From contig NZ_JACHXU010000007.1 of NCBI RefSeq assembly GCF_014192335.1, positions 62,001 to 126,000 on the forward strand: 64,000 nt of DNA, in the 5' to 3' direction. Made by a program: the position numbers and the translations under genes. Position 1 is the stretch's first letter. Each line of letters begins with the position of its first letter. Origin of the DNA: Aporhodopirellula rubra. GTDB lineage: Bacteria; Planctomycetota; Planctomycetia; Pirellulales; Pirellulaceae. This document shows positions 1-64,000 of the stretch, one piece after another. The notes beneath the pieces are model-generated. The model did not search any database and was not told where the DNA came from. It saw nothing but the letters and a program-made list of their open reading frames with translations.

Positions 1-632
1 AGTTCCCATCGAAGGAACTCGAGAGCCAGCCGATGCCACGATACGACCGAACCGACGACCGCTACGAGTTGTTGCGGAAGTTCCAGGGCGTGCTCTCACG
101 ACTCGGCTTCGACGGGATGATCGTCCTAATGGACCGCGTTGACGAACCGCATATGACCGGGGGCAAACCGGAATTGATGCGCCGATTCGTTTGGCCGATG
201 CTCGACAACAAATTGCTCAAACATCCCGGTCTGGGCTTCAAGATGATGTTGCCTGAGGAACTGTACCGCGACACCGAACGCGAAACGCGAGAATTCCACG
301 AACGGGCTCGACTGGACAAACAGAACGTGATTCCCGCGTTTCAGTGGACAGGCGAATCGCTCTACGACCTCACTCGGGCTCGGATGCAGGCGTGTGCGGC
401 GGACGGAAAATCGCCGGAACCGAAAGACCTGTTTGACGACTCGTTATCGTACGAAAAGATGCTCGTCAATTTTGAATCGCTGCGTGTTCCCCGGCATTTA
501 TTCCGGTTTCTCTACCGCGTGGTGTCTGAACACTGCAACCATTTCACCGACTCCGCACCGCAATTCAAAATCGACAAATCGACTTTTGAGACATCCCTCG
601 CGGTCTACGTCCGGGAAATGAGCAGGGAATGA
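1..632 (+). CDS. P-loop ATPase-like protein, C-terminal part (5' end outside window)
   Basis: The frame is open from base 3 with no stop before the left edge, so only the last 210 codons of a larger gene are present; the internal ATG at 33 is unlikely to be the start. The visible part carries a hydrophobic strand ending in an acidic pair (MIVLMDRVDE), which resembles a Walker B strand, followed by a helical region rich in Arg and Glu. This suits the second half of an AAA+/STAND/KAP-like ATPase, but the Walker A motif would lie outside the window, so the family is inference. The next gene, korA, begins 342 bases downstream and is probably transcribed separately. Confidence 0.6.
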   Translation, partial: FPSKELESQPMPRYDRTDDRYELLRKFQGVLSRLGFDGMIVLMDRVDEPHMTGGKPELMRRFVWPMLDNKLLKHPGLGFKMMLPEELYRDTERETREFHERARLDKQNVIPAFQWTGESLYDLTRARMQACAADGKSPEPKDLFDDSLSYEKMLVNFESLRVPRHLFRFLYRVVSEHCNHFTDSAPQFKIDKSTFETSLAVYVREMSRE

Positions 633-974
633 ACAATAACCATTCCCGCAAATTATTAAAAAAGATACGATTAGGGTAATTTTGACGGTCACCAACGCTC
701 GATAAAATCCCTCGAGTCCCTACAATCGCGCCCGATGGCGGTTTTGGGGCTTTGTAACCCCTGTGAAACGGGTTTCCGATGACTTCCGGTGACCGACGGA
801 CCCCGAATCTCCCCATCCATTAACCGGCGGTGGGATTCCACGAAACGCCGTAGTGTCGCGCTCGAACCGATCTGACTGCGAAACTCGCCTCACGGGCGAA
901 TCGCGTCCATCATCAACCCATTCGACGACCTCTGCACCTCCGCCGCTTACTCTACAGCCCTCTCCGCTCTTTCC
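633..974. other. Intergenic region upstream of korA
   Basis: 342 bases without a credible gene. The first 60 bases are AT-rich. A possible promoter lies at 682-708. The last 70 bases before korA are strongly pyrimidine-rich and contain no Shine-Dalgarno sequence. Confidence 0.6.
682..708 (+). promoter_or_regulatory. Possible sigma-70-like promoter for korA
   Basis: TTGACG at 682-687 and TAAAAT at 703-708 are separated by 15 bases, shorter than the usual 17. It sits in the AT-rich stretch about 270 bases upstream of the korA start. Planctomycete promoters are poorly defined, so this is only a pattern match. Confidence 0.25.
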
Positions 975-2864
975 ATGATTGATACCAGCACTCCTCCTGC
1001 CACTTCCAAGACTGTCGAAACCGTCGCTGGCATCACCGTGCGTTTGTGCGGCGACTCGGGCGACGGGATGCAATTGCTCGGCACTCAGTTGACGAACACT
1101 TCGGCACTCGCCGGAAATGACGTGGCGACTTTCCCCGACTTCCCTGCGGAAATTCGGGCACCACGCGGAACCCGGGCCGGCGTTTCAGGTTTCCAAGTTC
1201 AATTCGCGAGCACTGAGATCTTCACCCCCGGTGACACCCTCGACGCGCTCGTGGTCATGAACCCGGCGGCGATGGTGACGAACATCAGCGACCTTCGCAA
1301 AGGCGGCATCCTGATCGCCAACGAAGACGGCTTCAACGAGAAAGAATACAAGCTTGCGAAAGTGGAAAGCAATCCACTCGACGCGGACGTGATCGAGCAA
1401 TCCTACCGCGTCGTCCGAGTCAACATGACTCAAATGACACGTGACGCAGTGAGCGAATTCGGCTTGAGCACCAAGTTCGCCGATCGCTGCAAGAACTTCT
1501 TCGCGATGGGTCTCGTTTATTGGTTGTTTGGTCGCTCGCTCGATCCAACGTTGCGGTTCATCGAAGAGAAGTTCTCGAAGAAACCGGACATCATGAATGC
1601 CAATATCGCGGCACTCCGTTCGGGATGGGCATATGGCGAAACCACCGAAGTATTCGGTGAAAGCTACCAAGTCGAAGCGGCGAAATTAGAACCGGGAACC
1701 TACCGCAACATCATGGGCAACCAAGCCCTCGCGTGGGGCCTGATCGCCGCATCGCAGGTCAGCAACAAAGACCTGTTCTACGGCACTTACCCGATCACAC
1801 CTGCCTCGGACATTTTGCACGAACTGACCAAGTACAAACAGTTCGGTGTTCGCACGTTCCAAGCCGAAGACGAGATCGCCGCTGTCTGCGCCACAATCGG
1901 CGCCGCATTCGGTGGCACCATGGCGGTCACCGCGAGCAGCGGCCCCGGCATCGCACTCAAGGGCGAAGCGATGGGCCTCGGCGTGATGCTCGAACTGCCG
2001 ATGATCATCATCAACGTCCAACGTGGCGGACCGAGCACCGGGTTGCCAACCAAGACTGAACAGAGCGACCTTTTGCAGGTGATGTTCGGTCGTAACGGCG
2101 AAGCACCGATGCCCGTGCTCGCACCGCGTTCACCCGGCGACTGTTTCGCGATGGCCGTCGAAGCATGGCGAATCGCGACCGAGTGCATGGTCCCCGTGAT
2201 GCTGTTGTCGGACGGTTACATCGCCAACGGTAGCGAACCGTGGAAAATTCCTGAGATGAAGGATTTGCCCGAAATCAAATGCTCACACCCTGTGGCGAGC
2301 GAATCGGGTGAACCGTTCTTGCCGTACTCCCGCGATGAAAACCTAGCTCGGCCTTGGGCGATTCCCGGTACTCCCGAATTGATGCACCGCCTCGGCGGCC
2401 TCGAAAAGGAAGACGGAACCGGAAACGTTTCCTACGATCCGGACAACCACCAACACATGGTCGAAACCCGTGCGGCGAAAGTCGCCAAGATTGCCGAACG
2501 GATTCCGGAACAGGACGTCTTCGGCGCGACCTCCGGCGACGTGCTCGTCGTTTCGTGGGGCGGAACTTACGGTGCCTGCCTGACCGCGGTCGCACGGTGC
2601 CGTGACGCCGGACACGATGTCAGCCACGCTCACATCCGTTACATGAACCCGATGCCATCGAACATCGGCACGCTGCTTCGATCGTTCCGGACGGTGATCG
2701 TTCCCGAACTCAACACCGGGCAACTTCGCATGCTCTTGCGTGCAGAATACCTCGTGGACTGTATCGGGATTAACAAAGTCCAAGGCAAGCCGTTCGCGGT
2801 TACCGAGTTGGTCGACGCGATCACGCATCACGCCACGACTCTTCGTCAAACCAAAGCAGGATGA
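975..2864 (+). CDS. korA: 2-oxoacid:ferredoxin oxidoreductase, alpha subunit (fused gamma-alpha)
   Basis: Large subunit of a CoA-dependent 2-oxoacid (probably 2-oxoglutarate) ferredoxin oxidoreductase, which interconverts 2-oxoacid plus CoA with acyl-CoA and CO2 using ferredoxin. Residues about 20-210 form the gamma domain (start VRLCGDSGDGMQ; FPDFPAEIRAPRGT), fused to an alpha domain beginning near residue 240 (GNQALAWG, then TYPITPAS, the conserved motif of the pyrimidine-binding half). At 629 residues it has the normal length of the two-subunit KorAB type. The ATG at 975 follows a C/T-rich leader without a Shine-Dalgarno site. korB follows after 153 bases. No ferredoxin gene is in the window. 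2-oxoglutarate as substrate is inferred from the KorAB architecture; other 2-oxoacids are possible. Confidence 0.92.
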   Translation: MIDTSTPPATSKTVETVAGITVRLCGDSGDGMQLLGTQLTNTSALAGNDVATFPDFPAEIRAPRGTRAGVSGFQVQFASTEIFTPGDTLDALVVMNPAAMVTNISDLRKGGILIANEDGFNEKEYKLAKVESNPLDADVIEQSYRVVRVNMTQMTRDAVSEFGLSTKFADRCKNFFAMGLVYWLFGRSLDPTLRFIEEKFSKKPDIMNANIAALRSGWAYGETTEVFGESYQVEAAKLEPGTYRNIMGNQALAWGLIAASQVSNKDLFYGTYPITPASDILHELTKYKQFGVRTFQAEDEIAAVCATIGAAFGGTMAVTASSGPGIALKGEAMGLGVMLELPMIIINVQRGGPSTGLPTKTEQSDLLQVMFGRNGEAPMPVLAPRSPGDCFAMAVEAWRIATECMVPVMLLSDGYIANGSEPWKIPEMKDLPEIKCSHPVASESGEPFLPYSRDENLARPWAIPGTPELMHRLGGLEKEDGTGNVSYDPDNHQHMVETRAAKVAKIAERIPEQDVFGATSGDVLVVSWGGTYGACLTAVARCRDAGHDVSHAHIRYMNPMPSNIGTLLRSFRTVIVPELNTGQLRMLLRAEYLVDCIGINKVQGKPFAVTELVDAITHHATTLRQTKAG

Positions 2865-3017
2865 TGTGAGGCCGGAAACAACGCACCCGCTCGATACCCG
2901 AGCCCGTGCGTTTGAGCCGAGCCCATTCGACGATTGTCGATGCGGCGGCCAATGTTTCCTCCCTGAACGTCACCAATTTCCCTTCACCCATCGTCCTCAG
3001 CCCTCAGTTCTCACCTC

Positions 3018-4028
3018 ATGAATCTTCCTGTCCTGAAAGCTGCTGATTTCGCTTCCGATCAAGACGTCCGCTGGTGCCCCGGCTGCGGCGACTACTCGAT
3101 TCTCGCACAGATGAAAAAGGTATTGCCCGAACTGGGCTTTCCTCGCGAGAAGACCGTCTTCATCAGCGGCATCGGTTGCAGCAGCCGATTCCCGTACTAC
3201 ATGAACACCTACGGGATGCACAGCATACACGGCCGAGCACCGACTTTCGCGACGGGTCTGAAATCGACCCGTCCGGAACTGATGGTGTGGGTCATCACCG
3301 GCGACGGCGACGCCCTGTCGATCGGTGGAAACCACTTCATCCACTGCCTGCGACGGAACCTGGACGTCAACATCGTTCTGTTTAACAACCGCATCTATGG
3401 TTTGACCAAAGGTCAGTACAGTCCGACGAGCGTCGAGGGTCAGATCACCAAGAGCACGCCGATGGGTGCAATCGATCACCCACTCAGCCCACTGTCGGTG
3501 GCACTCGCTGCGGAAGCCACGTTTGTCGCCCGCAGCATCGACGCCCACGTCAAACACCTCGGCGAAACGTTGAAAGCCGCTGCGGCCCACAAGGGCACCT
3601 CGCTCGTTGAGGTTTATCAGAACTGCAACGTGTTCAACGACGGCGCGATGGCGTACGCCCAAGAGAAAAAACAACGTGTCGAAAACGTTGTCGAACTCGA
3701 ACACGGCAAGCCGTTGATCTTCGGCGCCAAAGGCGAGAAAGCGATCCGCCTGACCGGCAACCACCTCGAGGTCGTCAACACCGCCGACGTTCCTGCCGAC
3801 GACTTGTTGATCCACGATGCTCACGATCCGAACCCCGCGATCCAAATGATGCTCGCGAGAATGCGGTATCCCGAAATGCCCGAACCGATCGGCGTGTTGC
3901 GTGCCGTCGAGGGTGTGGCCACGTACAACGATCAGATCAACGAACAGGTCACTGCCGCCAAGGCGAAAAAAGGCGAAGGGGACCTGATGGCACTCTTCAA
4001 CTCTGGCGACACCTGGCAGGTTGCCTGA
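3018..4028 (+). CDS. korB: 2-oxoacid:ferredoxin oxidoreductase, beta subunit
   Basis: Thiamine-diphosphate and [4Fe-4S] subunit that pairs with the upstream alpha subunit. Cysteines expected to hold the cluster are visible in WCPGCG near the N-terminus, in GIGCSSR about 40 residues later, and in VYQNCNVF near residue 200. The ThDP/Mg motif GDGDALSIGGNH with a downstream FNNRIYG is intact. At 336 residues it is typical for KorB. The ATG at 3018 follows a pyrimidine-rich leader (cctcagccctcagttctcac) that closely resembles the leader of tadB at 39.3 kb. Together korA and korB should act in the TCA cycle or reductive carbon metabolism. Confidence 0.93.
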   Translation: MNLPVLKAADFASDQDVRWCPGCGDYSILAQMKKVLPELGFPREKTVFISGIGCSSRFPYYMNTYGMHSIHGRAPTFATGLKSTRPELMVWVITGDGDALSIGGNHFIHCLRRNLDVNIVLFNNRIYGLTKGQYSPTSVEGQITKSTPMGAIDHPLSPLSVALAAEATFVARSIDAHVKHLGETLKAAAAHKGTSLVEVYQNCNVFNDGAMAYAQEKKQRVENVVELEHGKPLIFGAKGEKAIRLTGNHLEVVNTADVPADDLLIHDAHDPNPAIQMMLARMRYPEMPEPIGVLRAVEGVATYNDQINEQVTAAKAKKGEGDLMALFNSGDTWQVA

Positions 4029-4135
4029 AGCCGCCGTGAGTGACGAGCGGTTCGTTCGGAGCAATAGCCTCGCTACCGCGCCCGGACCGCCAGACGACTC
4101 TAACGTTATCACCAACGCATATCCCCATCCAAGCA

Positions 4136-4178
4136 AGAAGCTATCGCTGGCAAGCTAGAAGCGAATCGCTGGCAAGCT
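4136..4178 (+). repeat. Imperfect tandem repeat in the cysK leader
   Basis: Two adjacent copies of a unit of 21 and 22 bases (4136-4156 and 4157-4178), each starting agaagc and ending atcgctggcaagct, lie immediately before the cysK ribosome-binding site. The copies differ by one substitution and a single-base insertion near the middle. Function unknown. Confidence 0.8.
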
Positions 4179-4201
4179 CAGTGCTCACTAGGAGAAATCT
4201 C

Positions 4202-5143
4202 ATGGCTCGTGGAACGACCTTCAACAACATCACTCGCACGATCGGTGACACGCCGATGGTGCAAATCAATCGCCTCGTCCCCGCCGGCGGCGCGACCGTG
4301 TTTGCGAAGTGTGAGTTCTTCCAACCGCTCAACAGCGTCAAGGACCGGATCGGCGTCGCCATGATCGAAGCCGGTGAGCGTGACGGGCACATCAACGCCA
4401 ACACCCACATCATCGAACCGACCAGCGGAAATACAGGGATCGCATTGGCATTCGTTTGTGCCGCCAAAGGCTACAAGCTCACGCTGACAATGCCCGAATC
4501 CATGTCGGTCGAACGACGTGCGTTGCTGCGAGCGATGGGCGCGAACCTCGTCCTGACGCCCGCCGGTGACGGCATGAAAGGCGCCATCGATACCGCGCAG
4601 AACCTGGTCGACAAAACCGACAACGCGTTCATGCCGCAACAGTTCGAAAACCCTGCCAACCCAGCCATTCACGAAGCCACCACCGGGCCTGAGATTTGGG
4701 CCGACAGCGACCACAAGATCGACGCCATCGTTGCCGGAGTCGGAACCGGCGGCACGATCACCGGAACCGCTCGCTTCCTCAAGAAGCAAAATCCGGACTT
4801 CAAAGCGTTCGCCGTTGAACCAACGCACTCACCCGTCATCAGCGGCGGATCGCCCGGCAAGCACCGTATCCAGGGCATCGGAGCCGGGTTCATCCCCGGA
4901 AACCTGGACACGTCCATCATCGACGACGTCGTTCAAATCGATGACGAAGACGCCTTCACCTGGGGCCGTCGACTGGCCAAAGAAGAAGGCATCGTCGCGG
5001 GGATCAGCAGCGGAGCCAACATGTGCGCGGCCGCTCAAATCGCCGCACGCCCCGAAATGAAGGGCAAACGGATCGTCACCATCATGTGCAGCCTCGGCGA
5101 ACGATACCTCAGCACCCCGCTGTTCGGCGACCTCGGCCTGTAA
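4202..5143 (+). CDS. cysK: Cysteine synthase A (O-acetylserine sulfhydrylase)
   Basis: PLP enzyme making L-cysteine from O-acetylserine and sulfide. The start at 4202 is preferred over earlier in-frame codons because a good Shine-Dalgarno (aggag) lies 8-10 bases upstream and the protein then begins as the family does (GDTPMVQINRL by residue 15). The PLP lysine is K47 in NSVKDRIG; the phosphate-binding loop TSGNTGIALAF follows, and the serine-rich loop GISSGAN is near residue 270. At 313 residues it is standard CysK length. Short tandem repeats lie on both sides, one set running through the stop codon. A sulfate-activation kinase (cysC) lies far away at 50.3 kb. Confidence 0.95.
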   Translation: MARGTTFNNITRTIGDTPMVQINRLVPAGGATVFAKCEFFQPLNSVKDRIGVAMIEAGERDGHINANTHIIEPTSGNTGIALAFVCAAKGYKLTLTMPESMSVERRALLRAMGANLVLTPAGDGMKGAIDTAQNLVDKTDNAFMPQQFENPANPAIHEATTGPEIWADSDHKIDAIVAGVGTGGTITGTARFLKKQNPDFKAFAVEPTHSPVISGGSPGKHRIQGIGAGFIPGNLDTSIIDDVVQIDDEDAFTWGRRLAKEEGIVAGISSGANMCAAAQIAARPEMKGKRIVTIMCSLGERYLSTPLFGDLGL

Positions 5144-5178
5144 GCGAACTCGGCCTGTAGGCGACCTAGCGGCCTGCA
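5126..5178 (+). repeat. Three imperfect tandem copies across the cysK stop codon
   Basis: Copy 1 (5126-5142) encodes the last residues GDLGL and part of the stop; copy 2 (5143-5159) and copy 3 (5160-5178, with a two-base insertion) follow directly. The shared core is gcga-ctcggcctgta. It looks like a local duplication of the gene end. Confidence 0.75.
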
Positions 5179-5379
5179 ATCACACCCAGCCCGCGGACAA
5201 TTTTCCCGGGCTAATGAACAGCCTCCCGGGTGAATCTCCCCCCGGTCCTTAGGCGTGATTCAGACGCCAGCGATCTGGCTCATGCACGCGGCCCATTCGC
5301 CGGCGCGCGGTCGTGTTAGAATAGCGGTTCACCCCGCTGACTTTCCGAACCTGCTGGCTCGCCTGATTAGGCTGCACTC

Positions 5380-7410
5380 TTGAACCGTCGATACCAAACC
5401 CTCGCCGACTATGTTGCGATCGGGCTGGCGCCGCTGCTCATCTTTTGGATGCTGAACAGCCTCGCCGGTTTCCTGATGCTGGTGCTCTACCAAGGCAACT
5501 ATCCACAACGGGTGATGTGGACCTTGTTTTGGTACACGATGGGCGCTACCGCGCTCGCCCGTGTCACGATCGAAGAAAGTCGCAGCTACTCGTCCGTTTA
5601 CGCGACGGCATTGGGCGCGGCCACGTTCTTCGTCATGCTGCGGTTCCTGGGAGATCCCATTTTCTCCGCCGCCGTGATCATGACGATCGGCTATCTCGCG
5701 GACCGCATCGTTCATGACTGCACGATCGTCGATGACGGTGTCGACAGCAGCGGACAGGGCCTCGTCGATAGCGCACGGAAATGGTTCGAGCGTCTACGTT
5801 CGCCTCGTGACAATCAGGCGTCGCCTCCCCAAACAAAAACAGACGCACCTAAAAAGCAGATCGGCCTGCAGGGACACCAACCCGGGCGCACCGTCTTGTA
5901 CCTCGCCCTCGGTGCGTTGCCGCTGTTTGGGATCGGCCAGTTTTTCCTGCGTGACAACCCCGGTTCGTGGGACAGCGCCCGTTGGCAACTCGCGTCGTAT
6001 CTGTTTGCCAGCCTTTCGCTGTTGGTGGTGACGTCGTTCCTCAATCTTCGCCGCTATCTTCGCCAACGAAACACAGAAATGCCTGGCCAAGTGACGGCCG
6101 CGTGGCTTCTCGGCGGGATCGGTTTGATCTTGCTCGTTTTAATGCTCGCGATCTTGGCTCCGCTGCCAGGCCAAGCGATCGTCTCCTTCCAAATGCCCGA
6201 TTTCCTAACCAGCTCGAACCCGACCTCGGCGAGCCGATTCGGGTGGGGCGACGAAGGTGCGGACCAACCCGGAGAAGGAGGCGAAGCCAAAGCCGCGCCG
6301 CGACCGGACGCCAAAACACCATCCGATGCACCGGAGTCGGCGACGCGAACACAAGCCGGCGCGCCTCCCGGAGGCGATTCGGGCAAACGCGATGACGGCC
6401 CCGTCGGCAAAGAGTCCGGAGGAAAGAAGGCGAGCGAAAAGTCCAACGACGAGTCCGGAAAAACAAAATCAGACGGCTCCCAACCAAAGGACAATGGCGA
6501 CGGAAAGAAGAGCGACGGGCAGAAGCCGAACACAGAGAACAACGGCTCAAAGTCCCCTGACGCTAAACCACCGGAGAACCAAGCACCGAAATCAGAGCCC
6601 TCCGCCCCCCAATCACCCGATCGCCCAAACCCCGACAACAACCAATCACCCAAACGTGATCCGCCTCCGTCCGGTGAATCCGACTCGCAACAAAACCAGC
6701 CGGATCAAACCGAGCAATCTCAACCAGAGTCTGGCGAGCAAGACGAGCGTTCATCCGAGCAAAATGACGACACGTCATCCGACGCAAACGACAAAAAACC
6801 GGAGTCGCAGGAAGCACCTCCCAACCAGTCTCCTGCCGAAAACAGCCCGCCCCCATCGGATGAATCCGCCGAGTCACCTTCACAAGCACCGGCCCCCGAG
6901 CCCGCCTCCTCAACCGATTGGTCGGGATTACTCGCGGGATTTACCGGGCTGATGAAATTCTTAATCATCGCAGCGTTATTCGCCATCGTTGCGGTCTACG
7001 TTTACCTCAATCGCGACGCGTTGATGGCTTGGTTCAACAACCTGTTCGGTGCCTCCGATTCAACGACGGGCACAACACCGACTCGCGCGCCGACGAAAGA
7101 ACCGCCTCAACCGCGAAGACCGTTTTCGTCTTTTGAAAATCCGGTCGGCAACGCCGATGCGGGACAAGTCGTGGTGCTGACCTTCCAAGCCCTCGAAGCG
7201 TGGGGCCGCGAACAAGGCGTCTCCCGAACCGAAGACGAAACACCGAGCGAATACACCCGACGGCTGGTGTCCCAATTTCCGAATCTTCAGCAATCCGCGA
7301 TCCGTGTCGTCGACGCTTACAATCGTGTCGTCTACGGCCGGGCGATGGCGGGGCGTGATGACGTGACGGCGGCATCGTCGGTTTGGCAGATCATGCGTCC
7401 TCAATTGTGA
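5380..7410 (+). CDS. DUF4129-type multi-pass membrane protein with long disordered linker
   Basis: 676 residues with a TTG start at 5380. The N-terminal region (10-110) has about three hydrophobic segments, a second membrane cluster spans about 170-262, then a very polar linker of roughly 225 residues (285-510) is almost entirely P, S, E, D, K, N, Q and G. A further transmembrane helix lies near 515-540, and the final 90 residues resemble DUF4129 (QALEAWGREQGVSR, ETPSEYTRRL, ending VWQIMRP). DUF4129 proteins are commonly linked to transglutaminase-like, DUF58 and MoxR genes; none is adjacent here. Role unknown, presumably at the cell envelope. Confidence 0.8.
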   Translation: MNRRYQTLADYVAIGLAPLLIFWMLNSLAGFLMLVLYQGNYPQRVMWTLFWYTMGATALARVTIEESRSYSSVYATALGAATFFVMLRFLGDPIFSAAVIMTIGYLADRIVHDCTIVDDGVDSSGQGLVDSARKWFERLRSPRDNQASPPQTKTDAPKKQIGLQGHQPGRTVLYLALGALPLFGIGQFFLRDNPGSWDSARWQLASYLFASLSLLVVTSFLNLRRYLRQRNTEMPGQVTAAWLLGGIGLILLVLMLAILAPLPGQAIVSFQMPDFLTSSNPTSASRFGWGDEGADQPGEGGEAKAAPRPDAKTPSDAPESATRTQAGAPPGGDSGKRDDGPVGKESGGKKASEKSNDESGKTKSDGSQPKDNGDGKKSDGQKPNTENNGSKSPDAKPPENQAPKSEPSAPQSPDRPNPDNNQSPKRDPPPSGESDSQQNQPDQTEQSQPESGEQDERSSEQNDDTSSDANDKKPESQEAPPNQSPAENSPPPSDESAESPSQAPAPEPASSTDWSGLLAGFTGLMKFLIIAALFAIVAVYVYLNRDALMAWFNNLFGASDSTTGTTPTRAPTKEPPQPRRPFSSFENPVGNADAGQVVVLTFQALEAWGREQGVSRTEDETPSEYTRRLVSQFPNLQQSAIRVVDAYNRVVYGRAMAGRDDVTAASSVWQIMRPQL

Positions 7411-7428
7411 TCCGAGACAAGCGTAATC

Positions 7429-8151
7429 ATGTGCAACCGTTTCCATGTCCGCACCAACTTGCATGACATCTGCAGCCATCTCGATGCTCAGGCAAAATTT
7501 GATTTCGATGTCCCCGAAGAAGTCTTCCCACTCGCGAAGGCACCCGTGTTGGCGATCAATCGTGACGGCATGAGAGAGGTCCGGCCGATGACGTTCGGCA
7601 TGGGAGGTGAATCGGGTAAAGGCGGCGGAGCGAAATACATGCTCAACAACACCCGCATCGAATCACGAACCAAGTGGCCCTGGAAAACACCGTTTGAGAA
7701 GTATCGATGCGTTGTACCGATGACCTCATTCCGCGAACCGTGCTATTGGGGTGAAACGGCGGGCACCGAATCGAGCTTTCTACCCACCGACGACAAACTG
7801 CTTCTCGCAGCGGCGATCTTCTCATTCAAGCAAGCCGAAAACGAAGAACCGGAACTCTCGATGAGCCTAATCATGCGACCGGCACTCCCCTACGTGATGG
7901 AACACGGTCATCACCGTTCGCCGTTTTTCCTGCATCGCGACGGACTCGACGAATGGATGGACCGCAAACCTCGTCCCGCTGACCAGTCGCTCGCGGTGCT
8001 GCGTGAATTCGCCTATGAACCGTCGCTCACTCACCAGGTCGATCGCGAGATGGCCGCCTCATGGGTGAAACGCAAAAACGCCAACCTAAAGAAACGTGAC
8101 GAACAACTCGCGGACATCGAAAAGACCGGGCCGCTCGGGTTTGAGACTTAA
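7429..8151 (+). CDS. SRAP-domain (HMCES/YedK-type) abasic-site DNA-protein crosslink protein
   Basis: SRAP proteins shield abasic sites in single-stranded DNA by forming a thiazolidine link through the N-terminal cysteine. Cys2 is present after Met removal (MCNRFHV). The other expected active-site residues are visible: Asn and Arg in NNTRIES (74-78), Glu103 in SFREPCYWG, and a His in the HGHHRSPF segment near residue 155-160. The length of 240 residues fits. The gene starts 18 bases after the DUF4129 gene but has no obvious functional link to it. Whether it is damage-induced cannot be judged, as no LexA box was recognised. Confidence 0.9.
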   Translation: MCNRFHVRTNLHDICSHLDAQAKFDFDVPEEVFPLAKAPVLAINRDGMREVRPMTFGMGGESGKGGGAKYMLNNTRIESRTKWPWKTPFEKYRCVVPMTSFREPCYWGETAGTESSFLPTDDKLLLAAAIFSFKQAENEEPELSMSLIMRPALPYVMEHGHHRSPFFLHRDGLDEWMDRKPRPADQSLAVLREFAYEPSLTHQVDREMAASWVKRKNANLKKRDEQLADIEKTGPLGFET

Positions 8152-8361
8152 ATGCGCGAACTCCAGCAGTTCGCGACTGAGTCCACCCCGCGACTGAATC
8201 CACGACGCGACTGAATCCCTGCCGCGACGGGGGCCCCGTAATCGGCACGTCCGTAACGCGTTGGAATCGCTCACCGCCGGGGGGCTGGTTGGCGAAAGAG
8301 GCCAGAAAGTGCTACTTTCTTGGCTGATTCATTTCCCGCCCGATACGCGAACGATTCTTAC

Positions 8362-9201
8362 ATGGCTAACTCCCACCCCTCCGGCAAAAAGAAAACAACG
8401 GTCGCCGGTGTGGTGATCGCGCTGTTGATCGGCGGCTACACGGTACTACGTCCGGCGATCAACGATGCCACCGGTTGGAACTTGCCGTCGATCGCCGAGC
8501 AAGATAACGCCGGTGCGTCACGCGATAACGTAGCCGCGAAACCGTCACCTCAATCGGACACGCCCGCCTCGTCTGCGCGAACGGCCCCAACAGACGCATC
8601 TGCTCGCAACACGACATCGTCGTCCGCGTCCGACACGTCCACTGCCGAGCGTCCCAAAAGTGATCCAAGTAGCCGCGATACGGCCGAGTCGAAAACAACG
8701 ACGACGAAACGCGGACCGCTCGCCGATCGGATGTCGTCGTCCAAGTCGACAGCCACAGCGAAGACCGACACAAACAACTCGTCTGCTACCGATTCCGAAT
8801 CCGATTCGTCGCTGAAGTACGGATTGTTGCGAGAAGTCGGGCGAGAACGCTACATCTCTCCCGCCGGGTTGATGTACACGCCCGGAAGTGCGGAAGGCCA
8901 TCGCCTCGAACACTTGCGCCGACACACCGCCGACCAACCAGGACGACCGGGCAAACACGGTGTGTTCGATGGTGGAATGGAAGGTGCTTTGAAGACGATC
9001 GACAAAGCCTACGAGAACGCCAAAATAGGCAAACGGACCACCCAAAAAACAGACAAGGGACGAACGATCTATACCGTCGACATGGGCAAACGCGTCGGCT
9101 TCGTCGGTGGACGCGAAGGCAATCAGCGACGAAAGCCGATGGCCCGACGCGTTCAATTGGTCCTCGAGGGTAACCGCGTGATCACGGCCTATCCGCTTTA
9201 A
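8362..9201 (+). CDS. Membrane-anchored protein with RNase-like (barnase/EndoU fold-type) C-terminal domain
   Basis: The ATG at 8362 is preferred over an in-frame TTG at 8320. The 279-residue product has a short basic N-terminus, one transmembrane helix (about 14-30), a low-complexity Ser/Thr/Asp linker (50-150), and a compact C-terminal domain (155-279). That domain has histidines at about 180, 184, 188 and 199 (GHRLEHLRRH then GKHGVFD), a basic strand region, and ends in NRVITAYPL. The His-rich start and terminal ITAYP are typical of BECR-superfamily nuclease and toxin domains; this is recognition by eye, not a search. The orientation is unclear, and no immunity-like neighbour is evident. 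Confidence 0.6.
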   Translation: MANSHPSGKKKTTVAGVVIALLIGGYTVLRPAINDATGWNLPSIAEQDNAGASRDNVAAKPSPQSDTPASSARTAPTDASARNTTSSSASDTSTAERPKSDPSSRDTAESKTTTTKRGPLADRMSSSKSTATAKTDTNNSSATDSESDSSLKYGLLREVGRERYISPAGLMYTPGSAEGHRLEHLRRHTADQPGRPGKHGVFDGGMEGALKTIDKAYENAKIGKRTTQKTDKGRTIYTVDMGKRVGFVGGREGNQRRKPMARRVQLVLEGNRVITAYPL

Positions 9202-9220
9202 GACATCGACACATTCCGCA

Positions 9221-9643
9221 ATGGGTAACAACGACGTGACACGAATCGAACCTGAATCGCATGATTCCCTATCCGACCCGCCCGCTGCTGCTTCGCGTAG
9301 TGGCGGCGAAGGGCTGCGTTACAGCGTCGGGCAATGCCCGATCTGCGGTGGCGGGCTATGCAGCATCCGCGCCTACTTCGACGATGAAAACGGCGGCGAG
9401 AAACTCACACATGGACTCGTTGTTTGTGACGAATGCGAAGCCATCTGGTTGCAACCCGACACGAAAGGCGTTCACGTCTACGCGGACTCCGAATCGCCGT
9501 TGTGCCCGGTGAGCGGCAAACCTCTCTACGCCCCACAATACAGCCGGTGGGCCAATGCGGATGACGTCGCCGCTCTGAATTGGTCCGACGCCGTCGACTC
9601 TTCGTTAACCTATGACCCTCGCGGTGACCAATCCGATGCCTGA
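9221..9643 (+). CDS. Zinc-ribbon protein of unknown function
   Basis: 140 residues. A treble-clef or zinc-ribbon pattern is visible: CPIC at about 39-42 and CDEC at about 69-72; a further CPVSGK lies near 94. The N-terminal 30 residues are polar and probably disordered. The stop overlaps the start of the next gene, so the pair is probably translationally coupled. No family recognised; a structural or nucleic-acid-binding role is possible. Confidence 0.65.
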   Translation: MGNNDVTRIEPESHDSLSDPPAAASRSGGEGLRYSVGQCPICGGGLCSIRAYFDDENGGEKLTHGLVVCDECEAIWLQPDTKGVHVYADSESPLCPVSGKPLYAPQYSRWANADDVAALNWSDAVDSSLTYDPRGDQSDA

Positions 9644-11225
9644 CTCGAACGAACCCAACCAAGACGTCAGCCATCTGTCTGATCCGGGTGAATTACTCGA
9701 CGTCATCCTCACGCCCAACGTCGACCCCGTGCAGGCCGGCCTGGCGCTGAAGAAGCTAGCCGACGACAATCTACTCGGTGGCGATACGTTGATCTCCATG
9801 TTGGCCGAAGCCTCCGATCGTTTGCCCGATGCGGATCCGGCCGTCATGGGCGGAATGTTACGATTGATTCACCTCCGATGCCTCCAAGCTCAAGCGAGTG
9901 GGGACGAAGAAGCCGTTCGCGGGTTACAGGTCGATTGGCTCGCGCGTGTCGTCACTGCCTTGTCGCCGGAGGTCGCGAACCGACACCTTCTGATGCACCT
10001 GCTGGCAATGATCAGGACGTCCGAATCGCTCACGTCGCTCGTACAAACGCTCAAAGACTCGCCTCCACGAGGATGGATGGCCGCCGGCCAAATCCTCAGT
10101 CCATTGATGCAGCACAGTGACTGGCCCACCGATTCGTTGTTCCCCGGTTTGCTGGACTGCCTTGCTGAACCCTCCCTCGCCGCGCCGATCCTCGATCTCG
10201 CGGGCCATCTCGTTCGCAGCGGTCGCGTAGAAGAACATCCGGCGAAAGATCGCATCAATGCACTCAACACGTTGCTCCGGCAGGTGTCCCAGCGGCTCGC
10301 GAAATTCGAGGAAGACCCACGGAGTTTCGGCACCGACGTGGAACAAGTTCAGGCGATCTTGGGTGAGGCCGTCGCGCTCGCCGTTTCGCTGTGCGACGCC
10401 GTCGGATTGATCGGCGAAGATAGCTCGATTGCCGAGCTCAACAAGGCCGCCGAACTTCGGCACCGACGAGTGCAATGCGAAGCCACCGGAGCTCTCGCTC
10501 GGTTCGGAAACGAAGCCGGTAAGGCACAATTGATCGCGCTGGCCGCTGAACCGTCCGCTCGTCTTCGGGCAATCGCCTACGCCGACGAACTCGACATCGG
10601 TGAAGAAATCGACGAGGAATTCCGCACCCCGTCGGCGACCGCGGAAGCCGAAATCGCGTTATGGTTATCGCAACCTCAACAAATGGGTGTCCCTCCGACA
10701 TCGGTCGAAGTGGTCGATTCCCGACGCATGCTGTGGCCGAGTTACCACGATCCGGTCGACGTGTTCCTGGTCCGATTCCAGTATGAATTTGGCGATCGCA
10801 GTTACAGCAACATCGGCATCTCGGGCCCCACCGTGTTCGCTCTCAATGCGGACGTTGCCGATTTGCCGCCCGAAGACATCTACGCGGTCTATGCGGGCTG
10901 GCACGCCGAGCACGAGGACATCTTCACCGTTCCGGCCGCGGAGTTTAACGAAGCCCAGCGGCGGTTAATTGAACCGTTGCAAACCTACCTCGAGCGAAAC
11001 GAGTACGAGGACGTGAAACCCGCCCTACTCGGTTTCTTCCTCGAGGAGACCGCTGCGGTGTTCACAGCCACACGCGGCGGCACCCAGTGCGTCGTCGTCA
11101 CCGACGGGCTCGAAACCATGGACCTGCCCACCGCTGGTCGGATGCGTCCGGCCGGCCCCGCCGACATGTTTCACTTGTACAAGGGTCGAAAGATGCTGCG
11201 TACGTTCAATCCGCAGGGGATCTAA
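9612..11225 (+). CDS. Unknown protein, helical-repeat-like N-terminal part plus C-terminal globular domain
   Basis: 537 residues from ATG 9612; an alternative ATG at 9636 gives 529 residues and a shorter (8-base) overlap with the upstream gene. Residues 10-330 are alpha-helical and rich in Leu and Ala, with a HEAT-like stretch near 280-325 (RHRRVQCEATGALARFGNEAG). From about 350 the character changes to an alpha/beta domain with a tyrosine- and acid-rich stretch (RFQYEFGDRSYSNIGISGPT). No transmembrane segment or known catalytic motif was found. It sits between the zinc-ribbon gene and the small helical gene at 11232, suggesting a joint function that I cannot name. Confidence 0.75.
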   Translation: MTLAVTNPMPDSNEPNQDVSHLSDPGELLDVILTPNVDPVQAGLALKKLADDNLLGGDTLISMLAEASDRLPDADPAVMGGMLRLIHLRCLQAQASGDEEAVRGLQVDWLARVVTALSPEVANRHLLMHLLAMIRTSESLTSLVQTLKDSPPRGWMAAGQILSPLMQHSDWPTDSLFPGLLDCLAEPSLAAPILDLAGHLVRSGRVEEHPAKDRINALNTLLRQVSQRLAKFEEDPRSFGTDVEQVQAILGEAVALAVSLCDAVGLIGEDSSIAELNKAAELRHRRVQCEATGALARFGNEAGKAQLIALAAEPSARLRAIAYADELDIGEEIDEEFRTPSATAEAEIALWLSQPQQMGVPPTSVEVVDSRRMLWPSYHDPVDVFLVRFQYEFGDRSYSNIGISGPTVFALNADVADLPPEDIYAVYAGWHAEHEDIFTVPAAEFNEAQRRLIEPLQTYLERNEYEDVKPALLGFFLEETAAVFTATRGGTQCVVVTDGLETMDLPTAGRMRPAGPADMFHLYKGRKMLRTFNPQGI

Positions 11226-11231
11226 ACTCCG

Positions 11232-11486
11232 ATGCGACCGTTTCCACTCGGCCCGCTCTACGAAAGCCAAACCCGTGTCCGGCAGGAGTTCTTGGACTTC
11301 GCCGAGCAGTGGCAACGCACACGCGAGGGCTGGCGTGACGAACCCGCTCGCAAGTTTGAGCAGGAAGCTCTTAGCGACTTGGCACCGACTCTGACCCGCG
11401 TTGCCGCGGCCATGCAAACCTTCGCCGACGCGTGTCGTCAGTCCGATCAATTGTTGGTTGACCCAGAACTGAACGACGGTGCATGA
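11232..11486 (+). CDS. Small helical protein, WXG100-like
   Basis: 84 residues starting 6 bases after the preceding stop. The sequence is a predicted two-helix hairpin. The centre carries a W-x-D-x5-F-x4-L pattern (GWRDEPARKFEQEAL), which resembles the W-x-G/W-x-D turn of WXG100-type proteins. No ESX/T7SS ATPase is in the window, so secretion is speculative. It most likely works with the two genes before it. Confidence 0.6.
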   Translation: MRPFPLGPLYESQTRVRQEFLDFAEQWQRTREGWRDEPARKFEQEALSDLAPTLTRVAAAMQTFADACRQSDQLLVDPELNDGA

Positions 11487-11799
11487 ATTTCAGGCAGTTA
11501 GCTAGCAAAGTCGCAGCACTGCGCATCAACGTCGCAGTTCGAGCGCGAACGGTGTCTCTCGGAACATAATTGAACAACAAACGGAATGCGGTCCATTCCC
11601 CCATTGTGACATCGTGAAGACGACAGCGGCAACATTGGCCCGGGGTAATCGCTACAACCCGAATCGCCTGTACTTCATTTCAGAGAACCTCTGGCATCGA
11701 AATTGCGATGCGTCAAATGAAACGTCGAAACAATCGTTTATGACGTACGCTTCGTTAACTATCACGCTGTTACAGACCAATTTTCGCGAGACCGTTACC
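11487..11799. other. Gene-free stretch
   Basis: 313 bases in which I see no convincing gene. A GTG-initiated frame beginning at 11614 runs into the small gene at 11800, but its upstream part does not look coding. Confidence 0.4.
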
Positions 11800-11970
11800 A
11801 TGTTCGCTCCAATCAACGCGCCCATCATTATCCAAACCGTCCACGGCTTGACTTACAAAGTCGCGGCAACGTCCAATCGAGAAGACAACGAGGATCCGCA
11901 ACTGTCGCGCAAATCCAATCGTCTCGAATCGAAACCCAAATCGGACAAAGACGATTCTCGCGTCGCATAG
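11800..11970 (+). CDS. Small hypothetical protein
   Basis: 56 residues from ATG 11800. The N-terminal half has a short hydrophobic beta-like stretch (FAPINAPIIIQTVHGLTYKV); the C-terminal half is highly charged. Codon choice resembles the neighbouring genes. Longer versions from ATG 11740 or GTG 11614 are possible. No family recognised; the gene itself is uncertain. Confidence 0.35.
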   Translation: MFAPINAPIIIQTVHGLTYKVAATSNREDNEDPQLSRKSNRLESKPKSDKDDSRVA

Positions 11971-12049
11971 ACGCAGTCGATCATTGTAACGACGCCGTAC
12001 CGATCCATCGGTCCGGCTGGATTTCTGGAACGGATGACATCAACAACGC

Positions 12050-12538
12050 ATGGCTCGTGAAGAAGCTAACCGGGAAGACCTCCTCGCCGAAGGAGTGAAT
12101 TTACCCGAACGCGGTAGAGTTATTGATCCAGAAGACGACCGAGAATTTGTGCTCGGATGGCGAAACCAAACCGCACTGAGCATGTTCGATGGTGCCGACC
12201 CTGTGTTTCAATTCAACACGAACGGGCAGTTAAGGAGAGTCTACCTCGACGGCCATAAACTAGCCGCCGATGCCGGACGCCTCTCGCAACTGACTCGAAT
12301 GGCGATGCCCAACGGCCAGATCAAACTACAACCACACCCGCTTACCGACGAGCAGCAACGTCAGGTGTGTGACCGCTTAGCAGAAAGCAAAGCTGCACTC
12401 TCACAAACCCTCGACAACAGCCTTGGTCGCATCGAGACGATTGGGTTGGAGCCCGACGAGTTTCTCCGCCGAGTCCGTCGCTGGTGCGAAGACTCCACCT
12501 CCGTGACAATCGCCGACAGTCCTCACGTGGACGGATAA
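12050..12538 (+). CDS. Hypothetical protein, soluble, 162 residues
   Basis: Begins with a clear ATG and has a normal amino-acid mix. The first 100 residues look alpha/beta, with a FNTNGQLRRVYLDGHKLAAD stretch suggestive of beta strands; residues 110-155 are helical and charged, ending with RRWCEDS. There is no signal peptide, membrane helix or known motif. It is probably a lineage-specific planctomycete protein. Confidence 0.65.
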   Translation: MAREEANREDLLAEGVNLPERGRVIDPEDDREFVLGWRNQTALSMFDGADPVFQFNTNGQLRRVYLDGHKLAADAGRLSQLTRMAMPNGQIKLQPHPLTDEQQRQVCDRLAESKAALSQTLDNSLGRIETIGLEPDEFLRRVRRWCEDSTSVTIADSPHVDG

Positions 12539-12731
12539 TCACGTGCCTTGAGACGCGGCCCCAGATCGTTTCTTTGCAGAGACGTTCTCGGCTAGAGCAC
12601 TCCGGGGAGGCTCAGGTACCGCTCGCGGAGACGCAAACGGCCATCCCGATCGGCTATCATGGCAGGGTTTCACCGATCCATAGACACACCGATCGGCCGC
12701 CTCCCCCCCCTGCCTCCTTCTCCCTGTGCCG

Positions 12732-13832
12732 ATGATCTTCACCGTTTGCCACCCCCGCCTTCCGTTCATTGCCATCTCACTCATCGCGACGTTGGTAGCG
12801 TCCCCGCTAATCACCGCTGCCGAACCGAACCCGCAGGTTGACGCGAAAGTCAAAAACGCCGAAATCAAAAAACGACTCGAAATCAGTGTCCGCGCCAGCA
12901 CGATTGACCCTCGCGTCCGTGCCTATCCGGAAATCGATTTCTCAATCGATGACGCTAAAGGCAAACCGGCCGACATGCAGCAAGCCTGGTTTGATCCCAA
13001 TGTGCCCGCACGTGGCCGAGTGGTGATTTGGTTGATGGCACACAACTCAGCTCTTTTCGAACGACTTACCGGTTACGGGTTGCACGCCGTTCGCGTCCAT
13101 TACGCCAATCGATGGTTCTCGAAATGCTGCCAAGAGAAGCCCGTCGATCCAGAATGCCGTGGAAACTTGCGTCTCGAAGCCGCCACGGGATTGGACGCCA
13201 GCGACGAGGTTGCGATCGCGAAACCAGACGCAATGGCCGAGCGTGCGTACCGGCTCATCAAATGGCTCGTCGATCAAAACGCCGAAGGCAATTGGGGACA
13301 ATTCCTCAACGCCAACGGAACGGATCTCGATTGGGAAAAAGTCATCGTCGCGGGAAGCTCACACGGATCAACAACAGCATCGCGATTCGCTAAACACCAA
13401 AAGGTGGCTCGCGTCGTTGCCTTATGCGGCCCCCGAGACCAGCACCAATCGTGGCAATCGCTGCCCTCGGCGACACCGCCCAACCGATACTTCGCGTTCT
13501 CTCATGTGCTCGACCAGGGCTGGGTCGAAGATCACTATTGCCGCAGTTGGGAAATGCTCGGCCTGAACAACTACGGCCCCATCGTCAACGTCGATCAGTC
13601 AGAACCACCGTATTCAAACACACGTCGCTTGGTTACCGACGCCGACGTTGGCGGCAATCCGGGGCGGGCGCATAGCGCCGTCCAACCAGGACGAAGCGCC
13701 GTGAAAGATCCCGCGACAGGCCTGCTTCGCCACGAGCCCGTTTGGGAATATCTCTTCACACACCCCGTGGACCAGGTCGGTTCCGCGGTACCACGCGACC
13801 CTCACTGCGATCACGAACAAGCGTCCAACTAG
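12732..13832 (+). CDS. Exported alpha/beta-hydrolase-like protein
   Basis: The ATG at 12732 is preferred over GTG 12726. A signal peptide ends near the ITAAEP junction. Within the 366-residue protein a Ser nucleophile elbow is visible (AGSSHGS, about residue 215), preceded by a strand (KVIVAG) as in alpha/beta hydrolases. An earlier strand (GRVVIWLMAHNSALFERL) could supply the oxyanion region. Candidate acid and His residues lie in the last third (HSAVQPGRSAV region), but I cannot assign them. The substrate is unknown. The leader is a run of pyrimidines without a Shine-Dalgarno. Confidence 0.7.
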   Translation: MIFTVCHPRLPFIAISLIATLVASPLITAAEPNPQVDAKVKNAEIKKRLEISVRASTIDPRVRAYPEIDFSIDDAKGKPADMQQAWFDPNVPARGRVVIWLMAHNSALFERLTGYGLHAVRVHYANRWFSKCCQEKPVDPECRGNLRLEAATGLDASDEVAIAKPDAMAERAYRLIKWLVDQNAEGNWGQFLNANGTDLDWEKVIVAGSSHGSTTASRFAKHQKVARVVALCGPRDQHQSWQSLPSATPPNRYFAFSHVLDQGWVEDHYCRSWEMLGLNNYGPIVNVDQSEPPYSNTRRLVTDADVGGNPGRAHSAVQPGRSAVKDPATGLLRHEPVWEYLFTHPVDQVGSAVPRDPHCDHEQASN

Positions 13833-14011
13833 AGCATCTTCAAAAAAGGTCGCCTGACTTCGAGGAACTGAACTCTGGCAGCGTCCCGCTACGATGCACA
13901 AGCACGCCATCATTTGAATCGCTCGAAAAGAAGCCTGAGGTGACTGCCTCAGATTCAAACGCTCCTCCAACCGAGCCATCTCAAAAACTGCCCCCAACCT
14001 AAAGCCGAAGA

Positions 14012-14305
14012 ATGCGTCCCTCAAAAAAGATCACGATTCGATTCAACGTGATGCTGATACTTTTTTCGGCATGTTACGGCATATTCAACTTTGCATTGTC
14101 CGATGCCGCAAAAGGCATTTCACTCGAAGGGATCATCCTGACATCGCTCGTGGACATGGTACGTTTCCTCGTCGTGATGTTTCTGGTCGCCTATTTCGTT
14201 CGCGAGTTTTGGAACCGTTTGATCGCAGACATCTTTGCCATCCGAATGCTTGATTACCGAGAGGCCATCGCGATCGTGGTTGTGATGGGAATCATTGCTT
14301 CATAG
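14012..14305 (+). CDS. Small membrane protein
   Basis: 97 residues with three hydrophobic helices at about 10-28, 42-63 and 82-96, separated by short charged loops, and a basic N-terminus (MRPSKKITIRF). No family recognised. The composition is that of a genuine integral membrane protein. It precedes the ADP-ribosylglycohydrolase gene by about 100 bases. Confidence 0.6.
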   Translation: MRPSKKITIRFNVMLILFSACYGIFNFALSDAAKGISLEGIILTSLVDMVRFLVVMFLVAYFVREFWNRLIADIFAIRMLDYREAIAIVVVMGIIAS

Positions 14306-14407
14306 AAACGATCTCATCATTTCAAGCCTTCCTGAACCTTCGCGGGGCATTCGCAACGAGTGTACGCAACTTGACTTCGTTGTACTTCAGACCGGGAAAA
14401 CACTCAC

Positions 14408-15181
14408 ATGATTGGTGCGATCGTTGGCGATGTGATCGGTTCCTATTACGAGCACTTTCCCACAAAGTATGCGGACTTCGAACTCTACTCGGAGAACTCA
14501 TTCTTTACCGACGATACCGTACTCACGGTGGCGGTCGCCGACTGGATCCTCCACGGCGGCGATCTACACAACTACTTTCATGATTACGTCGATCGGTACC
14601 CTGGAGCCGGTTACGGGGGAACGTTCCTGAATTGGGCGAGATGCCGCGACACGGAACCCTATGGCAGTTGGGGCAACGGATCGGCGATGCGTGTTTCGCC
14701 CGTCGCTTACGCGCGCGATACGCTACCCGAAGTTTTGTCACTTGCCGAACAAACAGCAGCAGTGTCACACAATCACCCCGAGGGAATTCTCGGTGCAGCG
14801 GCGGTCGCGGGATGCGTGTTCGTTGCCCGTACCGGTGGTTCCAAAGACGACATCCGACGGTTTGTCGACGCGGAAATCGGATACGACCTCTCGCGAAACC
14901 TCGACTCAATACGCCCGTTCTACACGTTCGATGTGTCTTGCGCCGGTTCCGTTCCCGAAGCAACCACGGCGTTCCTAGAATCAACATCGGTCGAACACGC
15001 TATTCGGCTCGCCGTCTCGCTCGGCGGTGATTCCGACACAATGGCCTGCATCGCAGGCGCGATCGCCGAACCCTTCTACGGCAGAGTTCCCGAAGACCTC
15101 TGGACACCGGCACGCGACCGCCTGGATCCGCATCTCATCGAGACCGTCGATGCCTTCCGCCGCCGATTTGAAATAGCCTAG
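14408..15181 (+). CDS. ADP-ribosylglycohydrolase family protein
   Basis: 257 residues of the DraG/ARH fold, which removes ADP-ribose from proteins or small molecules with two Mg2+ or Mn2+ ions. The metal-binding motifs are intact: FTDDTVLT near residue 38, the HNHPEG segment near 122, and GGDSDTMACIAGAIAEP near 215-230. The N-terminal GAIVGDVIGS matches the family start. The substrate is unknown, and no ADP-ribosyltransferase is adjacent. Confidence 0.9.
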   Translation: MIGAIVGDVIGSYYEHFPTKYADFELYSENSFFTDDTVLTVAVADWILHGGDLHNYFHDYVDRYPGAGYGGTFLNWARCRDTEPYGSWGNGSAMRVSPVAYARDTLPEVLSLAEQTAAVSHNHPEGILGAAAVAGCVFVARTGGSKDDIRRFVDAEIGYDLSRNLDSIRPFYTFDVSCAGSVPEATTAFLESTSVEHAIRLAVSLGGDSDTMACIAGAIAEPFYGRVPEDLWTPARDRLDPHLIETVDAFRRRFEIA

Positions 15182-15210
15182 ACGATTGGGCAATTCAGTC
15201 ATCGCGTTTT

Positions 15211-16461
15211 TCAGACCTTCATCCCGCCTAACATCCCAATGCGTTTGAGTTCCTCGAGCAACTCAGTCGAACTGTCATACCGGTCGTTGGGATCGATCGA
15301 GATCATTTTCATCACCATTGAACTGAACCGTTCGTCGACTCCAAATTGAACCGACTTTGGTTCAGGCGGACGATCGCCTTGCAACAACGAGATGAGTTGA
15401 GGCAGATTGGTCGCGGGGTAGGGTGGTTGGCCGGCCAGTAGAGCATACATGGTCGCACCAAGACCAAATTGGTCGGAACGTCCATCGACCTCGTCCACTC
15501 TCATCACACGCTCGGGTGCCATGTATCCGAGATCGCCAATCACTTCACCGGGTCTCGTTAACCTCGCCGCATCGGTTTGATCGAGTGCCCGGGCAAAAAT
15601 CAAATCGGATAACAAAAACACCTTATCGCTCGATCGTCGTAAAAGATTCGCGGGTGTAACGTTGCGGTGCACGACCTGATGATGATGTGCTTCCTCCAAT
15701 GCCTGCCCAATGTCGATCCCCACCCTCCAAACCTGCTTCCAATCGAGCATTCCGGAGATGCCGATCGCTTCAATCAGTTGCGACACGCTCTTGCCCTCAA
15801 CCCAATCGGTAACGCACCAACAATGCGATCCGCTTCGTCCCGCCATCCTCAATCGGACAATATTAGGATGCTTGATCGGCATCACGGTTTTCATCGCCCT
15901 GATGAAACGTTCTCGTTGATTTTCGGACGACGCGAGCTGTGGCCGCAGCACCTTGATAGCGACAGCACGGTCGTGTTTCGTGTCCGTACCGCGAAACACC
16001 ACACTGGTGGGACTTGTGGCAACGATCTCTTCCATTTGAAAACGATCTTGAAAAGACTTTCCTATGAGTTCTCTCAGCGCAGCCCCGACCGCCTTGCTCG
16101 CCGATTCAGCTGACGGCCCGGCGGCTGCACAAAGCGGTGATGCCATCGTTGCCGCATCGAGAGAATCATCCGCCTCCAACCTCAAACGAGTGTCGCCGAT
16201 CTGAAACACCGTCCCAATGCTTATCGCGATCGAGTCTGAAATCGTTTTACCGTTCACGTTGACTCCACCGACACCTCCACGATCGACCAACACGCAGCGA
16301 CCGTTTTCATGTCGTATTTCACAGTGAATACGGCTGAGTCGTGGGTCGCGAATTTTCGTGTCGCTATCGCTGCCACGCCCAATAACCAATGGGCTGCTAT
16401 CGGGGACAATGAACTTTCTGCCGGGATCGGGGCCGGCGATGATCGTTACTTGATGCGGCAT
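15211..16461 (-). CDS. FHA domain protein with degenerate Ser/Thr kinase domain (likely pseudokinase)
   Basis: The start at 16461 gives 416 residues beginning directly with an FHA domain (about 1-96: GRGSDSD, SRIHCEI, GGVNVNG), which binds phosphothreonine peptides. A kinase fold spans about 140-408. The ATP lysine is present (VAIK, K170), as are the APE and DxF-type motifs. The glycine-rich loop lacks its glycines (IVATSPTS), the catalytic HRD is HRN (N267), the following Lys is Thr269, and DFG is DLI (286-288). Catalysis is therefore doubtful. It lies 13 bases downstream of an active membrane kinase, which suggests it reads phosphorylation by that kinase. Confidence 0.85.
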   Translation of the reverse strand: MPHQVTIIAGPDPGRKFIVPDSSPLVIGRGSDSDTKIRDPRLSRIHCEIRHENGRCVLVDRGGVGGVNVNGKTISDSIAISIGTVFQIGDTRLRLEADDSLDAATMASPLCAAAGPSAESASKAVGAALRELIGKSFQDRFQMEEIVATSPTSVVFRGTDTKHDRAVAIKVLRPQLASSENQRERFIRAMKTVMPIKHPNIVRLRMAGRSGSHCWCVTDWVEGKSVSQLIEAIGISGMLDWKQVWRVGIDIGQALEEAHHHQVVHRNVTPANLLRRSSDKVFLLSDLIFARALDQTDAARLTRPGEVIGDLGYMAPERVMRVDEVDGRSDQFGLGATMYALLAGQPPYPATNLPQLISLLQGDRPPEPKSVQFGVDERFSSMVMKMISIDPNDRYDSSTELLEELKRIGMLGGMKV

Positions 16462-16474
16462 AGAAATAGAAACC

Positions 16475-18115
16475 TCAAGGCGTTGGGGGCGTCTGATTCG
16501 GAGTCGATACGGGAATCGCAACTGCTGGTTCTTCGACGCTGCGCAAACCGAACAGGGTTCGCTCCGCCGCCGACATCGGTTGCACAACTTGCTTCCACGC
16601 GAGCGTGATTCGTTCCTCGAGCGTCAAGGCAACCTCCAAGTGCGTCTCGCCGGACGTGGTCCCATCAGGAGAGGTCACCTCAATGAGTCGCGACTCAAGC
16701 TCGTGAGGCAAGGGAATGTGGTGCTCGATAGAAAACTGTGCAGCTTCGATCGCCAACTGCAATGCGAGATCCGGCGTTGAGTCCACAACCTGCAAGTACG
16801 CTCCTGCCAAACGATCCATCTCATACTGTGCGATTATCGATGCACGACTATCAGTGTCATTCGCACTGGAGCGTTGCCGGAGAAATCGAGAGGTCACGGT
16901 CCGCTCGTTGTTCAACTGCATTCGAGTCTGCTCGAGTTCGACTTCGACGGTTGCCAACTGATCCCGCGTACGGATGTAGGAAACAAACACAAAGGCCATT
17001 AATGCTAGAAGCGCCAATACCGCCGTACCAGACACACTCGCAAAGAACACGTGTCGCTGAAGGAAAAGATGGACGCGGTCATACAAACTCGGTGGGCGAG
17101 CTTGGATCGGATGCCCATTGAGATAGCGATCAAGGTCCGAGGCCAATTCACCGGCGTCACGATAGCGTTGGTTCGGTTTCTTGCGGAGACACTTCATCGT
17201 GATCACTGACAACTCAACCGGAACGGTTGCATTGAGTGCCCGCGGTGAGACCGGTTCTTGCGTCAACACTTGAGCGACAACATCAATCGGAGTCGCGGCC
17301 AAAAACGGCGGCCGTCCGGTTAACATCGCAAACAGCACGGCGCCAATACTGTAGACGTCCGCTGCCGGCCCGAGAGGCACATCACTCGCGCCCGCTTGTT
17401 CAGGTGGCATGTAATGCGGTGTACCAACCAGCTCACCAGCAGTCGTTAATTGAGACGACGAGCTGAGGTCTTTGCAAACTCCAAAGTCCGTAATGTGTGG
17501 ATGACCGTCGGTATCAATCAGGATATTCGCCGGCTTCAAGTCACGGTGAATAATGCGACGTCCGTGCGCGTGTGACATCGCGTTGGCGATATCACGCGAC
17601 ATCCGCGCGGCCTGGGTTGGCGTCATCGGACCGCCGCGAAGTCGTTCCAGTAGGCTCTCGCCGTCGACGTAGGCCATCGCGAAGTAGGGATAACCGTTCC
17701 ATCGCCCCGTCTCGAACAACGCAACGATCCCCGGATGATCCAACGTGGCCGCGGCTTTCGCCTCGGCGTCAAAACGTTCGTGAACACCGGCCCCCACTGC
17801 ATCGGGATCGAGGATCATCTTGATCGCCGCGAGTCGACCGAGCGTTTGGTGACGGGCACGGTAAACCACACCCATTGCACCGCGTGCAATCTCGCCTAAG
17901 AGTTCATAATTCCCAACGATCGAACCGTTCGCGGCAATCCCAATGTTCAGATTGCCGTCATCATTCTCCTGAGCCGTGTCAGACGAAGGCCCGACAAAGG
18001 TCGGCTGATCGAGCAGATCATCCGTCTTGTCGGAGTTGGGTTCGCGTGCGTGGGATTCCAAATTCGTTTTGTTGTCCACGGTCGCCTTCAATAAATGTCG
18101 AATCGGAGCAGTCAT
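16475..18115 (-). CDS. Membrane Ser/Thr protein kinase (PknB/Hanks type)
   Basis: 546 residues. The kinase domain spans about 70-333 with all key motifs: glycine loop GEIARGAMGVVY, AAIK (K99), HRDLKPAN (190-197), DFG (210-212), GTPHYMPPEQ. A transmembrane helix lies at about 357-379, followed by a heptad-like segment (380-410) and a C-terminal extracytoplasmic region with no recognised sensor domain. A disordered acidic N-terminal tail of about 65 residues contains Thr and Ser that could be phosphorylated. It forms a two-gene unit with the FHA/pseudokinase gene downstream. Confidence 0.92.
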   Translation of the reverse strand: MTAPIRHLLKATVDNKTNLESHAREPNSDKTDDLLDQPTFVGPSSDTAQENDDGNLNIGIAANGSIVGNYELLGEIARGAMGVVYRARHQTLGRLAAIKMILDPDAVGAGVHERFDAEAKAAATLDHPGIVALFETGRWNGYPYFAMAYVDGESLLERLRGGPMTPTQAARMSRDIANAMSHAHGRRIIHRDLKPANILIDTDGHPHITDFGVCKDLSSSSQLTTAGELVGTPHYMPPEQAGASDVPLGPAADVYSIGAVLFAMLTGRPPFLAATPIDVVAQVLTQEPVSPRALNATVPVELSVITMKCLRKKPNQRYRDAGELASDLDRYLNGHPIQARPPSLYDRVHLFLQRHVFFASVSGTAVLALLALMAFVFVSYIRTRDQLATVEVELEQTRMQLNNERTVTSRFLRQRSSANDTDSRASIIAQYEMDRLAGAYLQVVDSTPDLALQLAIEAAQFSIEHHIPLPHELESRLIEVTSPDGTTSGETHLEVALTLEERITLAWKQVVQPMSAAERTLFGLRSVEEPAVAIPVSTPNQTPPTP

Positions 18116-18658
18116 CGCTCCGAGCGGCCTTCAATGTATCGAGTCTGATGCCCAGTGATGGACCGATGAACGACTTTGCTAACAGAGAATCCCTCTTTTT
18201 AGCAGTTTCTTCACGTCGAGCCCCATTCGCCTCCCCCGCCTAGTAGGGTACCGATATCCGAATGGTCTATACGTCATTGGACCTGCAATATCCAGCAAAA
18301 GTGCTCCATTCACCGAGCGTTGCCGAAGTCCCCGAGAATGGACGCACTTGACTGCGGGAGATAGAATTAACCACTTCACCACTCGCAGATGGCGATCGTG
18401 TTCGACCGACATTTCGACGTGCTTCTTATCGTCAAATACATCTCTTCGAGACGGTTTACATCCCATCGTACGCCAGTCGCGGCATTTCAGATTCGATCCA
18501 ACATGCGGCCCAATTTGTCGAACATGCCGCATTTCGCTGAACGTGAAGCTTTCAGGAGTTGTGAGAAACGGCTGGGCAGGCACGACCGTGCGGAGCTACG
18601 GTGTTGCGAATCCGCCGTCGACAATAATGTCAAATTGAGTTCGAGATGGTGACCGCGT
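18116..18658. other. Intergenic region between divergent genes
   Basis: 543 bases between the minus-strand kinase and the plus-strand NosR-like gene. Several open frames of 60-130 codons occur on both strands, but none has a protein-like composition throughout. It presumably holds both promoters; no RNA gene was recognised. Confidence 0.4.
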
Positions 18659-20485
18659 TTGAATAAGCCACCGCTACCTGTTGTCGAATCATCAAACACG
18701 GCATCCGTCACTGCGCCGTTCCCAAGCACACGCAAACGTCCACGGGCGGCCCTTTTTGCACATGCCGCACGGGTGATAATGGTCGCAATCCTGCTCGGAT
18801 TGCTGCCCTCACCTCACTCTTCTAACACCACGGGAAGCGTCGATGGCGAGGGAAGTTCGCCACCGTCGATCGACGCGGTGCGAAACCTAATTCCTGATGC
18901 CACCGCGAGAGAGGAGATCGCGAACGAGAAAGGCCTTTGGGCGGTGCAACGAAGTGACAATTCGCAACCACTGTGGATAGCGAGAACCATGCCGAACGCT
19001 GCCAAGGCGTTGGGCTATCGAGGACCGACCGAGGCGATTCTCGCAATGGACTCCGATGATATTATCACTCGAGTCGATGTTCTTCAAAGCCACGACACGG
19101 ACGAACACGTTGCGGCAGTTGAAACCGACAAGGACTTCTTAGCGCAATTCATCGGGTTGTCCTGGAACGCACAGGACAGCAATGGAGACACACCCACAAT
19201 CGACGGCGTCAGCGGCGCGACCTTGACCAGTCTCGCGATGGCCGAAGGAATCTTAGCTCGCCTGGGCGCATCATCGACATCGCTATTATTCAACAAACCG
19301 CTCCGCGATAGCGAGATTGGAGACGTTTCCGATTCAGCCACGCTCACTATCTCCGACCCGGTGGCCACCATCCAGAGCCCATCGGGAGTGCTTGAATCAA
19401 TTGTCATCCGCACCGGACCGTTTTCTGATGAAGTCATTGGTTATCAGGGACCGACGGAATTGATTTTGTCATTCGATAACGAGGCGAAACTCCGAAACAT
19501 ACGAATCCGTGAATCGCTCGACAACGAACCCTACGTCACCTACGTTCGAGATGAAGACTACTTCTGGAATTCAATCCAAGGCAAAACACTGAGCGAACTT
19601 GCGTCATGGAACCCGGTGGACGAAGGCGTCGAAGGGGTCTCGGGCGCGACGATGACCAGCCTCGCGATCGCAGACTCAATACCGCAGATTGCAGCCAAGA
19701 TCGAAACATCTGGCGGACTCGAGCGATGGACTCTCCTTCCTCCATCACCCTGGTCGTGGGCGTGGGCACGGGAGTCGCTCGCCGAGACAAATTCCGACAT
19801 TCGATTCTCGACTCGCGACACCGCCGTGATCTGCTTGCTCGTCTTGCTGGGCTTGATGACTAAAATGGGATGGATGCGTCAACGCAGGTTGCGACTCGCA
19901 TGGTTGGCACTGACCGTGATTGTGATCGGTTTTTGGACCGGCAATTTGATTTCGTTGTCATTGATCATGGGTTGGGCGTCCTCGGGCATCTGTTGGACAC
20001 TCGCGATAGGACTCGTTGCGATCGCCGCAACGGCGTTAGCGTCCCCACCTTTGACGCGAGGCAATCCGTATTGCAATCATCTCTGCCCCCACGGCGCGAT
20101 CCAACAACTCGTTCGACCTTCGACCAAATCCCGTCGGCATCAAACGCTTTCACCCCGTTGGGCAAAAAGGCTTTCCGTCATCGCTCCATTGACACTCGTC
20201 GTGGCCTATCTCGTGCTGCTGTTTTGGCCGACGACGGATGTCTCCGGTGTCGAACCCTTTCACGCCTATCTGTGGCCAATGGCGGCTGCTTCGAGTGTGG
20301 TGTTGTGCGTCGTGACGCTACTTGTTTCACTACGTGTGCCGATGGCATATTGCCGGATGGGTTGCCCGACCGGTTTCCTGCTGGGCTATCTCCGTCGCAC
20401 GTCAGCGAGTCAACGGATCACCCGTTATGACGTGGGCCTCGTCTCGCTTCTCGCAGTATCACTTATCAAGGTTTGGATCTCATGA
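18659..20485 (+). CDS. NosR-like membrane protein: two FMN-binding domains plus CxxxCP membrane module
   Basis: 608 residues with a TTG start at 18659; an alternative ATG lies near 18779. After an N-terminal hydrophobic helix, two FMN-binding domains follow, each ending in the flavinylation-type motif: VSGATLTS (184-191) and VSGATMTS (327-334). The C-terminal half has about five or six transmembrane helices and two cysteine motifs, CNHLCP (472-477) and CRMGCP (565-570), as in NosR/NapH-type proteins. By analogy it moves electrons between the membrane and extracytoplasmic flavins. No classical ferredoxin CxxCxxCxxxCP motif and no nos genes or apbE are present in the window. The end overlaps the next gene by 4 bases. 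Confidence 0.85.
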   Translation: MNKPPLPVVESSNTASVTAPFPSTRKRPRAALFAHAARVIMVAILLGLLPSPHSSNTTGSVDGEGSSPPSIDAVRNLIPDATAREEIANEKGLWAVQRSDNSQPLWIARTMPNAAKALGYRGPTEAILAMDSDDIITRVDVLQSHDTDEHVAAVETDKDFLAQFIGLSWNAQDSNGDTPTIDGVSGATLTSLAMAEGILARLGASSTSLLFNKPLRDSEIGDVSDSATLTISDPVATIQSPSGVLESIVIRTGPFSDEVIGYQGPTELILSFDNEAKLRNIRIRESLDNEPYVTYVRDEDYFWNSIQGKTLSELASWNPVDEGVEGVSGATMTSLAIADSIPQIAAKIETSGGLERWTLLPPSPWSWAWARESLAETNSDIRFSTRDTAVICLLVLLGLMTKMGWMRQRRLRLAWLALTVIVIGFWTGNLISLSLIMGWASSGICWTLAIGLVAIAATALASPPLTRGNPYCNHLCPHGAIQQLVRPSTKSRRHQTLSPRWAKRLSVIAPLTLVVAYLVLLFWPTTDVSGVEPFHAYLWPMAAASSVVLCVVTLLVSLRVPMAYCRMGCPTGFLLGYLRRTSASQRITRYDVGLVSLLAVSLIKVWIS

Positions 20486-21099
20486 AAGTACTCTGTTTCA
20501 GCGACCTGCATCGCGACCAGGATGCCGCACGCGAATTGGTCAAAATGTCAGCTCAAGCGGATCTCGTCATTGGTGCCGGGGATTTCGCGAACCAACACCA
20601 AGGTCTTGCCGACACCCTCGATATTCTCAGCGACATTCAATTGCCTACTTGCTTGGTGCCAGGCAATGGAGAGACGTTTGAAGAGCTTCGTGACGCCGCC
20701 AGCGGTTGGCTTTCCGCGGTCGTGATGCATGGCGACGGCCAAACGATGAAAACGACCGCCGGCAGCATCGAGATTTGGGGCGTGGGAGGCGGGATCCCCG
20801 TGACTCCCTTTGGTGCTTGGAGTTACGATTTCGACGAAGAACGCGCCGCAGAGATGTTGGCGGATTGTCCGCTTGGTGGGATACTCGTCGTCCATTCACC
20901 CCCAATCGACACCGTCGATCACGACAGCAGCGGCCGAATCCGCGGCAGCCAGAGCATTCGCGATTGTGTCGAACGGTGCGTGCCGAAACTCGTCGTCTGC
21001 GGTCACATCCACAGCGACTGGGGCAAACAAGTGCGAGTCGGAAACTCATTGGTCGTCAACGCGGGACCTCGCGGAACGATCATTGACGTCGATGGATGA
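20482..21099 (+). CDS. Metallophosphoesterase (YfcE/calcineurin-like)
   Basis: The ATG at 20482 overlaps the previous stop in an ATGA, giving 205 residues. Dimetal motifs are visible: FSDLH at the start, GAGDF, PGNGE and CGHIHSDWG. The usual His or Cys in GN(H/C)D is Gly here (GNGE), which may alter catalysis. The substrate is unknown. Overlap with the NosR-like gene implies co-translation, but a functional link is not obvious. Confidence 0.85.
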   Translation: MKVLCFSDLHRDQDAARELVKMSAQADLVIGAGDFANQHQGLADTLDILSDIQLPTCLVPGNGETFEELRDAASGWLSAVVMHGDGQTMKTTAGSIEIWGVGGGIPVTPFGAWSYDFDEERAAEMLADCPLGGILVVHSPPIDTVDHDSSGRIRGSQSIRDCVERCVPKLVVCGHIHSDWGKQVRVGNSLVVNAGPRGTIIDVDG

Positions 21100-21131
21100 C
21101 CTCGCATCGCAACTAACTCTACAATAACACC

Positions 21132-21899
21132 ATGCTAATTCTGCTATCCCCTGCCAAAACACTCGATTTCGAGTCGCCTTCAAAAGTCAAAACGTCGACG
21201 AATCCAGAGTTCATCAAAGACAGTGTCGAGATTGCGGGGCTGATGAAACAGCAGACACCTGCGTCTCTCCGGGATCTGATGGGGATCAGCGAATCCCTCG
21301 CGGAACTCAATCACGCACGGTTCCAAGATTGGATGGCACCGCATCCCAAGGAAGGTTCCAAACAAGCGATCTTTGCCTTCCAAGGCGATGTGTACCAAGG
21401 CCTTCAAGCCGAAAAGTTGACGGCCAAACAACTCGACGTCGCTCAAGAGCAATTACGAACCCTGTCGGGGCTGTACGGAATCCTGCGCCCCCTCGATCGG
21501 ATTTTGCCGTATCGCTTGGAAATGGGAACACCACTGCCCAATTCCCACGGCAAGGACCTGTACGCGTTCTGGCGTGACCGCGTCACGGATTCCGTTGCAA
21601 AGCAGATGCAGGTCAACGGGTCCCGATTCCTGCTCAATCTGGCATCAAACGAATACTTTCGATGCGTGGACGCGAAAGCATTACCCGCCCCCGTCGTGGC
21701 CCCCGCGTTCAAAGAACTAAAAAACGGCAAGTACAAGATCATCAGCTTCTTCGCCAAAAAGGCCCGAGGCACGATGGCCGCATGGGTCATTCGCAATCGA
21801 GTCAAAACCACCACCAAACTGACTCAATTCGCCGAAGACGACTACACCTACCACCCCGACTTATCCACTGAAAAAGTCCCCGTATTCGTTAGAGGGTGA
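21132..21899 (+). CDS. yaaA: Peroxide stress protein YaaA
   Basis: 255 residues matching the YaaA/DUF328 family over its full length: MLILLSPAKTLDFESP at the start, LYGILRPLDRILPYRLEMGT in the middle, NLASNEYFRCV and FFAKKARGTMAAWVI later. In E. coli YaaA limits free iron and damage during hydrogen peroxide stress and can bind DNA. It starts 33 bases after the phosphoesterase gene, so it may belong to the same transcript. Confidence 0.95.
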   Translation: MLILLSPAKTLDFESPSKVKTSTNPEFIKDSVEIAGLMKQQTPASLRDLMGISESLAELNHARFQDWMAPHPKEGSKQAIFAFQGDVYQGLQAEKLTAKQLDVAQEQLRTLSGLYGILRPLDRILPYRLEMGTPLPNSHGKDLYAFWRDRVTDSVAKQMQVNGSRFLLNLASNEYFRCVDAKALPAPVVAPAFKELKNGKYKIISFFAKKARGTMAAWVIRNRVKTTTKLTQFAEDDYTYHPDLSTEKVPVFVRG

Positions 21900-22084
21900 T
21901 CGCCCATGCGAACTGACACTCTGCAATCAACAACGCAAGCGATGTCATTCACCTCATCAACCTTGCATTCCCTACCATGCATGCGCATCACTCGCAGTCC
22001 ACGCACGACGATGGTGTGGGATTAGTTCACCAAGGGCGAGAACGCGTCACCAATCAACCATCCATTATCTAACAGAATGATTTC

Positions 22085-22588
22085 ATGACCCAACCTACGT
22101 TTCGTGTTGATGTTTGTAAGGAACAATTTGTTTTCTCGGCGGCTCACTTTATTACGTTTGCCGGTGACATTTGTGAGCGGATTCATGGGCATAATTATGG
22201 CGTTCGTGTAAGTGTCGAAGGCCCGCTCGATGAGAACCGGTATGTCGTGGATTTCATTGCACTTCGCGACGCTGTGCTCGTGCAAACCCAAGCGTTGGAT
22301 CATCATGTAATCTTGCCACGTGATCATCGCGAAATTCTGGTGTCACAGGACGATAAGGAGACGACGGTTCGGTTTCGCGAACGCCGATGGGTTTTCCCCA
22401 ACGAGGACGCGATCATCATGCCCGTGGTGAACACGACCGCCGAAGAGATCGCTCGCGTGATCGCGGAGCGAGTGCGGGAACAAACCATGGAACAGTTCGG
22501 TCACGCACTGTCGTTCATCGAAGTTGCGGTCGACGAAAATTGCGGGCAATGGGGAGTTTGCCGATTGCCTTGGAAACTCAGCGAGTAG
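22085..22588 (+). CDS. 6-pyruvoyl-tetrahydropterin synthase / 6-carboxytetrahydropterin synthase homologue
   Basis: 167 residues of the PTPS/QueD T-fold. Zinc ligands are His21 (FSAAH), His34 and His36 (HGH); the catalytic Cys30 precedes them (ICERIHGH). The LDHHVIL segment holds the catalytic Asp/His pair. An insertion of roughly 30 residues (about 85-115) between LDHH and the NTTAEEIA helix makes it longer than QueD of E. coli, as in the planctomycete/methylotroph PTPS homologues. It could act in queuosine or pterin synthesis; no other queuosine gene is in the window. Confidence 0.85.
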   Translation: MTQPTFRVDVCKEQFVFSAAHFITFAGDICERIHGHNYGVRVSVEGPLDENRYVVDFIALRDAVLVQTQALDHHVILPRDHREILVSQDDKETTVRFRERRWVFPNEDAIIMPVVNTTAEEIARVIAERVREQTMEQFGHALSFIEVAVDENCGQWGVCRLPWKLSE

Positions 22589-22713
22589 ATGTATGACGAT
22601 CGGTGCGGCAGGTTGCCAACGCAGTTTCGACAAATACGCAGGTCCGGTTTTGATCAGACCTCATCGTTTTGCCGGGCAGTAACAGGTGGTCCCGGATAAC
22701 AGCGTCGCCACTC

Positions 22714-24327
22714 TCAGGAACTGACCAACCCGATGGCCAGCCGCTCGGATTCGGGAACGATCCGATTGAACAGCTGCGCCGCGGCGGGTTTATCGACCGA
22801 GAGTTCGCTCAACTTATCGGCGATTTGCGTTTTCAGTCGGGAGGCTTCTCGCGTGTTGTTGGTCGCCATGGCGATTGCATGCCGATGAACCATCGCAAGA
22901 ATCAGATACAGACGGTCAACTGAAGACGAACCTTCGAGTTCGTTTAGCAACCGAGTCGCATCGTCATATTCCTGTTGCTCGATTAACAATCTCGCCAACT
23001 GCAACGTCGCTTTCTCGTGATAGTCCTCCTGAGGCGATCCCGGTTCGGCGGGATATTCCAAGACCGCACGCCACGCCGGCACGTCGTTGCGTGTCAGTGC
23101 GGTCAGGTATTGATGCTCGATCGTTTTCGCGGTCGCGACCATCGGGCCTCGCAATTCTCTGCTCAACGAATCAGGACGTGACGCGCGAGCGGCGACCCAA
23201 CCCGCAACTCCGAAAACCATCGTCGACAGAACAATCGCCATTCGATACGCCATTGATCGACGATTGCGGCGACGCTCAGAGGCGCGTGCGAGATCTGTCG
23301 CACGCTGCAACTGCAACGTCGCCGAACTGACACCGATGTCGGGCGTCGTGAGGCTCAACTCGGCTTTGATCTTTTTCTTACCACTCGCCGCACTGCCGGA
23401 CGTTGCACCGGATGGTTGATGACTGAGTCCTGATGAAACTGCGGTCTCCGAAACGACAGTCCGCGACGAACCGGACGCATTGGTCGCAGGTGCGTGGGCG
23501 TCGATAGCTTCCAACAGGGCTTCGGCGGATTCAAAGCGAGCATCAGGAGACTTCTGCAAGCAGCGCATCACGAGCGAAACCAGCCACGCCGGTAAATCAG
23601 CACTGCCCCGGACATGATCCATCGGTCGCGGCATGTCGTGCAAGTGCTTAATCGCAAGCGCGAGCGGTTCGTCTGCTTCATAAGGCGGCGAACCGGTTAG
23701 AAGGTGATACATGGTCACACCGAGCGAATACAAATCGCTGCGAGCATCGACCGTCTGCCCTTGGATCTGCTCGGGGCTCATGTAGCGAGGCGTCCCCAGC
23801 GTTAACCCCGCCCGCGTGAGGTTGGCCGTGCTCGAGTCGACCTGCGTCAGCATGCGGGCCAATCCGAAATCGGTCACTTTAATCGTGTTCAGGTTCCCTC
23901 GCATGATGTTCTCCGGTTTGATATCCCGGTGAGTCACACCACTTTGATGAGCGAGTTCGAGAGCACTGGCTACACTTCGCAGCACTTCAACCGCTTGCTC
24001 AGCGCTGAACGGCCCCTCTCGGTCGAGTGCCTGTTTAAGATTGATCCCGTCAACTAACTCCTGCGAGATGTAATGCACATCGTCGACTTCGCCGAACTCA
24101 TAAATCTGAACGATCGACGGATGGTTGAGCCGCGCCGCCGCTTGCGCTTCCCGTCGGAATCGCTTGAGATGATCATCATCGTTTTGCGTCACCGATTTGA
24201 GTACTTTAAGCGCCACATCGCGCTGCAGCGTTAACTGCCGCGCTGCATACACATCGGCCATGCCGCCGCTGCCCAGACGACGGAGCACTTGATAATCACC
24301 AATCCGACAACCAATCAAATCACTCAT
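22714..24327 (-). CDS. Membrane Ser/Thr protein kinase
   Basis: 537 residues. The kinase domain (12-275) has intact motifs: LGSGGMADVY, VALK (K41), HRDIKPEN (133-140), DFG (153-155), GTPRYMSPEQ. A Ser/Thr/Gly-rich linker (280-320) precedes a transmembrane helix at about 360-380. The C-terminal 150 residues are helical, perhaps TPR-like (LLIEQQEYDDATRLLNELEG). Last gene of the hemB operon; its ATG overlaps the larE stop by 4 bases. Confidence 0.92.
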   Translation of the reverse strand: MSDLIGCRIGDYQVLRRLGSGGMADVYAARQLTLQRDVALKVLKSVTQNDDDHLKRFRREAQAAARLNHPSIVQIYEFGEVDDVHYISQELVDGINLKQALDREGPFSAEQAVEVLRSVASALELAHQSGVTHRDIKPENIMRGNLNTIKVTDFGLARMLTQVDSSTANLTRAGLTLGTPRYMSPEQIQGQTVDARSDLYSLGVTMYHLLTGSPPYEADEPLALAIKHLHDMPRPMDHVRGSADLPAWLVSLVMRCLQKSPDARFESAEALLEAIDAHAPATNASGSSRTVVSETAVSSGLSHQPSGATSGSAASGKKKIKAELSLTTPDIGVSSATLQLQRATDLARASERRRNRRSMAYRMAIVLSTMVFGVAGWVAARASRPDSLSRELRGPMVATAKTIEHQYLTALTRNDVPAWRAVLEYPAEPGSPQEDYHEKATLQLARLLIEQQEYDDATRLLNELEGSSSVDRLYLILAMVHRHAIAMATNNTREASRLKTQIADKLSELSVDKPAAAQLFNRIVPESERLAIGLVSS

Positions 24328-25181
24328 TCGGGCGTCACCGATAGCGTAACCAAACCTTCATTCAGGCTTCCACTGCGGAGCCCTCGCAAGTCCAACGTGA
24401 CATTCGAAAATCCCATCGTGGCAAATTCTTCCGTCAATGATTCACTTTGTTGCAGTTCGATGATCCGTGAAAACTGCTCCGGCGGAACTTCGATCCTCGC
24501 CAGTTCGCCGGCGTGCAACCGAACTCGTAGATCGCCAATTCCGTGAGCACGCAGCCAGGATTCGGCAGCGTCAATACGTGCCAATCGCTCCGGCGTGACC
24601 TCCACACCGTACGCGATCCGACTCGACAGACACGGCGATGCGGGTAAGTCTGCGTTACTCAGCCCGAACGATAACGCGATCGCGCGAACCGTTTGCTTGT
24701 CGATCCCGAGATCCGCCAGCGGAGTCTGCACGGACGCGTCATTGCCCGCTCGAATGCCAGGCCGATGATCACCAAGGTCGTCGGCATTGGTGCCCGACAG
24801 AATCACCGCGTTTCGCTGCCGAGCGATCGGCTGAAGGAATTCGTAGAGCGTCTGTTTGCAATAGAAACATCGATCGGAATGGTTTCGCACATAACCCGGA
24901 CGATCGATTTCGTCCGTCTCGACAAACTGATGTTCGATACCAATTTCGGATGCAACCCTGCGTGAAAGCTCGGCTTGCCAACTCGCCAGCGAAGGCGAGC
25001 GAGCGGTGACCGCGATGCAGGCCCCCGAACGATCACGGTCAACCGCAGCAAGGGCCGCGGCCGCCACCACGCTACTATCGACGCCACCGGAAAACGCGAC
25101 CACGAGATTATCAAAGCTTCCGATCCGTTGGAGCAGTTTCGCTTTGATCGACTCGAGCGATGATGAAACGTGGACACTCAT
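24324..25181 (-). CDS. larE: LarE-type sulfur transferase (PP-loop ATPase)
   Basis: LarE activates and sulfurates a pyridinium precursor to build the nickel-pincer cofactor of lactate racemase. The 285-residue protein has the PP-loop SGGVDSS (31-37), and cysteines at 105 and 108 (RCFYCK) and 184 (ASPCLSSRI). The three cysteines fit LarE forms that hold an iron-sulfur cluster, rather than the single-Cys sacrificial form; that is inference. No larA, larB or larC lies in the window. It overlaps its neighbours by 4 bases on both sides. Confidence 0.88.
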   Translation of the reverse strand: MSVHVSSSLESIKAKLLQRIGSFDNLVVAFSGGVDSSVVAAAALAAVDRDRSGACIAVTARSPSLASWQAELSRRVASEIGIEHQFVETDEIDRPGYVRNHSDRCFYCKQTLYEFLQPIARQRNAVILSGTNADDLGDHRPGIRAGNDASVQTPLADLGIDKQTVRAIALSFGLSNADLPASPCLSSRIAYGVEVTPERLARIDAAESWLRAHGIGDLRVRLHAGELARIEVPPEQFSRIIELQQSESLTEEFATMGFSNVTLDLRGLRSGSLNEGLVTLSVTPE

Positions 25182-26221
25182 TCCGTGATCACCACCGAGT
25201 CGTGTGCGGATGGCTCGTGAGTGGCAGGCATCTGCATCTCGCAGATTCTCAACGCATCCGTTGCCAGAACCGGATCCAAAGTCGGTGGAACGGCGCCACC
25301 GGCAACAACACGTGCCGCCGAATCCACCTCCGCTACAAACGCATCGATCGGATCGCCACCGGCAAGGTCTGGCCGTTCGATTCGACCGTCGTTATGCAAC
25401 ACCGTCAACGGAATCGTGTCCGACGAGCCATCTGAATATGCCGCGAACTCGAAACGCAAAGTCGCGTTTTCAAACGACACTTCATATCCATGCGTGAACG
25501 GCCGGGCAGACGAATCAATCACCCCACCGGCAACCGAAACGACGCGTCCTTCATAGTTCAAGACCGTTTCATAACGTTTGGGAACCCCTTCGATCAAATG
25601 CGAAACCGTGTGAGCCCCCGCAGGCATCCCAAACAACATTCGGATCAAGTGAGCATCATGAACCTGCAAGTCCAAAAGCGGTCCGCCGACTCGTGATCGG
25701 TCATAAAAGTCGGGCACCCAATCGGGAGGCCCGATCGTGCGTTGGAAACGACCACTGAGTATCTTCCCATATCGCTGGTTCTCGTTCGCTTCGGCGAGAA
25801 AGGTGAACTCGGGCATGAAAGGAAGAATATGGCCAACCATCAACTGCCCGGGCTCTGCCATCGCGGTCAAACGTTCCGCATCGTCAGCGGAGAGAGCGAG
25901 AGGTTTTTCACAGAGAACCTTCTTGCCCGCGGCGAGCGACCGGCTGACCGTTTCGACGTGCAAATGCGGTGGCAAACAAATATCGATCAGATCGATGGAG
26001 TCGTCGGCGAGCAACCCATCGAGGTCCTCGCAAACGATCATCTCGGAGACATCAATCTGCTCACTCAGTGGCCCGAAGTTACCCTGGATGCCACACCAAT
26101 CCCCAGCTCGTTTTGCGGAACTACGGCTAGCGAATCCAACCATCTCGGCGACCTCGCTGCGGCGATATGCCAGCGAATGAATCCACCCCATAAAACCGAC
26201 ACCGAGGATCGCAGCACGCAT
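25178..26221 (-). CDS. Gfo/Idh/MocA family NAD(P)-dependent oxidoreductase
   Basis: The start at 26221 (MRAAILGVGFMG) gives 347 residues and places the Rossmann dinucleotide motif GVGFMG at the N-terminus. The typical CEKPLAL motif follows near residue 92-98, with the nucleotide-binding DICLPPHLH before it. The C-terminal part is the usual alpha/beta domain (GPPDWVPDFYDRSRVGGPLLDLQVHDAHLIR), which contains the catalytic-region His pair. The sugar or polyol substrate is unknown. Two bases separate it from the upstream methyltransferase; it overlaps larE by 4 bases. Confidence 0.9.
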   Translation of the reverse strand: MRAAILGVGFMGWIHSLAYRRSEVAEMVGFASRSSAKRAGDWCGIQGNFGPLSEQIDVSEMIVCEDLDGLLADDSIDLIDICLPPHLHVETVSRSLAAGKKVLCEKPLALSADDAERLTAMAEPGQLMVGHILPFMPEFTFLAEANENQRYGKILSGRFQRTIGPPDWVPDFYDRSRVGGPLLDLQVHDAHLIRMLFGMPAGAHTVSHLIEGVPKRYETVLNYEGRVVSVAGGVIDSSARPFTHGYEVSFENATLRFEFAAYSDGSSDTIPLTVLHNDGRIERPDLAGGDPIDAFVAEVDSAARVVAGGAVPPTLDPVLATDALRICEMQMPATHEPSAHDSVVITE

Positions 26222-26223
26222 GA

Positions 26224-26919
26224 TTAGGCTCTCCGGGTCAAACGCATGATTCGGATTGGATGTTCGGGATCGTCCTCGAGCACAACCGACTCCTCGTGAT
26301 AATCCCATGCAGGATAATCCGCGATCCATTCGCGGAATTCATTGCCGATGACTCGGTTAGGGTCGCTCAGGAGAAGCTGCCCGCCATCGGCCAAATGCTC
26401 CTCCGCAGAGGCCAGGAGCGCCGGCCATAGTTCACGCAGGTAAGTGACATCACTGCCGAGAATGAAAGGGAATTTTTCGCCTTCCAATTTATCTTCACCG
26501 AGACGGAACACACGCACGTTCGCTTTCAAACCCAAACGTGACAAACTCAAACGAACCAGGTGCAGCGGATCGGCGACCCCGTCGGTCATCGTGACTTCGG
26601 CGCCGCGCAAGATCGCCGCGATCCCGGCATGCCCGGTTCCACAGCCGACTTCGAGCACCCGCTTGCCATGGATATCGACACGATCGAGGAAACGATCGAG
26701 CCCCGAGGCGGCTCGCCACGTCGTCGCCCAAAAGGGGTCAATCACACCTTCTTCGCCTTCGTCTTGTCGTCGACAGGCATCAAGCAACATCCCGTCGGGG
26801 TCGGACGCGGCAGCGAGTGGACGCACACGACCGGCAATCAGCGTATCTTCCCAGTGCCAGGGAAACGCCAAGGGTGAATGGGTGTCAGGAGTGGATTCGC
26901 CGGATGCGTTTGAAGTCAT
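26224..26919 (-). CDS. Class I SAM methyltransferase (METTL21/ETFB-KMT-like)
   Basis: 231 residues. SAM motif I VLEVGCGTGHAG lies near residue 88-99 and the acidic strand end MTDG follows. The segment LGSDVTYLRELWPALL replaces the (D/N)PP(Y/F) motif, as in protein-lysine methyltransferases of family 16 (DVTY corresponds to their DxxY). The substrate is unknown. It overlaps hemB by 4 bases. Confidence 0.82.
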   Translation of the reverse strand: MTSNASGESTPDTHSPLAFPWHWEDTLIAGRVRPLAAASDPDGMLLDACRRQDEGEEGVIDPFWATTWRAASGLDRFLDRVDIHGKRVLEVGCGTGHAGIAAILRGAEVTMTDGVADPLHLVRLSLSRLGLKANVRVFRLGEDKLEGEKFPFILGSDVTYLRELWPALLASAEEHLADGGQLLLSDPNRVIGNEFREWIADYPAWDYHEESVVLEDDPEHPIRIMRLTRRA

Positions 26920-27917
26920 TGCAATTTCTCTGCTGCGGTGTCGGCGAAGTATGTGAGAATGCCGTCGGCACCGGCGCGTTTGAATGCCAACAAGCTTTCC
27001 ATCATGACGGCGTCACGGTCGAGCCATCCGGCATCCGCGGCAGCCCGTAACATCGCGTACTCACCGCTGACCTGATACGCGTAGGTAGGCACACCGAATG
27101 ACTGCTTTACGCGAGCGACCACATCCAAATAGGGCATCCCTGGTTTGACCATGACGCAGTCGGCGCCTTCGGCCAAATCCAATGCCACCTCATGGATCGC
27201 CTCATCCGATTGCGAAGGAGACTGTTGATACGTTTTCTTATCCGCGGCACCGAGACTGGCAGCCGACCCCACCGCGTCGCGAAAGGGTCCGTAGAATGCG
27301 CTGGCGTACTTTGCTGCGTACGACATGATCTGGACTTCCTCATAGCCGGACGCGTCGAGGGCTTCGCGAATCCGACCAATCCGCCCATCCATCATGTCGC
27401 TCGGGGCAATGATGTCGCAGCCCGCGCCAGCCTGCACGACGCTTTGTTGACACAGCATCTCGACCGTTTCGTCGTTGATGACGCGTCCATCGCGAACCAA
27501 TCCGTCTTGACCGTGGCTGCTATACGGATCCAGCGCGACATCGAGAATCACGCCTAGCGCGTCGCCGACGGCGGATTTGATTTCCCGCGTCACTCGACAA
27601 ACCAGGTTGTTGACGTTGATCGCTTCGCGGGCGTCTTCCGTTTTCAGCTTCGGATCCGTCGCGGGGAACAACGCGATCGCCGGAATCCCCAAATCAACGG
27701 CACGCCGAACCGCATCGAGTGTTTGCCGCACATCCAATCGCGAAACGCCCGGCAAACTCTTGATCGGCTGAGCCCCCTGTCCGTCATGAACGAATAAAGG
27801 CCAAATGAGATCGTCAACACTGAGGGAGTTTTCGCGGGTCAGTCGGCGAGCCCAATCATGGGCCCGCACGCGACGCATGCGGGTGGCAGGAAACGGTGCG
27901 CGGGCGGGGTAGGGCAC
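26916..27917 (-). CDS. hemB: Delta-aminolevulinic acid dehydratase (porphobilinogen synthase)
   Basis: Condenses two 5-aminolevulinate molecules to porphobilinogen in haem and tetrapyrrole synthesis. 333 residues from a GTG at 27917; an ATG at 27878 (MRRVRAHDW) would be closer to the family start. Schiff-base lysines are K203 (SYAAKYAS) and K258 (VMVKPGMPY). The metal-site segment is DVALDPYSSHGQDG, with Asp replacing the Cys ligands of zinc enzymes, so this is a Mg/K-type HemB. First gene of a tightly packed operon with a methyltransferase, oxidoreductase, larE and kinase. Confidence 0.95.
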   Translation of the reverse strand: MPYPARAPFPATRMRRVRAHDWARRLTRENSLSVDDLIWPLFVHDGQGAQPIKSLPGVSRLDVRQTLDAVRRAVDLGIPAIALFPATDPKLKTEDAREAINVNNLVCRVTREIKSAVGDALGVILDVALDPYSSHGQDGLVRDGRVINDETVEMLCQQSVVQAGAGCDIIAPSDMMDGRIGRIREALDASGYEEVQIMSYAAKYASAFYGPFRDAVGSAASLGAADKKTYQQSPSQSDEAIHEVALDLAEGADCVMVKPGMPYLDVVARVKQSFGVPTYAYQVSGEYAMLRAAADAGWLDRDAVMMESLLAFKRAGADGILTYFADTAAEKLQ

Positions 27918-28025
27918 GGATTCAACAAATCACAAAAGGGGGTAGAAACGCTGTCCGCCACGTACGACAAAACAGCATCACACAAAAGGAAGAGCATACC
28001 CCGAGTCGTCAATTAACGACACACC

Positions 28026-28736
28026 CTAGCGGGCTCGCACGACCACATCGTCGAACTCATTCATGTCATCGAACGAACCGATTCCGACGCGTCCTTTCGT
28101 GAACGTTTTGTCGATCACGTGCAGATGAGGAGTCTCCATGTCGTCGAAATAGATATCGATCGCGCCGGTAGACACCGTTCGCACGACTCGAACTTGGTGC
28201 CACTTGTCGTCCCACGGGGTCCGATTCTCATTCGCGGTCAGCGCCAATCGAGGCGCCTCGTTAACGATCATGATCTGACCACTATGCGGATCGGGTTTCG
28301 CCCCGAGGTGGACATAATAAAAGTGTTGGTCATCCATGTAGTTAAAGAACACGCAGCAATCTCGGTGATTACCGGTGTCCAACGTACTCCGAACTCGAAA
28401 CGAGATTTCGACGCTTTCGAGCTCCAGATCCTTGATCAGAGCGACGTGAAACGGACTGCGGACCGGCGGCACGTATTCGGATTTACGGGCGGTGATTGCA
28501 AGGGTGTGATTGCCGTCGAGCTCCTTGAGCTCCCAGGTTTTCGGATCGAGCAATTCCCAAGCACCGAGGCCGGACTCGAAATCTTCCTGAAAAACGATTT
28601 TGGAATCAGTAACAACGGCCTCAGATCCCGAAGTTTCGTCTCCACGAACTCGATCGGGAATCGTCAGGACAGCGAAGAGGGCAATGGCAGCGACGCACGA
28701 GGCCGCAAACTGGGGTTTAATCGAAGTGAATAGCAT
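28026..28736 (-). CDS. Exported LamG/DUF1080-like (GH16-fold) protein
   Basis: The start at 28736 gives 236 residues with a clean signal peptide (hydrophobic core CVAAIALFAVLTIP, cleavage near VRGDE). The mature part is a beta-sandwich: VIFQEDFESGLGAWE, the HRDCCVFFNYMDDQHFYYVHLG strand pair, WHQVRVVR, and GRVGIGSFDDMNEFDDVVV at the end. This matches the concanavalin-like domain often called 3-keto-disaccharide hydrolase or DUF1080. It probably binds or acts on carbohydrate in the periplasm. It lies downstream of the hemB promoter region and divergent to the next gene. Confidence 0.75.
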   Translation of the reverse strand: MLFTSIKPQFAASCVAAIALFAVLTIPDRVRGDETSGSEAVVTDSKIVFQEDFESGLGAWELLDPKTWELKELDGNHTLAITARKSEYVPPVRSPFHVALIKDLELESVEISFRVRSTLDTGNHRDCCVFFNYMDDQHFYYVHLGAKPDPHSGQIMIVNEAPRLALTANENRTPWDDKWHQVRVVRTVSTGAIDIYFDDMETPHLHVIDKTFTKGRVGIGSFDDMNEFDDVVVRAR

Positions 28737-28883
28737 GGTGGGGAAGCGAAAGGGGAGGGGACAATCGGAGGGAGATACGCTCGCGACATTGTAGAGTATC
28801 ATGTGCCAAAAAGCAGGCATTTGATGTCTGCCGACCGAATTTCCCACGTGGCAAAAACTGCCTGACCTCGATCGTTCACCCCT

Positions 28884-29309
28884 ATGGCCAAAAAACAAAG
28901 AATCCCCCACAAATTCCAACCCTGGATCGACGCTCGACGAAAATTCCATCTCTCCCACAAACATATTCAGATGGCCCGAGAGTTGGGATTGAGCCCCAAG
29001 AAATTCGGCAGCTACGCGAACCGTGACAAGCAGCCCTGGAAACTACCACTCGTCGAATTCATCGAGTTTCTCTACGAACGACAATTCGGCGTCAAAGAAC
29101 CCGAACACGTGCAAACGATGGAAGAAATCGCGGCCGCGCACGTAGCCAAACGGGCTGAGCGAAAGATGAAGAAAATGTCCGGAGAGTCTGGTGATGATTC
29201 CTCTGAATCATCCGACTCCGACGAGAACACCGACGACGCCAGCGATGCTTCGCCGGAGAACATCGAGACTTCTGCGGTAGACAACGAGTCACCCGAAAAA
29301 GACGCGTAG
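28884..29309 (+). CDS. Hypothetical basic/acidic two-part protein
   Basis: 141 residues. The first 80 are basic and helical (MAKKQRIPHKFQPW..., MARELGLSPKKFGSYAN), with a helix-turn-helix-like segment; the last 45 are an acidic Ser/Asp/Glu tail. It could bind nucleic acid through the basic part, but no family was recognised. Start at the ATG 28884; convergent with opgH. Confidence 0.65.
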   Translation: MAKKQRIPHKFQPWIDARRKFHLSHKHIQMARELGLSPKKFGSYANRDKQPWKLPLVEFIEFLYERQFGVKEPEHVQTMEEIAAAHVAKRAERKMKKMSGESGDDSSESSDSDENTDDASDASPENIETSAVDNESPEKDA

Positions 29310-29358
29310 CCCCGCCGTGATCCCGGGGGCGTTCTCGTCGCCGATTGCGTTTCGTTGT

Positions 29359-31404
29359 TTATTGCGTGGGCGAGCCTGCGCCGATCTTCTCCACCCACTC
29401 ATCGTCACACAACAAACGTCGCCGGGCGGGTTTCTCGATCTCCTCGGCGCTAACGTTGGATTTGCAGCGTTCTCCCCACTCCGGCGCATCCGCTGGTACT
29501 CGCCGGTCATTGGCAGCTGCACGAAGGATCTCAATGTGCTGGTCGCGAAACTTCGGATCGTGAAAGAGTTTTTCGAACAAACTTTCATGCTCTCGTTCGG
29601 AACGCATCGCTTTGATTTCGCAAATCCAATACTGATGGCGTGATAGGATAGGCTCGGGCAGTCGCTCCGATGAAATACGTAACAATCCGGCCTTGGCCAA
29701 TTTCCGGCCCACCAACCGGCTCCCCATCACAACCGCGATCGGAATGGATAGCGTCCATCCGATTAACAGCGGCGAAAACCAAATCAGCCAACCGGGTTCG
29801 ACCAGACCGAGTCCGACAGTCGTGGCCAATCCAAGCAACGTCAACGGCCACATCTGAGCGGTCGCTTCGGACCAAGACACACCTGTCTCCGAACGCTGCT
29901 GCGCGTTCCACTTCACATTGTGCCCGGTCAATACAGATAGCACGCACCGCGCGTGATAAACCGCGATCAACGGCGCGAGGATTGTTGAGAGCACAGTCTC
30001 AAACGCCGCACTGATAACGATCGGCAGGACGCCACCGAGTCTCCGCCGTTTTTCTCCGTTCAGGCACAACGTCGCAACGGAGAGAGCTTTCGGAAGCAGC
30101 AGCAACCCCATCGACCCGACAAACAGGGCGACACACATCGATCGTGTATCAACAGCGATCGACCCGTCACTTGATTGCGCGTTGATGATCGCAGCAACAA
30201 CTGTGGTCGTTAGGAACAGCAACCACAGCGGCGCCGCGACATACGAAAGGATTCCGCTGAGGAAATGCATCCGTGAAATCGGATGAATTCGTTCCGCCAA
30301 CATGACTTGCCAATGCTGCAAATTACCCTGACACCAGCGATGATCTCGTTTGACAAAATCCAACAACGTCGTCGGACACTCTTCGTAGCTGCCGCCGAGG
30401 TCATTTGCAAGTTTGACCTTCCATCCCGCTCGAACCATCAACGCCGCTTCTACGAAGTCGTGGCTCAGGATTTCACCACCGAGTGGAGGCAAACCGTTGA
30501 GAATCGGCAGGCTGCAATGCCGCATGAAGGCGCTCGTCCGAATGATCGCGTTATGCCCCCAGTAGTTTCCGCGGTCGCCCGCAAATCGGTCAAAACCTTC
30601 GGCGAACATCGGACCGTAAACCGCCGCCGCAAACTGTTGCAAGCGAGCGAAAAGGGATTGCCGCCCGACCGGCACCGGAGGCACCTGCAGGATCCCGAGC
30701 GCGTTATCCCCATCCATCCGACGCACCATTTCATCGATCGTTGATGCCGAAATGAGACTATCCGCATCGAGAACGATCATGTAGCGATATTGCACACCCC
30801 AATGCTCACAAAAATCCGCAACGTTGCCCGCCTTGCGAGCCGTGTTCTCCGAGCGATGGCGATAGTAGATGCCAATTTGGTCTGATGACGGATCGGCGTC
30901 ACCATTGACATCACCGAGCCGGTCGACGAGTTCCGACCAACACCATTCCTCCTCAAGCCAAATGTCCGAATCGGTTGAATCGCTGAGGACGAAGAAATCA
31001 TACTTCCCGATTCGCGGGGTCTCCAACAACTGCTCCCGCATCGCAGCGATCGCGGCAAAAACTCGCGTCGGGGACTCATTATAGATCGGCATCAGGATCG
31101 CGGTGCGATGGGACGACGCTTCGGGTAGTTTCTCCAGCGTCGGTGGCGAGACTCGCCGTGAACGCAATGTCCCCCAAAAGCCTTCCATTGCCAACGAGAA
31201 TGAAAACGCGATCCATCCGAAAAGAACGCAAAACAGAAGCATGCTCAATGCTTCAAAAAAGCGGATCGAATTATCGGCGATCATGATGACGTAAAACGTC
31301 ACGCAGCCGATCAACCAAATCAAAAGCGACGCCGCCAACACACGCGTTCGCACGAAAGTGATGTTGGGCGATGACTCATGAACGACAGGTTCAATGGCGG
31401 CCAT
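29359..31404 (-). CDS. opgH: Glucan glucosyltransferase H (osmoregulated periplasmic glucan synthase)
   Basis: Membrane GT2 enzyme that polymerises beta-1,2-linked glucose from UDP-glucose for osmoregulated periplasmic glucans. The start at 31404 gives 681 residues, shorter than the about 850 of E. coli OpgH because the long cytoplasmic N-terminal extension is absent. Two N-terminal helices (about 20-75) are followed by the GT domain: AILMPIYNE, VLSDSTDS, the DAD of VLDADS (213-215), and the acceptor motif RDHRWCQGN near 353-361. Several C-terminal helices form the rest of the channel. opgG lies 2.8 kb away on the other strand, with a glucanase gene between them. Confidence 0.92.
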   Translation of the reverse strand: MAAIEPVVHESSPNITFVRTRVLAASLLIWLIGCVTFYVIMIADNSIRFFEALSMLLFCVLFGWIAFSFSLAMEGFWGTLRSRRVSPPTLEKLPEASSHRTAILMPIYNESPTRVFAAIAAMREQLLETPRIGKYDFFVLSDSTDSDIWLEEEWCWSELVDRLGDVNGDADPSSDQIGIYYRHRSENTARKAGNVADFCEHWGVQYRYMIVLDADSLISASTIDEMVRRMDGDNALGILQVPPVPVGRQSLFARLQQFAAAVYGPMFAEGFDRFAGDRGNYWGHNAIIRTSAFMRHCSLPILNGLPPLGGEILSHDFVEAALMVRAGWKVKLANDLGGSYEECPTTLLDFVKRDHRWCQGNLQHWQVMLAERIHPISRMHFLSGILSYVAAPLWLLFLTTTVVAAIINAQSSDGSIAVDTRSMCVALFVGSMGLLLLPKALSVATLCLNGEKRRRLGGVLPIVISAAFETVLSTILAPLIAVYHARCVLSVLTGHNVKWNAQQRSETGVSWSEATAQMWPLTLLGLATTVGLGLVEPGWLIWFSPLLIGWTLSIPIAVVMGSRLVGRKLAKAGLLRISSERLPEPILSRHQYWICEIKAMRSEREHESLFEKLFHDPKFRDQHIEILRAAANDRRVPADAPEWGERCKSNVSAEEIEKPARRRLLCDDEWVEKIGAGSPTQ

Positions 31405-32587
31405 AGGAAAGCAGTTAATTGAAAGAAGAGAGAAAAGCGATCGCACACAACGGCGTGATGTCGATCAGCGCAGCGTGGCGGATGACAATAAGTGATGACG
31501 CTACTGATCGCGATGAACTGCCTACGACAGTCAAACGCGACGATCATTGACCGTGAGCACCCGGTGCGTCGGACGCAGCCTTGCAGCGACGTGGATCAAC
31601 ATGCAAGGCTGACGCCAACGCGGGTGTCTCGAGACGATGGAAAGACCGCGTCCGCCAACCGACTTGGCGGCAGCCGATCGGTGGAGCGGTGTATTCCACC
31701 GTCTGTGTTTCACACGGTCGTGGTGTTAGCGACCACGACGTGTCGAATCGTTTGCAACTCGAAACGATCCATGTTGCGGCACAAACAGGAACCGCATCAA
31801 TATTTGAGAGCTTTCAGCGATCGAACGAGACCACCAGTCCCATCGCAACGGGCCTGCCATCCGGATTGGCTCCGGATGATTCATCGAACGAAGCATGATT
31901 GGCGGCACGCTTCTCCTGCTCGTTGACATGGTTGATGGTGATACGCTCGATCCTTCGGCGTTTTTTACTTCGTTATTCGTGTCCATCACAAATACCCTTT
32001 GTGTAAGAAGAGGATCGGGACATTGAAAAGACCTTGGCGTCCCGGTAATCGGTTAAACCCGATGCTTTGTGAGTAACTTCAAAGCGTGTGCCAAAGATGT
32101 CGGCATGTATCGGCGGTTTCTTACAACCGAAATCAGCTCGTCTTAGTGAGCGACCTCGAGACGTTGGCTACTGTGGAAGTGGCCCACATTAGGGACGCCC
32201 CGAGGTTGATGTCAGCAACCATGACACCGGCAATCGTTAAAGTCACCGTTTTGCGCTTCCGCCACAGAAAAAGAATGCTATTTCAATAGTGGAGACTATC
32301 GGGCGAATCGAACGCTTCGGCGTGATCGCAAAATGACCAAGATGTCTTCCACTTTGTTAAGCGTTTGGCGGAAGATGCTCCAAAATTGAGCACTCAAATG
32401 TCGGCCAGGTGAACGGAACTCCTCTTCCCGTCGTATCAAACACGACTACCGGTGCCGATCCCCACTTTAAAGCCACAGCTAAGACGGATTGACGCCTCTT
32501 GTGCCGCTTCAGTATTCTCTGAAACCCCGGCGCAGGCCACTCGTCGCCCGCCGCCCCACCTGCCTTACGCCCACCTCGAAACTTGCT
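31405..32587. other. Long divergent intergenic region between opgH and the glucanase gene
   Basis: 1183 bases, apart from the candidate frameshifted gene at 31814-31986. The rest contains only short, poorly coding frames. It presumably holds the promoters of opgH and the glucanase. Some short fragments near 32.33-32.49 kb look weakly protein-like but are interrupted by stops; they may be decayed coding sequence. Confidence 0.4.
31814..31986 (-). CDS. Candidate small gene read through a -1 frameshift
   Basis: A plausible start (ATG at 31986, with AAAGGG 9-14 bases upstream) opens MDTNNEVKN. Codons GTA AAA AAC then form the slippery heptamer A-AAA-AAC. A -1 slip joins a 48-residue frame that looks genuinely coding (RRRIERITINHVNEQEKRA, FDESSGANPDGRPV, ending MGLVVSFDR) and stops at 31814, giving 57 residues. 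The unshifted frame runs on as an unlikely Ser/Met/Arg-rich peptide. Alternatives are a one-base indel in the A6 run (pseudogene or sequencing error) or chance. Function unknown. Confidence 0.4.
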
Positions 32588-33907
32588 ATGTCGCATCTTT
32601 CCAGTGCATTGACCCGTCGCGGATTCATTTCTAGCGTTGTGGCTGCGACCGCCCCTCTGATGTGCGGGACGAACCTCGGCGAGGCCTCTGTGGTGTCCAA
32701 CGACGATTTCCTGACCGATCTGCGCAGACGTTGCTACCAATACTTCATTGATGCGGCAGATCCGGTCACCGGATTGGTCAGCGACCGGGGCATGCGAAAC
32801 GGCGGTGGATTCAGTGAACACGCCAGTTCGGCGAGTTGTGGGTTCGCGTTGGCTTCCTATGCGATCGCGCCGAACTCGGGACTCGAGAACTTTGACAGTG
32901 CACGCGAACGCACCCGTTTGACGCTTCGTTCGCTCGTTGAAATCGCCCAACACCACAACGGTTTTGTTTATCACTTTATCGGGCGTAGTGACGGTGGCCG
33001 CAGGATGAATTGCGAGGCCTCCACTGTCGACACGGCTCTTATGTTGGCGGGTGTGATCTGCAGCGAAACGACCTTCGGAGACGACATCGAGATCAAAAGC
33101 CTTTGCCGGGAGTTGATTGGCCGAACGAACTGGCAATCGATGCTCGGTGACGGTAACTGCTTGCACATGGGCTGGTCACCCGAACACGGCTTGTTGCCGT
33201 ATCAATGGGACCGTTTCAGCGAATTGACCATTCTCGTGCTGATGGCCATCGGTGCCCCAAACCACGCCATTGACCCGTCCGCGTGGAACGCCTGGAAGCG
33301 CGACCGGATACTGAACTATCGCGGCGAAAGCTTCTTGAGCTATCCGCCGCTGTTCGTTCATCAATACCCGATGGCGTTCTTTGACTTTCGCGCCGTACGC
33401 AGCCCGAGTGGACGAAGCTACTGGAAGAACTCGGTCACGGCGCACCACGCACAAATCGAATTCCTCTCCCGGCTCGCCGAACGCTTCCCCGAAGAATTGG
33501 GACATTACAACGAACAGCTTTGGGGCATCACGAGCAGCGACTCGGTGTCGGGATATCGCGACTGGGGCGGCCCCTACGAAGACGACCGCTTCGAACCAGA
33601 TCGTGGCATCGACGGCACGGTCGTTCCGAGCGCTTCCGCCGGTGGGCTCGCCGTTGTTCCCGAACAGGCGATCGCGACGCTGCAGTACCAACGTAATCAG
33701 TTTGGCGATCAGATCTACGGACGATACGGTTTTGCCAACGCATTCAATCCGGCAACCGGATGGGTCAGCCGCGACGTGATCGGAATCGATACGGGCATCT
33801 CGTTGTTGATGGCTGAAAATTTACGCAGCGGTGGGGTATGGAGCACTTTCATGCAGCATCCGCTGCCACAGCGAGCATTCCGATTGGCTGGTTTCACACC
33901 AGTCTAG
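32588..33907 (+). CDS. Tat-exported GH144-like beta-1,2-glucanase (glucoamylase-like family)
   Basis: The ATG at 32588 opens a twin-arginine signal (LTRRGFISSVVAATAPLM) and 439 residues. The mature protein is an (alpha/alpha)6 barrel of the glucoamylase-like family: QYFIDAADPVTGLVSDRG, CEASTVDTALMLAG, LHMGWSPEHGLLPYQWDRFSE, WGITSSDSVSGYRDWGG, YGFANAFNP, WVSRDVIGIDTGISLLMAEN. GH144 members of this family hydrolyse beta-1,2-glucan, the backbone made by OpgH, which fits the location between opgH and opgG. Exact specificity is inference; beta-1,3 or other glucans are alternatives. Confidence 0.85.
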   Translation: MSHLSSALTRRGFISSVVAATAPLMCGTNLGEASVVSNDDFLTDLRRRCYQYFIDAADPVTGLVSDRGMRNGGGFSEHASSASCGFALASYAIAPNSGLENFDSARERTRLTLRSLVEIAQHHNGFVYHFIGRSDGGRRMNCEASTVDTALMLAGVICSETTFGDDIEIKSLCRELIGRTNWQSMLGDGNCLHMGWSPEHGLLPYQWDRFSELTILVLMAIGAPNHAIDPSAWNAWKRDRILNYRGESFLSYPPLFVHQYPMAFFDFRAVRSPSGRSYWKNSVTAHHAQIEFLSRLAERFPEELGHYNEQLWGITSSDSVSGYRDWGGPYEDDRFEPDRGIDGTVVPSASAGGLAVVPEQAIATLQYQRNQFGDQIYGRYGFANAFNPATGWVSRDVIGIDTGISLLMAENLRSGGVWSTFMQHPLPQRAFRLAGFTPV

Positions 33908-34187
33908 ACAAACATACGTTGGCGTCATCAAGTACCGGGTACGCGTCCAAACATGCGGCGAGGAGTCGGACGCCATCTCTACGGCTGGCATGCCACCCTC
34001 GCGACCGCATCACGAAAGGATGAACGCCGTTGAATCCGGCGGTGCCTCGGTGCTCGCAAAACGACCCGCGAGTCACGGGATTGGATGATTTTTGAGTGCG
34101 TTGGATAGCGTCATTTCGGCGCATGATTCGCACTCTCGGATGGACGAGGCTTCTCTTCTCGTACCATCCCTCAATCTCTTCTATCGC

Positions 34188-35900
34188 ATGATCACTCGCC
34201 ATCTATCCATCGTATTGGTTGTGCTCGCCGCTGTTCACGTGAATCAACCGATTCGAGCTGAACGCCCCGAATCGAACACGACCGAGCAAACTTCGCTCAC
34301 ATCAGTCAGACGTGCTAGTAAACCGGAGCTGCATGTATCTGACTTTGAAGATCTGAAAGCACTCGCTCGGCAAACCGCAGCGACGGCTTACGTGCCAGAA
34401 CCGCCGTTGATTCCCGTGCTGGCGCAGATGAACTACGAACAGTATCGCGAGATTCAATTCCGACACGACCAAGGCGTGTGGAATGACTCGAGGCATCCGT
34501 TCTGGCTGGAGTTTTTCCATCGCGGTTTTGTTCAACAAGACCGAGTTGATGTTTACCAAGTGAATCATGATTCACGGTCCGGTGCTGCGAAACAGATCCA
34601 ATACTATCCTGATCAGTTTCACTTTGGCGGAGCGGCGGCAGATCTTAACGTTCCGCCGTCGGTCGGTTACGCCGGGATCAAAATTGCCGGACGCTTTGAA
34701 CCCGAAGGCGACCCGCAGGAACTGTTGACGTTTCTCGGCTCCAGCTATTTTCGCTCGCGCACTGCCGATACGGTTTATGGGACTTCCGCGCGTGGTCTCG
34801 CGGTCAATATCGGAATGAACCAAGACGAGGAGTTTCCAGATTTTCGATCGTTCTGGGTTCAGGAACCGAGTCCGAGCGACCGCACGGTTCGAGTGCTCGC
34901 GTTGTTAGACAGTCCGACTCTCGCCGGTGCGTATGAATTTGCATTCGATCCTGGCGCGACAGTTTCGCAAATGGATGTGCGTGCCACTCTCTATTTTCGA
35001 GAAGCCCCCGACAAGCTTGCAATCGCACCTCTGACCAGCATGTGGATTTGGGGTGATGGGCTCCAAGGACCACCGCTCGACGAGCGTCCATCGGTTCACG
35101 ATTGCGATGGGCTGTTGATACACGAAGGCGACGATTGGACGTGGCGAGGACTCGCGAGGTTACCGTACCCGTCCGTCACCAGCACCGCCGTGAGGGACGT
35201 TCAAGGCTTTGGACTCCTGCAGCGGGACCGCGACTTCGAGCACTATCGTGACTCCAACGCTCGCTATCACGAACGACCGAGTGTTTGGGTACGCCCCAAT
35301 GATTCGTGGGGTCAAGGACGTATCGAACTGCTAGAGATCCCCGGGGCTCACGAGGGGATCGACAACATCGGCGCGTACTTCGTCAGCGACACGCCCGTCG
35401 ATGGGAACCACCCCATGGAACTGAACTACACCGTGTTTTTCTTTTCCGACGAAGCCGCGTTACGTTCGGCCGTTATCCCCATCGACGAGTCGGGATCCCA
35501 ATTGCTGACTTGCCGAGCGTTTGATGTTAAGCGTAACGATGAACGGATCATGCTGGAGTTGGAATTCGGGCAGCCTGATCCTGACGACGGGGACTCGATC
35601 GCGAGCGTAGACGATTTCACCGAAGCAGTCGACGCGCACGGCATTACCGACCACACGCCCGGCTTTGTCGATGCTGCAGCTCAGTTGATTCGAGGCAAGC
35701 TGATCGATCAATCCGTTGAGCGAACCGCGACTGGATATTCGGTGATGATCGAAATGGAGGCGACCGAGGACGCGGCGATCGAAATTGAACTAACGCTCAA
35801 AGACGACAAGGGGAACCGGATGAGCGAAACGTTTCGATACCTTTGTCCCCACGAGACGCCAACTTTCACTTACCCGGCCGTTTATACGCGACAAGAGTAA
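34188..35900 (+). CDS. opgG: Periplasmic glucan biosynthesis protein G
   Basis: The ATG at 34188 is preferred over a TTG at 34092 because it opens a signal peptide (RHLSIVLVVLAAVHV, cleavage near IRAERP). The 570-residue protein matches MdoG/OpgG: LKALARQTAATAY, MNYEQYREIQFR, FWLEFFHRGF, and the conserved LTSMWIWGDG ... VHDCDGLLI ... WTWRGL core near residue 285-320, then the C-terminal immunoglobulin-like domain. In E. coli OpgG is needed to make periplasmic glucans, and relatives (GH186) cleave beta-1,2-glucan. It precedes a kinase gene by 14 bases. Confidence 0.92.
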   Translation: MITRHLSIVLVVLAAVHVNQPIRAERPESNTTEQTSLTSVRRASKPELHVSDFEDLKALARQTAATAYVPEPPLIPVLAQMNYEQYREIQFRHDQGVWNDSRHPFWLEFFHRGFVQQDRVDVYQVNHDSRSGAAKQIQYYPDQFHFGGAAADLNVPPSVGYAGIKIAGRFEPEGDPQELLTFLGSSYFRSRTADTVYGTSARGLAVNIGMNQDEEFPDFRSFWVQEPSPSDRTVRVLALLDSPTLAGAYEFAFDPGATVSQMDVRATLYFREAPDKLAIAPLTSMWIWGDGLQGPPLDERPSVHDCDGLLIHEGDDWTWRGLARLPYPSVTSTAVRDVQGFGLLQRDRDFEHYRDSNARYHERPSVWVRPNDSWGQGRIELLEIPGAHEGIDNIGAYFVSDTPVDGNHPMELNYTVFFFSDEAALRSAVIPIDESGSQLLTCRAFDVKRNDERIMLELEFGQPDPDDGDSIASVDDFTEAVDAHGITDHTPGFVDAAAQLIRGKLIDQSVERTATGYSVMIEMEATEDAAIEIELTLKDDKGNRMSETFRYLCPHETPTFTYPAVYTRQE

Positions 35901-35914
35901 GCTAGAATCGGGGG

Positions 35915-37732
35915 ATGAAAGACGCCTCCGATCCCAACCGCCAATCATCAAGTGTCAAAGACGCGGATTGCGATCCGGCGGTTGAGGAAACGTTGTGCGA
36001 TCCCGTGCCGCTGCCATCAGACGCGACACTCGAATCCGTTTTGGCGTATTTCATCGAGCGTCACGAAAACGGAACACCGGTTCGGCTCGACCAGATCGCG
36101 GATCGATATCCACAATACTCCGAACCTCTGCGAAGCTTCTTTGCAAATCAACAGTGGCTCGCCCCGGGGACCCAGCCAGCCTCAATTTCGCTGATTGGTG
36201 AATTGCTCGATGATTTCCTGCTCAAACGCGAGATCGCGCGTGGGGGAATGGGAACGGTCTATGAAGCAACACAGCAGAGCCTCCGGCGGGATGTTGCGGT
36301 GAAACTGATCAGCGACGGACTACTCGCCGACGACGAACTCAAGATGCGGTTCCGGATCGAAGCGGAGGCCGCCGCGACGCTCTCTCATCCGAACATCCTT
36401 CCGATCCACGCGGTCGGATGCTGGCGCGGGATGGATTACTTCGTCATGCCGTTGGTCAGCGGCCGATCCTTGCAGGCTCAGGTCAACGAGCGGAACGCAC
36501 AACTCGAGGCCAATCCGGGTAATCCGCGATTGTCAGGTTGCGAAACGAGTGAACGCGAAGTGGTTCGGGGATCGATCGAAACGGCGAGAGACATCGCCCG
36601 CGCGGTCGCGTACGCACATCGTCGTGGAATCATCCATCGCGATTTGAAACCGGACAACGTTCTCATCGACGACGAGGGTCGTCCCAAAATCGTGGATTTC
36701 GGATTGGCGAAATGGCACCGCGACGAACCGGGGGTCACACTTGACGGGCAAATCCTCGGCACACCGCATTACATGAGCCCCGAACAGGCTCGAGGTGAAT
36801 CGGATGTCACGGCGGCAACGGATATCTATTCCATCGGCGGAATCTTGTTCGCGCTCTTAACAGGCCGTCCTCCTCATCATGGCGAGTCCACCGCCGAAGT
36901 TCTCGCGAGCGTGCTCAGCGACGACGCCCCTTCGTTGCGGATGACCTGGCCGGGAGGGATGCCGCGGCTCTCCGAATTGACCGACCTGGAACACGTACTC
37001 GATCGCGCGATGTCGCCTCACAGAGCCGACCGATATCGATGGGCGGATGATTTTGCCGACGACTTAGATCGAATTCTCGTCGGCGAACCGCCCATGGCGG
37101 GGAAAGACGGCATCGTGTCGAAAGTCACACGGGAACTCAGTCGAGACCAACACCACGCCACGTTCGCCAATTGGGGACGAGCGTTGATGCGAATCGGCGT
37201 CGTCGTCTTGGTAGCCCACGTGTCGATGTTCGTGATCCAAGAATCCATGACTCCGGACGTCCGCGAGTCCATGCGTGTGTCTGCGTTGAGCAGCAGTTCG
37301 TTGCTCGGATACTTCGTACCTCGGTTGCTAATGCTGGCAGGAATCGCCTGGACGATTCATCGGGCGCGTGACGGTGAGTGGATGCCGCGTGGCATTGCCG
37401 AGCGGCCGGTGTGGTCGATCTGGCTCGGCTATCTGGCCACATTGACAATGGTCAACCTCCTGTGGGCATGGGGCTATTTTGATCATTCCGATGTGATGGT
37501 CCTGGCCGGAGTCATCAGTGGGTTTGGCTTCCTCGCGATGGCCGGACACTTATGGGGCGGAAACGCTATTTCGGGGCTAATATTCTTTGCGATCGCGGGC
37601 GGCAGTGCCGTGTGGCCGCGGTTCAGTCCCTTGCTGTTAGGGGCGGGTTGGATGATCGCGATGTGGGTGCTCGGCACTCGCTACGCGGCACCGCGAGTGG
37701 GCTCCGATTCGCGGGTACAAAACGGCGAGTGA
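35915..37732 (+). CDS. Ser/Thr protein kinase with six-helix membrane domain
   Basis: 605 residues, starting 14 bases after opgG, so probably co-transcribed. An N-terminal region (1-95) resembles the small adaptor part often present in planctomycete kinases (IADRYPQYSEPLRSF). The kinase domain (98-390) is intact: REIARGGMGTVY, VAVK (K130), HRDLKPDN (241-248), DFG (261-263), GTPHYMSPEQ, with an insertion of about 30 residues after the fifth strand. About six transmembrane helices follow (425-595) with no extracytoplasmic sensor domain. Linkage to the glucan genes suggests envelope or osmotic sensing; that is inference. Confidence 0.9.
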   Translation: MKDASDPNRQSSSVKDADCDPAVEETLCDPVPLPSDATLESVLAYFIERHENGTPVRLDQIADRYPQYSEPLRSFFANQQWLAPGTQPASISLIGELLDDFLLKREIARGGMGTVYEATQQSLRRDVAVKLISDGLLADDELKMRFRIEAEAAATLSHPNILPIHAVGCWRGMDYFVMPLVSGRSLQAQVNERNAQLEANPGNPRLSGCETSEREVVRGSIETARDIARAVAYAHRRGIIHRDLKPDNVLIDDEGRPKIVDFGLAKWHRDEPGVTLDGQILGTPHYMSPEQARGESDVTAATDIYSIGGILFALLTGRPPHHGESTAEVLASVLSDDAPSLRMTWPGGMPRLSELTDLEHVLDRAMSPHRADRYRWADDFADDLDRILVGEPPMAGKDGIVSKVTRELSRDQHHATFANWGRALMRIGVVVLVAHVSMFVIQESMTPDVRESMRVSALSSSSLLGYFVPRLLMLAGIAWTIHRARDGEWMPRGIAERPVWSIWLGYLATLTMVNLLWAWGYFDHSDVMVLAGVISGFGFLAMAGHLWGGNAISGLIFFAIAGGSAVWPRFSPLLLGAGWMIAMWVLGTRYAAPRVGSDSRVQNGE

Positions 37733-37886
37733 ATCGTCGCGGTCCGCACAATCGCTACGGACGACCTGATCGAACAGGTTTCTCTGATACAAACGCACTG
37801 CGCGGTTTGCCAATCGAGGGTGTGTCACAAAACCCGTCGTACATTTGCGTGAGTCGATTTAGACATCTCGCAAAGGACAGCACTCA

Positions 37887-39206
<1,320 letters not shown>

Positions 39207-39309
39207 CGAGTACCGGAGGCGTCGACGGAGGTTGGACTTGATCCGGCCTCACGTCGTCATCCCTCGTTTATCTGACCTCACACCCTCGTCCTCAGACCTT
39301 AGTTCTCAC

Positions 39310-40275
39310 ATGTCCTCGCTCATAATCATTGCTGCCGTTGGAGTTTTTGTTGCCGCGATGGTGGCGTTCACCGCTTCCGTGTTGATGCCGTCCGAAGAGA
39401 CGACTGCAACCGAAGATCGACTCGCAGCGTTGGCAACCAACAACCGAGGCGGTACGACCGAGAAAAAGCAGTCGCTGTTGTTAGTCGACGACATGGATAA
39501 GGCAGCATCCCTGCTCGAACGGATCATGAATCATGTTCCGGCCGTTCACAAATACATCGAACAGGCCGACATGAAGATCACTATGGTCCAATTCATGGGG
39601 ATGTGCGGTGCGTGTTTCCTCGCCGGCGTCGTCATTTGCGTGGTTTCGCCCGTGCCGGTTCTCCTGGGACCGATTCTCGGTTTGGTGATGTCGACGCTGC
39701 CGCTCTGCGTCGTGCTGTTTAAACGCAAAAAACGACTAGCGAAATTCGGGCAACAAATCCCGGAAGCACTCGAACTGCTCGGCCGCTCGCTGCGTGCGGG
39801 ACACTCGTTGCAAGCCGGTTTCGGGCTCGTCGGCGAAGAGATGGACGCTCCTCTCGCAACCGAGTTCAAACGCTGCTACGAAGAACAAAAGTTTGGCATC
39901 CCGTTGGACGAATCGATCGAAGACATGGCAGAGCGGATTCCCAACATGGACATCCGGTTCTTTGCCACCGCAGTGATCCTGCAACGGCAAACAGGCGGTG
40001 ACTTGAGCGAGATCCTCGACAAGATCGGACACCTCGTCCGGGAGCGATTGCAAATCCTTGGAACGATCCAGGCACTCACCGGGGAAGGCCGAATGAGCGG
40101 TGCGGTGCTGTTGGCGTTACCACCTGTGCTGTTCCTCACGATGTTACGACTCAACTACGACTACATCATGATGCTGTTCACCGATGACCTCGGGCGATAC
40201 GCACTCGGTGCCGCGATCGTGTCTCAAATCATCGGTGCATTGGTGATCAAAAAGATTATCACGATCAAGGTTTAG
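39310..40275 (+). CDS. tadB: Tad platform protein TadB
   Basis: Inner-membrane platform protein. The ATG at 39310 is preferred over a TTG at 39232, as it starts directly in a transmembrane helix (SSLIIIAAVGVFVAAMVAF). 321 residues with helices near the N-terminus, about 90-130 and 285-320, and the T2SF domain (GRSLRAGHSLQAGFGLV, RQTGGDLSEILDKIGHLVRER). The leader upstream is pyrimidine-rich and resembles that of korB. Confidence 0.92.
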   Translation: MSSLIIIAAVGVFVAAMVAFTASVLMPSEETTATEDRLAALATNNRGGTTEKKQSLLLVDDMDKAASLLERIMNHVPAVHKYIEQADMKITMVQFMGMCGACFLAGVVICVVSPVPVLLGPILGLVMSTLPLCVVLFKRKKRLAKFGQQIPEALELLGRSLRAGHSLQAGFGLVGEEMDAPLATEFKRCYEEQKFGIPLDESIEDMAERIPNMDIRFFATAVILQRQTGGDLSEILDKIGHLVRERLQILGTIQALTGEGRMSGAVLLALPPVLFLTMLRLNYDYIMMLFTDDLGRYALGAAIVSQIIGALVIKKIITIKV

Positions 40276-40331
40276 ATCGAACCTTCCGCACGGTCCCACT
40301 CACTTCTTTCATTCAATACATCGTCACTCCC

Positions 40332-41321
40332 ATGTTTACTTTCCTCGCTGAAAACGCCGCTCCGGGCTTCATCAACCCGATGCTTCTGACCACCGTCGCG
40401 ATCTTCTTGGGCGTCGCTTCGATCTCGTGGTTGGTCATCAACAAAATCAACGGTTCGGATCAAGAACCCGCCGAGTCGCGACTCGACCGGATGAAGCAAG
40501 CCAAACGTGGCATCCGAAATATCGAAGCCGACGAAAAAGCACGTAGCAAGAATGAAGCGTTGACCGCAGCCCTCGAAAAGGCCGCCAATCCGATCGCGAA
40601 TTCGGTCTCCGGCAACGAAGAAGAAATGGGCAAGCTGCGAGAGAAACTCGTCAACGCGGGCTTCCGGCGTGAGAGTTCTCCCATCGTTTTCAAGATGATC
40701 CAGCTCGTCTGCACCGGTGTCGGCTTGTTTTTCGGCGGTGTGCTGGGGATGCTCGTCGACGGAATGACCCAAGGTCTCTTGATCAAACTCTTTGGAGGAA
40801 TGATTCTCGGCTTCGGCATTCCTCAATTAGCCCTCGGATTCCTTGCAAGCAAACGCAAAGAATCGATTTTCCTCGGCCTGCCCGACGCTCTCGACTTGAT
40901 GGTCGTCTGCGTGGAAGCCGGTTTGGGAATGGACCAAGCGTTGCGTAAGGTCGCCGAAGAGATGGGCAAAAGCCACAAAAACATCGGTGAAGAATTCAAC
41001 ATCGCCAACTCGCAATTGCAATTCGGCCGACCGCGAAGCGAAGTGCTGCAAGCGCTTGGATACCGCAGCGGCGTGGACGATTTGAAGCAACTCGCGTCGA
41101 TCCTGATTCAGGCCGACAAGTTCGGCTCGAGCGTCGCGACGGCACTGCGCGTGCAAAGTGAATCGATGCGAACCAAACGTCGTCAAATCGCGGAAGAGAA
41201 AGCAGCCAAGACGGCCGTGAAGATGATTTTCCCGCTCGTTCTGTTCATCTTCCCAGGTATCTTCGTGGTGCTCGTCGGACCTGCCGCGATCAACATGTAC
41301 CGGCAAATGCTCGCCAAATAA
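40332..41321 (+). CDS. tadC: Tad platform protein TadC
   Basis: Partner of TadB in the pilus platform. 329 residues: N-terminal helix (14-38), polar segment, helices about 118-165, T2SF domain (LPDALDLMVVCVEAGLGMDQAL, LIQADKFGSSVATALRVQSESMR) and a C-terminal helix (MIFPLVLFIFPGIFVVLVGP). It follows tadB by 56 bases. Confidence 0.93.
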   Translation: MFTFLAENAAPGFINPMLLTTVAIFLGVASISWLVINKINGSDQEPAESRLDRMKQAKRGIRNIEADEKARSKNEALTAALEKAANPIANSVSGNEEEMGKLREKLVNAGFRRESSPIVFKMIQLVCTGVGLFFGGVLGMLVDGMTQGLLIKLFGGMILGFGIPQLALGFLASKRKESIFLGLPDALDLMVVCVEAGLGMDQALRKVAEEMGKSHKNIGEEFNIANSQLQFGRPRSEVLQALGYRSGVDDLKQLASILIQADKFGSSVATALRVQSESMRTKRRQIAEEKAAKTAVKMIFPLVLFIFPGIFVVLVGPAAINMYRQMLAK

Positions 41322-41369
41322 GTTTCGGCCGCGTTTTCAAAACGCGTCGGGCAAGTCAACAAACGTCGC

Positions 41370-41399
41370 CAACATCACACACATCGTCGTGTGGTGTTG
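41370..41399. terminator. Hairpin between convergent genes
   Basis: An 11-bp stem with one G-T pair (41370-41380 and 41389-41399) encloses an 8-base loop. A second perfect inverted repeat (41330-41346, cgcgtttt-c-aaaacgcg) lies just upstream. They sit between tadC (plus) and the MazG-like gene (minus), so a bidirectional terminator is possible; there is no T-run after either stem. Confidence 0.3.
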
Positions 41400-41414
41400 T
41401 GCGGCATCGGAACC

Positions 41415-41774
41415 TCACTGCAACTTTTCGTTGTCGCGGTGACGGTTTCGATCACGGTCAGTTTTCTTAATCAGATTCTTGCGTAACGCCTCGGTCAGAT
41501 CGATACCGGATTGGTTGGCGAGACAAATCACAACGAACATCACGTCGGCGAGTTCGTCTGACAACTCCCCGGGACTTTCGCCCGGCTTGCTGGATTGCTC
41601 GCCATGACTGCGTGACAAAATTCGAGCAACCTCGCCGACCTCTTCGACCAACTGTGCCAGGTTCGTCATCTCGTGGAAGTACCGAACACCGATCGTTTGG
41701 ATCCACTCGTCGACACGCCGTTGAGCTTCACCGATGGTCAGCGGATCGGACGACTTTTCAATAACGTCCGTCAT
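41415..41774 (-). CDS. MazG-like nucleotide pyrophosphohydrolase
   Basis: 119 residues. The Mg-binding motif is intact: EEVGEVAR near 45 and DELADVMFVVICLAN near 73-87, matching E-E-x-x-E and E-x-x-D of the MazG/iMazG superfamily, which hydrolyses NTPs or dNTPs to monophosphates. It overlaps the propeller gene by 4 bases, as the last gene of a five-gene minus-strand unit. Confidence 0.85.
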   Translation of the reverse strand: MTDVIEKSSDPLTIGEAQRRVDEWIQTIGVRYFHEMTNLAQLVEEVGEVARILSRSHGEQSSKPGESPGELSDELADVMFVVICLANQSGIDLTEALRKNLIKKTDRDRNRHRDNEKLQ

Positions 41775-42988
41775 GGTTTGGCGATCAGCAGATAGGTCCC
41801 ACTTTTTCCCGCTACCGCGATGTCCATACGATCATCCTGGTTGAAGTCCTCGACCACAATCTGCAGCCCGGTACCAACACGACCTTCATCAATGGTGTGA
41901 CGAGTGAATGATTTGGTATCGGGATTCCATGAATACCAATACAAACACGGCACGTCCTGCCCTCCGGGATCACCACCGTTATGGGCATAGTAGCGTTTAC
42001 CGGTAATCAGATCCTCATTGCCGTCTCCATCGAGGTCCTTCCACAACAACGAGTGAGGCTGTGAAAAGCTACGGTCGATAGTGTGTTCAGCCCAACGGAT
42101 CTTCCCGGTCTCCGAATCTTCGAGCCCCTGGTTCTCCCACCACTGCAGGCCAAAGTCGTGGCCGTTTCCAAAGATTAAGTCGTTGTCGCCATCCTTATCA
42201 AGATCCGTGACCACCATTGGTAGGCTCGAATGCAAGTCCCAATCCGCGCGATACAACCACTCTTCTTTCCACGGTTCATCGGCGGGCTGCTCGTACCATC
42301 CATTTCCGACCAAGATATCTTTGCGACCATCTCCACTGATGTCGCCAATCGCGATCCCGTGGCCGTTCGCATTCGCCCCGACCAAATGACGCTTCACGTC
42401 GTAGGCAGGAACGCCTGAGTTATCCTTGGCATTTTTCTCGCCATCGGTTTTTGGAACCAATCGCCAGATAACCATCGGCGAATCAGCCTTCCAACTGTTA
42501 ACGATCCATTCGACATTGCCGTCACCATCGATGTCCTCGAGCAATTGGCCTTCGTTGGAGGACGCGCCCGTATCGACGAGCAGATTCGCCTCCCACTGCT
42601 TGCCGAGCCTGAGAGCCTCCTCACCCGGATTGCGAAACCACTGGACCTGCGTCGGCAAGAACGAACCGGCGATCACGTCGAGTCGACCGTCATTGTCGAC
42701 GTCAAATAAGTAATCGCCGTTGCTTTGGACGTAGCCGTTCCAGTCATCTACATTTCGCAGCGGACGCGGCGTCCACTCTCCGCCGCGATACCAGTTTCGT
42801 CCCGCAACGAGGTCCAACAGGCCATCGTTATCGACGTCACCCGCGGCAATCCCCTCATTCGCATCAACCGTCAGCAACTTAATATCGAACTGCAACGGTT
42901 CAGACGCATTGCTGCGTGACAGATCGACGCCGAACCACGCCGCGAACGCCAGACAGATCACCAAAGACTTCTCACTCAATCGGGGCAT
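41771..42988 (-). CDS. Exported FG-GAP/VCBS repeat beta-propeller protein
   Basis: The start at 42988 gives 405 residues with a signal peptide (LVICLAFAAWFGV, cleavage near SNASEP). Seven calcium-binding DxDxDGxxD-type motifs are visible (DVDNDGLLDLVAG, DVDNDGRLDVIAG, DIDGDGNVEW, DISGDGRKDILVG, DLDKDGDNDLIFG, DLDGDGNEDLITG, DFNQDDRMDIAVAG), as expected of a seven-bladed propeller. Such proteins act outside the cytoplasm in binding or adhesion. One base separates it from the thioredoxin-like gene. Confidence 0.88.
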   Translation of the reverse strand: MPRLSEKSLVICLAFAAWFGVDLSRSNASEPLQFDIKLLTVDANEGIAAGDVDNDGLLDLVAGRNWYRGGEWTPRPLRNVDDWNGYVQSNGDYLFDVDNDGRLDVIAGSFLPTQVQWFRNPGEEALRLGKQWEANLLVDTGASSNEGQLLEDIDGDGNVEWIVNSWKADSPMVIWRLVPKTDGEKNAKDNSGVPAYDVKRHLVGANANGHGIAIGDISGDGRKDILVGNGWYEQPADEPWKEEWLYRADWDLHSSLPMVVTDLDKDGDNDLIFGNGHDFGLQWWENQGLEDSETGKIRWAEHTIDRSFSQPHSLLWKDLDGDGNEDLITGKRYYAHNGGDPGGQDVPCLYWYSWNPDTKSFTRHTIDEGRVGTGLQIVVEDFNQDDRMDIAVAGKSGTYLLIAKP

Positions 42989-42989
42989 A

Positions 42990-44384
42990 CTATTTTTCCT
43001 TCGCGGTTTCTGATGTCGCGATCCGACCACCCTTGGTGAGCACATCGAGTTCATCTTTAAATTGTTTTCGTAACGCATCTTTCCCCGGATAACCAACGTG
43101 CACCGCCTCGACGAGACCGGTCGAAGCGATCACCAAAGTCAGCGGAATCTTCTTCGCAGCAAAGACGTCAATCATCGTGCCTTTCGGATCGACCGCGACG
43201 TCAACGCCCCAATCCTGCTCGCCGGCGAATCCGTTAACCAGCGATGCATTCTCGGCAACGTTGACCGCATAGAACACAACGTCTTTATCGTCATATTCAT
43301 CGACGGCAGCTTTAATCACGGGCATCGCTTGCAAACAGGGAGTGCACCATGTCGCCCAGAAGTCCAACACGACCACCTTTCCTTCGAGATCCTTCGAGGA
43401 GACTTCAGTCCCATCGAGCAAGGTGAGCGTATAGTCAGGAACCTTTTTACCCAGCAAGGGATGGCTGCCGATTTTGCTGGCGATCGTTTTCTGATAGTGG
43501 ACCAGCGAATCATATTTTGTCGCGTCAGCGGGTGCGACGAATCGGAACAACTTGTCGTCGACTTCACCCGTCACACGCCATGATACGAAGTCGTAACGCA
43601 GCGATAGTTCATAACCTTGAGGGACGCGGACTTGGCCGGTCGCGATCAACATCGGGGTCAAGTTGACGAGCAGGCGAAGCGGTCGCGGTTGTTTTTCATC
43701 CGTGATCCATAAATCCCAAACCACGCCGTCATCTTGTTCACCTTGAACATGAATCGACTCGGTGCGTCCGCGAAATTTCGTTTTCCCGAGCACCGTGACC
43801 GAATTCATCCCGCCGAGAAAAGTCACCGAAGGATCCACTCCCGCGACCGTCAACGCCAACATGGGTTCGGGATAAGGACCTAAGCTCAGTGGCGTTCGCG
43901 TGACGAGCGTTTGGTTATTCAGAGCGTCAGGCAACTCATAGTAGGAAGTCGGGTCCATCGCCACGGTACTTACCTTCCCGTCGGCGTAGAGCCGTTTTCG
44001 CTCCTCGTCAGACTTGTGATAGATCGTGTACTTATTCGGATACTTCGACGCGATTTGAAACGTTGATTTTTCATTCGAGAGGATTTCGCCGTGCATCACG
44101 GTTTCCACCGACAACTCAACCTTCGCTCGTGAAACATCCGCATCTGCGATCGCGGTAAACAGCGGCAACAGAGTCGACGTGACCTGCGGACTCGGCGTGA
44201 ACGTGTTCGTTTTCTCGCTCGGCGCAGTCGCAGAATCCCCACGTGCCCTGGCGTCATCACCCAAGACATTCCGCACACCGACGACGCACATCAATATGCA
44301 AACAGAGCAAAAGAACAAGACACTGCACCGGAAAGACCAGGCAGACATCGGAGATGAACGATAATTCGTCACAGGGGTATTCAT
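42990..44384 (-). CDS. Periplasmic thioredoxin-family protein (TlpA-like) with DUF2092-type N-terminal domain
   Basis: 464 residues with an N-terminal signal/anchor helix (about 17-40). Residues 70-300 form a beta-rich LolA/DUF2092-like domain. Residues 313-450 are a TlpA/AhpC-TSA thioredoxin domain with the active site WCTPC (Cys347, Cys350) and a cis-Pro loop (KIPLTLVI). It could reduce or handle exported thiols. A start 12 codons later is also possible. Confidence 0.85.
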   Translation of the reverse strand: MNTPVTNYRSSPMSAWSFRCSVLFFCSVCILMCVVGVRNVLGDDARARGDSATAPSEKTNTFTPSPQVTSTLLPLFTAIADADVSRAKVELSVETVMHGEILSNEKSTFQIASKYPNKYTIYHKSDEERKRLYADGKVSTVAMDPTSYYELPDALNNQTLVTRTPLSLGPYPEPMLALTVAGVDPSVTFLGGMNSVTVLGKTKFRGRTESIHVQGEQDDGVVWDLWITDEKQPRPLRLLVNLTPMLIATGQVRVPQGYELSLRYDFVSWRVTGEVDDKLFRFVAPADATKYDSLVHYQKTIASKIGSHPLLGKKVPDYTLTLLDGTEVSSKDLEGKVVVLDFWATWCTPCLQAMPVIKAAVDEYDDKDVVFYAVNVAENASLVNGFAGEQDWGVDVAVDPKGTMIDVFAAKKIPLTLVIASTGLVEAVHVGYPGKDALRKQFKDELDVLTKGGRIATSETAKEK

Positions 44385-44413
44385 CTGGTGCGCGTCGTGG
44401 AAGTCGAGAAAGG

Positions 44414-45421
44414 CTATTTGGTTGACAAAAATTGATAGCTCTGAACGATACTCTCTAGCGGAGCCGGAGACTGATCTTGCTCAACATGACATTCGTCGAC
44501 ACCGATCTCCTTTGCCAATCGCATCACCGCGGGGATATCGATTGTTCCGTCACCGAGTTCCTGGAAGGCGTCCGCAGGAACTTTGGATTCGTCTGTGATA
44601 ACTGGGGTTCCCGACAACAGGTCTTTCAGGTGAATTTGGCTAATCCGGCCGGCCAATCGCCGCATCATCGCGAGAGGATCGTGGCCACCGATTTTCGCCC
44701 AGAACACATCGAGCTCAAACTCCATTTGATGGGGATCGAACCGTTCGGTGAAGATATCGTACGCGGTCAAAGGCTTCGCATCATTCTCCTTACCTGAGTC
44801 GACCGCGAAGGGTTGAAACTCGAATGAATGATTGTGATAGCACATCCGCATTCCTGCTTCGCGAGTTTTGTCGGCCGCCGCGTTAGCGGAATCCGCGATC
44901 GCGCGGCATTTGTCAGCGGTGTCTCGCTGGTCCTTCGCGATGTAACCGAACACGACGTGCCGCAGACCGATCCGTTCGGCGATCTCGAGCATGCTCGGGA
45001 GCGACGCGACGCCTTCTCGTTTGGGATCAGTAATGATATTAAAGTCCAGAAACCCGCTGTGCACGGCGAGCCCATGGTCGCGGGCGATCGCGGCGAGTTT
45101 GATCGCCTCTTCATCGATGTTCATCAACTCAACTTGCCAATAACCGGCCGCGGCGACCGCAGCGAGTGTCGCCTCGGGGTCCTCGGCCATCTGATTCCGC
45201 AGTGTGTATAGCTGCAGACCGATGCGATCGAGGTAGGGCAACGAGGTTGCGGTCGTGGCCACCTTCGGCGACGCATCTTCCGATGCCGGCTCGGCGGAGG
45301 GGGCATCCGGAGAAGGTTCGTCGGCGAGTGCGGCCAAGGGTCGAGCAATCCAGGAGGTGAGGGCGGCTGCGGCGGTCAGCCGTGTTGCGGAGCGGCGGCT
45401 GATTCGGGGGTCGCTGGACAT
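44414..45421 (-). CDS. Sugar phosphate isomerase/epimerase-like TIM-barrel protein
   Basis: 335 residues of the AP-endonuclease-2/xylose isomerase-like barrel (LQLYTLRNQMAEDPEATLAA, HSGFLDFN, YHNHSFEF, FELDVFWAKIGGHDP, IHLKDLL). Metal ligands Glu, Asp and His are seen in ELDVFW, HNHSFEF and IHLKD. The N-terminus carries a Tat-like signal (SRRSATRLTAAAALTSW). The substrate is unknown. It follows the rhomboid gene by 8 bases. Confidence 0.85.
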   Translation of the reverse strand: MSSDPRISRRSATRLTAAAALTSWIARPLAALADEPSPDAPSAEPASEDASPKVATTATSLPYLDRIGLQLYTLRNQMAEDPEATLAAVAAAGYWQVELMNIDEEAIKLAAIARDHGLAVHSGFLDFNIITDPKREGVASLPSMLEIAERIGLRHVVFGYIAKDQRDTADKCRAIADSANAAADKTREAGMRMCYHNHSFEFQPFAVDSGKENDAKPLTAYDIFTERFDPHQMEFELDVFWAKIGGHDPLAMMRRLAGRISQIHLKDLLSGTPVITDESKVPADAFQELGDGTIDIPAVMRLAKEIGVDECHVEQDQSPAPLESIVQSYQFLSTK

Positions 45422-45429
45422 CGTTTTCG

Positions 45430-46410
45430 CTAGTTTTCGCGTGATTGACGTTTTCGTCGGCTGTATCGTTCGAGAGTCCGGCGTTCGCGAGAGGTCAAAC
45501 TCGATTCGCCGGACTGATGAATTTTAGCCAAAATCCGGTCCGCTTCCCGTTCTTCTTCCCGAATTTTCTTTTCGGGATCGTGCAACTTCAATTTCGCACG
45601 CCGGGATCGCTGCCGAAGAGTCCCCGGAATGTCCGCGAGGCTGGTCAGATCGAGCCAACGGAAATCCCATCCCTGCTTCACATACAAGAAACCAAACAAC
45701 GCACCGGCAAGGTGCACTTCGTACGCAGTTGCGCGTCCTGACAGACCGGCCGCGCCGTACAGATCCATCAGCACAACGAGGCAGGCCAGCACCCATGCCT
45801 TCATCGGGAAAACAAACATGAACAGCAATTCTTGGTGAGGGAAGAAGCACGCAAAAATCACGATCATCGCGACCACACCACCGCTGGCTCCCATCGTCAT
45901 CGGGCACTCCACACCGGTCGGCATAAAGCTCCAGTGAATGAGAGACGCCACCATCGCCACAATTCCGCCGAAAATGATCGCAGCCAGATAAGTCTTCAGA
46001 AACTCCTGCCCACCAAGTCGCTGTTCAATTGGCTTTCCAAACACGTACAGGATGAACATGTTGAAGACGAGGTGGAAGATGTTCCCCGTGTTGTGCAAAA
46101 ACCCATATGTGAGGGTCTGAAACCACAACCATGGACGTACCAATGAAGTGCCCCGGACCGCAAAGATATCGTCGATGTGGCTTCGCTTTTCGGTGTACTG
46201 CAATTCGATGGCAGCGCGATCGCTCGCGGCAAGCTCGATCGCATCGATTCCTGCAGGCAGTTCCTGCTGAACGTCGTACGTGAAAAGCAATTGCACGACA
46301 AAAACGATGACATTGATCACGATCAAAATGATCAACATGCTGCGTGGGTTTTCGATGCGATCCCACGGCGTTCGTTCGGAGCGACCATAGTCGCGATCGT
46401 AGATCCCCAT
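45430..46410 (-). CDS. Rhomboid family intramembrane serine protease
   Basis: 326 residues with six transmembrane helices. The catalytic Ser176 is in GASGG and His233 in EVHLAGALFGF, with HNTGNIFHLVFNM in helix 2 as in bacterial rhomboids. A charged C-terminal tail (250-326) with an ERRTLERYSRRKR segment faces the cytoplasm and is shared by many planctomycete rhomboids. First gene of the five-gene minus operon running to 41415. Confidence 0.92.
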   Translation of the reverse strand: MGIYDRDYGRSERTPWDRIENPRSMLIILIVINVIVFVVQLLFTYDVQQELPAGIDAIELAASDRAAIELQYTEKRSHIDDIFAVRGTSLVRPWLWFQTLTYGFLHNTGNIFHLVFNMFILYVFGKPIEQRLGGQEFLKTYLAAIIFGGIVAMVASLIHWSFMPTGVECPMTMGASGGVVAMIVIFACFFPHQELLFMFVFPMKAWVLACLVVLMDLYGAAGLSGRATAYEVHLAGALFGFLYVKQGWDFRWLDLTSLADIPGTLRQRSRRAKLKLHDPEKKIREEEREADRILAKIHQSGESSLTSRERRTLERYSRRKRQSREN

Positions 46411-46893
46411 CGTCAGCTAATCCCCGTCCAGGATGATGCCAGTTTTAAAAGATTGAAAAATCCATCATGAACCGCCTGAGGGTTTGAGCCGCCACGACGT
46501 TCAGGACCGATCTATTTTCAATTCACCGCGATCGCTTTTCAATCGGGTTGATCACAAAAGCGAACGTTCCACTGAATAAAAAACGGCGGCAAAAGGAAAA
46601 TCCCAAGAGCCGCCGTTGAGTCTTACTGAATAGGTGGAGCATTTCGAATCCAATCCTGGTTGAACAGGAAAGGGACGCGAGCAACACGGTGTCGCCGGGT
46701 TGAGCAAAAGCCGTGCTGGCCTGCGTATCCATATGCCCGCTTCGTCGCCATCTCGTGAAAGGTGTTTAGACCATCGATCGCGAGTCCGAGAATGGAATGG
46801 CGCTCGTCACTCAATGATGGACCAAGCGTTGATCCGCCAAAGATGAATTCATCACCGGGAACGCGTTCCCGGCAACGACTTCGTTTCTTGGAA
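46411..46893. other. Intergenic region with pnp terminator
   Basis: 483 bases between pnp and the rhomboid gene. It contains the terminator at 46576-46617 and presumably the rhomboid promoter. A 69-codon minus-strand frame at 46523-46732 crosses the terminator and is not credible. Confidence 0.5.
46576..46617 (-). terminator. Rho-independent terminator of pnp
   Basis: Read on the minus strand, a perfect 9-bp stem AACGGCGGC/GCCGCCGTT (46617-46609 and 46590-46582) with an 18-base loop is followed by TTTTTATT. It lies about 280 bases after the pnp stop. Confidence 0.7.
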
Positions 46894-49146
46894 TCAGTCG
46901 CGTGAGCGTCCGCCGCCATCACGGCGAGGACCACGTCCGCCACCACCGCCGCCGCCACGTCGACGACGAGGACGTTCTTCGCCGTCTCCGTCACCACCGC
47001 GATCACCGCCACCGTTCTCTTCGAGTTCCGCAGCCAACGGATCTTCGAGGCCGAGCTCTTCGAGAGCGCGACGACGACTGAGTTTGACGCGGTCATGCTC
47101 ATCGACGTCGATGACCAGAACCTTCATCTCGTCACCAACGGCAACGACACGGTCGAGGCTGCTGATGTATCCGCCACTCATTTCACTGATGTGAACGAGT
47201 CCGTCACGGCCTGGCAGGATCTCAACGAAAGCACCGAATTCCTTGATGCTGCTGACGATGCCGTCGTAGATCTTGCCGATCTGCACGGTCGCCGTGCAGG
47301 CTTCGACTTGCTTCATCGCTTCCATTGCAGACTCTTTGTTGCTGCTGGCGACGAGCACGGTACCGTCATCATCGACTTCGATCACGGCGCCGGTTGTTTC
47401 CTGGATACCACGGATGTTCTTACCACCGGGTCCGATCAGGGCACCGATCTTATCGGGCGAGATCTTCGTGCGGAGCAATCGTGGTGCTGTTGGCGAGATT
47501 TCGCGACGAGGACGTGGGATCGTCGTGAGCATCTTCTTCAGGATTTCGATCCGAGCTTCACGCGACTGCTTCAGCGTCGCACGGATGATGTCTTCACCAA
47601 CACCAGTGACCTTGAGGTCGAGCTGGATACCGGTGATACCGTTTTGAGTTCCGGCGATCTTGAAGTCCATGTCGCCGAAGTGATCTTCGGTTCCGAGGAT
47701 GTCAGTCAGCAGGTGCCAATCGTCGGGTGAGTTCTGAACCAAACCGATCGAGATACCGGCAACCGGGTTGCTGATCGGAACGCCCGAAGCCATCAAACCG
47801 AGAGTCGCACCACAAACCGAAGCCATCGACGAGCTACCGTTCGATTCGGTGATATCGCTGATCACGCGGATCGTGTACGGGAATGCATCGGCAGGTGGCA
47901 GAACAGGAGCAACACTTCGTTCGGCGAGCGAGCCGTGTCCGATTTCCCGACGTCCTGGTCCCCGGATCGGACGGCATTCGCCAACCGAGTACGAAGGGAA
48001 GTTGTAATCGAGCATGAACTTCTTGCTGTACTCGTCTTGCAAGCCGTCAACGCGTTGTTCGTCGCGGCTCGTTCCCAGAGCGATTGTCACCAACGCTTGG
48101 GTTTCACCACGTTGGAACAAAGCCGAACCGTGCACGCACGGCAACAGGTCCGTTTCACAGTGGATCGCACGCAACGAGTTACGGTCACGTCCGTCAGGAC
48201 GCGTTCCCGCGCTGATCAAATCGCGAACGACCTTTTCTTCGAGGTCGTGCCAAACTTTCTTGAAACGGTTGACGCAGATGGCGCCTTCCGCATTCGGGTC
48301 AGGAATGACTTCGCCCATAGCGCGGTCACGCAGAGCACGAGTGGCATCGGCGCGAGCCTGCTTGCCGGAGGTTTGCTGTGCGCTACGGAACTCGTCGTAG
48401 TACGCATCGTTGAGGCGACCGAACAGACCATCGTCAGCCGGTGCTTCGTAAGGAACCTTGACCGGGTTGACCTTTTGATACAGTTCTTCTTGAAGTTCGA
48501 TGACTTCACGGATGACACCGTGAGCGAACTGAATCGCTTCCATCATCTCGTCTTCAGGCATTTCATTGGCGAAGCCTTCGATCATGGCGACCATTTCACG
48601 GCTACCGCTCACGATCATGTCGAGTTCCGATTCTTCGAGTTGATCGAAGGTTGGGAACGCGACCAATTTGCCGTCGACCTTACCGACTCGCACGCTGGCG
48701 ACGGGGCCTAAGAATGGCAACGGGCTGATGTGCAGAGCGGCACCGGCACCGTTCATCGCCAACACGTCACCGTCATTTTGCAAATCGCTGGCGATCACCA
48801 TCGCTTGGATCTGAACTTCGTCCATGTACCCTTCGGGGAACAACGGACGGATCGGGCGGTCCATCAGACGCGAGCTCAAGATTTCCTTGGTGCTCGGACG
48901 TCCTTCTCGCTTCAAGAATCCGCCTGGGAATTTACCAGCAGCGGCGAGCCGCTCGCGGTAGTCGCACATCAGCGGGAAGAAGTCGATGCCTGGACGAGGG
49001 GTTCCCGAAGCAGCGGCCACGAGGACCACCGTGTCACCGTACTGCACCAGCACACTGCCGGCGGCCTGTTTAGCGACGTGCCCCGTTTCAAAGGACATGA
49101 CCGAATCGCCGATTTTTCGCTCGACGCGAATTTTGTGAATACTCAC
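46894..49146 (-). CDS. pnp: Polyribonucleotide nucleotidyltransferase (PNPase)
   Basis: Phosphorolytic 3'-5' exoribonuclease. A GTG start at 49146 with agagg upstream gives 750 residues beginning SIHKIRVERKIGDS, the normal PNPase start. Two RNase PH domains flank a helical domain (FFPLMCDYRERLAAAGKFPG, RPIRPLFPEGY; second half SNGSSSMASVCGATLG, GISIGLV, DFKIAGTQNGITGIQLD). A KH domain (about 550-610, IGALIGPGGKNI) and S1 domain (about 612-690) follow. The tail is rich in Gly, Arg and Asp (RRRRGGGGGGGRGPRRDGGG), unusual for PNPase and RNA-binding-like. Downstream of rpsO, as in many bacteria. Confidence 0.96.
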   Translation of the reverse strand: MSIHKIRVERKIGDSVMSFETGHVAKQAAGSVLVQYGDTVVLVAAASGTPRPGIDFFPLMCDYRERLAAAGKFPGGFLKREGRPSTKEILSSRLMDRPIRPLFPEGYMDEVQIQAMVIASDLQNDGDVLAMNGAGAALHISPLPFLGPVASVRVGKVDGKLVAFPTFDQLEESELDMIVSGSREMVAMIEGFANEMPEDEMMEAIQFAHGVIREVIELQEELYQKVNPVKVPYEAPADDGLFGRLNDAYYDEFRSAQQTSGKQARADATRALRDRAMGEVIPDPNAEGAICVNRFKKVWHDLEEKVVRDLISAGTRPDGRDRNSLRAIHCETDLLPCVHGSALFQRGETQALVTIALGTSRDEQRVDGLQDEYSKKFMLDYNFPSYSVGECRPIRGPGRREIGHGSLAERSVAPVLPPADAFPYTIRVISDITESNGSSSMASVCGATLGLMASGVPISNPVAGISIGLVQNSPDDWHLLTDILGTEDHFGDMDFKIAGTQNGITGIQLDLKVTGVGEDIIRATLKQSREARIEILKKMLTTIPRPRREISPTAPRLLRTKISPDKIGALIGPGGKNIRGIQETTGAVIEVDDDGTVLVASSNKESAMEAMKQVEACTATVQIGKIYDGIVSSIKEFGAFVEILPGRDGLVHISEMSGGYISSLDRVVAVGDEMKVLVIDVDEHDRVKLSRRRALEELGLEDPLAAELEENGGGDRGGDGDGEERPRRRRGGGGGGGRGPRRDGGGRSRD

Positions 49147-49674
49147 CGCAACCTCTATTTTCTTTCTTTTCCTACAAACTACAAAACGGCGGCATACGAC
49201 CGCCAACAACCCCGATACGTTCGATCGATTCCGCGACATCGCTCGAAGAAACCAGCCCAATTGCGGGCGAGGGAATCGACGATGGAACAGGCGGCAATCG
49301 ATGGGAAGCAATGAATGTCGGCGGCGTCGTTCAGACGCACCCTACCGACTCGCACATCACCGCAACACGGCTCGAGAAACACCGTGCCGCTTTCACGTGC
49401 GTGGATTCGATCAGTTGATCGTCGAAACCACGCGTGAATGGACATATAAGAAATGTTCGCCTGGGGCGAACCGTCCGCTTGGATCTGCAACGAACGACTC
49501 AATTTTGAGTCGCTCGAGTCCGAAACGACTGCCGCAGAAACAGGGTTTCCGTCAGCAGTCCATCGCAGCAGCAGAGAGAGTGAAGGCACTCGTTAACAAC
49601 CAATCCGGGGTTTTCCCCCGATGGCCGACCCAAACACGGTCGAAGGACCGCGCCGACGACCGATCTGACAAGAA
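49147..49674. other. rpsO-pnp spacer
   Basis: 528 bases between rpsO and pnp on the minus strand, with no convincing gene. A short G/C hairpin lies just after rpsO (around 49603-49620), without a clear T-run. Confidence 0.4.
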
Positions 49675-49944
49675 CTACTTGCGGATACCGAGCTTACCAA
49701 TGACATCCAGGTATCGCTGAGGATCCTGAGCCCGGACGTAGTCGAGCAAACGCCGACGACGGCTAACCAACCCGAGCAAACCGCGACGTGAGGCGTAATC
49801 CTTACGGTGCGTTCGCATGTGTTCGGTCAATCCGTTGATCCGTTCGGTCAGAATCGCGATCTGAACTTCGGGGGAACCGGTATCGTTTGCGGTCGAACCG
49901 TGCTCGGTGACCACTTCTTTCTTACGTTCTTTCGAGATCGTCAT
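49675..49944 (-). CDS. rpsO: 30S ribosomal protein S15
   Basis: 89 residues, full length, matching S15: [39 protein letters not shown] and [18 protein letters not shown]. It binds the central domain of 16S rRNA. It lies upstream of pnp on the same strand, the common rpsO-pnp order, with an unusually long spacer. Confidence 0.97.
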
Positions 49945-50285
49945 ACGGAGAACTGTTTCCTAGATGAATCCAATACGGAGGTCACATGCCATCCGCGTCA
50001 GACCCAAGTTTAAGTAAATGATTTTCCCGCGAAGTCTAACGTGCCCCCCTGCGAACGCAACGTCAAATCGGGCCTGGCGGGTGTAATTTTGGATTTTGAC
50101 CGAGCCTTCAACTAGGCCTTAGCGAGCCCATTCGCACGCTACCCTCTCGGTGCACACCCGTCACCGCGAAAAAGCCGCCCGGCACGCCGCCGGACTTGCT
50201 GAATCGGCCAAACCGAATGCCTGATCAGATAAATGTGCTACAGCCCGCCGACCGCGACGTCAGTTCGACACCGGCTCGGAAAACT
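49945..50285. other. Intergenic region upstream of rpsO
   Basis: 341 bases containing the cysC terminator at 50169-50195 and, nearer rpsO, the presumed rpsO promoter. No gene recognised. Confidence 0.5.
50169..50195 (-). terminator. Rho-independent terminator of cysC
   Basis: On the minus strand, a 7-bp stem GTCCGGC/GCCGGGC (one T-G pair; 50195-50189 and 50083 side at 50083+ is not used: the second arm is 50183-50177) with a 5-base loop is followed by GGC and TTTTT (50173-50169). It lies about 90 bases after the cysC stop. Confidence 0.6.
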
Positions 50286-51038
50286 CTAGGATCGGCTCTG
50301 AAACACCCCTCGGTCCACCATCGCCTGCAGAATTTCCACAGCCGCGTCGGCAGGAGTCATCCCTTCGCGAAATCTCAAATGAATTTCGGGAGACTCCGGT
50401 GCCTCGTACGGGTCGCTGATTCCCGTGAAATTCGCGATTTCTCCGGCGATCGCTTTCTTGTACAGCCCCTTGGGATCGCGTTGCTTGCAGACCTCCAGCG
50501 GCGTGTCGACGAACACCTCCAAAAAGTCACCTGGACGCCCATCGGCCTCGACCATCCGGCGAACCCGATCGCGGTCGCGGCGATACGGGCTCACGAAAGC
50601 CGCCAACGTGATCAAACCCGCGTTAGCCATCAGCGATGAAACCGCACCGATCCGGCGAATATTCTCTTCTCGATCGACGGCGGAAAATCCGAGCCCGAAC
50701 CGCGCCGCAAATTCGTCACCGTGCTCCTCGGCGAGCCCCGAGGGCGGTGAACAGAGCCCGTGACGCACATTGTCTCCGTCGAGCAACGTCGACGCCGCCC
50801 CGCGACCGATCAACAGCCGATCCAACTCATTGGCGATCGTCGATTTCCCGCAGCCACTCAGTCCCGTGAACCAAACCACCGTGCCACGCTGAGTCAGATT
50901 GGATTCCCGCGCCACACGGTCCACGGTCGTCTCATGCCAAACGATGTTTTGCGAGATGCCCTCCGATGCCGGAGGTGACAATTCCGACGAAGACGAGGCC
51001 TGAGTTGATTGCGAAGACGGCCCGGTAGGTTGATTCAT
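50286..51038 (-). CDS. cysC: Adenylyl-sulfate kinase
   Basis: Phosphorylates APS to PAPS in sulfate assimilation. 250 residues, with an N-terminal disordered tail (1-28), the [11 protein letters not shown] lead-in and P-loop [11 protein letters not shown] (57-67). [10 protein letters not shown] (86-95) and [18 protein letters not shown] (116-133) are intact but are separated by about 19 extra residues (97-115, [15 protein letters not shown]), where typical CysC has only a few. The later [18 protein letters not shown] matches the family. No ATP sulfurylase is in the window. Confidence 0.93.
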
Positions 51039-51107
51039 GGTTCAATGCAATGGTGTTGTTCGTGCAAGTTCATTCGATCGAGAATCGGCAGATCACAGAT
51101 CGGAAAA

Positions 51108-52646
51108 TCAGAGGTTGTATCGAGCCTTCAGCCCGTCGCGGTGCACCCCGGCGAGCCGTTCATGGCTGCCCCAACCCGCCGCTCGGCAGGCCAAAATGTA
51201 TTGATCGAGAAGTTCGCCGTATCGTCGCAGTGGTTCCGCACCGAGATCCCATCCGGCCGCGTACAAAAGCCGAGCGGATGTCTGGGGTGACGACGCGGAC
51301 AAGGATTGATCGATCAGCATTTGGGAATACTGCGTGCGAATGGAACCCGATCCGTCGGCAGGGCATCGCCCGCAATACTGTAGCAATTGCTCGTCACCGA
51401 TCACCCCGGGCAGGCGACCAAGTTGATCGGGAAGCGGAGTGAAAGATTGACCGTCGTGATTGGCACCTGGACTCACGGTGCCGCCGATTTCGTCCAAGAA
51501 CCGAGCCGAGAATTTAGCGACGCCGTCCGAGGATGTGGCCCAGTGAGTTCGCAGCCGAACGCTTTGATCGGTAAACACGCTGCACCTCAATGCATTGGTA
51601 AACGCCTGAGTCGCCCCAATCGTGTCACCGCCGGACCACTTAACGTACCCGAGCAAATCGTGGCCCCACGACAAATCACGGTTCGACGCACAAATCACCG
51701 ACGCATGATGGGCTACCTCGTCCCATCGCTGCTGAGCGGGATCGAAAGCCGACGCGGGCATGCGCAGTGCCTGCTGCAAGCACGCGGCGATTTCGCCCGG
51801 CATCGTTCGCAAATCGAACGACCAACGCATCAGATCGTTCCACACCAATTCTAAATCGTGAGCGATCTTAGGACTAAGGTGCCCGGCCAACTCACTTGAA
51901 AGTGCATCAATCACCAACTGGCATCGTACGGGAGTCTCACAGAGCCCGTTACTCAAAAAATCATTCGCTAGCCGCGACGGATCGCCCGGCCCTTGCCAAT
52001 CGATCGCGTCGATCGCGGGCAAGCAATCGCTCACCCATTGTCCCCACGGATGAGAACGCCAATCCTGCGGCCCACTCGGTGCACCACTTTCGATAACCAT
52101 CTCCGCGTCGGCCTCGAATGCGGGCTCGGCGTGCCGCCGATCCGGCTGAGGCAAACGAGCCAGCGACCAATCAAACAGAAACGCTTCCGCCAATCGGCTG
52201 CCCCATGGCAACCAATCGCCTCCGCCGTGATACCACTGGCAAATGTCGGTCGAGATCCCCGTTTGTTTCGCCAGCTCCGGATCGAGCAAACGAAGGCACA
52301 GCCAATCCCCGGCCCCATTACCCACCAATGGCAGAAAGTTCGGCGGCATCAACGGCGGCCAGAACGGGTCCGGCACCGTCGACAACAGCGTCTGCGGCGT
52401 GGCCGAATAACGAAACTCACCCCAATTCAGATTCTGTGCTCCGGGCTGCGAGCCCGTTCCGTGGGAACAGAGCTCGTCCCACCAATGACACAATTCATCG
52501 TCAAAATCGATACCGAATCGCTCGGACAGACGCGAAGACCAACGATCCGGACCGCTGCTGCCGGCGGCCGCAGATGGGATCGAACTCGCCGCATCTTCCT
52601 TTTTGGCCACAGAGTCGTCGTCGGTAGTCGAATGCGGAATGGTCAC
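51108..52646 (-). CDS. Hypothetical protein with SUKH (SMI1/KNR4)-like N-terminal domain
   Basis: 512 residues. The first about 170 residues have SMI1/KNR4-like features: an aromatic-rich PDPFWPPLMPPNFLPLVGNGAGDWLCLRL stretch, where the GNGAGDWLCLRL pattern is the usual SUKH core, followed by a WYHGGGDW segment. The rest is helical (TPR-like near 335-355) and unrecognised. SUKH domains are often toxin immunity or regulatory modules, but no toxin is adjacent. It starts 140 bases upstream of the divergent esterase gene. Confidence 0.55.
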   Translation of the reverse strand: MTIPHSTTDDDSVAKKEDAASSIPSAAAGSSGPDRWSSRLSERFGIDFDDELCHWWDELCSHGTGSQPGAQNLNWGEFRYSATPQTLLSTVPDPFWPPLMPPNFLPLVGNGAGDWLCLRLLDPELAKQTGISTDICQWYHGGGDWLPWGSRLAEAFLFDWSLARLPQPDRRHAEPAFEADAEMVIESGAPSGPQDWRSHPWGQWVSDCLPAIDAIDWQGPGDPSRLANDFLSNGLCETPVRCQLVIDALSSELAGHLSPKIAHDLELVWNDLMRWSFDLRTMPGEIAACLQQALRMPASAFDPAQQRWDEVAHHASVICASNRDLSWGHDLLGYVKWSGGDTIGATQAFTNALRCSVFTDQSVRLRTHWATSSDGVAKFSARFLDEIGGTVSPGANHDGQSFTPLPDQLGRLPGVIGDEQLLQYCGRCPADGSGSIRTQYSQMLIDQSLSASSPQTSARLLYAAGWDLGAEPLRRYGELLDQYILACRAAGWGSHERLAGVHRDGLKARYNL

Positions 52647-52781
52647 GTTCTATGATGAGGGGCCAGAGTGGCCTTCCGGTCAGACAATTGCGAAGAAAAG
52701 GAGCGTAATCGGCGCGAACGCCGTTTATCGCTCGCCAGCGTAGCGGTCTGATCCTACTAAACGCAAGACAAACGGTTTTCG

Positions 52782-54224
52782 ATGAGATCGCCCCTACCTA
52801 CAAGTTCCCATTGTACCGAAAAGTTTCGCTTCACACCCGGGGCGGCACCCGCGAACGGGTTTCGACGCGTTTTGCTCGTGGCGGCCCCCCTCCTTTTCGT
52901 GTTCCCGACGCTGAACCCCATGAACGCATCTTCACAGGAGTTCCAGCCGAATTATGACGAATCGAAGATCCCACCCTATGTTCTTCCCGATCCGCTTTTG
53001 ACAGCCTCGGGCGATCGCGTGACGTCCCCCGAACAATGGGCGGCCCGGCGTGCCGAAACGATCGAATTGTTCGAAAACCACGTTTTCGGTCGAATGCCGG
53101 CAGAAAGGAACGTCGACGCCAAAGTCGTCCGCCGCGATCCGACCATCAACGATGGCAACACGATCCGGTACGAACTGACCGTGACGATCCACCCGCTCAA
53201 GGCTTCCACGACGACCGAACCGAAATCGCTGGAAATCCACGTCCTCGCCGATGTCCCTAAACAGCCGGACTCCGGCGGTGACGAGGGCCAAATCTCGAGC
53301 GGCCCGTATCCCGCCTTCCTCGGCCTTAACTTTCACGGCAATCACACCGTCTCGCCAGATCCCTCGATCCGAATCCCGTCATCGTGGGTTCCCGATCGAG
53401 GCTCGCAAACCACCGACGGGCACCGCGCGACCGAGCGTGGCCGCGGCGTCGCCGCATCGCGGTGGCCAAATCGCATGATCAACGGCGCAGGCTACGCAGT
53501 GATCACGGCCTACTGCGGCGACATTGACCCAGACTTTGACGACGGATTTCAAAACGGCCTTCATGCGTTGATGCCTGACTATGTCGAGAGTCTGCCGCCC
53601 GATCAACGACCGGGGACGATCGCGGCATGGTCCTACGGCCTGTCATGCATTCTTGACGCGGTCACGGCGACAGAAGAACTCAACATCGATGCCTCAAATG
53701 TCGCGTTAATCGGGCACTCACGATTGGGCAAAACTTCGCTGTGGGCTGGTGCGACGGATACACGTTTCGCGGCCGTCATCAGCAACAACTCGGGATGCGG
53801 CGGCGCGGCACTGTCACGGCGCGCCTTTGGCGAAACCGTTGCCCGGATCAACCGAAATTTCCCTCATTGGTTTTGCGAGGGATTTCATCATTACGACCAG
53901 CGCGAAAGTGAACTGCCCGTCGACTCACATCAACTCTTAGCGATGGCCGCACCACGCCCCATCGCCGTCGGCAGCGCAGTCGATGATCAGTGGGCCGACC
54001 CGAGAGGTGAATTCCTGGCCTCGCTTCACGCATCCCCGGTCTATGAAGTACTCGGCCTCGCGGGCCTGAAGGACGAAGAAAACCAAACGCCTTCCGATCT
54101 TCCCGTCGTCGACGATGCCTTCACCTCGGGCACCATCTCGTATCACCTCCGCACTGGCAAGCACGACCTGAAAGAATCCGACTGGATGCGGTACATCCAA
54201 TTCCTTGATCGCTTCCTCAAATAA
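52782..54224 (+). CDS. Exported CE15-type (glucuronoyl) esterase
   Basis: 480 residues with an N-terminal signal (RRVLLVAAPLLFVFP, cleavage near PMNA). CE15 esterases cleave ester bonds between lignin and glucuronoxylan or act on related uronate esters. The nucleophile Ser313 is in GHSRLGKTSLWAGATD, followed by FAAVISNNSGCGGAALSRR, both hallmarks of the family; the upstream AITAYCGDIDPDF and FHGNHTVS segments also match. A His in HHYDQR or HDLKESD may complete the triad. It probably acts on algal or plant polysaccharides. Confidence 0.88.
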   Translation: MRSPLPTSSHCTEKFRFTPGAAPANGFRRVLLVAAPLLFVFPTLNPMNASSQEFQPNYDESKIPPYVLPDPLLTASGDRVTSPEQWAARRAETIELFENHVFGRMPAERNVDAKVVRRDPTINDGNTIRYELTVTIHPLKASTTTEPKSLEIHVLADVPKQPDSGGDEGQISSGPYPAFLGLNFHGNHTVSPDPSIRIPSSWVPDRGSQTTDGHRATERGRGVAASRWPNRMINGAGYAVITAYCGDIDPDFDDGFQNGLHALMPDYVESLPPDQRPGTIAAWSYGLSCILDAVTATEELNIDASNVALIGHSRLGKTSLWAGATDTRFAAVISNNSGCGGAALSRRAFGETVARINRNFPHWFCEGFHHYDQRESELPVDSHQLLAMAAPRPIAVGSAVDDQWADPRGEFLASLHASPVYEVLGLAGLKDEENQTPSDLPVVDDAFTSGTISYHLRTGKHDLKESDWMRYIQFLDRFLK

Positions 54225-54251
54225 TAAAGGCGTCGGTACCTTTCCGCACGC

Positions 54252-54280
54252 CGATGCATTCATTGCATCGCAGCGTTTTT
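54252..54280 (+). terminator. Possible terminator of the CE15 gene
   Basis: A 7-bp stem CGATGCA/TGCATCG (54252-54258, 54264-54270) with a 5-base loop is followed by cagcg and TTTTT (54276-54280), 27 bases after the stop. The gap before the T-run is a little long. Confidence 0.4.
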
Positions 54281-54343
54281 CCACTCAGGCAAACGTCATC
54301 GATCAAAGTCGGACAACGTTTTCACTCAGAAAGAACGTTCGAC

Positions 54344-55273
54344 TTACGCGGCGCGGTATTGGATCAACCCGCGGAGCGTCTGCATCAACGTCGAGATACG
54401 AGGACGGAATTGATCGTCGAGAAACTCACCTTCAAAGCTCGTCGGAACTTCCATCACGACTTTGGCCCGACGCGCGACCTTCGCGGTTACTTCGGCGTCA
54501 AAGCCACGATCGCATTCACGCAATTCAAGCGAACGGATCAGGTCACCACGGAACACCTTGTGTGAACTTTCCATGTCCGAGATTTTCATCCCGGTAGCGA
54601 GGTTTGCCACGAGCGTTGTGATGCGTCCCGACAAACGCGACGCGATCGAGATTCCTCGACGTGTGTCACGACGAAGCCGCCGAGAACCGTAAACGGCGTC
54701 GGCCTTGTTCTCGAGAATCGGCCATACCGCGCCGAGCAAGTCGGCAGGATCGTACGCCATGTCAGCGTCTTGGATGGCAACGACACGGCCCGTCGAATGT
54801 CGCAATGCCATCCGAATCGCCGAACCACGGCCGTGGTGTTTACGACGGCGGAGCACCGTCAAATTTGATTTCGGCATCAGGCTTCGAGCGTAATGCCAAC
54901 TTCCGTCAGTGCTGCCATCATCGACAACGATCACTTCGCATGACGCGGGCATCACTTCTTCGATCCGCGATAGCACTTCAGGCAAACTCTCACGGGCGTT
55001 GTACACCGGCACGATGATTGAGATATCAAACGACGTGACGGGTGTGTTACCGCAGGCAACCTGCTGCGCCTCAGCAATCAAACTGAGAGTATCATCAATT
55101 CGTTCGAGAACGTCGTCTGCATACGACGTCGAGTGGGGCGATTCCCATGCGGTCTCGTCAGCGATCTTTTCAATCGCGGGAACGTAGTCCAGTGTCGCCC
55201 CGTCGTCGTTCGGACTCAGCGGGAATGCTGGTGAGTCGGTCTTGCTCGGTGATTCAATCGTCGAAGTTGCCAT
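54344..55273 (-). CDS. GT2 family glycosyltransferase (dolichol-phosphate mannosyltransferase-like)
   Basis: 309 residues. A disordered N-terminal region (1-80) precedes the GT-A domain: ISIIVPVYNARESLPEVL, VIVVDDGSTDGSW, and the DAD metal motif in AIQDADMAYDPADL. MESSHKVFRGDL and ECDRGFDAEVTAKV at the end fit DPM-like enzymes. It probably transfers a sugar to a polyprenyl phosphate or glycan. No transmembrane segment is seen at the C-terminus. Confidence 0.88.
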   Translation of the reverse strand: MATSTIESPSKTDSPAFPLSPNDDGATLDYVPAIEKIADETAWESPHSTSYADDVLERIDDTLSLIAEAQQVACGNTPVTSFDISIIVPVYNARESLPEVLSRIEEVMPASCEVIVVDDGSTDGSWHYARSLMPKSNLTVLRRRKHHGRGSAIRMALRHSTGRVVAIQDADMAYDPADLLGAVWPILENKADAVYGSRRLRRDTRRGISIASRLSGRITTLVANLATGMKISDMESSHKVFRGDLIRSLELRECDRGFDAEVTAKVARRAKVVMEVPTSFEGEFLDDQFRPRISTLMQTLRGLIQYRAA

Positions 55274-55716
55274 ATGCCCATTACTCTGCGTTGCTGAGAA
55301 AGGCGATCACTCGCGCCGGTGAGTCTTTTCATCGGCGCCGAGGAAGTGTTCGCCAAGGGAACTATGGGGAACGATCACTCGGCGAGACGCCACCTCGCCG
55401 CAAATCCGAACGATTCTCTAGACAACTGTTTCGTCCCCCCTAACGACAAATCCGAACGAATCGATTGTGCGGATCAACGCCGAGTTTGACATGTGATGCC
55501 GCCTTCCGAATCGAGGTGCAAACGCCGTCATTTGGTTTTCGTTGCATTAATCCCACACCCAAATGGCATCGCCCCGTGAGACGAATCATTTCTTAATCTC
55601 ACACCAAACTTACCTTTGGCGAACTTGACGGCTGATTGCGGGCTGGTTCACGGACGTTTACCTTAATAGGAACACGTTACTTCCCTCGTCTACCTCCGCA
55701 ATTACGAGTTTGGGCC
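55274..55716. other. Divergent intergenic region
   Basis: 443 bases between the glycosyltransferase (minus) and the helical protein (plus). No gene or RNA was recognised; it presumably contains both promoters. Confidence 0.4.
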
Positions 55717-56970
55717 ATGAGCCAACAAGCACAAGCCAACGCTCCTGACGATAAACCTCAGTCGCAAACCCAATCGAGTCCCTCCCAGCCAAACTTGGAT
55801 ACCCGCTCCACATCGATGCGGGATTATCTCGACCGGGCACTCGAAACATTGAAGAAATTCGGAGGCGGTAAGAACGAAGCGCCTCAAGAACTGATCACAT
55901 TGCTCGAAGACGTGAAGTACCTCGACGAAGCCAAGGTGCTCGCGATCGCGGAAGTGATCAAACACATGAGTTCGTTCAACGCGTTGGTCCGCGAGAACGT
56001 CGAAAGTGTTCAAATCGGCAACCGGTACATGGACATCGCACAAATGTTCGATTCCATCCGGGACGACAGCAAACGCTTGATCTCGCAACTCGACGACGGC
56101 AAAATCAGCGGAACCGAGAAGGTATCCAATTGGTGGATGAAGATGCGTCGGGGTACCCCGAGCGACCGATTCGAGCAGATTGTGGAAGTCTACGGCGATG
56201 TCGCCAAAGACACCAAACACGCTCTGAAATCGGAAGAGCAAATCATGGACGCGTACATCGATTTTCGGTTTGCACTGAAGGAATCGGAAGTCCTCGCCCG
56301 AGAACTGCTCGACCAGCACCTGCCGATTCTCGAAGCGGCCAAAGATGGTCTCGCCACCGCGCAAACCACATTGGACAATTACGAAGGAACGGATGAAGGC
56401 GGCAAGAGTCAGCTAGAGCTTCGCCGCGACGAAGCCCGGCACCGGTTCGAGAAAGAAGACAAGACTTATCAATTGCTGAAAGACATCGCCGAAAACCTCG
56501 AAATCGGATACGACGTCGGCGAAACCCTGATCACCAAATTGAAACAAACCCACGACGTAAAAGAACGCGTGTTCCGCCGTGCGGTCACGTTCTTCACCAC
56601 CAACGAACACGTCTTCACAATCCTCGGCACGGTCTACACGAGCCAGCACGGGTTACATGAGGTCACTCAGGCGACCGAGGCCATGAAAGACGGCGTCAAT
56701 CGCGGACTCGAGGACGTCGCCAGCCTCGGACGTGAACTCGAACGGGCTGCCCTCAAAGCCGGTTATGGCAGCACGATTGATCCGGAATCCGTCCAAAAGC
56801 TCGTCGACGCGATCAGCGGATTCCAAATTGAATCGCTGCAAATGATCGCCGAACTCCGCAAAGAGAGCGAAGAAAGCACCAAAGCGATTCGTAAGAGTGT
56901 CGAAGAGGGCAAGCGAAAATATCAAGCGACGCTGGGACGCTACGCTCGCGGTGAATCCTTGACGGGCTAA
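55717..56970 (+). CDS. Large soluble helical protein, TelA-like in layout
   Basis: The ATG at 55717 gives 417 residues. After a disordered Gln/Ser-rich N-terminus (1-35) nearly everything is alpha-helical, with coiled-coil-like stretches (about 130-270) and a segment FFTTNEHVFTILGTVYTSQHG near residue 290. No signal peptide or membrane helix was found, and only one cysteine-poor region. The layout resembles TelA/toxic-anion-resistance proteins, but I could not confirm this; similar planctomycete proteins are sometimes called surface proteins. A strong terminator follows. Confidence 0.65.
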   Translation: MSQQAQANAPDDKPQSQTQSSPSQPNLDTRSTSMRDYLDRALETLKKFGGGKNEAPQELITLLEDVKYLDEAKVLAIAEVIKHMSSFNALVRENVESVQIGNRYMDIAQMFDSIRDDSKRLISQLDDGKISGTEKVSNWWMKMRRGTPSDRFEQIVEVYGDVAKDTKHALKSEEQIMDAYIDFRFALKESEVLARELLDQHLPILEAAKDGLATAQTTLDNYEGTDEGGKSQLELRRDEARHRFEKEDKTYQLLKDIAENLEIGYDVGETLITKLKQTHDVKERVFRRAVTFFTTNEHVFTILGTVYTSQHGLHEVTQATEAMKDGVNRGLEDVASLGRELERAALKAGYGSTIDPESVQKLVDAISGFQIESLQMIAELRKESEESTKAIRKSVEEGKRKYQATLGRYARGESLTG

Positions 56971-57297
56971 CCGTTCCTAACCCAACGAATGATTCATGTC
57001 CCCGCCCGACGCAATGCGTTGGGCGGGGTTTTTGCTGCGCATTGCCCTCAGCCCCCATGCCTTTTTCGCCCGCGATCTTCCCCTACGAAAATCCCTGAAT
57101 AATTCGACCTCAGGGGAAATCCTGACCTAGATTTGCTACTAGAGGGAGGTATCGGATGCCAGTTCGGCAACTTCTCTCCCAAGTGATTTTTCACCGAATC
57201 GTTGCAACTCGCTCACCAACTTGGCGTGTCTGTGCTGGCAACAAAACGTTTGCCATGCTGAACACCGGAGACGCCAGGAACTGGGATTTCCCGCACT
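56971..57297. other. Intergenic region with terminator
   Basis: 327 bases between the helical protein and the TadE-like pair. It contains the terminator at 57000-57033 and presumably the tadE promoter; nothing else recognised. Confidence 0.5.
57000..57033 (+). terminator. Strong rho-independent terminator
   Basis: A 13-bp stem with one G-T pair (57000-57012 and 57016-57028, ccccgcccgacgc/gcgttgggcgggg), a 3-base loop and TTTTT (57029-57033), 30 bases after the stop of the preceding gene. Confidence 0.85.
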
Positions 57298-57816
57298 ATG
57301 AACGCCCCAACACGCATCCCAACCGCACAACGCGACGGAGCCAACCGTCGGCCACGCTTTCGTCGCGTCTCCCGTGGCGCACACCCGACTCGTCGGGGCG
57401 GCAATTTCCTAGGCATCAAACGCGTCGCCACCGCGACGGCCGAGGTGGCGATTTGCCTGCCCGTTTTGATGACACTGACCCTCGCGACGATTGACCTCTG
57501 CTCAGTCTTCTTCTTGAAAGAAACCGTTTCGATCGCCGCCTACGAAGGTGCTCGTCGGGGCGTCAACCGCGGCGGCACCAACGCCGCCGCGATCGCCCGC
57601 GTCCAGCAAGTCCTCAACGAACGCGGAATTCAATTCGGCAGTGGTGCGATCTCCTTCGAAGGGGCCACCTACGACAGTGCCGAGACACTCGAACACGTCA
57701 CGCTCGTCGTGACCGTCCCCGCCGCGGGTAACCTCGCCGCACCGGCGGGTTTGTACGGCGACCTGCAGCTCACCGCGCGTGTCACGATGCGTAAAGAATT
57801 CGAGAACCAAGAGTAG
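57298..57816 (+). CDS. TadE-like pseudopilin (first copy)
   Basis: 172 residues. A basic N-terminal tail of about 45 residues precedes the TadE-like helix (ATAEVAICLPVLMTLTLATI, with the Glu5-type residue) and a small C-terminal beta region. TadE/TadF-type minor pseudopilins prime Tad pili or act in surface assembly. The next gene is a second copy, 7 bases on. Confidence 0.82.
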   Translation: MNAPTRIPTAQRDGANRRPRFRRVSRGAHPTRRGGNFLGIKRVATATAEVAICLPVLMTLTLATIDLCSVFFLKETVSIAAYEGARRGVNRGGTNAAAIARVQQVLNERGIQFGSGAISFEGATYDSAETLEHVTLVVTVPAAGNLAAPAGLYGDLQLTARVTMRKEFENQE

Positions 57817-57823
57817 TCGTCTT

Positions 57824-58297
57824 ATGAAACACAATTCACCGAATCGCTCGACTCTCTCGCACCGCCCTCGACGCTCTCAACGGCGCTCTCAGGTGCGTCG
57901 CGGCCCCAAACGTGTCGCGGCGACACTGGTCGAATTTGCACTCGTTTGCAACGTGCTGATCGTCACGATCTTCACCTGCATGGAGTTTGCGAGAATGAAC
58001 ATGGCACGCAACCTCGCTCAAGACGCCGCCTACTTTGCGGCTCGTACAGCGATCGTGCCTGGTGCAACGGCAGCCGAAGCCGAGGCCGAAGGAGAACGCA
58101 TCATGAGTTCGATCTTCAGCAGCGGATACACGGTCACCTGTAGCCCGATCTCCGACGAAACCGAAGAGGTCTCGGTACGCGTCGCCGTCGAGCTTGACGA
58201 TGTCGCCTTCTTCTTGCCGCTGTTCCTCAGTGGCATCGAATTGGAGTCGACCGCAAAAATGCAAACCGAACGCTACAGCGGTTTCTACGAGCAATAA
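57824..58297 (+). CDS. TadE-like pseudopilin (second copy)
   Basis: The ATG at 57824 gives 157 residues. A basic N-terminal tail (about 1-28) is followed by the TadE helix (AATLVEFALVCNVLIVTIFTCMEFARMNMARNLAQ) and an exported C-terminal domain. The two TadE proteins and the VWA protein form one operon, separate from cpaF-tadB-tadC about 16 kb away. Confidence 0.85.
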   Translation: MKHNSPNRSTLSHRPRRSQRRSQVRRGPKRVAATLVEFALVCNVLIVTIFTCMEFARMNMARNLAQDAAYFAARTAIVPGATAAEAEAEGERIMSSIFSSGYTVTCSPISDETEEVSVRVAVELDDVAFFLPLFLSGIELESTAKMQTERYSGFYEQ

Positions 58298-58394
58298 CTG
58301 TTTCCAACATCCACCCAATTGAACTTGGCCCGGGGGGGCTTTTTTCAAACTCTCTCTCACCACTGCCTCACTCACCTAGACCGAGTCTCTCACC

Positions 58395-59702
58395 ATGTAC
58401 CACTCCCCCCTCTCTCGCAATCGAGATCAACGCAGCAACACGTGCTCGCCTTCGATTCAATCGAACGTCCAGTCGCGTCCACACCATGGTGGCGTCACCG
58501 TGTTGTTGGCCGTGGTGTTGCCGGTACTCGCCATCCTAGCCGCGTTCGCTATCAACTCGGCTCACATGCAGTTGACGAAGACTGAATTGATGATCGCCTC
58601 CGACGCCGCCGCTCGTTCGGCAGGCCGTACGTTCAGTGAAGAGCAAACCGTCGAAGCCGCCAAACAGGCCGCAATGATCACCGCGGCTCTGAACAACGTT
58701 AATAACGAACCGTTGCAACTGAGCACCTCGGACGAAGGCAACGAAATCGAATTCGGGTACTCCGAACAAAACGGCTCCGCCGGTCGATTTGTGTTCAACA
58801 AAATCCCGACCAGCCAAGTGAACGGGAACGAGTTGACAGTCAGCTCCGTCCGGATCAACGCCAAACGAGACAGCTCCTCCCAAGGTGGCAAGGTTGAACT
58901 GATTTTCCCGAGCCTGATGGCCCGCAAGGACTTCTCACCAACGACCAGCAGCGTCGCAATGCAAGTCGACCGCGACATCGCATTGATCCTCGACCGTAGC
59001 GGATCGATGGAATGGCCCGATTACGATTGGCCGTCGGGGTTCAACATGTGGAGTCGCTCGGCAATGGATGCCGCAGAAGATGCAAACATCATCTATTACA
59101 ACCGATACGGAAACGCCTACTACTCGAGCGGGCAAAACGAGAACACTTACAAAGAATTCATGTGGGAGGAATACCTCGACCTTGGCCCTCGACCTCCGAC
59201 GCCTTGGGAAAATCTCGTCGTCGCCGTGAACGCATTCCTCGACGTGCTCGAAGACACTCCACAAAACGAACAAGTCTCGATCGCGAGCTACTCGAACTAC
59301 GGCACACTCGACATCTACCTGACACACGACTATGACGACGTCCGTGACACGGTCGCCTCACTGCGAACCGGCGGTGGCACAGGAATCGGACGCGGAATGC
59401 AGTCCGGTGAAGCCGCGTTCGAACACGCCAATGCTCGCCCGTTTGCATCGAAGACGATGGTCGTCATGACCGACGGAAATCACAACACCGGTATCGATCC
59501 TGACGACGTCGCTCGATCCATGATGAGCAACGACAACGTCAACATCCAAACCGTGACATTCAGCGACGGTGCCAACCAAGCCGACATGCAAGAAGTCGCA
59601 CGCATTGGAGCGGGCAAACACTATCACGCCTCATCGGGCAGTGAGTTGGTGAGTGCCTTCCAAGAGATCGCTAACAACTTGCCGACAATTTTGACGAAGT
59701 AG
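58395..59702 (+). CDS. TadG-like VWA-domain protein
   Basis: 435 residues. An N-terminal polar tail (1-32), a TadG/TadE-like helix (34-58, VTVLLAVVLPVLAILAAFAINSAHMQL) and a von Willebrand A domain from about 195, with an intact MIDAS DRSGSM (D200, S202, S204) and downstream TGGGTGIG and TDGNHNTG. The exported VWA domain probably binds protein partners with Mg2+ or Ca2+. The leader is C/T-rich. Confidence 0.88.
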   Translation: MYHSPLSRNRDQRSNTCSPSIQSNVQSRPHHGGVTVLLAVVLPVLAILAAFAINSAHMQLTKTELMIASDAAARSAGRTFSEEQTVEAAKQAAMITAALNNVNNEPLQLSTSDEGNEIEFGYSEQNGSAGRFVFNKIPTSQVNGNELTVSSVRINAKRDSSSQGGKVELIFPSLMARKDFSPTTSSVAMQVDRDIALILDRSGSMEWPDYDWPSGFNMWSRSAMDAAEDANIIYYNRYGNAYYSSGQNENTYKEFMWEEYLDLGPRPPTPWENLVVAVNAFLDVLEDTPQNEQVSIASYSNYGTLDIYLTHDYDDVRDTVASLRTGGGTGIGRGMQSGEAAFEHANARPFASKTMVVMTDGNHNTGIDPDDVARSMMSNDNVNIQTVTFSDGANQADMQEVARIGAGKHYHASSGSELVSAFQEIANNLPTILTK

Positions 59703-59759
59703 TCAAATTGACGCAGCTTTTGCCTTCATCTGCCAAAGCGTCACCTACACTCTCAGTGT

Positions 59760-60320
59760 ATGAACAACAACGTCTCCCGAAACGAAAACGAACTATCCGC
59801 TGCGGCTCTCTTGAGCCGTGGCGGATCGCCGCGTAACCCCGCACCAACGATGCACCCGTTGTCGAAAGGGTTGCTCGCCGTCTCAATCATGCTCGGCGTC
59901 ATCCTGCTCTGCGGATTGGCACTGCGGATGAGTGTCGGATTGGTCAGCGACCAGCAACATGCCTCGTTGGGTGTTTCCGCCAAACAGGCTTCCCGATCGA
60001 ACGACGAACAACTCAGCGAACGCCAGCGTGAAATCGAACGGATCCGCGAAGAAGCACGCCGCAAAGATCGTGAACTACTCAATCGGCGCCGGGAACGTCT
60101 TTGGCGTGAACAGTGTGTCGACCGACCTGATAAAACCGCTGCGTACCAAAATTGGTACCACGAGGTCCGCGAAATCGAAGACCAACTGAAGGGCGCCGAA
60201 GAAATCCAAGCACAACTCGGCCCCGAAGAAGCCAAAAATGGGCCACTCGCGGAAGGCAGTGTGCTGTGGCATCGAAAGCAGCGGTTACTGGATCTCAAAG
60301 CCGACGCGCCCTCGCTGTAA
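59760..60320 (+). CDS. Membrane-anchored coiled-coil protein
   Basis: 186 residues. A disordered N-terminus, a transmembrane helix (about 38-60, LLAVSIMLGVILLCGLALRM), and a long charged helix (75-120, ERQREIERIREEARRKDREL) predicted as coiled coil. It may belong to the Tad-like surface operon, but the gap of 57 bases and lack of a known family leave this open. Confidence 0.65.
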   Translation: MNNNVSRNENELSAAALLSRGGSPRNPAPTMHPLSKGLLAVSIMLGVILLCGLALRMSVGLVSDQQHASLGVSAKQASRSNDEQLSERQREIERIREEARRKDRELLNRRRERLWREQCVDRPDKTAAYQNWYHEVREIEDQLKGAEEIQAQLGPEEAKNGPLAEGSVLWHRKQRLLDLKADAPSL

Positions 60321-60456
60321 GCGAGCAATCTGAACAGTGCCGCGTCAAACGGTCCTCTCGAATCGTCAAGACCGCTTCTCGCTCGATCGCCCTCGCAACG
60401 AATGGACTGTTACAACGCCGTAACAGGCGACAATCAATCTAGCCAGATCCCACGAA

Positions 60457-61641
60457 CTAGCGTGGGCATCCCGGTAGCGCCGCCTCGCAATCACTGAGAC
60501 ACCATTGCACCGATTCGGTCGGCACGTTGATCAACGGAGCTCGATCACTCCCAAGAGACAACAACCGCGTGAGATTTTGGTCGGTCATCTTACGCAGACC
60601 GATGTAAGACGTGGTCAGTCGTGAATTGATTTCAATCACGGCGTCATGGTTAGCGTCTCTACCGAGGATCAAATCGATCCCGAGAAACCCGCTGAGCTTT
60701 CCAGGTAACGCTTGCATCACACGTGTCACCAACGCGTGGGCACGCAACTGCATTTCGACGGGCACGGGCCCACATCCGCCGCGGTATACCAATTGGCTGG
60801 TCGATAACGGAGCGGCACCCGATTGCGAGATCGCGTCATCGGGTTCGTGGGGAACCTCTTCAATCGTCTGCCACACGGCGGGCAACATGTTCACGCGACC
60901 GTTGCCACGCTGCCCTGTCACGATCACGGATGCAGATCGACCGACCAAACGTTGCTGCGTGATCTCATGATCCTGCATCGACTCGAGTGCGGGCTGCAAT
61001 TCGTCGTAACGTCGGATGTCCATCGCACCACACCCATCGCGTGGTTTGACCAAATATCCGCCCTCAGGAAATCCGCCGATCAGCGGATTCACCTTTCCCG
61101 TCGAAAGAGGCCGCGAACATACGTACGGTCGCTCATCGCTGCCGACTTTGCGGCGTTCGACACACCATGTGTCAGGGTGGGCGATGTCCTCGCCGTGCAG
61201 CCATTTCGCCGTCGCCCATTTATCTCCCGAGAGCCCGATCGCATTCCCGCTGGGCGCGAGCACCTCAACCCCGGCTGCTCGCATCAACGAAATGCCTTTG
61301 GTCAACAGAGCATCGTTTTCAGGAATGACAACAACCGCGAAATCGCATTGACGCGCCGCCGCGATCCACTGATTCCATGGTGCCGCACATGGTTCCATCG
61401 CGACGACATCAATATTCGGCGTGTCGAAGACAGGGAACTTCAATCTCGGGTCGACCGGAGTGCAGACGCTCGCCCATTCCGAAAAATCCTCCACCAACGC
61501 TCGCCACATCGAGCCCCCTTCCCCTAGCAGCGATTCGGGAATGGCATGGGGCAGAGTGTCAAACATCCCTCCACCGCAGAGATACTCGGCGACAAAAACA
61601 CGCGGTGACCCCGATTGAGATCCAGGGGCGTTGTCGTTCAT
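60457..61641 (-). CDS. ATP-grasp protein of COG1821 type
   Basis: 394 residues. An N-terminal pre-ATP-grasp domain (EYLCGGGMFD, VVVIPENDALLTKG), then the ATP-grasp core with SGDKWATAKWLH, GGYLVKPRDGCGAMDIR, and the Mg site GFLGIDLILGRDANHDAVIEINSRLTTSYIGLR. COG1821-type ligases act near tyramine/methanofuran-type cofactor synthesis in methylotrophs and archaea; Pirellulaceae carry H4MPT-linked C1 genes. That role is inference; no other C1 gene is in the window. Confidence 0.75.
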   Translation of the reverse strand: MNDNAPGSQSGSPRVFVAEYLCGGGMFDTLPHAIPESLLGEGGSMWRALVEDFSEWASVCTPVDPRLKFPVFDTPNIDVVAMEPCAAPWNQWIAAARQCDFAVVVIPENDALLTKGISLMRAAGVEVLAPSGNAIGLSGDKWATAKWLHGEDIAHPDTWCVERRKVGSDERPYVCSRPLSTGKVNPLIGGFPEGGYLVKPRDGCGAMDIRRYDELQPALESMQDHEITQQRLVGRSASVIVTGQRGNGRVNMLPAVWQTIEEVPHEPDDAISQSGAAPLSTSQLVYRGGCGPVPVEMQLRAHALVTRVMQALPGKLSGFLGIDLILGRDANHDAVIEINSRLTTSYIGLRKMTDQNLTRLLSLGSDRAPLINVPTESVQWCLSDCEAALPGCPR

Positions 61642-61882
61642 GACAGACGATCCGTCCGAGATAGAATTAAAGGAAATACCTTTCGTTGCACCGAAACGCT
61701 ACAAGACCGCAGAGTGAAGTGCGGTGACTCATTTGTCGACGCTCCTGTGACGAAGGCCCATGACGCGACTGCTCATGAACCGAACAGGCCTAAACGAGCT
61801 AGACCCAAACCTACTGCGATCAACCTGACGAAGTATTAACCGGCCAGGCAACCACTCACCAAACCCAAAACGCAATCGCGAC

Positions 61883-62278
61883 TTAACGGGCCGATTCTGG
61901 ATTCGCGTCGTTCCACTGAGTGTCGACGTTCACACCGGGTGAATTGACCTTCACACCTCGTTGCAATGACGCGTCGACTTCGGTGTTCGGCGTTTTCACT
62001 TGGACGCCTTTGCCGTGGGCAACATCGACGTCAACGTTTTCGGTTCGGACGGTGACGCTCTCGCCTGCCTTTCGTTTGACGTCGACTCCTGGAGCCTGCA
62101 CGTCAACGCTGCCGTCGCCGTCGATCTTCACACTCCCGCTGCCCCAATTCAGTTCGAAACCGTCCGACTTCGCTCCCGCACCGCCGTTGTTGTTCCCGCC
62201 ATCGCACCCGGCGATGCAAACACAGAGTGACGCGGTCATAACCGCCAGTCCAGAGAAAGCTGTTTTAGTCAGGAGCAT
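61883..62278 (-). CDS. Predicted lipoprotein
   Basis: The start at 62278 gives 131 residues with a signal peptide and lipobox (VCIAGCDGG, Cys24). The mature part is low-complexity and built of repeated beta-like phrases around V-x-V-x-x-x-x-x-V-x-V (SGSVKIDGDGSVDVQAPG, VRTENVDVDVAHGKGVQV, EVDASLQRGVKVNSPG). It may form a repetitive beta structure. Function unknown. Confidence 0.75.
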   Translation of the reverse strand: MLLTKTAFSGLAVMTASLCVCIAGCDGGNNNGGAGAKSDGFELNWGSGSVKIDGDGSVDVQAPGVDVKRKAGESVTVRTENVDVDVAHGKGVQVKTPNTEVDASLQRGVKVNSPGVNVDTQWNDANPESAR

Positions 62279-62513
62279 TTTGAAGATCCGTGAAATCGAA
62301 AGTAGGAAAATGAAAGAAGAAAGCTGAACAACGCCATGACCGGGAAACATCCCGACACGACGCCGATAGAATGATGTCTTAATTCGTCGCGAGACGCCCT
62401 TGTGTTACCGGACGATTGATCGCTGGTAGACAACGCGGAACTCGATTCCGTGACACTCCCAACAACCGTCGTCGACACAGTGATTTACGAGGAAAGATCG
62501 TCTCCGCACCGAG

Positions 62514-63245
62514 TTATTCATTGGCACCATAGCCGATATAGACTGTACTAGGCAGCCAACGAGGTTTTCTTTTCTGAACGTTTTGAAATCCATACGGCTC
62601 CATCGCTTCGCGCACCAACGCGTCCGGCAGGAAGATTTCCTGAACGCCAAAGACGACGCACCCTCCCGGCGCCAAAAAACGACGCGATTGGTCCAGAAAA
62701 TCTCTCAGCACGCTCGCCCCGTCGTCACCACCGTCCCACATTTGGTCGCCGTCCACTTCGAGCCGGCGGGTCAGTTGCAATTCGCGCCCTGTTTGGGTGG
62801 GGACGTAGGGCGGGTTGAAGTAGATGAAATCGTAGGTGGACTCCGAGGTAACCTCGGAAAACAAATCACTGAGCCAAAACTGAACATCGTGCTTGTTGAA
62901 CCGCGCCACCTCCTGGGAACTATTCACTCGGCTCGGTGAACAGTCAACACCGTCAATTTTTACTTGGTCCGGCGGAGTCTGTGCCGCGATCGACAGACTG
63001 ACCAGGGCACCTTGGCCGATCCCCATTTCGAGCAGCCTCAGCGGTCTGTCGTTGGTTCGTTTCGCCAGAGATTCGGCGACCATTTCGTTCATCGTTCTCG
63101 CCAACAACACCGTCGTCGGGTCGTACTGAACGGCGACCCCACGCGGCAATCGCACCCCAAAGACGTATCGAATCAGCCACGGGCTACGTCGCAATCTCTT
63201 CAACAGAGGCTGGACAACCGGATAGACCAGATGACTTAGTCGCAT
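62514..63245 (-). CDS. NPPY-type SAM-dependent methyltransferase
   Basis: 243 residues. SAM motif I (LLEMGIGQGALVSL, 71-84) and the catalytic NPPY (144-147, FIYFNPPYVPT) show an N-methyltransferase of the PrmC/RsmC/RlmG type, acting on a planar amide or base nitrogen in proteins or RNA. A helical N-terminal 40-residue extension contains a GVAVQYDPTTVLL entry as in HemK-like enzymes. Substrate unknown. Confidence 0.85.
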   Translation of the reverse strand: MRLSHLVYPVVQPLLKRLRRSPWLIRYVFGVRLPRGVAVQYDPTTVLLARTMNEMVAESLAKRTNDRPLRLLEMGIGQGALVSLSIAAQTPPDQVKIDGVDCSPSRVNSSQEVARFNKHDVQFWLSDLFSEVTSESTYDFIYFNPPYVPTQTGRELQLTRRLEVDGDQMWDGGDDGASVLRDFLDQSRRFLAPGGCVVFGVQEIFLPDALVREAMEPYGFQNVQKRKPRWLPSTVYIGYGANE

Positions 63246-63618
63246 AAATAAGCTGTGATTCCGATGCGACCGTGCCTTTCACTCGCTAACCATCCGAGCC
63301 GACAAAAACAACACAGCCTCGAAAGAGACACTCTAAGAATGTCTCACCGGGGGTAGCGTGACACAGCCCATAGTTTATCAAAATGCCCCCTGCGGTCCAT
63401 CGCACGACGAGGTACGTAAAAGCCGCGGATTTGCTATAACGGGATCTCCACGTCTGCGACGACATGCCCGATGGACGGCTGTATCGTTCCAGGCCCAGGT
63501 AGGCCGCACGGCAGACAAGTCGAAAGCCAGGCAGAGCGTCCAAATCGCGAGAGCCTTACCGCGACGCTTCCGTCACCGCTAATCGTTTCCAACCTCTCCT
63601 CCCGCCTAGGCGTTTCGG
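63246..63618. other. Divergent intergenic region upstream of recQ
   Basis: 373 bases between the NPPY methyltransferase (minus) and recQ (plus). Short frames on both strands are not convincing. An in-frame TAG at 63607 bounds the recQ reading frame. Confidence 0.4.
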
Positions 63619-64000
63619 ATGACACCGCCCGCGACTTCTCCCACCGCGTCTTCGCAAACCCCATCGGCAACGGCAAAATCTCGAGTCGTCCGCCCCACGA
63701 CAGACAACCCGGAATCGTTGTTACCACGATTCGGTCTCGAGTCGTTTCGTCCCGGGCAACGCGGCGTCGTCGATGCCCTGGCCTCGGGTGAGGATTGCCT
63801 CTGCGTGATGCCGACCGGCGGCGGAAAGAGCCTCTGCTATCAATTACCAGCCCTCGCGCGCCAGGGAACCACCATCGTGGTCTCCCCTTTGATCGCGTTG
63901 ATGAAGGACCAAGTCGACACGCTGCAATCGCGAGGTATCCGCGCCAAATTGATCAACAGTTCGCTCTCGCAAGGACAGCAAGAGTCCGTGATGGAAGCGA
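63619..64000 (+). CDS. recQ: RecQ-family DNA helicase, N-terminal part (3' end outside window)
   Basis: ATP-dependent 3'-5' DNA helicase of recombination and repair. The ATG at 63619 is the first start after an in-frame stop, and 127 codons are visible before the window ends. A disordered Pro/Thr/Ser tail (1-35) precedes the helicase: Q-motif region FRPGQ (43-47), Walker A VMPTGGGKSLCYQLP (63-77) and motif Ia SPLIALMKDQV (89-99). Downstream motifs (DEAH, RQC, HRDC) are not visible, so full-length status is unknown. Confidence 0.9.
   Translation, partial: MTPPATSPTASSQTPSATAKSRVVRPTTDNPESLLPRFGLESFRPGQRGVVDALASGEDCLCVMPTGGGKSLCYQLPALARQGTTIVVSPLIALMKDQVDTLQSRGIRAKLINSSLSQGQQESVMEA

Follow-up and report, generated by a model that had tools for sequence, protein, structure and literature searches.

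Among the closest described systems is the opgGH (mdoGH) operon of E. coli. The N-terminal segment of E. coli OpgH (OpgH-N, residues 1-138) includes a division-inhibiting peptide (residues 83-101) acting on FtsZ-dependent division, and acyl carrier protein is a factor of osmoregulated periplasmic glucan (OPG) synthesis in the same bacterium. The reference catalytic residues are D388, D300 and R359 of EcOpgD for GH186, and E239, F286 and Y367 of XcSGL for clan GH-S, with E142 of CpSGL as the base. XcSGL, a GH144 enzyme, hydrolyses beta-1,2-glucan according to the available part of PMC12102758. In a literature search, no paper combining Rhodopirellula with periplasmic glucan was found, and the papers joining osmoregulated periplasmic glucan with planctomycet were, by their titles, microbial-community studies and work on Yersinia.

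The window analyzed here, a stretch of 64,000 nt of Aporhodopirellula rubra (contig NZ_JACHXU010000007.1), contains a locus at positions 29359-37732. Based on the ORF list and family models, this span encodes opgH and opgX (name given here) on the minus strand, and a GH144-type glucanase, opgG and a Ser/Thr kinase on the plus strand. The first-pass annotation had described opgH, a GH144-like gene, opgG and the kinase as one set, and all four genes were found to be real by their ORFs and by Pfam, NCBIfam and phmmer searches. We consider it probable that the locus is a planctomycete OPG unit made up of OpgH, OpgG, a dedicated GH144 enzyme and OpgX as a detached OpgH segment, with the kinase as a chance neighbor.

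Glucan genes of the locus and their conservation

The opgH gene (29359-31404), encoding an OPG glucosyltransferase of the GT2 type, lies on the minus strand, as annotated before. Its reading frame is open to a GTG at 31446 (29359-31446), and the start is likely the ATG at 31404, which agrees with the MdoH of Rhodopirellula sp. SWK7 (P0015; 681 aa, 98% identical to the window OpgH). The protein scored above the NCBIfam equivalog cut-offs of NF003958 (MdoH; 730.7 bits vs 419) and NF003962 (572.9 vs 328), and seven further MdoH models of NCBIfam matched below their own cut-offs. The opgG gene (34188-35900, plus strand) encodes a GH186/MdoG periplasmic glucan protein, and translation of its ORF (34092-35900) likely starts at the Met at 34188, giving a hydrophobic N-terminus that resembles a signal. 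A match to PF04349 of 438 bits (cut-off 25; E 5.5e-131), a match to the OpgG structure 1txk (E 4.9e-89) and the retention of the GH186 residues as acid D424, base D337 and R395 (P0003 numbering) bear out its assignment as OpgG.

The ORF between them on the plus strand (32489-33907) opens at TTG 32489 and has a likely Met at 32588, so that a GH144-type endo-beta-1,2-glucanase is predicted at 32588-33907. It matched PF10091 with 232 bits (cut-off 27). The best phmmer match was XcSGL (8xul; 177.8 bits, E 2.9e-51) and CpSGL (5gzk) reached 96.6 bits (E 1.2e-26), whereas the GH194 enzyme PgSGL3 (8xuk) reached just 15.5 bits (E 0.047), and the GH192, GH162 and GH189 structures (8XUJ, 6IMU and 8WY1) were absent from the nine phmmer matches up to E 1. 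GH194 and the other clan GH-S families were ruled out by these scores; GH193 was without a solved structure in the source figure for the clan, and the family call is one by match scores. The earlier reading of this barrel protein as GH144-like therefore stands, its closest match being a proven GH144 enzyme. When aligned to the clan residues, E245, F289 and D181 (counted from TTG 32489) were found at the catalytic positions. Y356 lay opposite the clan tyrosine in the 4gl3 and 3eu8 alignments, and the XcSGL alignment was shifted at that site, with E369 opposite Y367. The twin-arginine-type signal is a motif only (ALTRRGFISS); TRRRFLS or KRRTFLA was found in relatives, in a read-out that covered 12 of 22 loci (10 with the motif and 2 apparently in the wrong frame).

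The divergent intergenic region from opgX to the glucanase (31987-32587) is possibly a shared promoter region, given that alignment with the two nearest genomes revealed conserved blocks at 32076-32096 and 32321-32392. Rfam and tRNA searches gave no match, and none of opgB, opgC and opgD was identified within the span.

Synteny was read in the genome of the window and 59 relatives, 20 of these 60 genomes bearing opgH. The genes opgH, GH144 and opgG were found together, in the divergent arrangement, in 15 of the 20, and because of this the predicted link of the GH144 gene to glucan synthesis holds. Within the family, a GH144 orthologue was present in 22/22 genomes with opgH and absent from 20/20 scored genomes without it (the scoring did not extend to G331 and G410, which also belong to the family and lack opgH), these being raw genome counts that ignore kinship. 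The two genes were not adjacent in seven of the 22. In another family (f53), four genomes have a distant GH144-type gene beside opgH on the contig, seen again in three of these loci by a second look. Of 19 opgH genomes outside the family of the window, 12 gave no GH144 match.

The small gene opgX upstream of opgH

A small gene missed in the first-pass annotation, opgX (31726-31986, minus strand), sits in the gap between opgH and the glucanase gene; 321 bases separate its end from the opgH ATG. It encodes a protein of 86 aa with no hydrophobic segment, a short form without the N-terminal helical part. The dN/dS values of 0.10-0.23, accompanied by a control, indicate purifying selection; comparison with the two nearest genomes gave 0.12 and 0.22. 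By eye, an ORF lying upstream of opgH was assigned as opgX in all 20 opgH genomes of the synteny set, the most divergent members by position and motif, and in seven genomes it overlaps the opgH start. No opgX match below E 0.03 was obtained in Pfam and NCBIfam. A database search with a 153-aa form returned five relatives, and the three with a named organism were from Rhodopirellula and annotated as hypothetical protein.

Alignment of 13 unfused opgX genes supplied a family profile. Among 26 further planctomycete opgH loci, this profile detected opgX in 14, either as a gene upstream of opgH or as part of a fused OpgH, and gave no detection in 12; L135 and L136, with no opgH frame by the pattern used, were outside the 26, and L125 and L137 are identical in sequence. 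From a separate set of 80 loci, 4 entered this count and all 80 entered the search for fused frames. Fusions were found in four genomes of one genus (G262, G384, G390 and G437; OpgH frames of 882 aa, E 2.5e-13 to 4.2e-12) and in one database protein, P0108, whose N-terminus matched the profile with 33 bits (E 3e-9; best of 1000 shuffles, 13 bits). The short opgX of the window matched the same profile at E 3.2e-8. Because the profile finds opgX upstream of or fused to OpgH, opgX is, as read from these matches, the N-terminal segment of OpgH encoded separately.

When the P0108 N-terminus was used as query, P0108 alone was recovered among 7989 scored candidates, with no further fused OpgH. In L126 (G413), opgG and opgX looked fused but lie in different reading frames, and this case was discarded. 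In the AlphaFold model of P0108, helices were predicted at residues 28-103 (pLDDT about 70-80), and the motif region (152-200) was mostly below pLDDT 50, therefore giving no sign of docking.

Proposed mechanism and alternative readings

For the unit, we infer a mechanism in which OpgH would synthesize beta-1,2-glucan and move it outward, OpgG (GH186) would process it in the periplasm, and the GH144 protein would serve in the periplasm as a dedicated endo-beta-1,2-glucanase, either trimming the glucan made by the cell itself or turning it over. OpgX, the cytoplasmic N-terminal segment of OpgH as its own gene, would most likely bind OpgH and control or stabilize it. The locus would thus offer a testable set of synthase, GH186 protein and dedicated GH144 enzyme for one linkage. 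The kinase (35915-37732, plus strand; PF00069, 130 bits) has C-terminal hydrophobic segments, with three strong ones in a simple hydropathy scan. It does start 14 bases past opgG, as first noted, and this gap, the matching gene order of G008 and G012, and the presence of orthologues in each of the 16 locus-bearing genomes but not in G030 favor the original proposal that it belongs to the set and signals or regulates glucan status. However, it adjoins opgG in only 3 of the 16 genomes having it and lies elsewhere in 13: beside cpaF-tadB-tadC in G001 and G010, near neither group of genes in ten, and on another contig in G025, whose kinase region was left out of the neighborhood reading. The kinase was therefore placed outside the unit on synteny, and its membership appears very improbable; of the neighborhood first proposed, the opgH/GH144/opgG part is the one kept in relatives.

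It is unlikely that the GH144 enzyme forages on the beta-1,2-glucan of other bacteria and stands beside opgG for convenience or shared regulation. The GH144 enzymes studied to date are described as degrading in the available parts of PMC12102758 and PMC11842490, and GH144-like genes occur without opgH in three relatives (G050, G054 and G058), but the co-occurrence with opgH within the family is strict even where the genes are not adjacent, the adjacency recurs in a distant family, and no uptake or oligosaccharide-processing gene was recognized within 29359-37732 by family model searches. Smaller still is the chance that GH144 or OpgG works as a transglycosylase cyclizing or capping the glucan and not as a hydrolase. 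The window OpgG has G422 (P0003 numbering) at the position of EcOpgD T386, and a GH186-related Xanthomonas enzyme is named an anomer-inverting transglycosylase in the title of PMC11228985. This enzyme is presumably XccOpgD. Against this reading, XcSGL, the nearest GH144 relative, is a hydrolase in the part of PMC12102758 cited above. As for OpgX, it is possible, if doubtful, that it is an independent small protein, for example an adaptor bringing OpgH a partner, acyl carrier protein being one candidate, with a secondary fusion in one genus and not a split. In the planctomycete loci seen, stand-alone opgX genes greatly outnumber the fusions, and the profile search gave no match to the segment in proteobacterial and verrucomicrobial loci, whose OpgHs begin shortly before the first membrane helix. 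The beta- and gammaproteobacterial OpgHs, in contrast, have an N-terminal stretch in the cytoplasm that shares its P-to-M spacing with OpgX, a likeness without firm statistical support that would fit OpgX as a detached OpgH segment.

Comparison with described systems

OpgX may resemble the FtsZ-acting stretch of E. coli OpgH, again without firm statistical support. Its score against E. coli OpgH 1-138 was reached by 13 of 2000 shuffles with the iterated profile, by 76 of 2000 with the motif profile and by 309 of 2000 with the first profile; among the motif segments for this comparison, G018 was left out and L120 was mis-anchored. With hhalign, the motif was aligned on the motif (Prob 0.2%, E 0.28). 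Homology to proteobacterial OpgH-N and to a Leptospira gene, not firmly significant in profile and profile-profile comparison, was kept as a lead only. In both OpgX and E. coli OpgH-N, the segment precedes the first membrane helix and a P stands seven residues before M, whereas in most planctomycete loci seen the segment is a separate gene, and FtsZ was found in 0/60 genomes examined. We only tentatively suggest that OpgX and the FtsZ-acting N-terminus are one and the same segment, which in these bacteria works in trans without FtsZ; if true, its ancestral task would be to control OpgH and glucan synthesis, with the role in E. coli division acquired later. Since FtsZ was not found in the organisms in which opgX supplies the OpgH segment as a separate protein, an effect of opgX on glucan synthesis would be separable from FtsZ-based division.

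In Leptospira biflexa p74 and L. kobayashii pE30-1, a small unnamed gene with an SMVP stretch lies between an MdoG-family gene and opgH. This gene differs in its hydrophobic C-terminus and in lacking the P-to-M spacing, and its profile comparison with opgX was not significant, the best segment being the N-terminus. The window glucanase belongs to the same family as XcSGL (XCC2207) and has the same catalytic positions, but its gene is linked to a locus for OPG synthesis, and its enzyme activity is a predicted one. OpgG and OpgH are of the same families as the products of the E. coli operon, with the same OpgG catalytic residues, whereas the two genes belong to divergent units in the window, on either side of the GH144 gene, and the N-terminal segment of OpgH is a gene of its own.

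Identity and conservation of the glucan genes

In the window, opgH (29359-31404, minus strand) is divergent from a plus-strand series consisting of a GH144-type gene (32588-33907), opgG (34188-35900), a Ser/Thr kinase gene (35915-37732), cpaF and two tad-type genes. The OpgH protein scored 730.7 bits, above the NCBIfam MdoH cut-off of 419, and was 98% identical to the MdoH of Rhodopirellula sp. SWK7, which places the source in Rhodopirellula or close to it. OpgG was assigned to the MdoG family by PF04349, and its best solved-structure match was E. coli OpgG. According to the alignment, D424, D337 and R395 of the window OpgG correspond to D388, D300 and R359 described for EcOpgD, whereas T386, a residue near the catalytic water in EcOpgD (PMC10514313), is replaced by a glycine (G422); given this residue, the activity of the window protein may differ from that of EcOpgD.

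The first-pass annotation had described the product of the divergent gene as a GH144-like barrel protein, and the structure-sequence search bore this out. The top solved relative was 8xul (E 2.9e-51), the E239Q mutant of XcSGL (XCC2207, GH144), and 5gzk (CpSGL, GH144) was among the next matches (E 1.2e-26), whereas 8xuk (PgSGL3, GH194) reached only E 0.047. XcSGL cleaved beta-1,2-glucan and gave no activity on the other polysaccharides examined alongside it (PMC12102758). With residues counted from the TTG at 32489, E245 was aligned at the general acid position with the mutant Q of the 8xul chain, and F289 and D181 (the base position) matched in the same register. The clan tyrosine corresponds to Y356 in the 4gl3 and 3eu8 alignments, and E369 takes its place in that of 8xul. 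A twin-arginine-like motif after the likely Met at 32588 was present in 10 of the 12 loci inspected, the window's among them.

A first sample comprised the window's genome and 59 relatives; of these 60, 21 had GH144, 20 had opgG and 20 had opgH. The proposed neighbourhood of opgH, glucanase and opgG recurred in the relatives, the three genes occurring together in the divergent order in 15 of the 20 opgH genomes. The GH144-opgG pair of G010 lies apart from opgH, and in G030, G042, G048 and G059 opgG and opgH are codirectional, without GH144 between them. Within the window's family (GTDB Pirellulaceae), a GH144 orthologue of at least 56% identity was carried by all 22 opgH genomes (17 from this sample and five from a 392-genome phylum sample), away from opgH in seven (G010, G030, G262, G384, G390, G396 and G437), and was absent from all 20 opgH-less family members of the 60-genome sample. 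Counted by genus, the co-occurrence was 6 vs 20 (Fisher p 4.3e-6, kinship ignored). Outside the family, 12 of 19 opgH genomes gave no GH144 match, and the link is loose there. In four genomes of a different planctomycete family (G254, G287, G351 and G404; loci L130, L131 and L132), opgH is adjoined by a distant GH144-type gene whose product is 21 to 26% identical to the window enzyme.

A conserved small gene upstream of opgH

An overlooked conserved ORF of 86 amino acids without hydrophobic segments, here named opgX (31726-31986, minus strand), was found between opgH and the GH144 gene. An ORF of this family, defined from these genomes and assigned by eye, precedes opgH in the same orientation in 20 of the 20 opgH genomes of the 60-genome sample. 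In six of them (G002, G003, G004, G006, G009 and G011) it encodes 149-155 residues and overlaps an opgH ATG by 11 bases; the overlap is 23 bases in G023, and in G030, G042, G048 and G059 opgX sits between opgG and opgH. The dN/dS values of eight pairs were 0.10-0.23, and pN/pS was 0.13-0.33 in the opgX coding frame against 0.56-1.25 in all frames of the remaining gap. One complementary-strand frame inside opgX was also low (0.23-0.44), as expected when third positions vary. Two blocks of the gap between opgX and the GH144 gene (32076-32096 and 32321-32392) are strongly conserved in G000 (the window's genome), G008 and G012; the region holding them is non-coding by pN/pS, and they may serve both divergent genes as regulatory sites.

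The family combines a helical N-terminal part with a C-terminal motif, in which P stands seven residues before M or L in 27 of 28 hand-anchored segments; in the window's clade, opgX is reduced to the motif part. A profile built from 13 long forms detected five of the seven short forms below E 1e-3, the window's at E 3.2e-8, and the other two (E 0.0036 and 0.15) were not above the best shuffle (13.4 bits). The same profile matched the N-terminus of P0108, a database OpgH of 866 residues encoded on a contig of 5.5 kb, with E 3e-9 and 33 bits; the highest-scoring of 1000 shuffles reached 13 bits. The structural model of P0108, with helices at 28-103 and low confidence over the motif region, agrees with the family architecture. 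When 10,441 ORFs were searched, drawn from two seed loci and 104 additional ones, fused opgX-OpgH frames of 882 residues were found in four genomes belonging to a single genus of the window's family (G262, G384, G390 and G437; E 2.5e-13 to 4.2e-12), together with separate upstream opgX genes in other loci; the alphaproteobacterial and verrucomicrobial loci gave no match below E 0.05. Among 26 further planctomycete opgH loci, opgX was detected in 10 on the first pass (four fused, six upstream). Iteration raised this to 14, with 9.4 bits for the best shuffle of the last round, and detection in L209, L120, L126 and L121 depended on it; the other 12 were missed even with the iterated profile. On L142, a contig named as a Pirellulaceae MAG, GH144 is again divergent from an opgX-like ORF and opgH.

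Identities, conservation, coding status and fusion were observed, and the action of each protein on the glucan is our inference. In the likeliest scheme OpgH would synthesise it, OpgG and the GH144 enzyme would work on it in the periplasm, and OpgX, to judge by the opgX-OpgH fusions, would act on OpgH from the cytoplasm. The open-access literature yielded no paper joining Rhodopirellula and periplasmic glucan; an earlier description elsewhere is possible.

The kinase as a neighbour

The Ser/Thr-type kinase, with hydrophobic segments at its C-terminus, had been counted as a member of the glucan locus, a placement that the relatives did not uphold. Kinases of the same kind, separated by score (E 2.7e-88 or better vs 5e-71 for the next best), were found in 16 of 16 genomes with the locus, and the C-terminal part as sole query matched in 15 of the 40 genomes searched with it; these are the same set minus G025, which was outside those 40. 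The gene adjoins opgG only in G000, G008 and G012 of the 16. It precedes cpaF-tadB-tadC in G001 and G010, with no glucan gene nearby; in ten more genomes neither set turned up near it (the G007 stretch ends at a contig edge), and in G025 it lies on a different contig from the glucan locus. The kinase is best regarded as a neighbour of the glucan genes; in some members of the genus its association may be with the tad genes, a membrane kinase standing before cpaF-tadB-tadC both in the window and in G001 and G010 (window 35915-41321; loci L102 and L103).

Comparison with known OpgH proteins

FtsZ was found in none of the 60 genomes by a search that was positive in 13 of 14 control genomes. In E. 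coli, the OpgH 83-101 peptide (EAKRSSMFPDPWRTNPVGR) by itself inhibited division, and its localisation coincided with that of FtsZ, although the effect of OpgH-N persisted after its removal (PMC3723540). Caulobacter OpgH is described as having no E. coli-type N-terminal extension (PMC11389396). The E. coli score was reached by 13 of 2000 shuffles with the iterated opgX profile, 76 of 2000 with the motif profile and 309 of 2000 with the first; the Cupriavidus, Mitsuaria and Leptospira proteins were not significant with any of the three. When opgX and the E. coli stretch were compared by hhalign, motif fell on motif at a probability of 0.2%. The relation of opgX to E. coli OpgH 83-101 is a lead, these tests falling short of establishing homology. 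On Leptospira plasmids (L219, 1989-2378; L223, 1980-2348), a small unnamed gene lies between an MdoG-family gene and opgH; its product has a hydrophobic C-terminus and contains an SMVP stretch, and the gene is possibly, at a non-significant profile match, another separate OpgH N-terminal piece. The P-to-M spacing of opgX is shared by E. coli OpgH 83-101 and the Cupriavidus and Mitsuaria proteins, and distinguishes them from the Leptospira gene, which lacks it.
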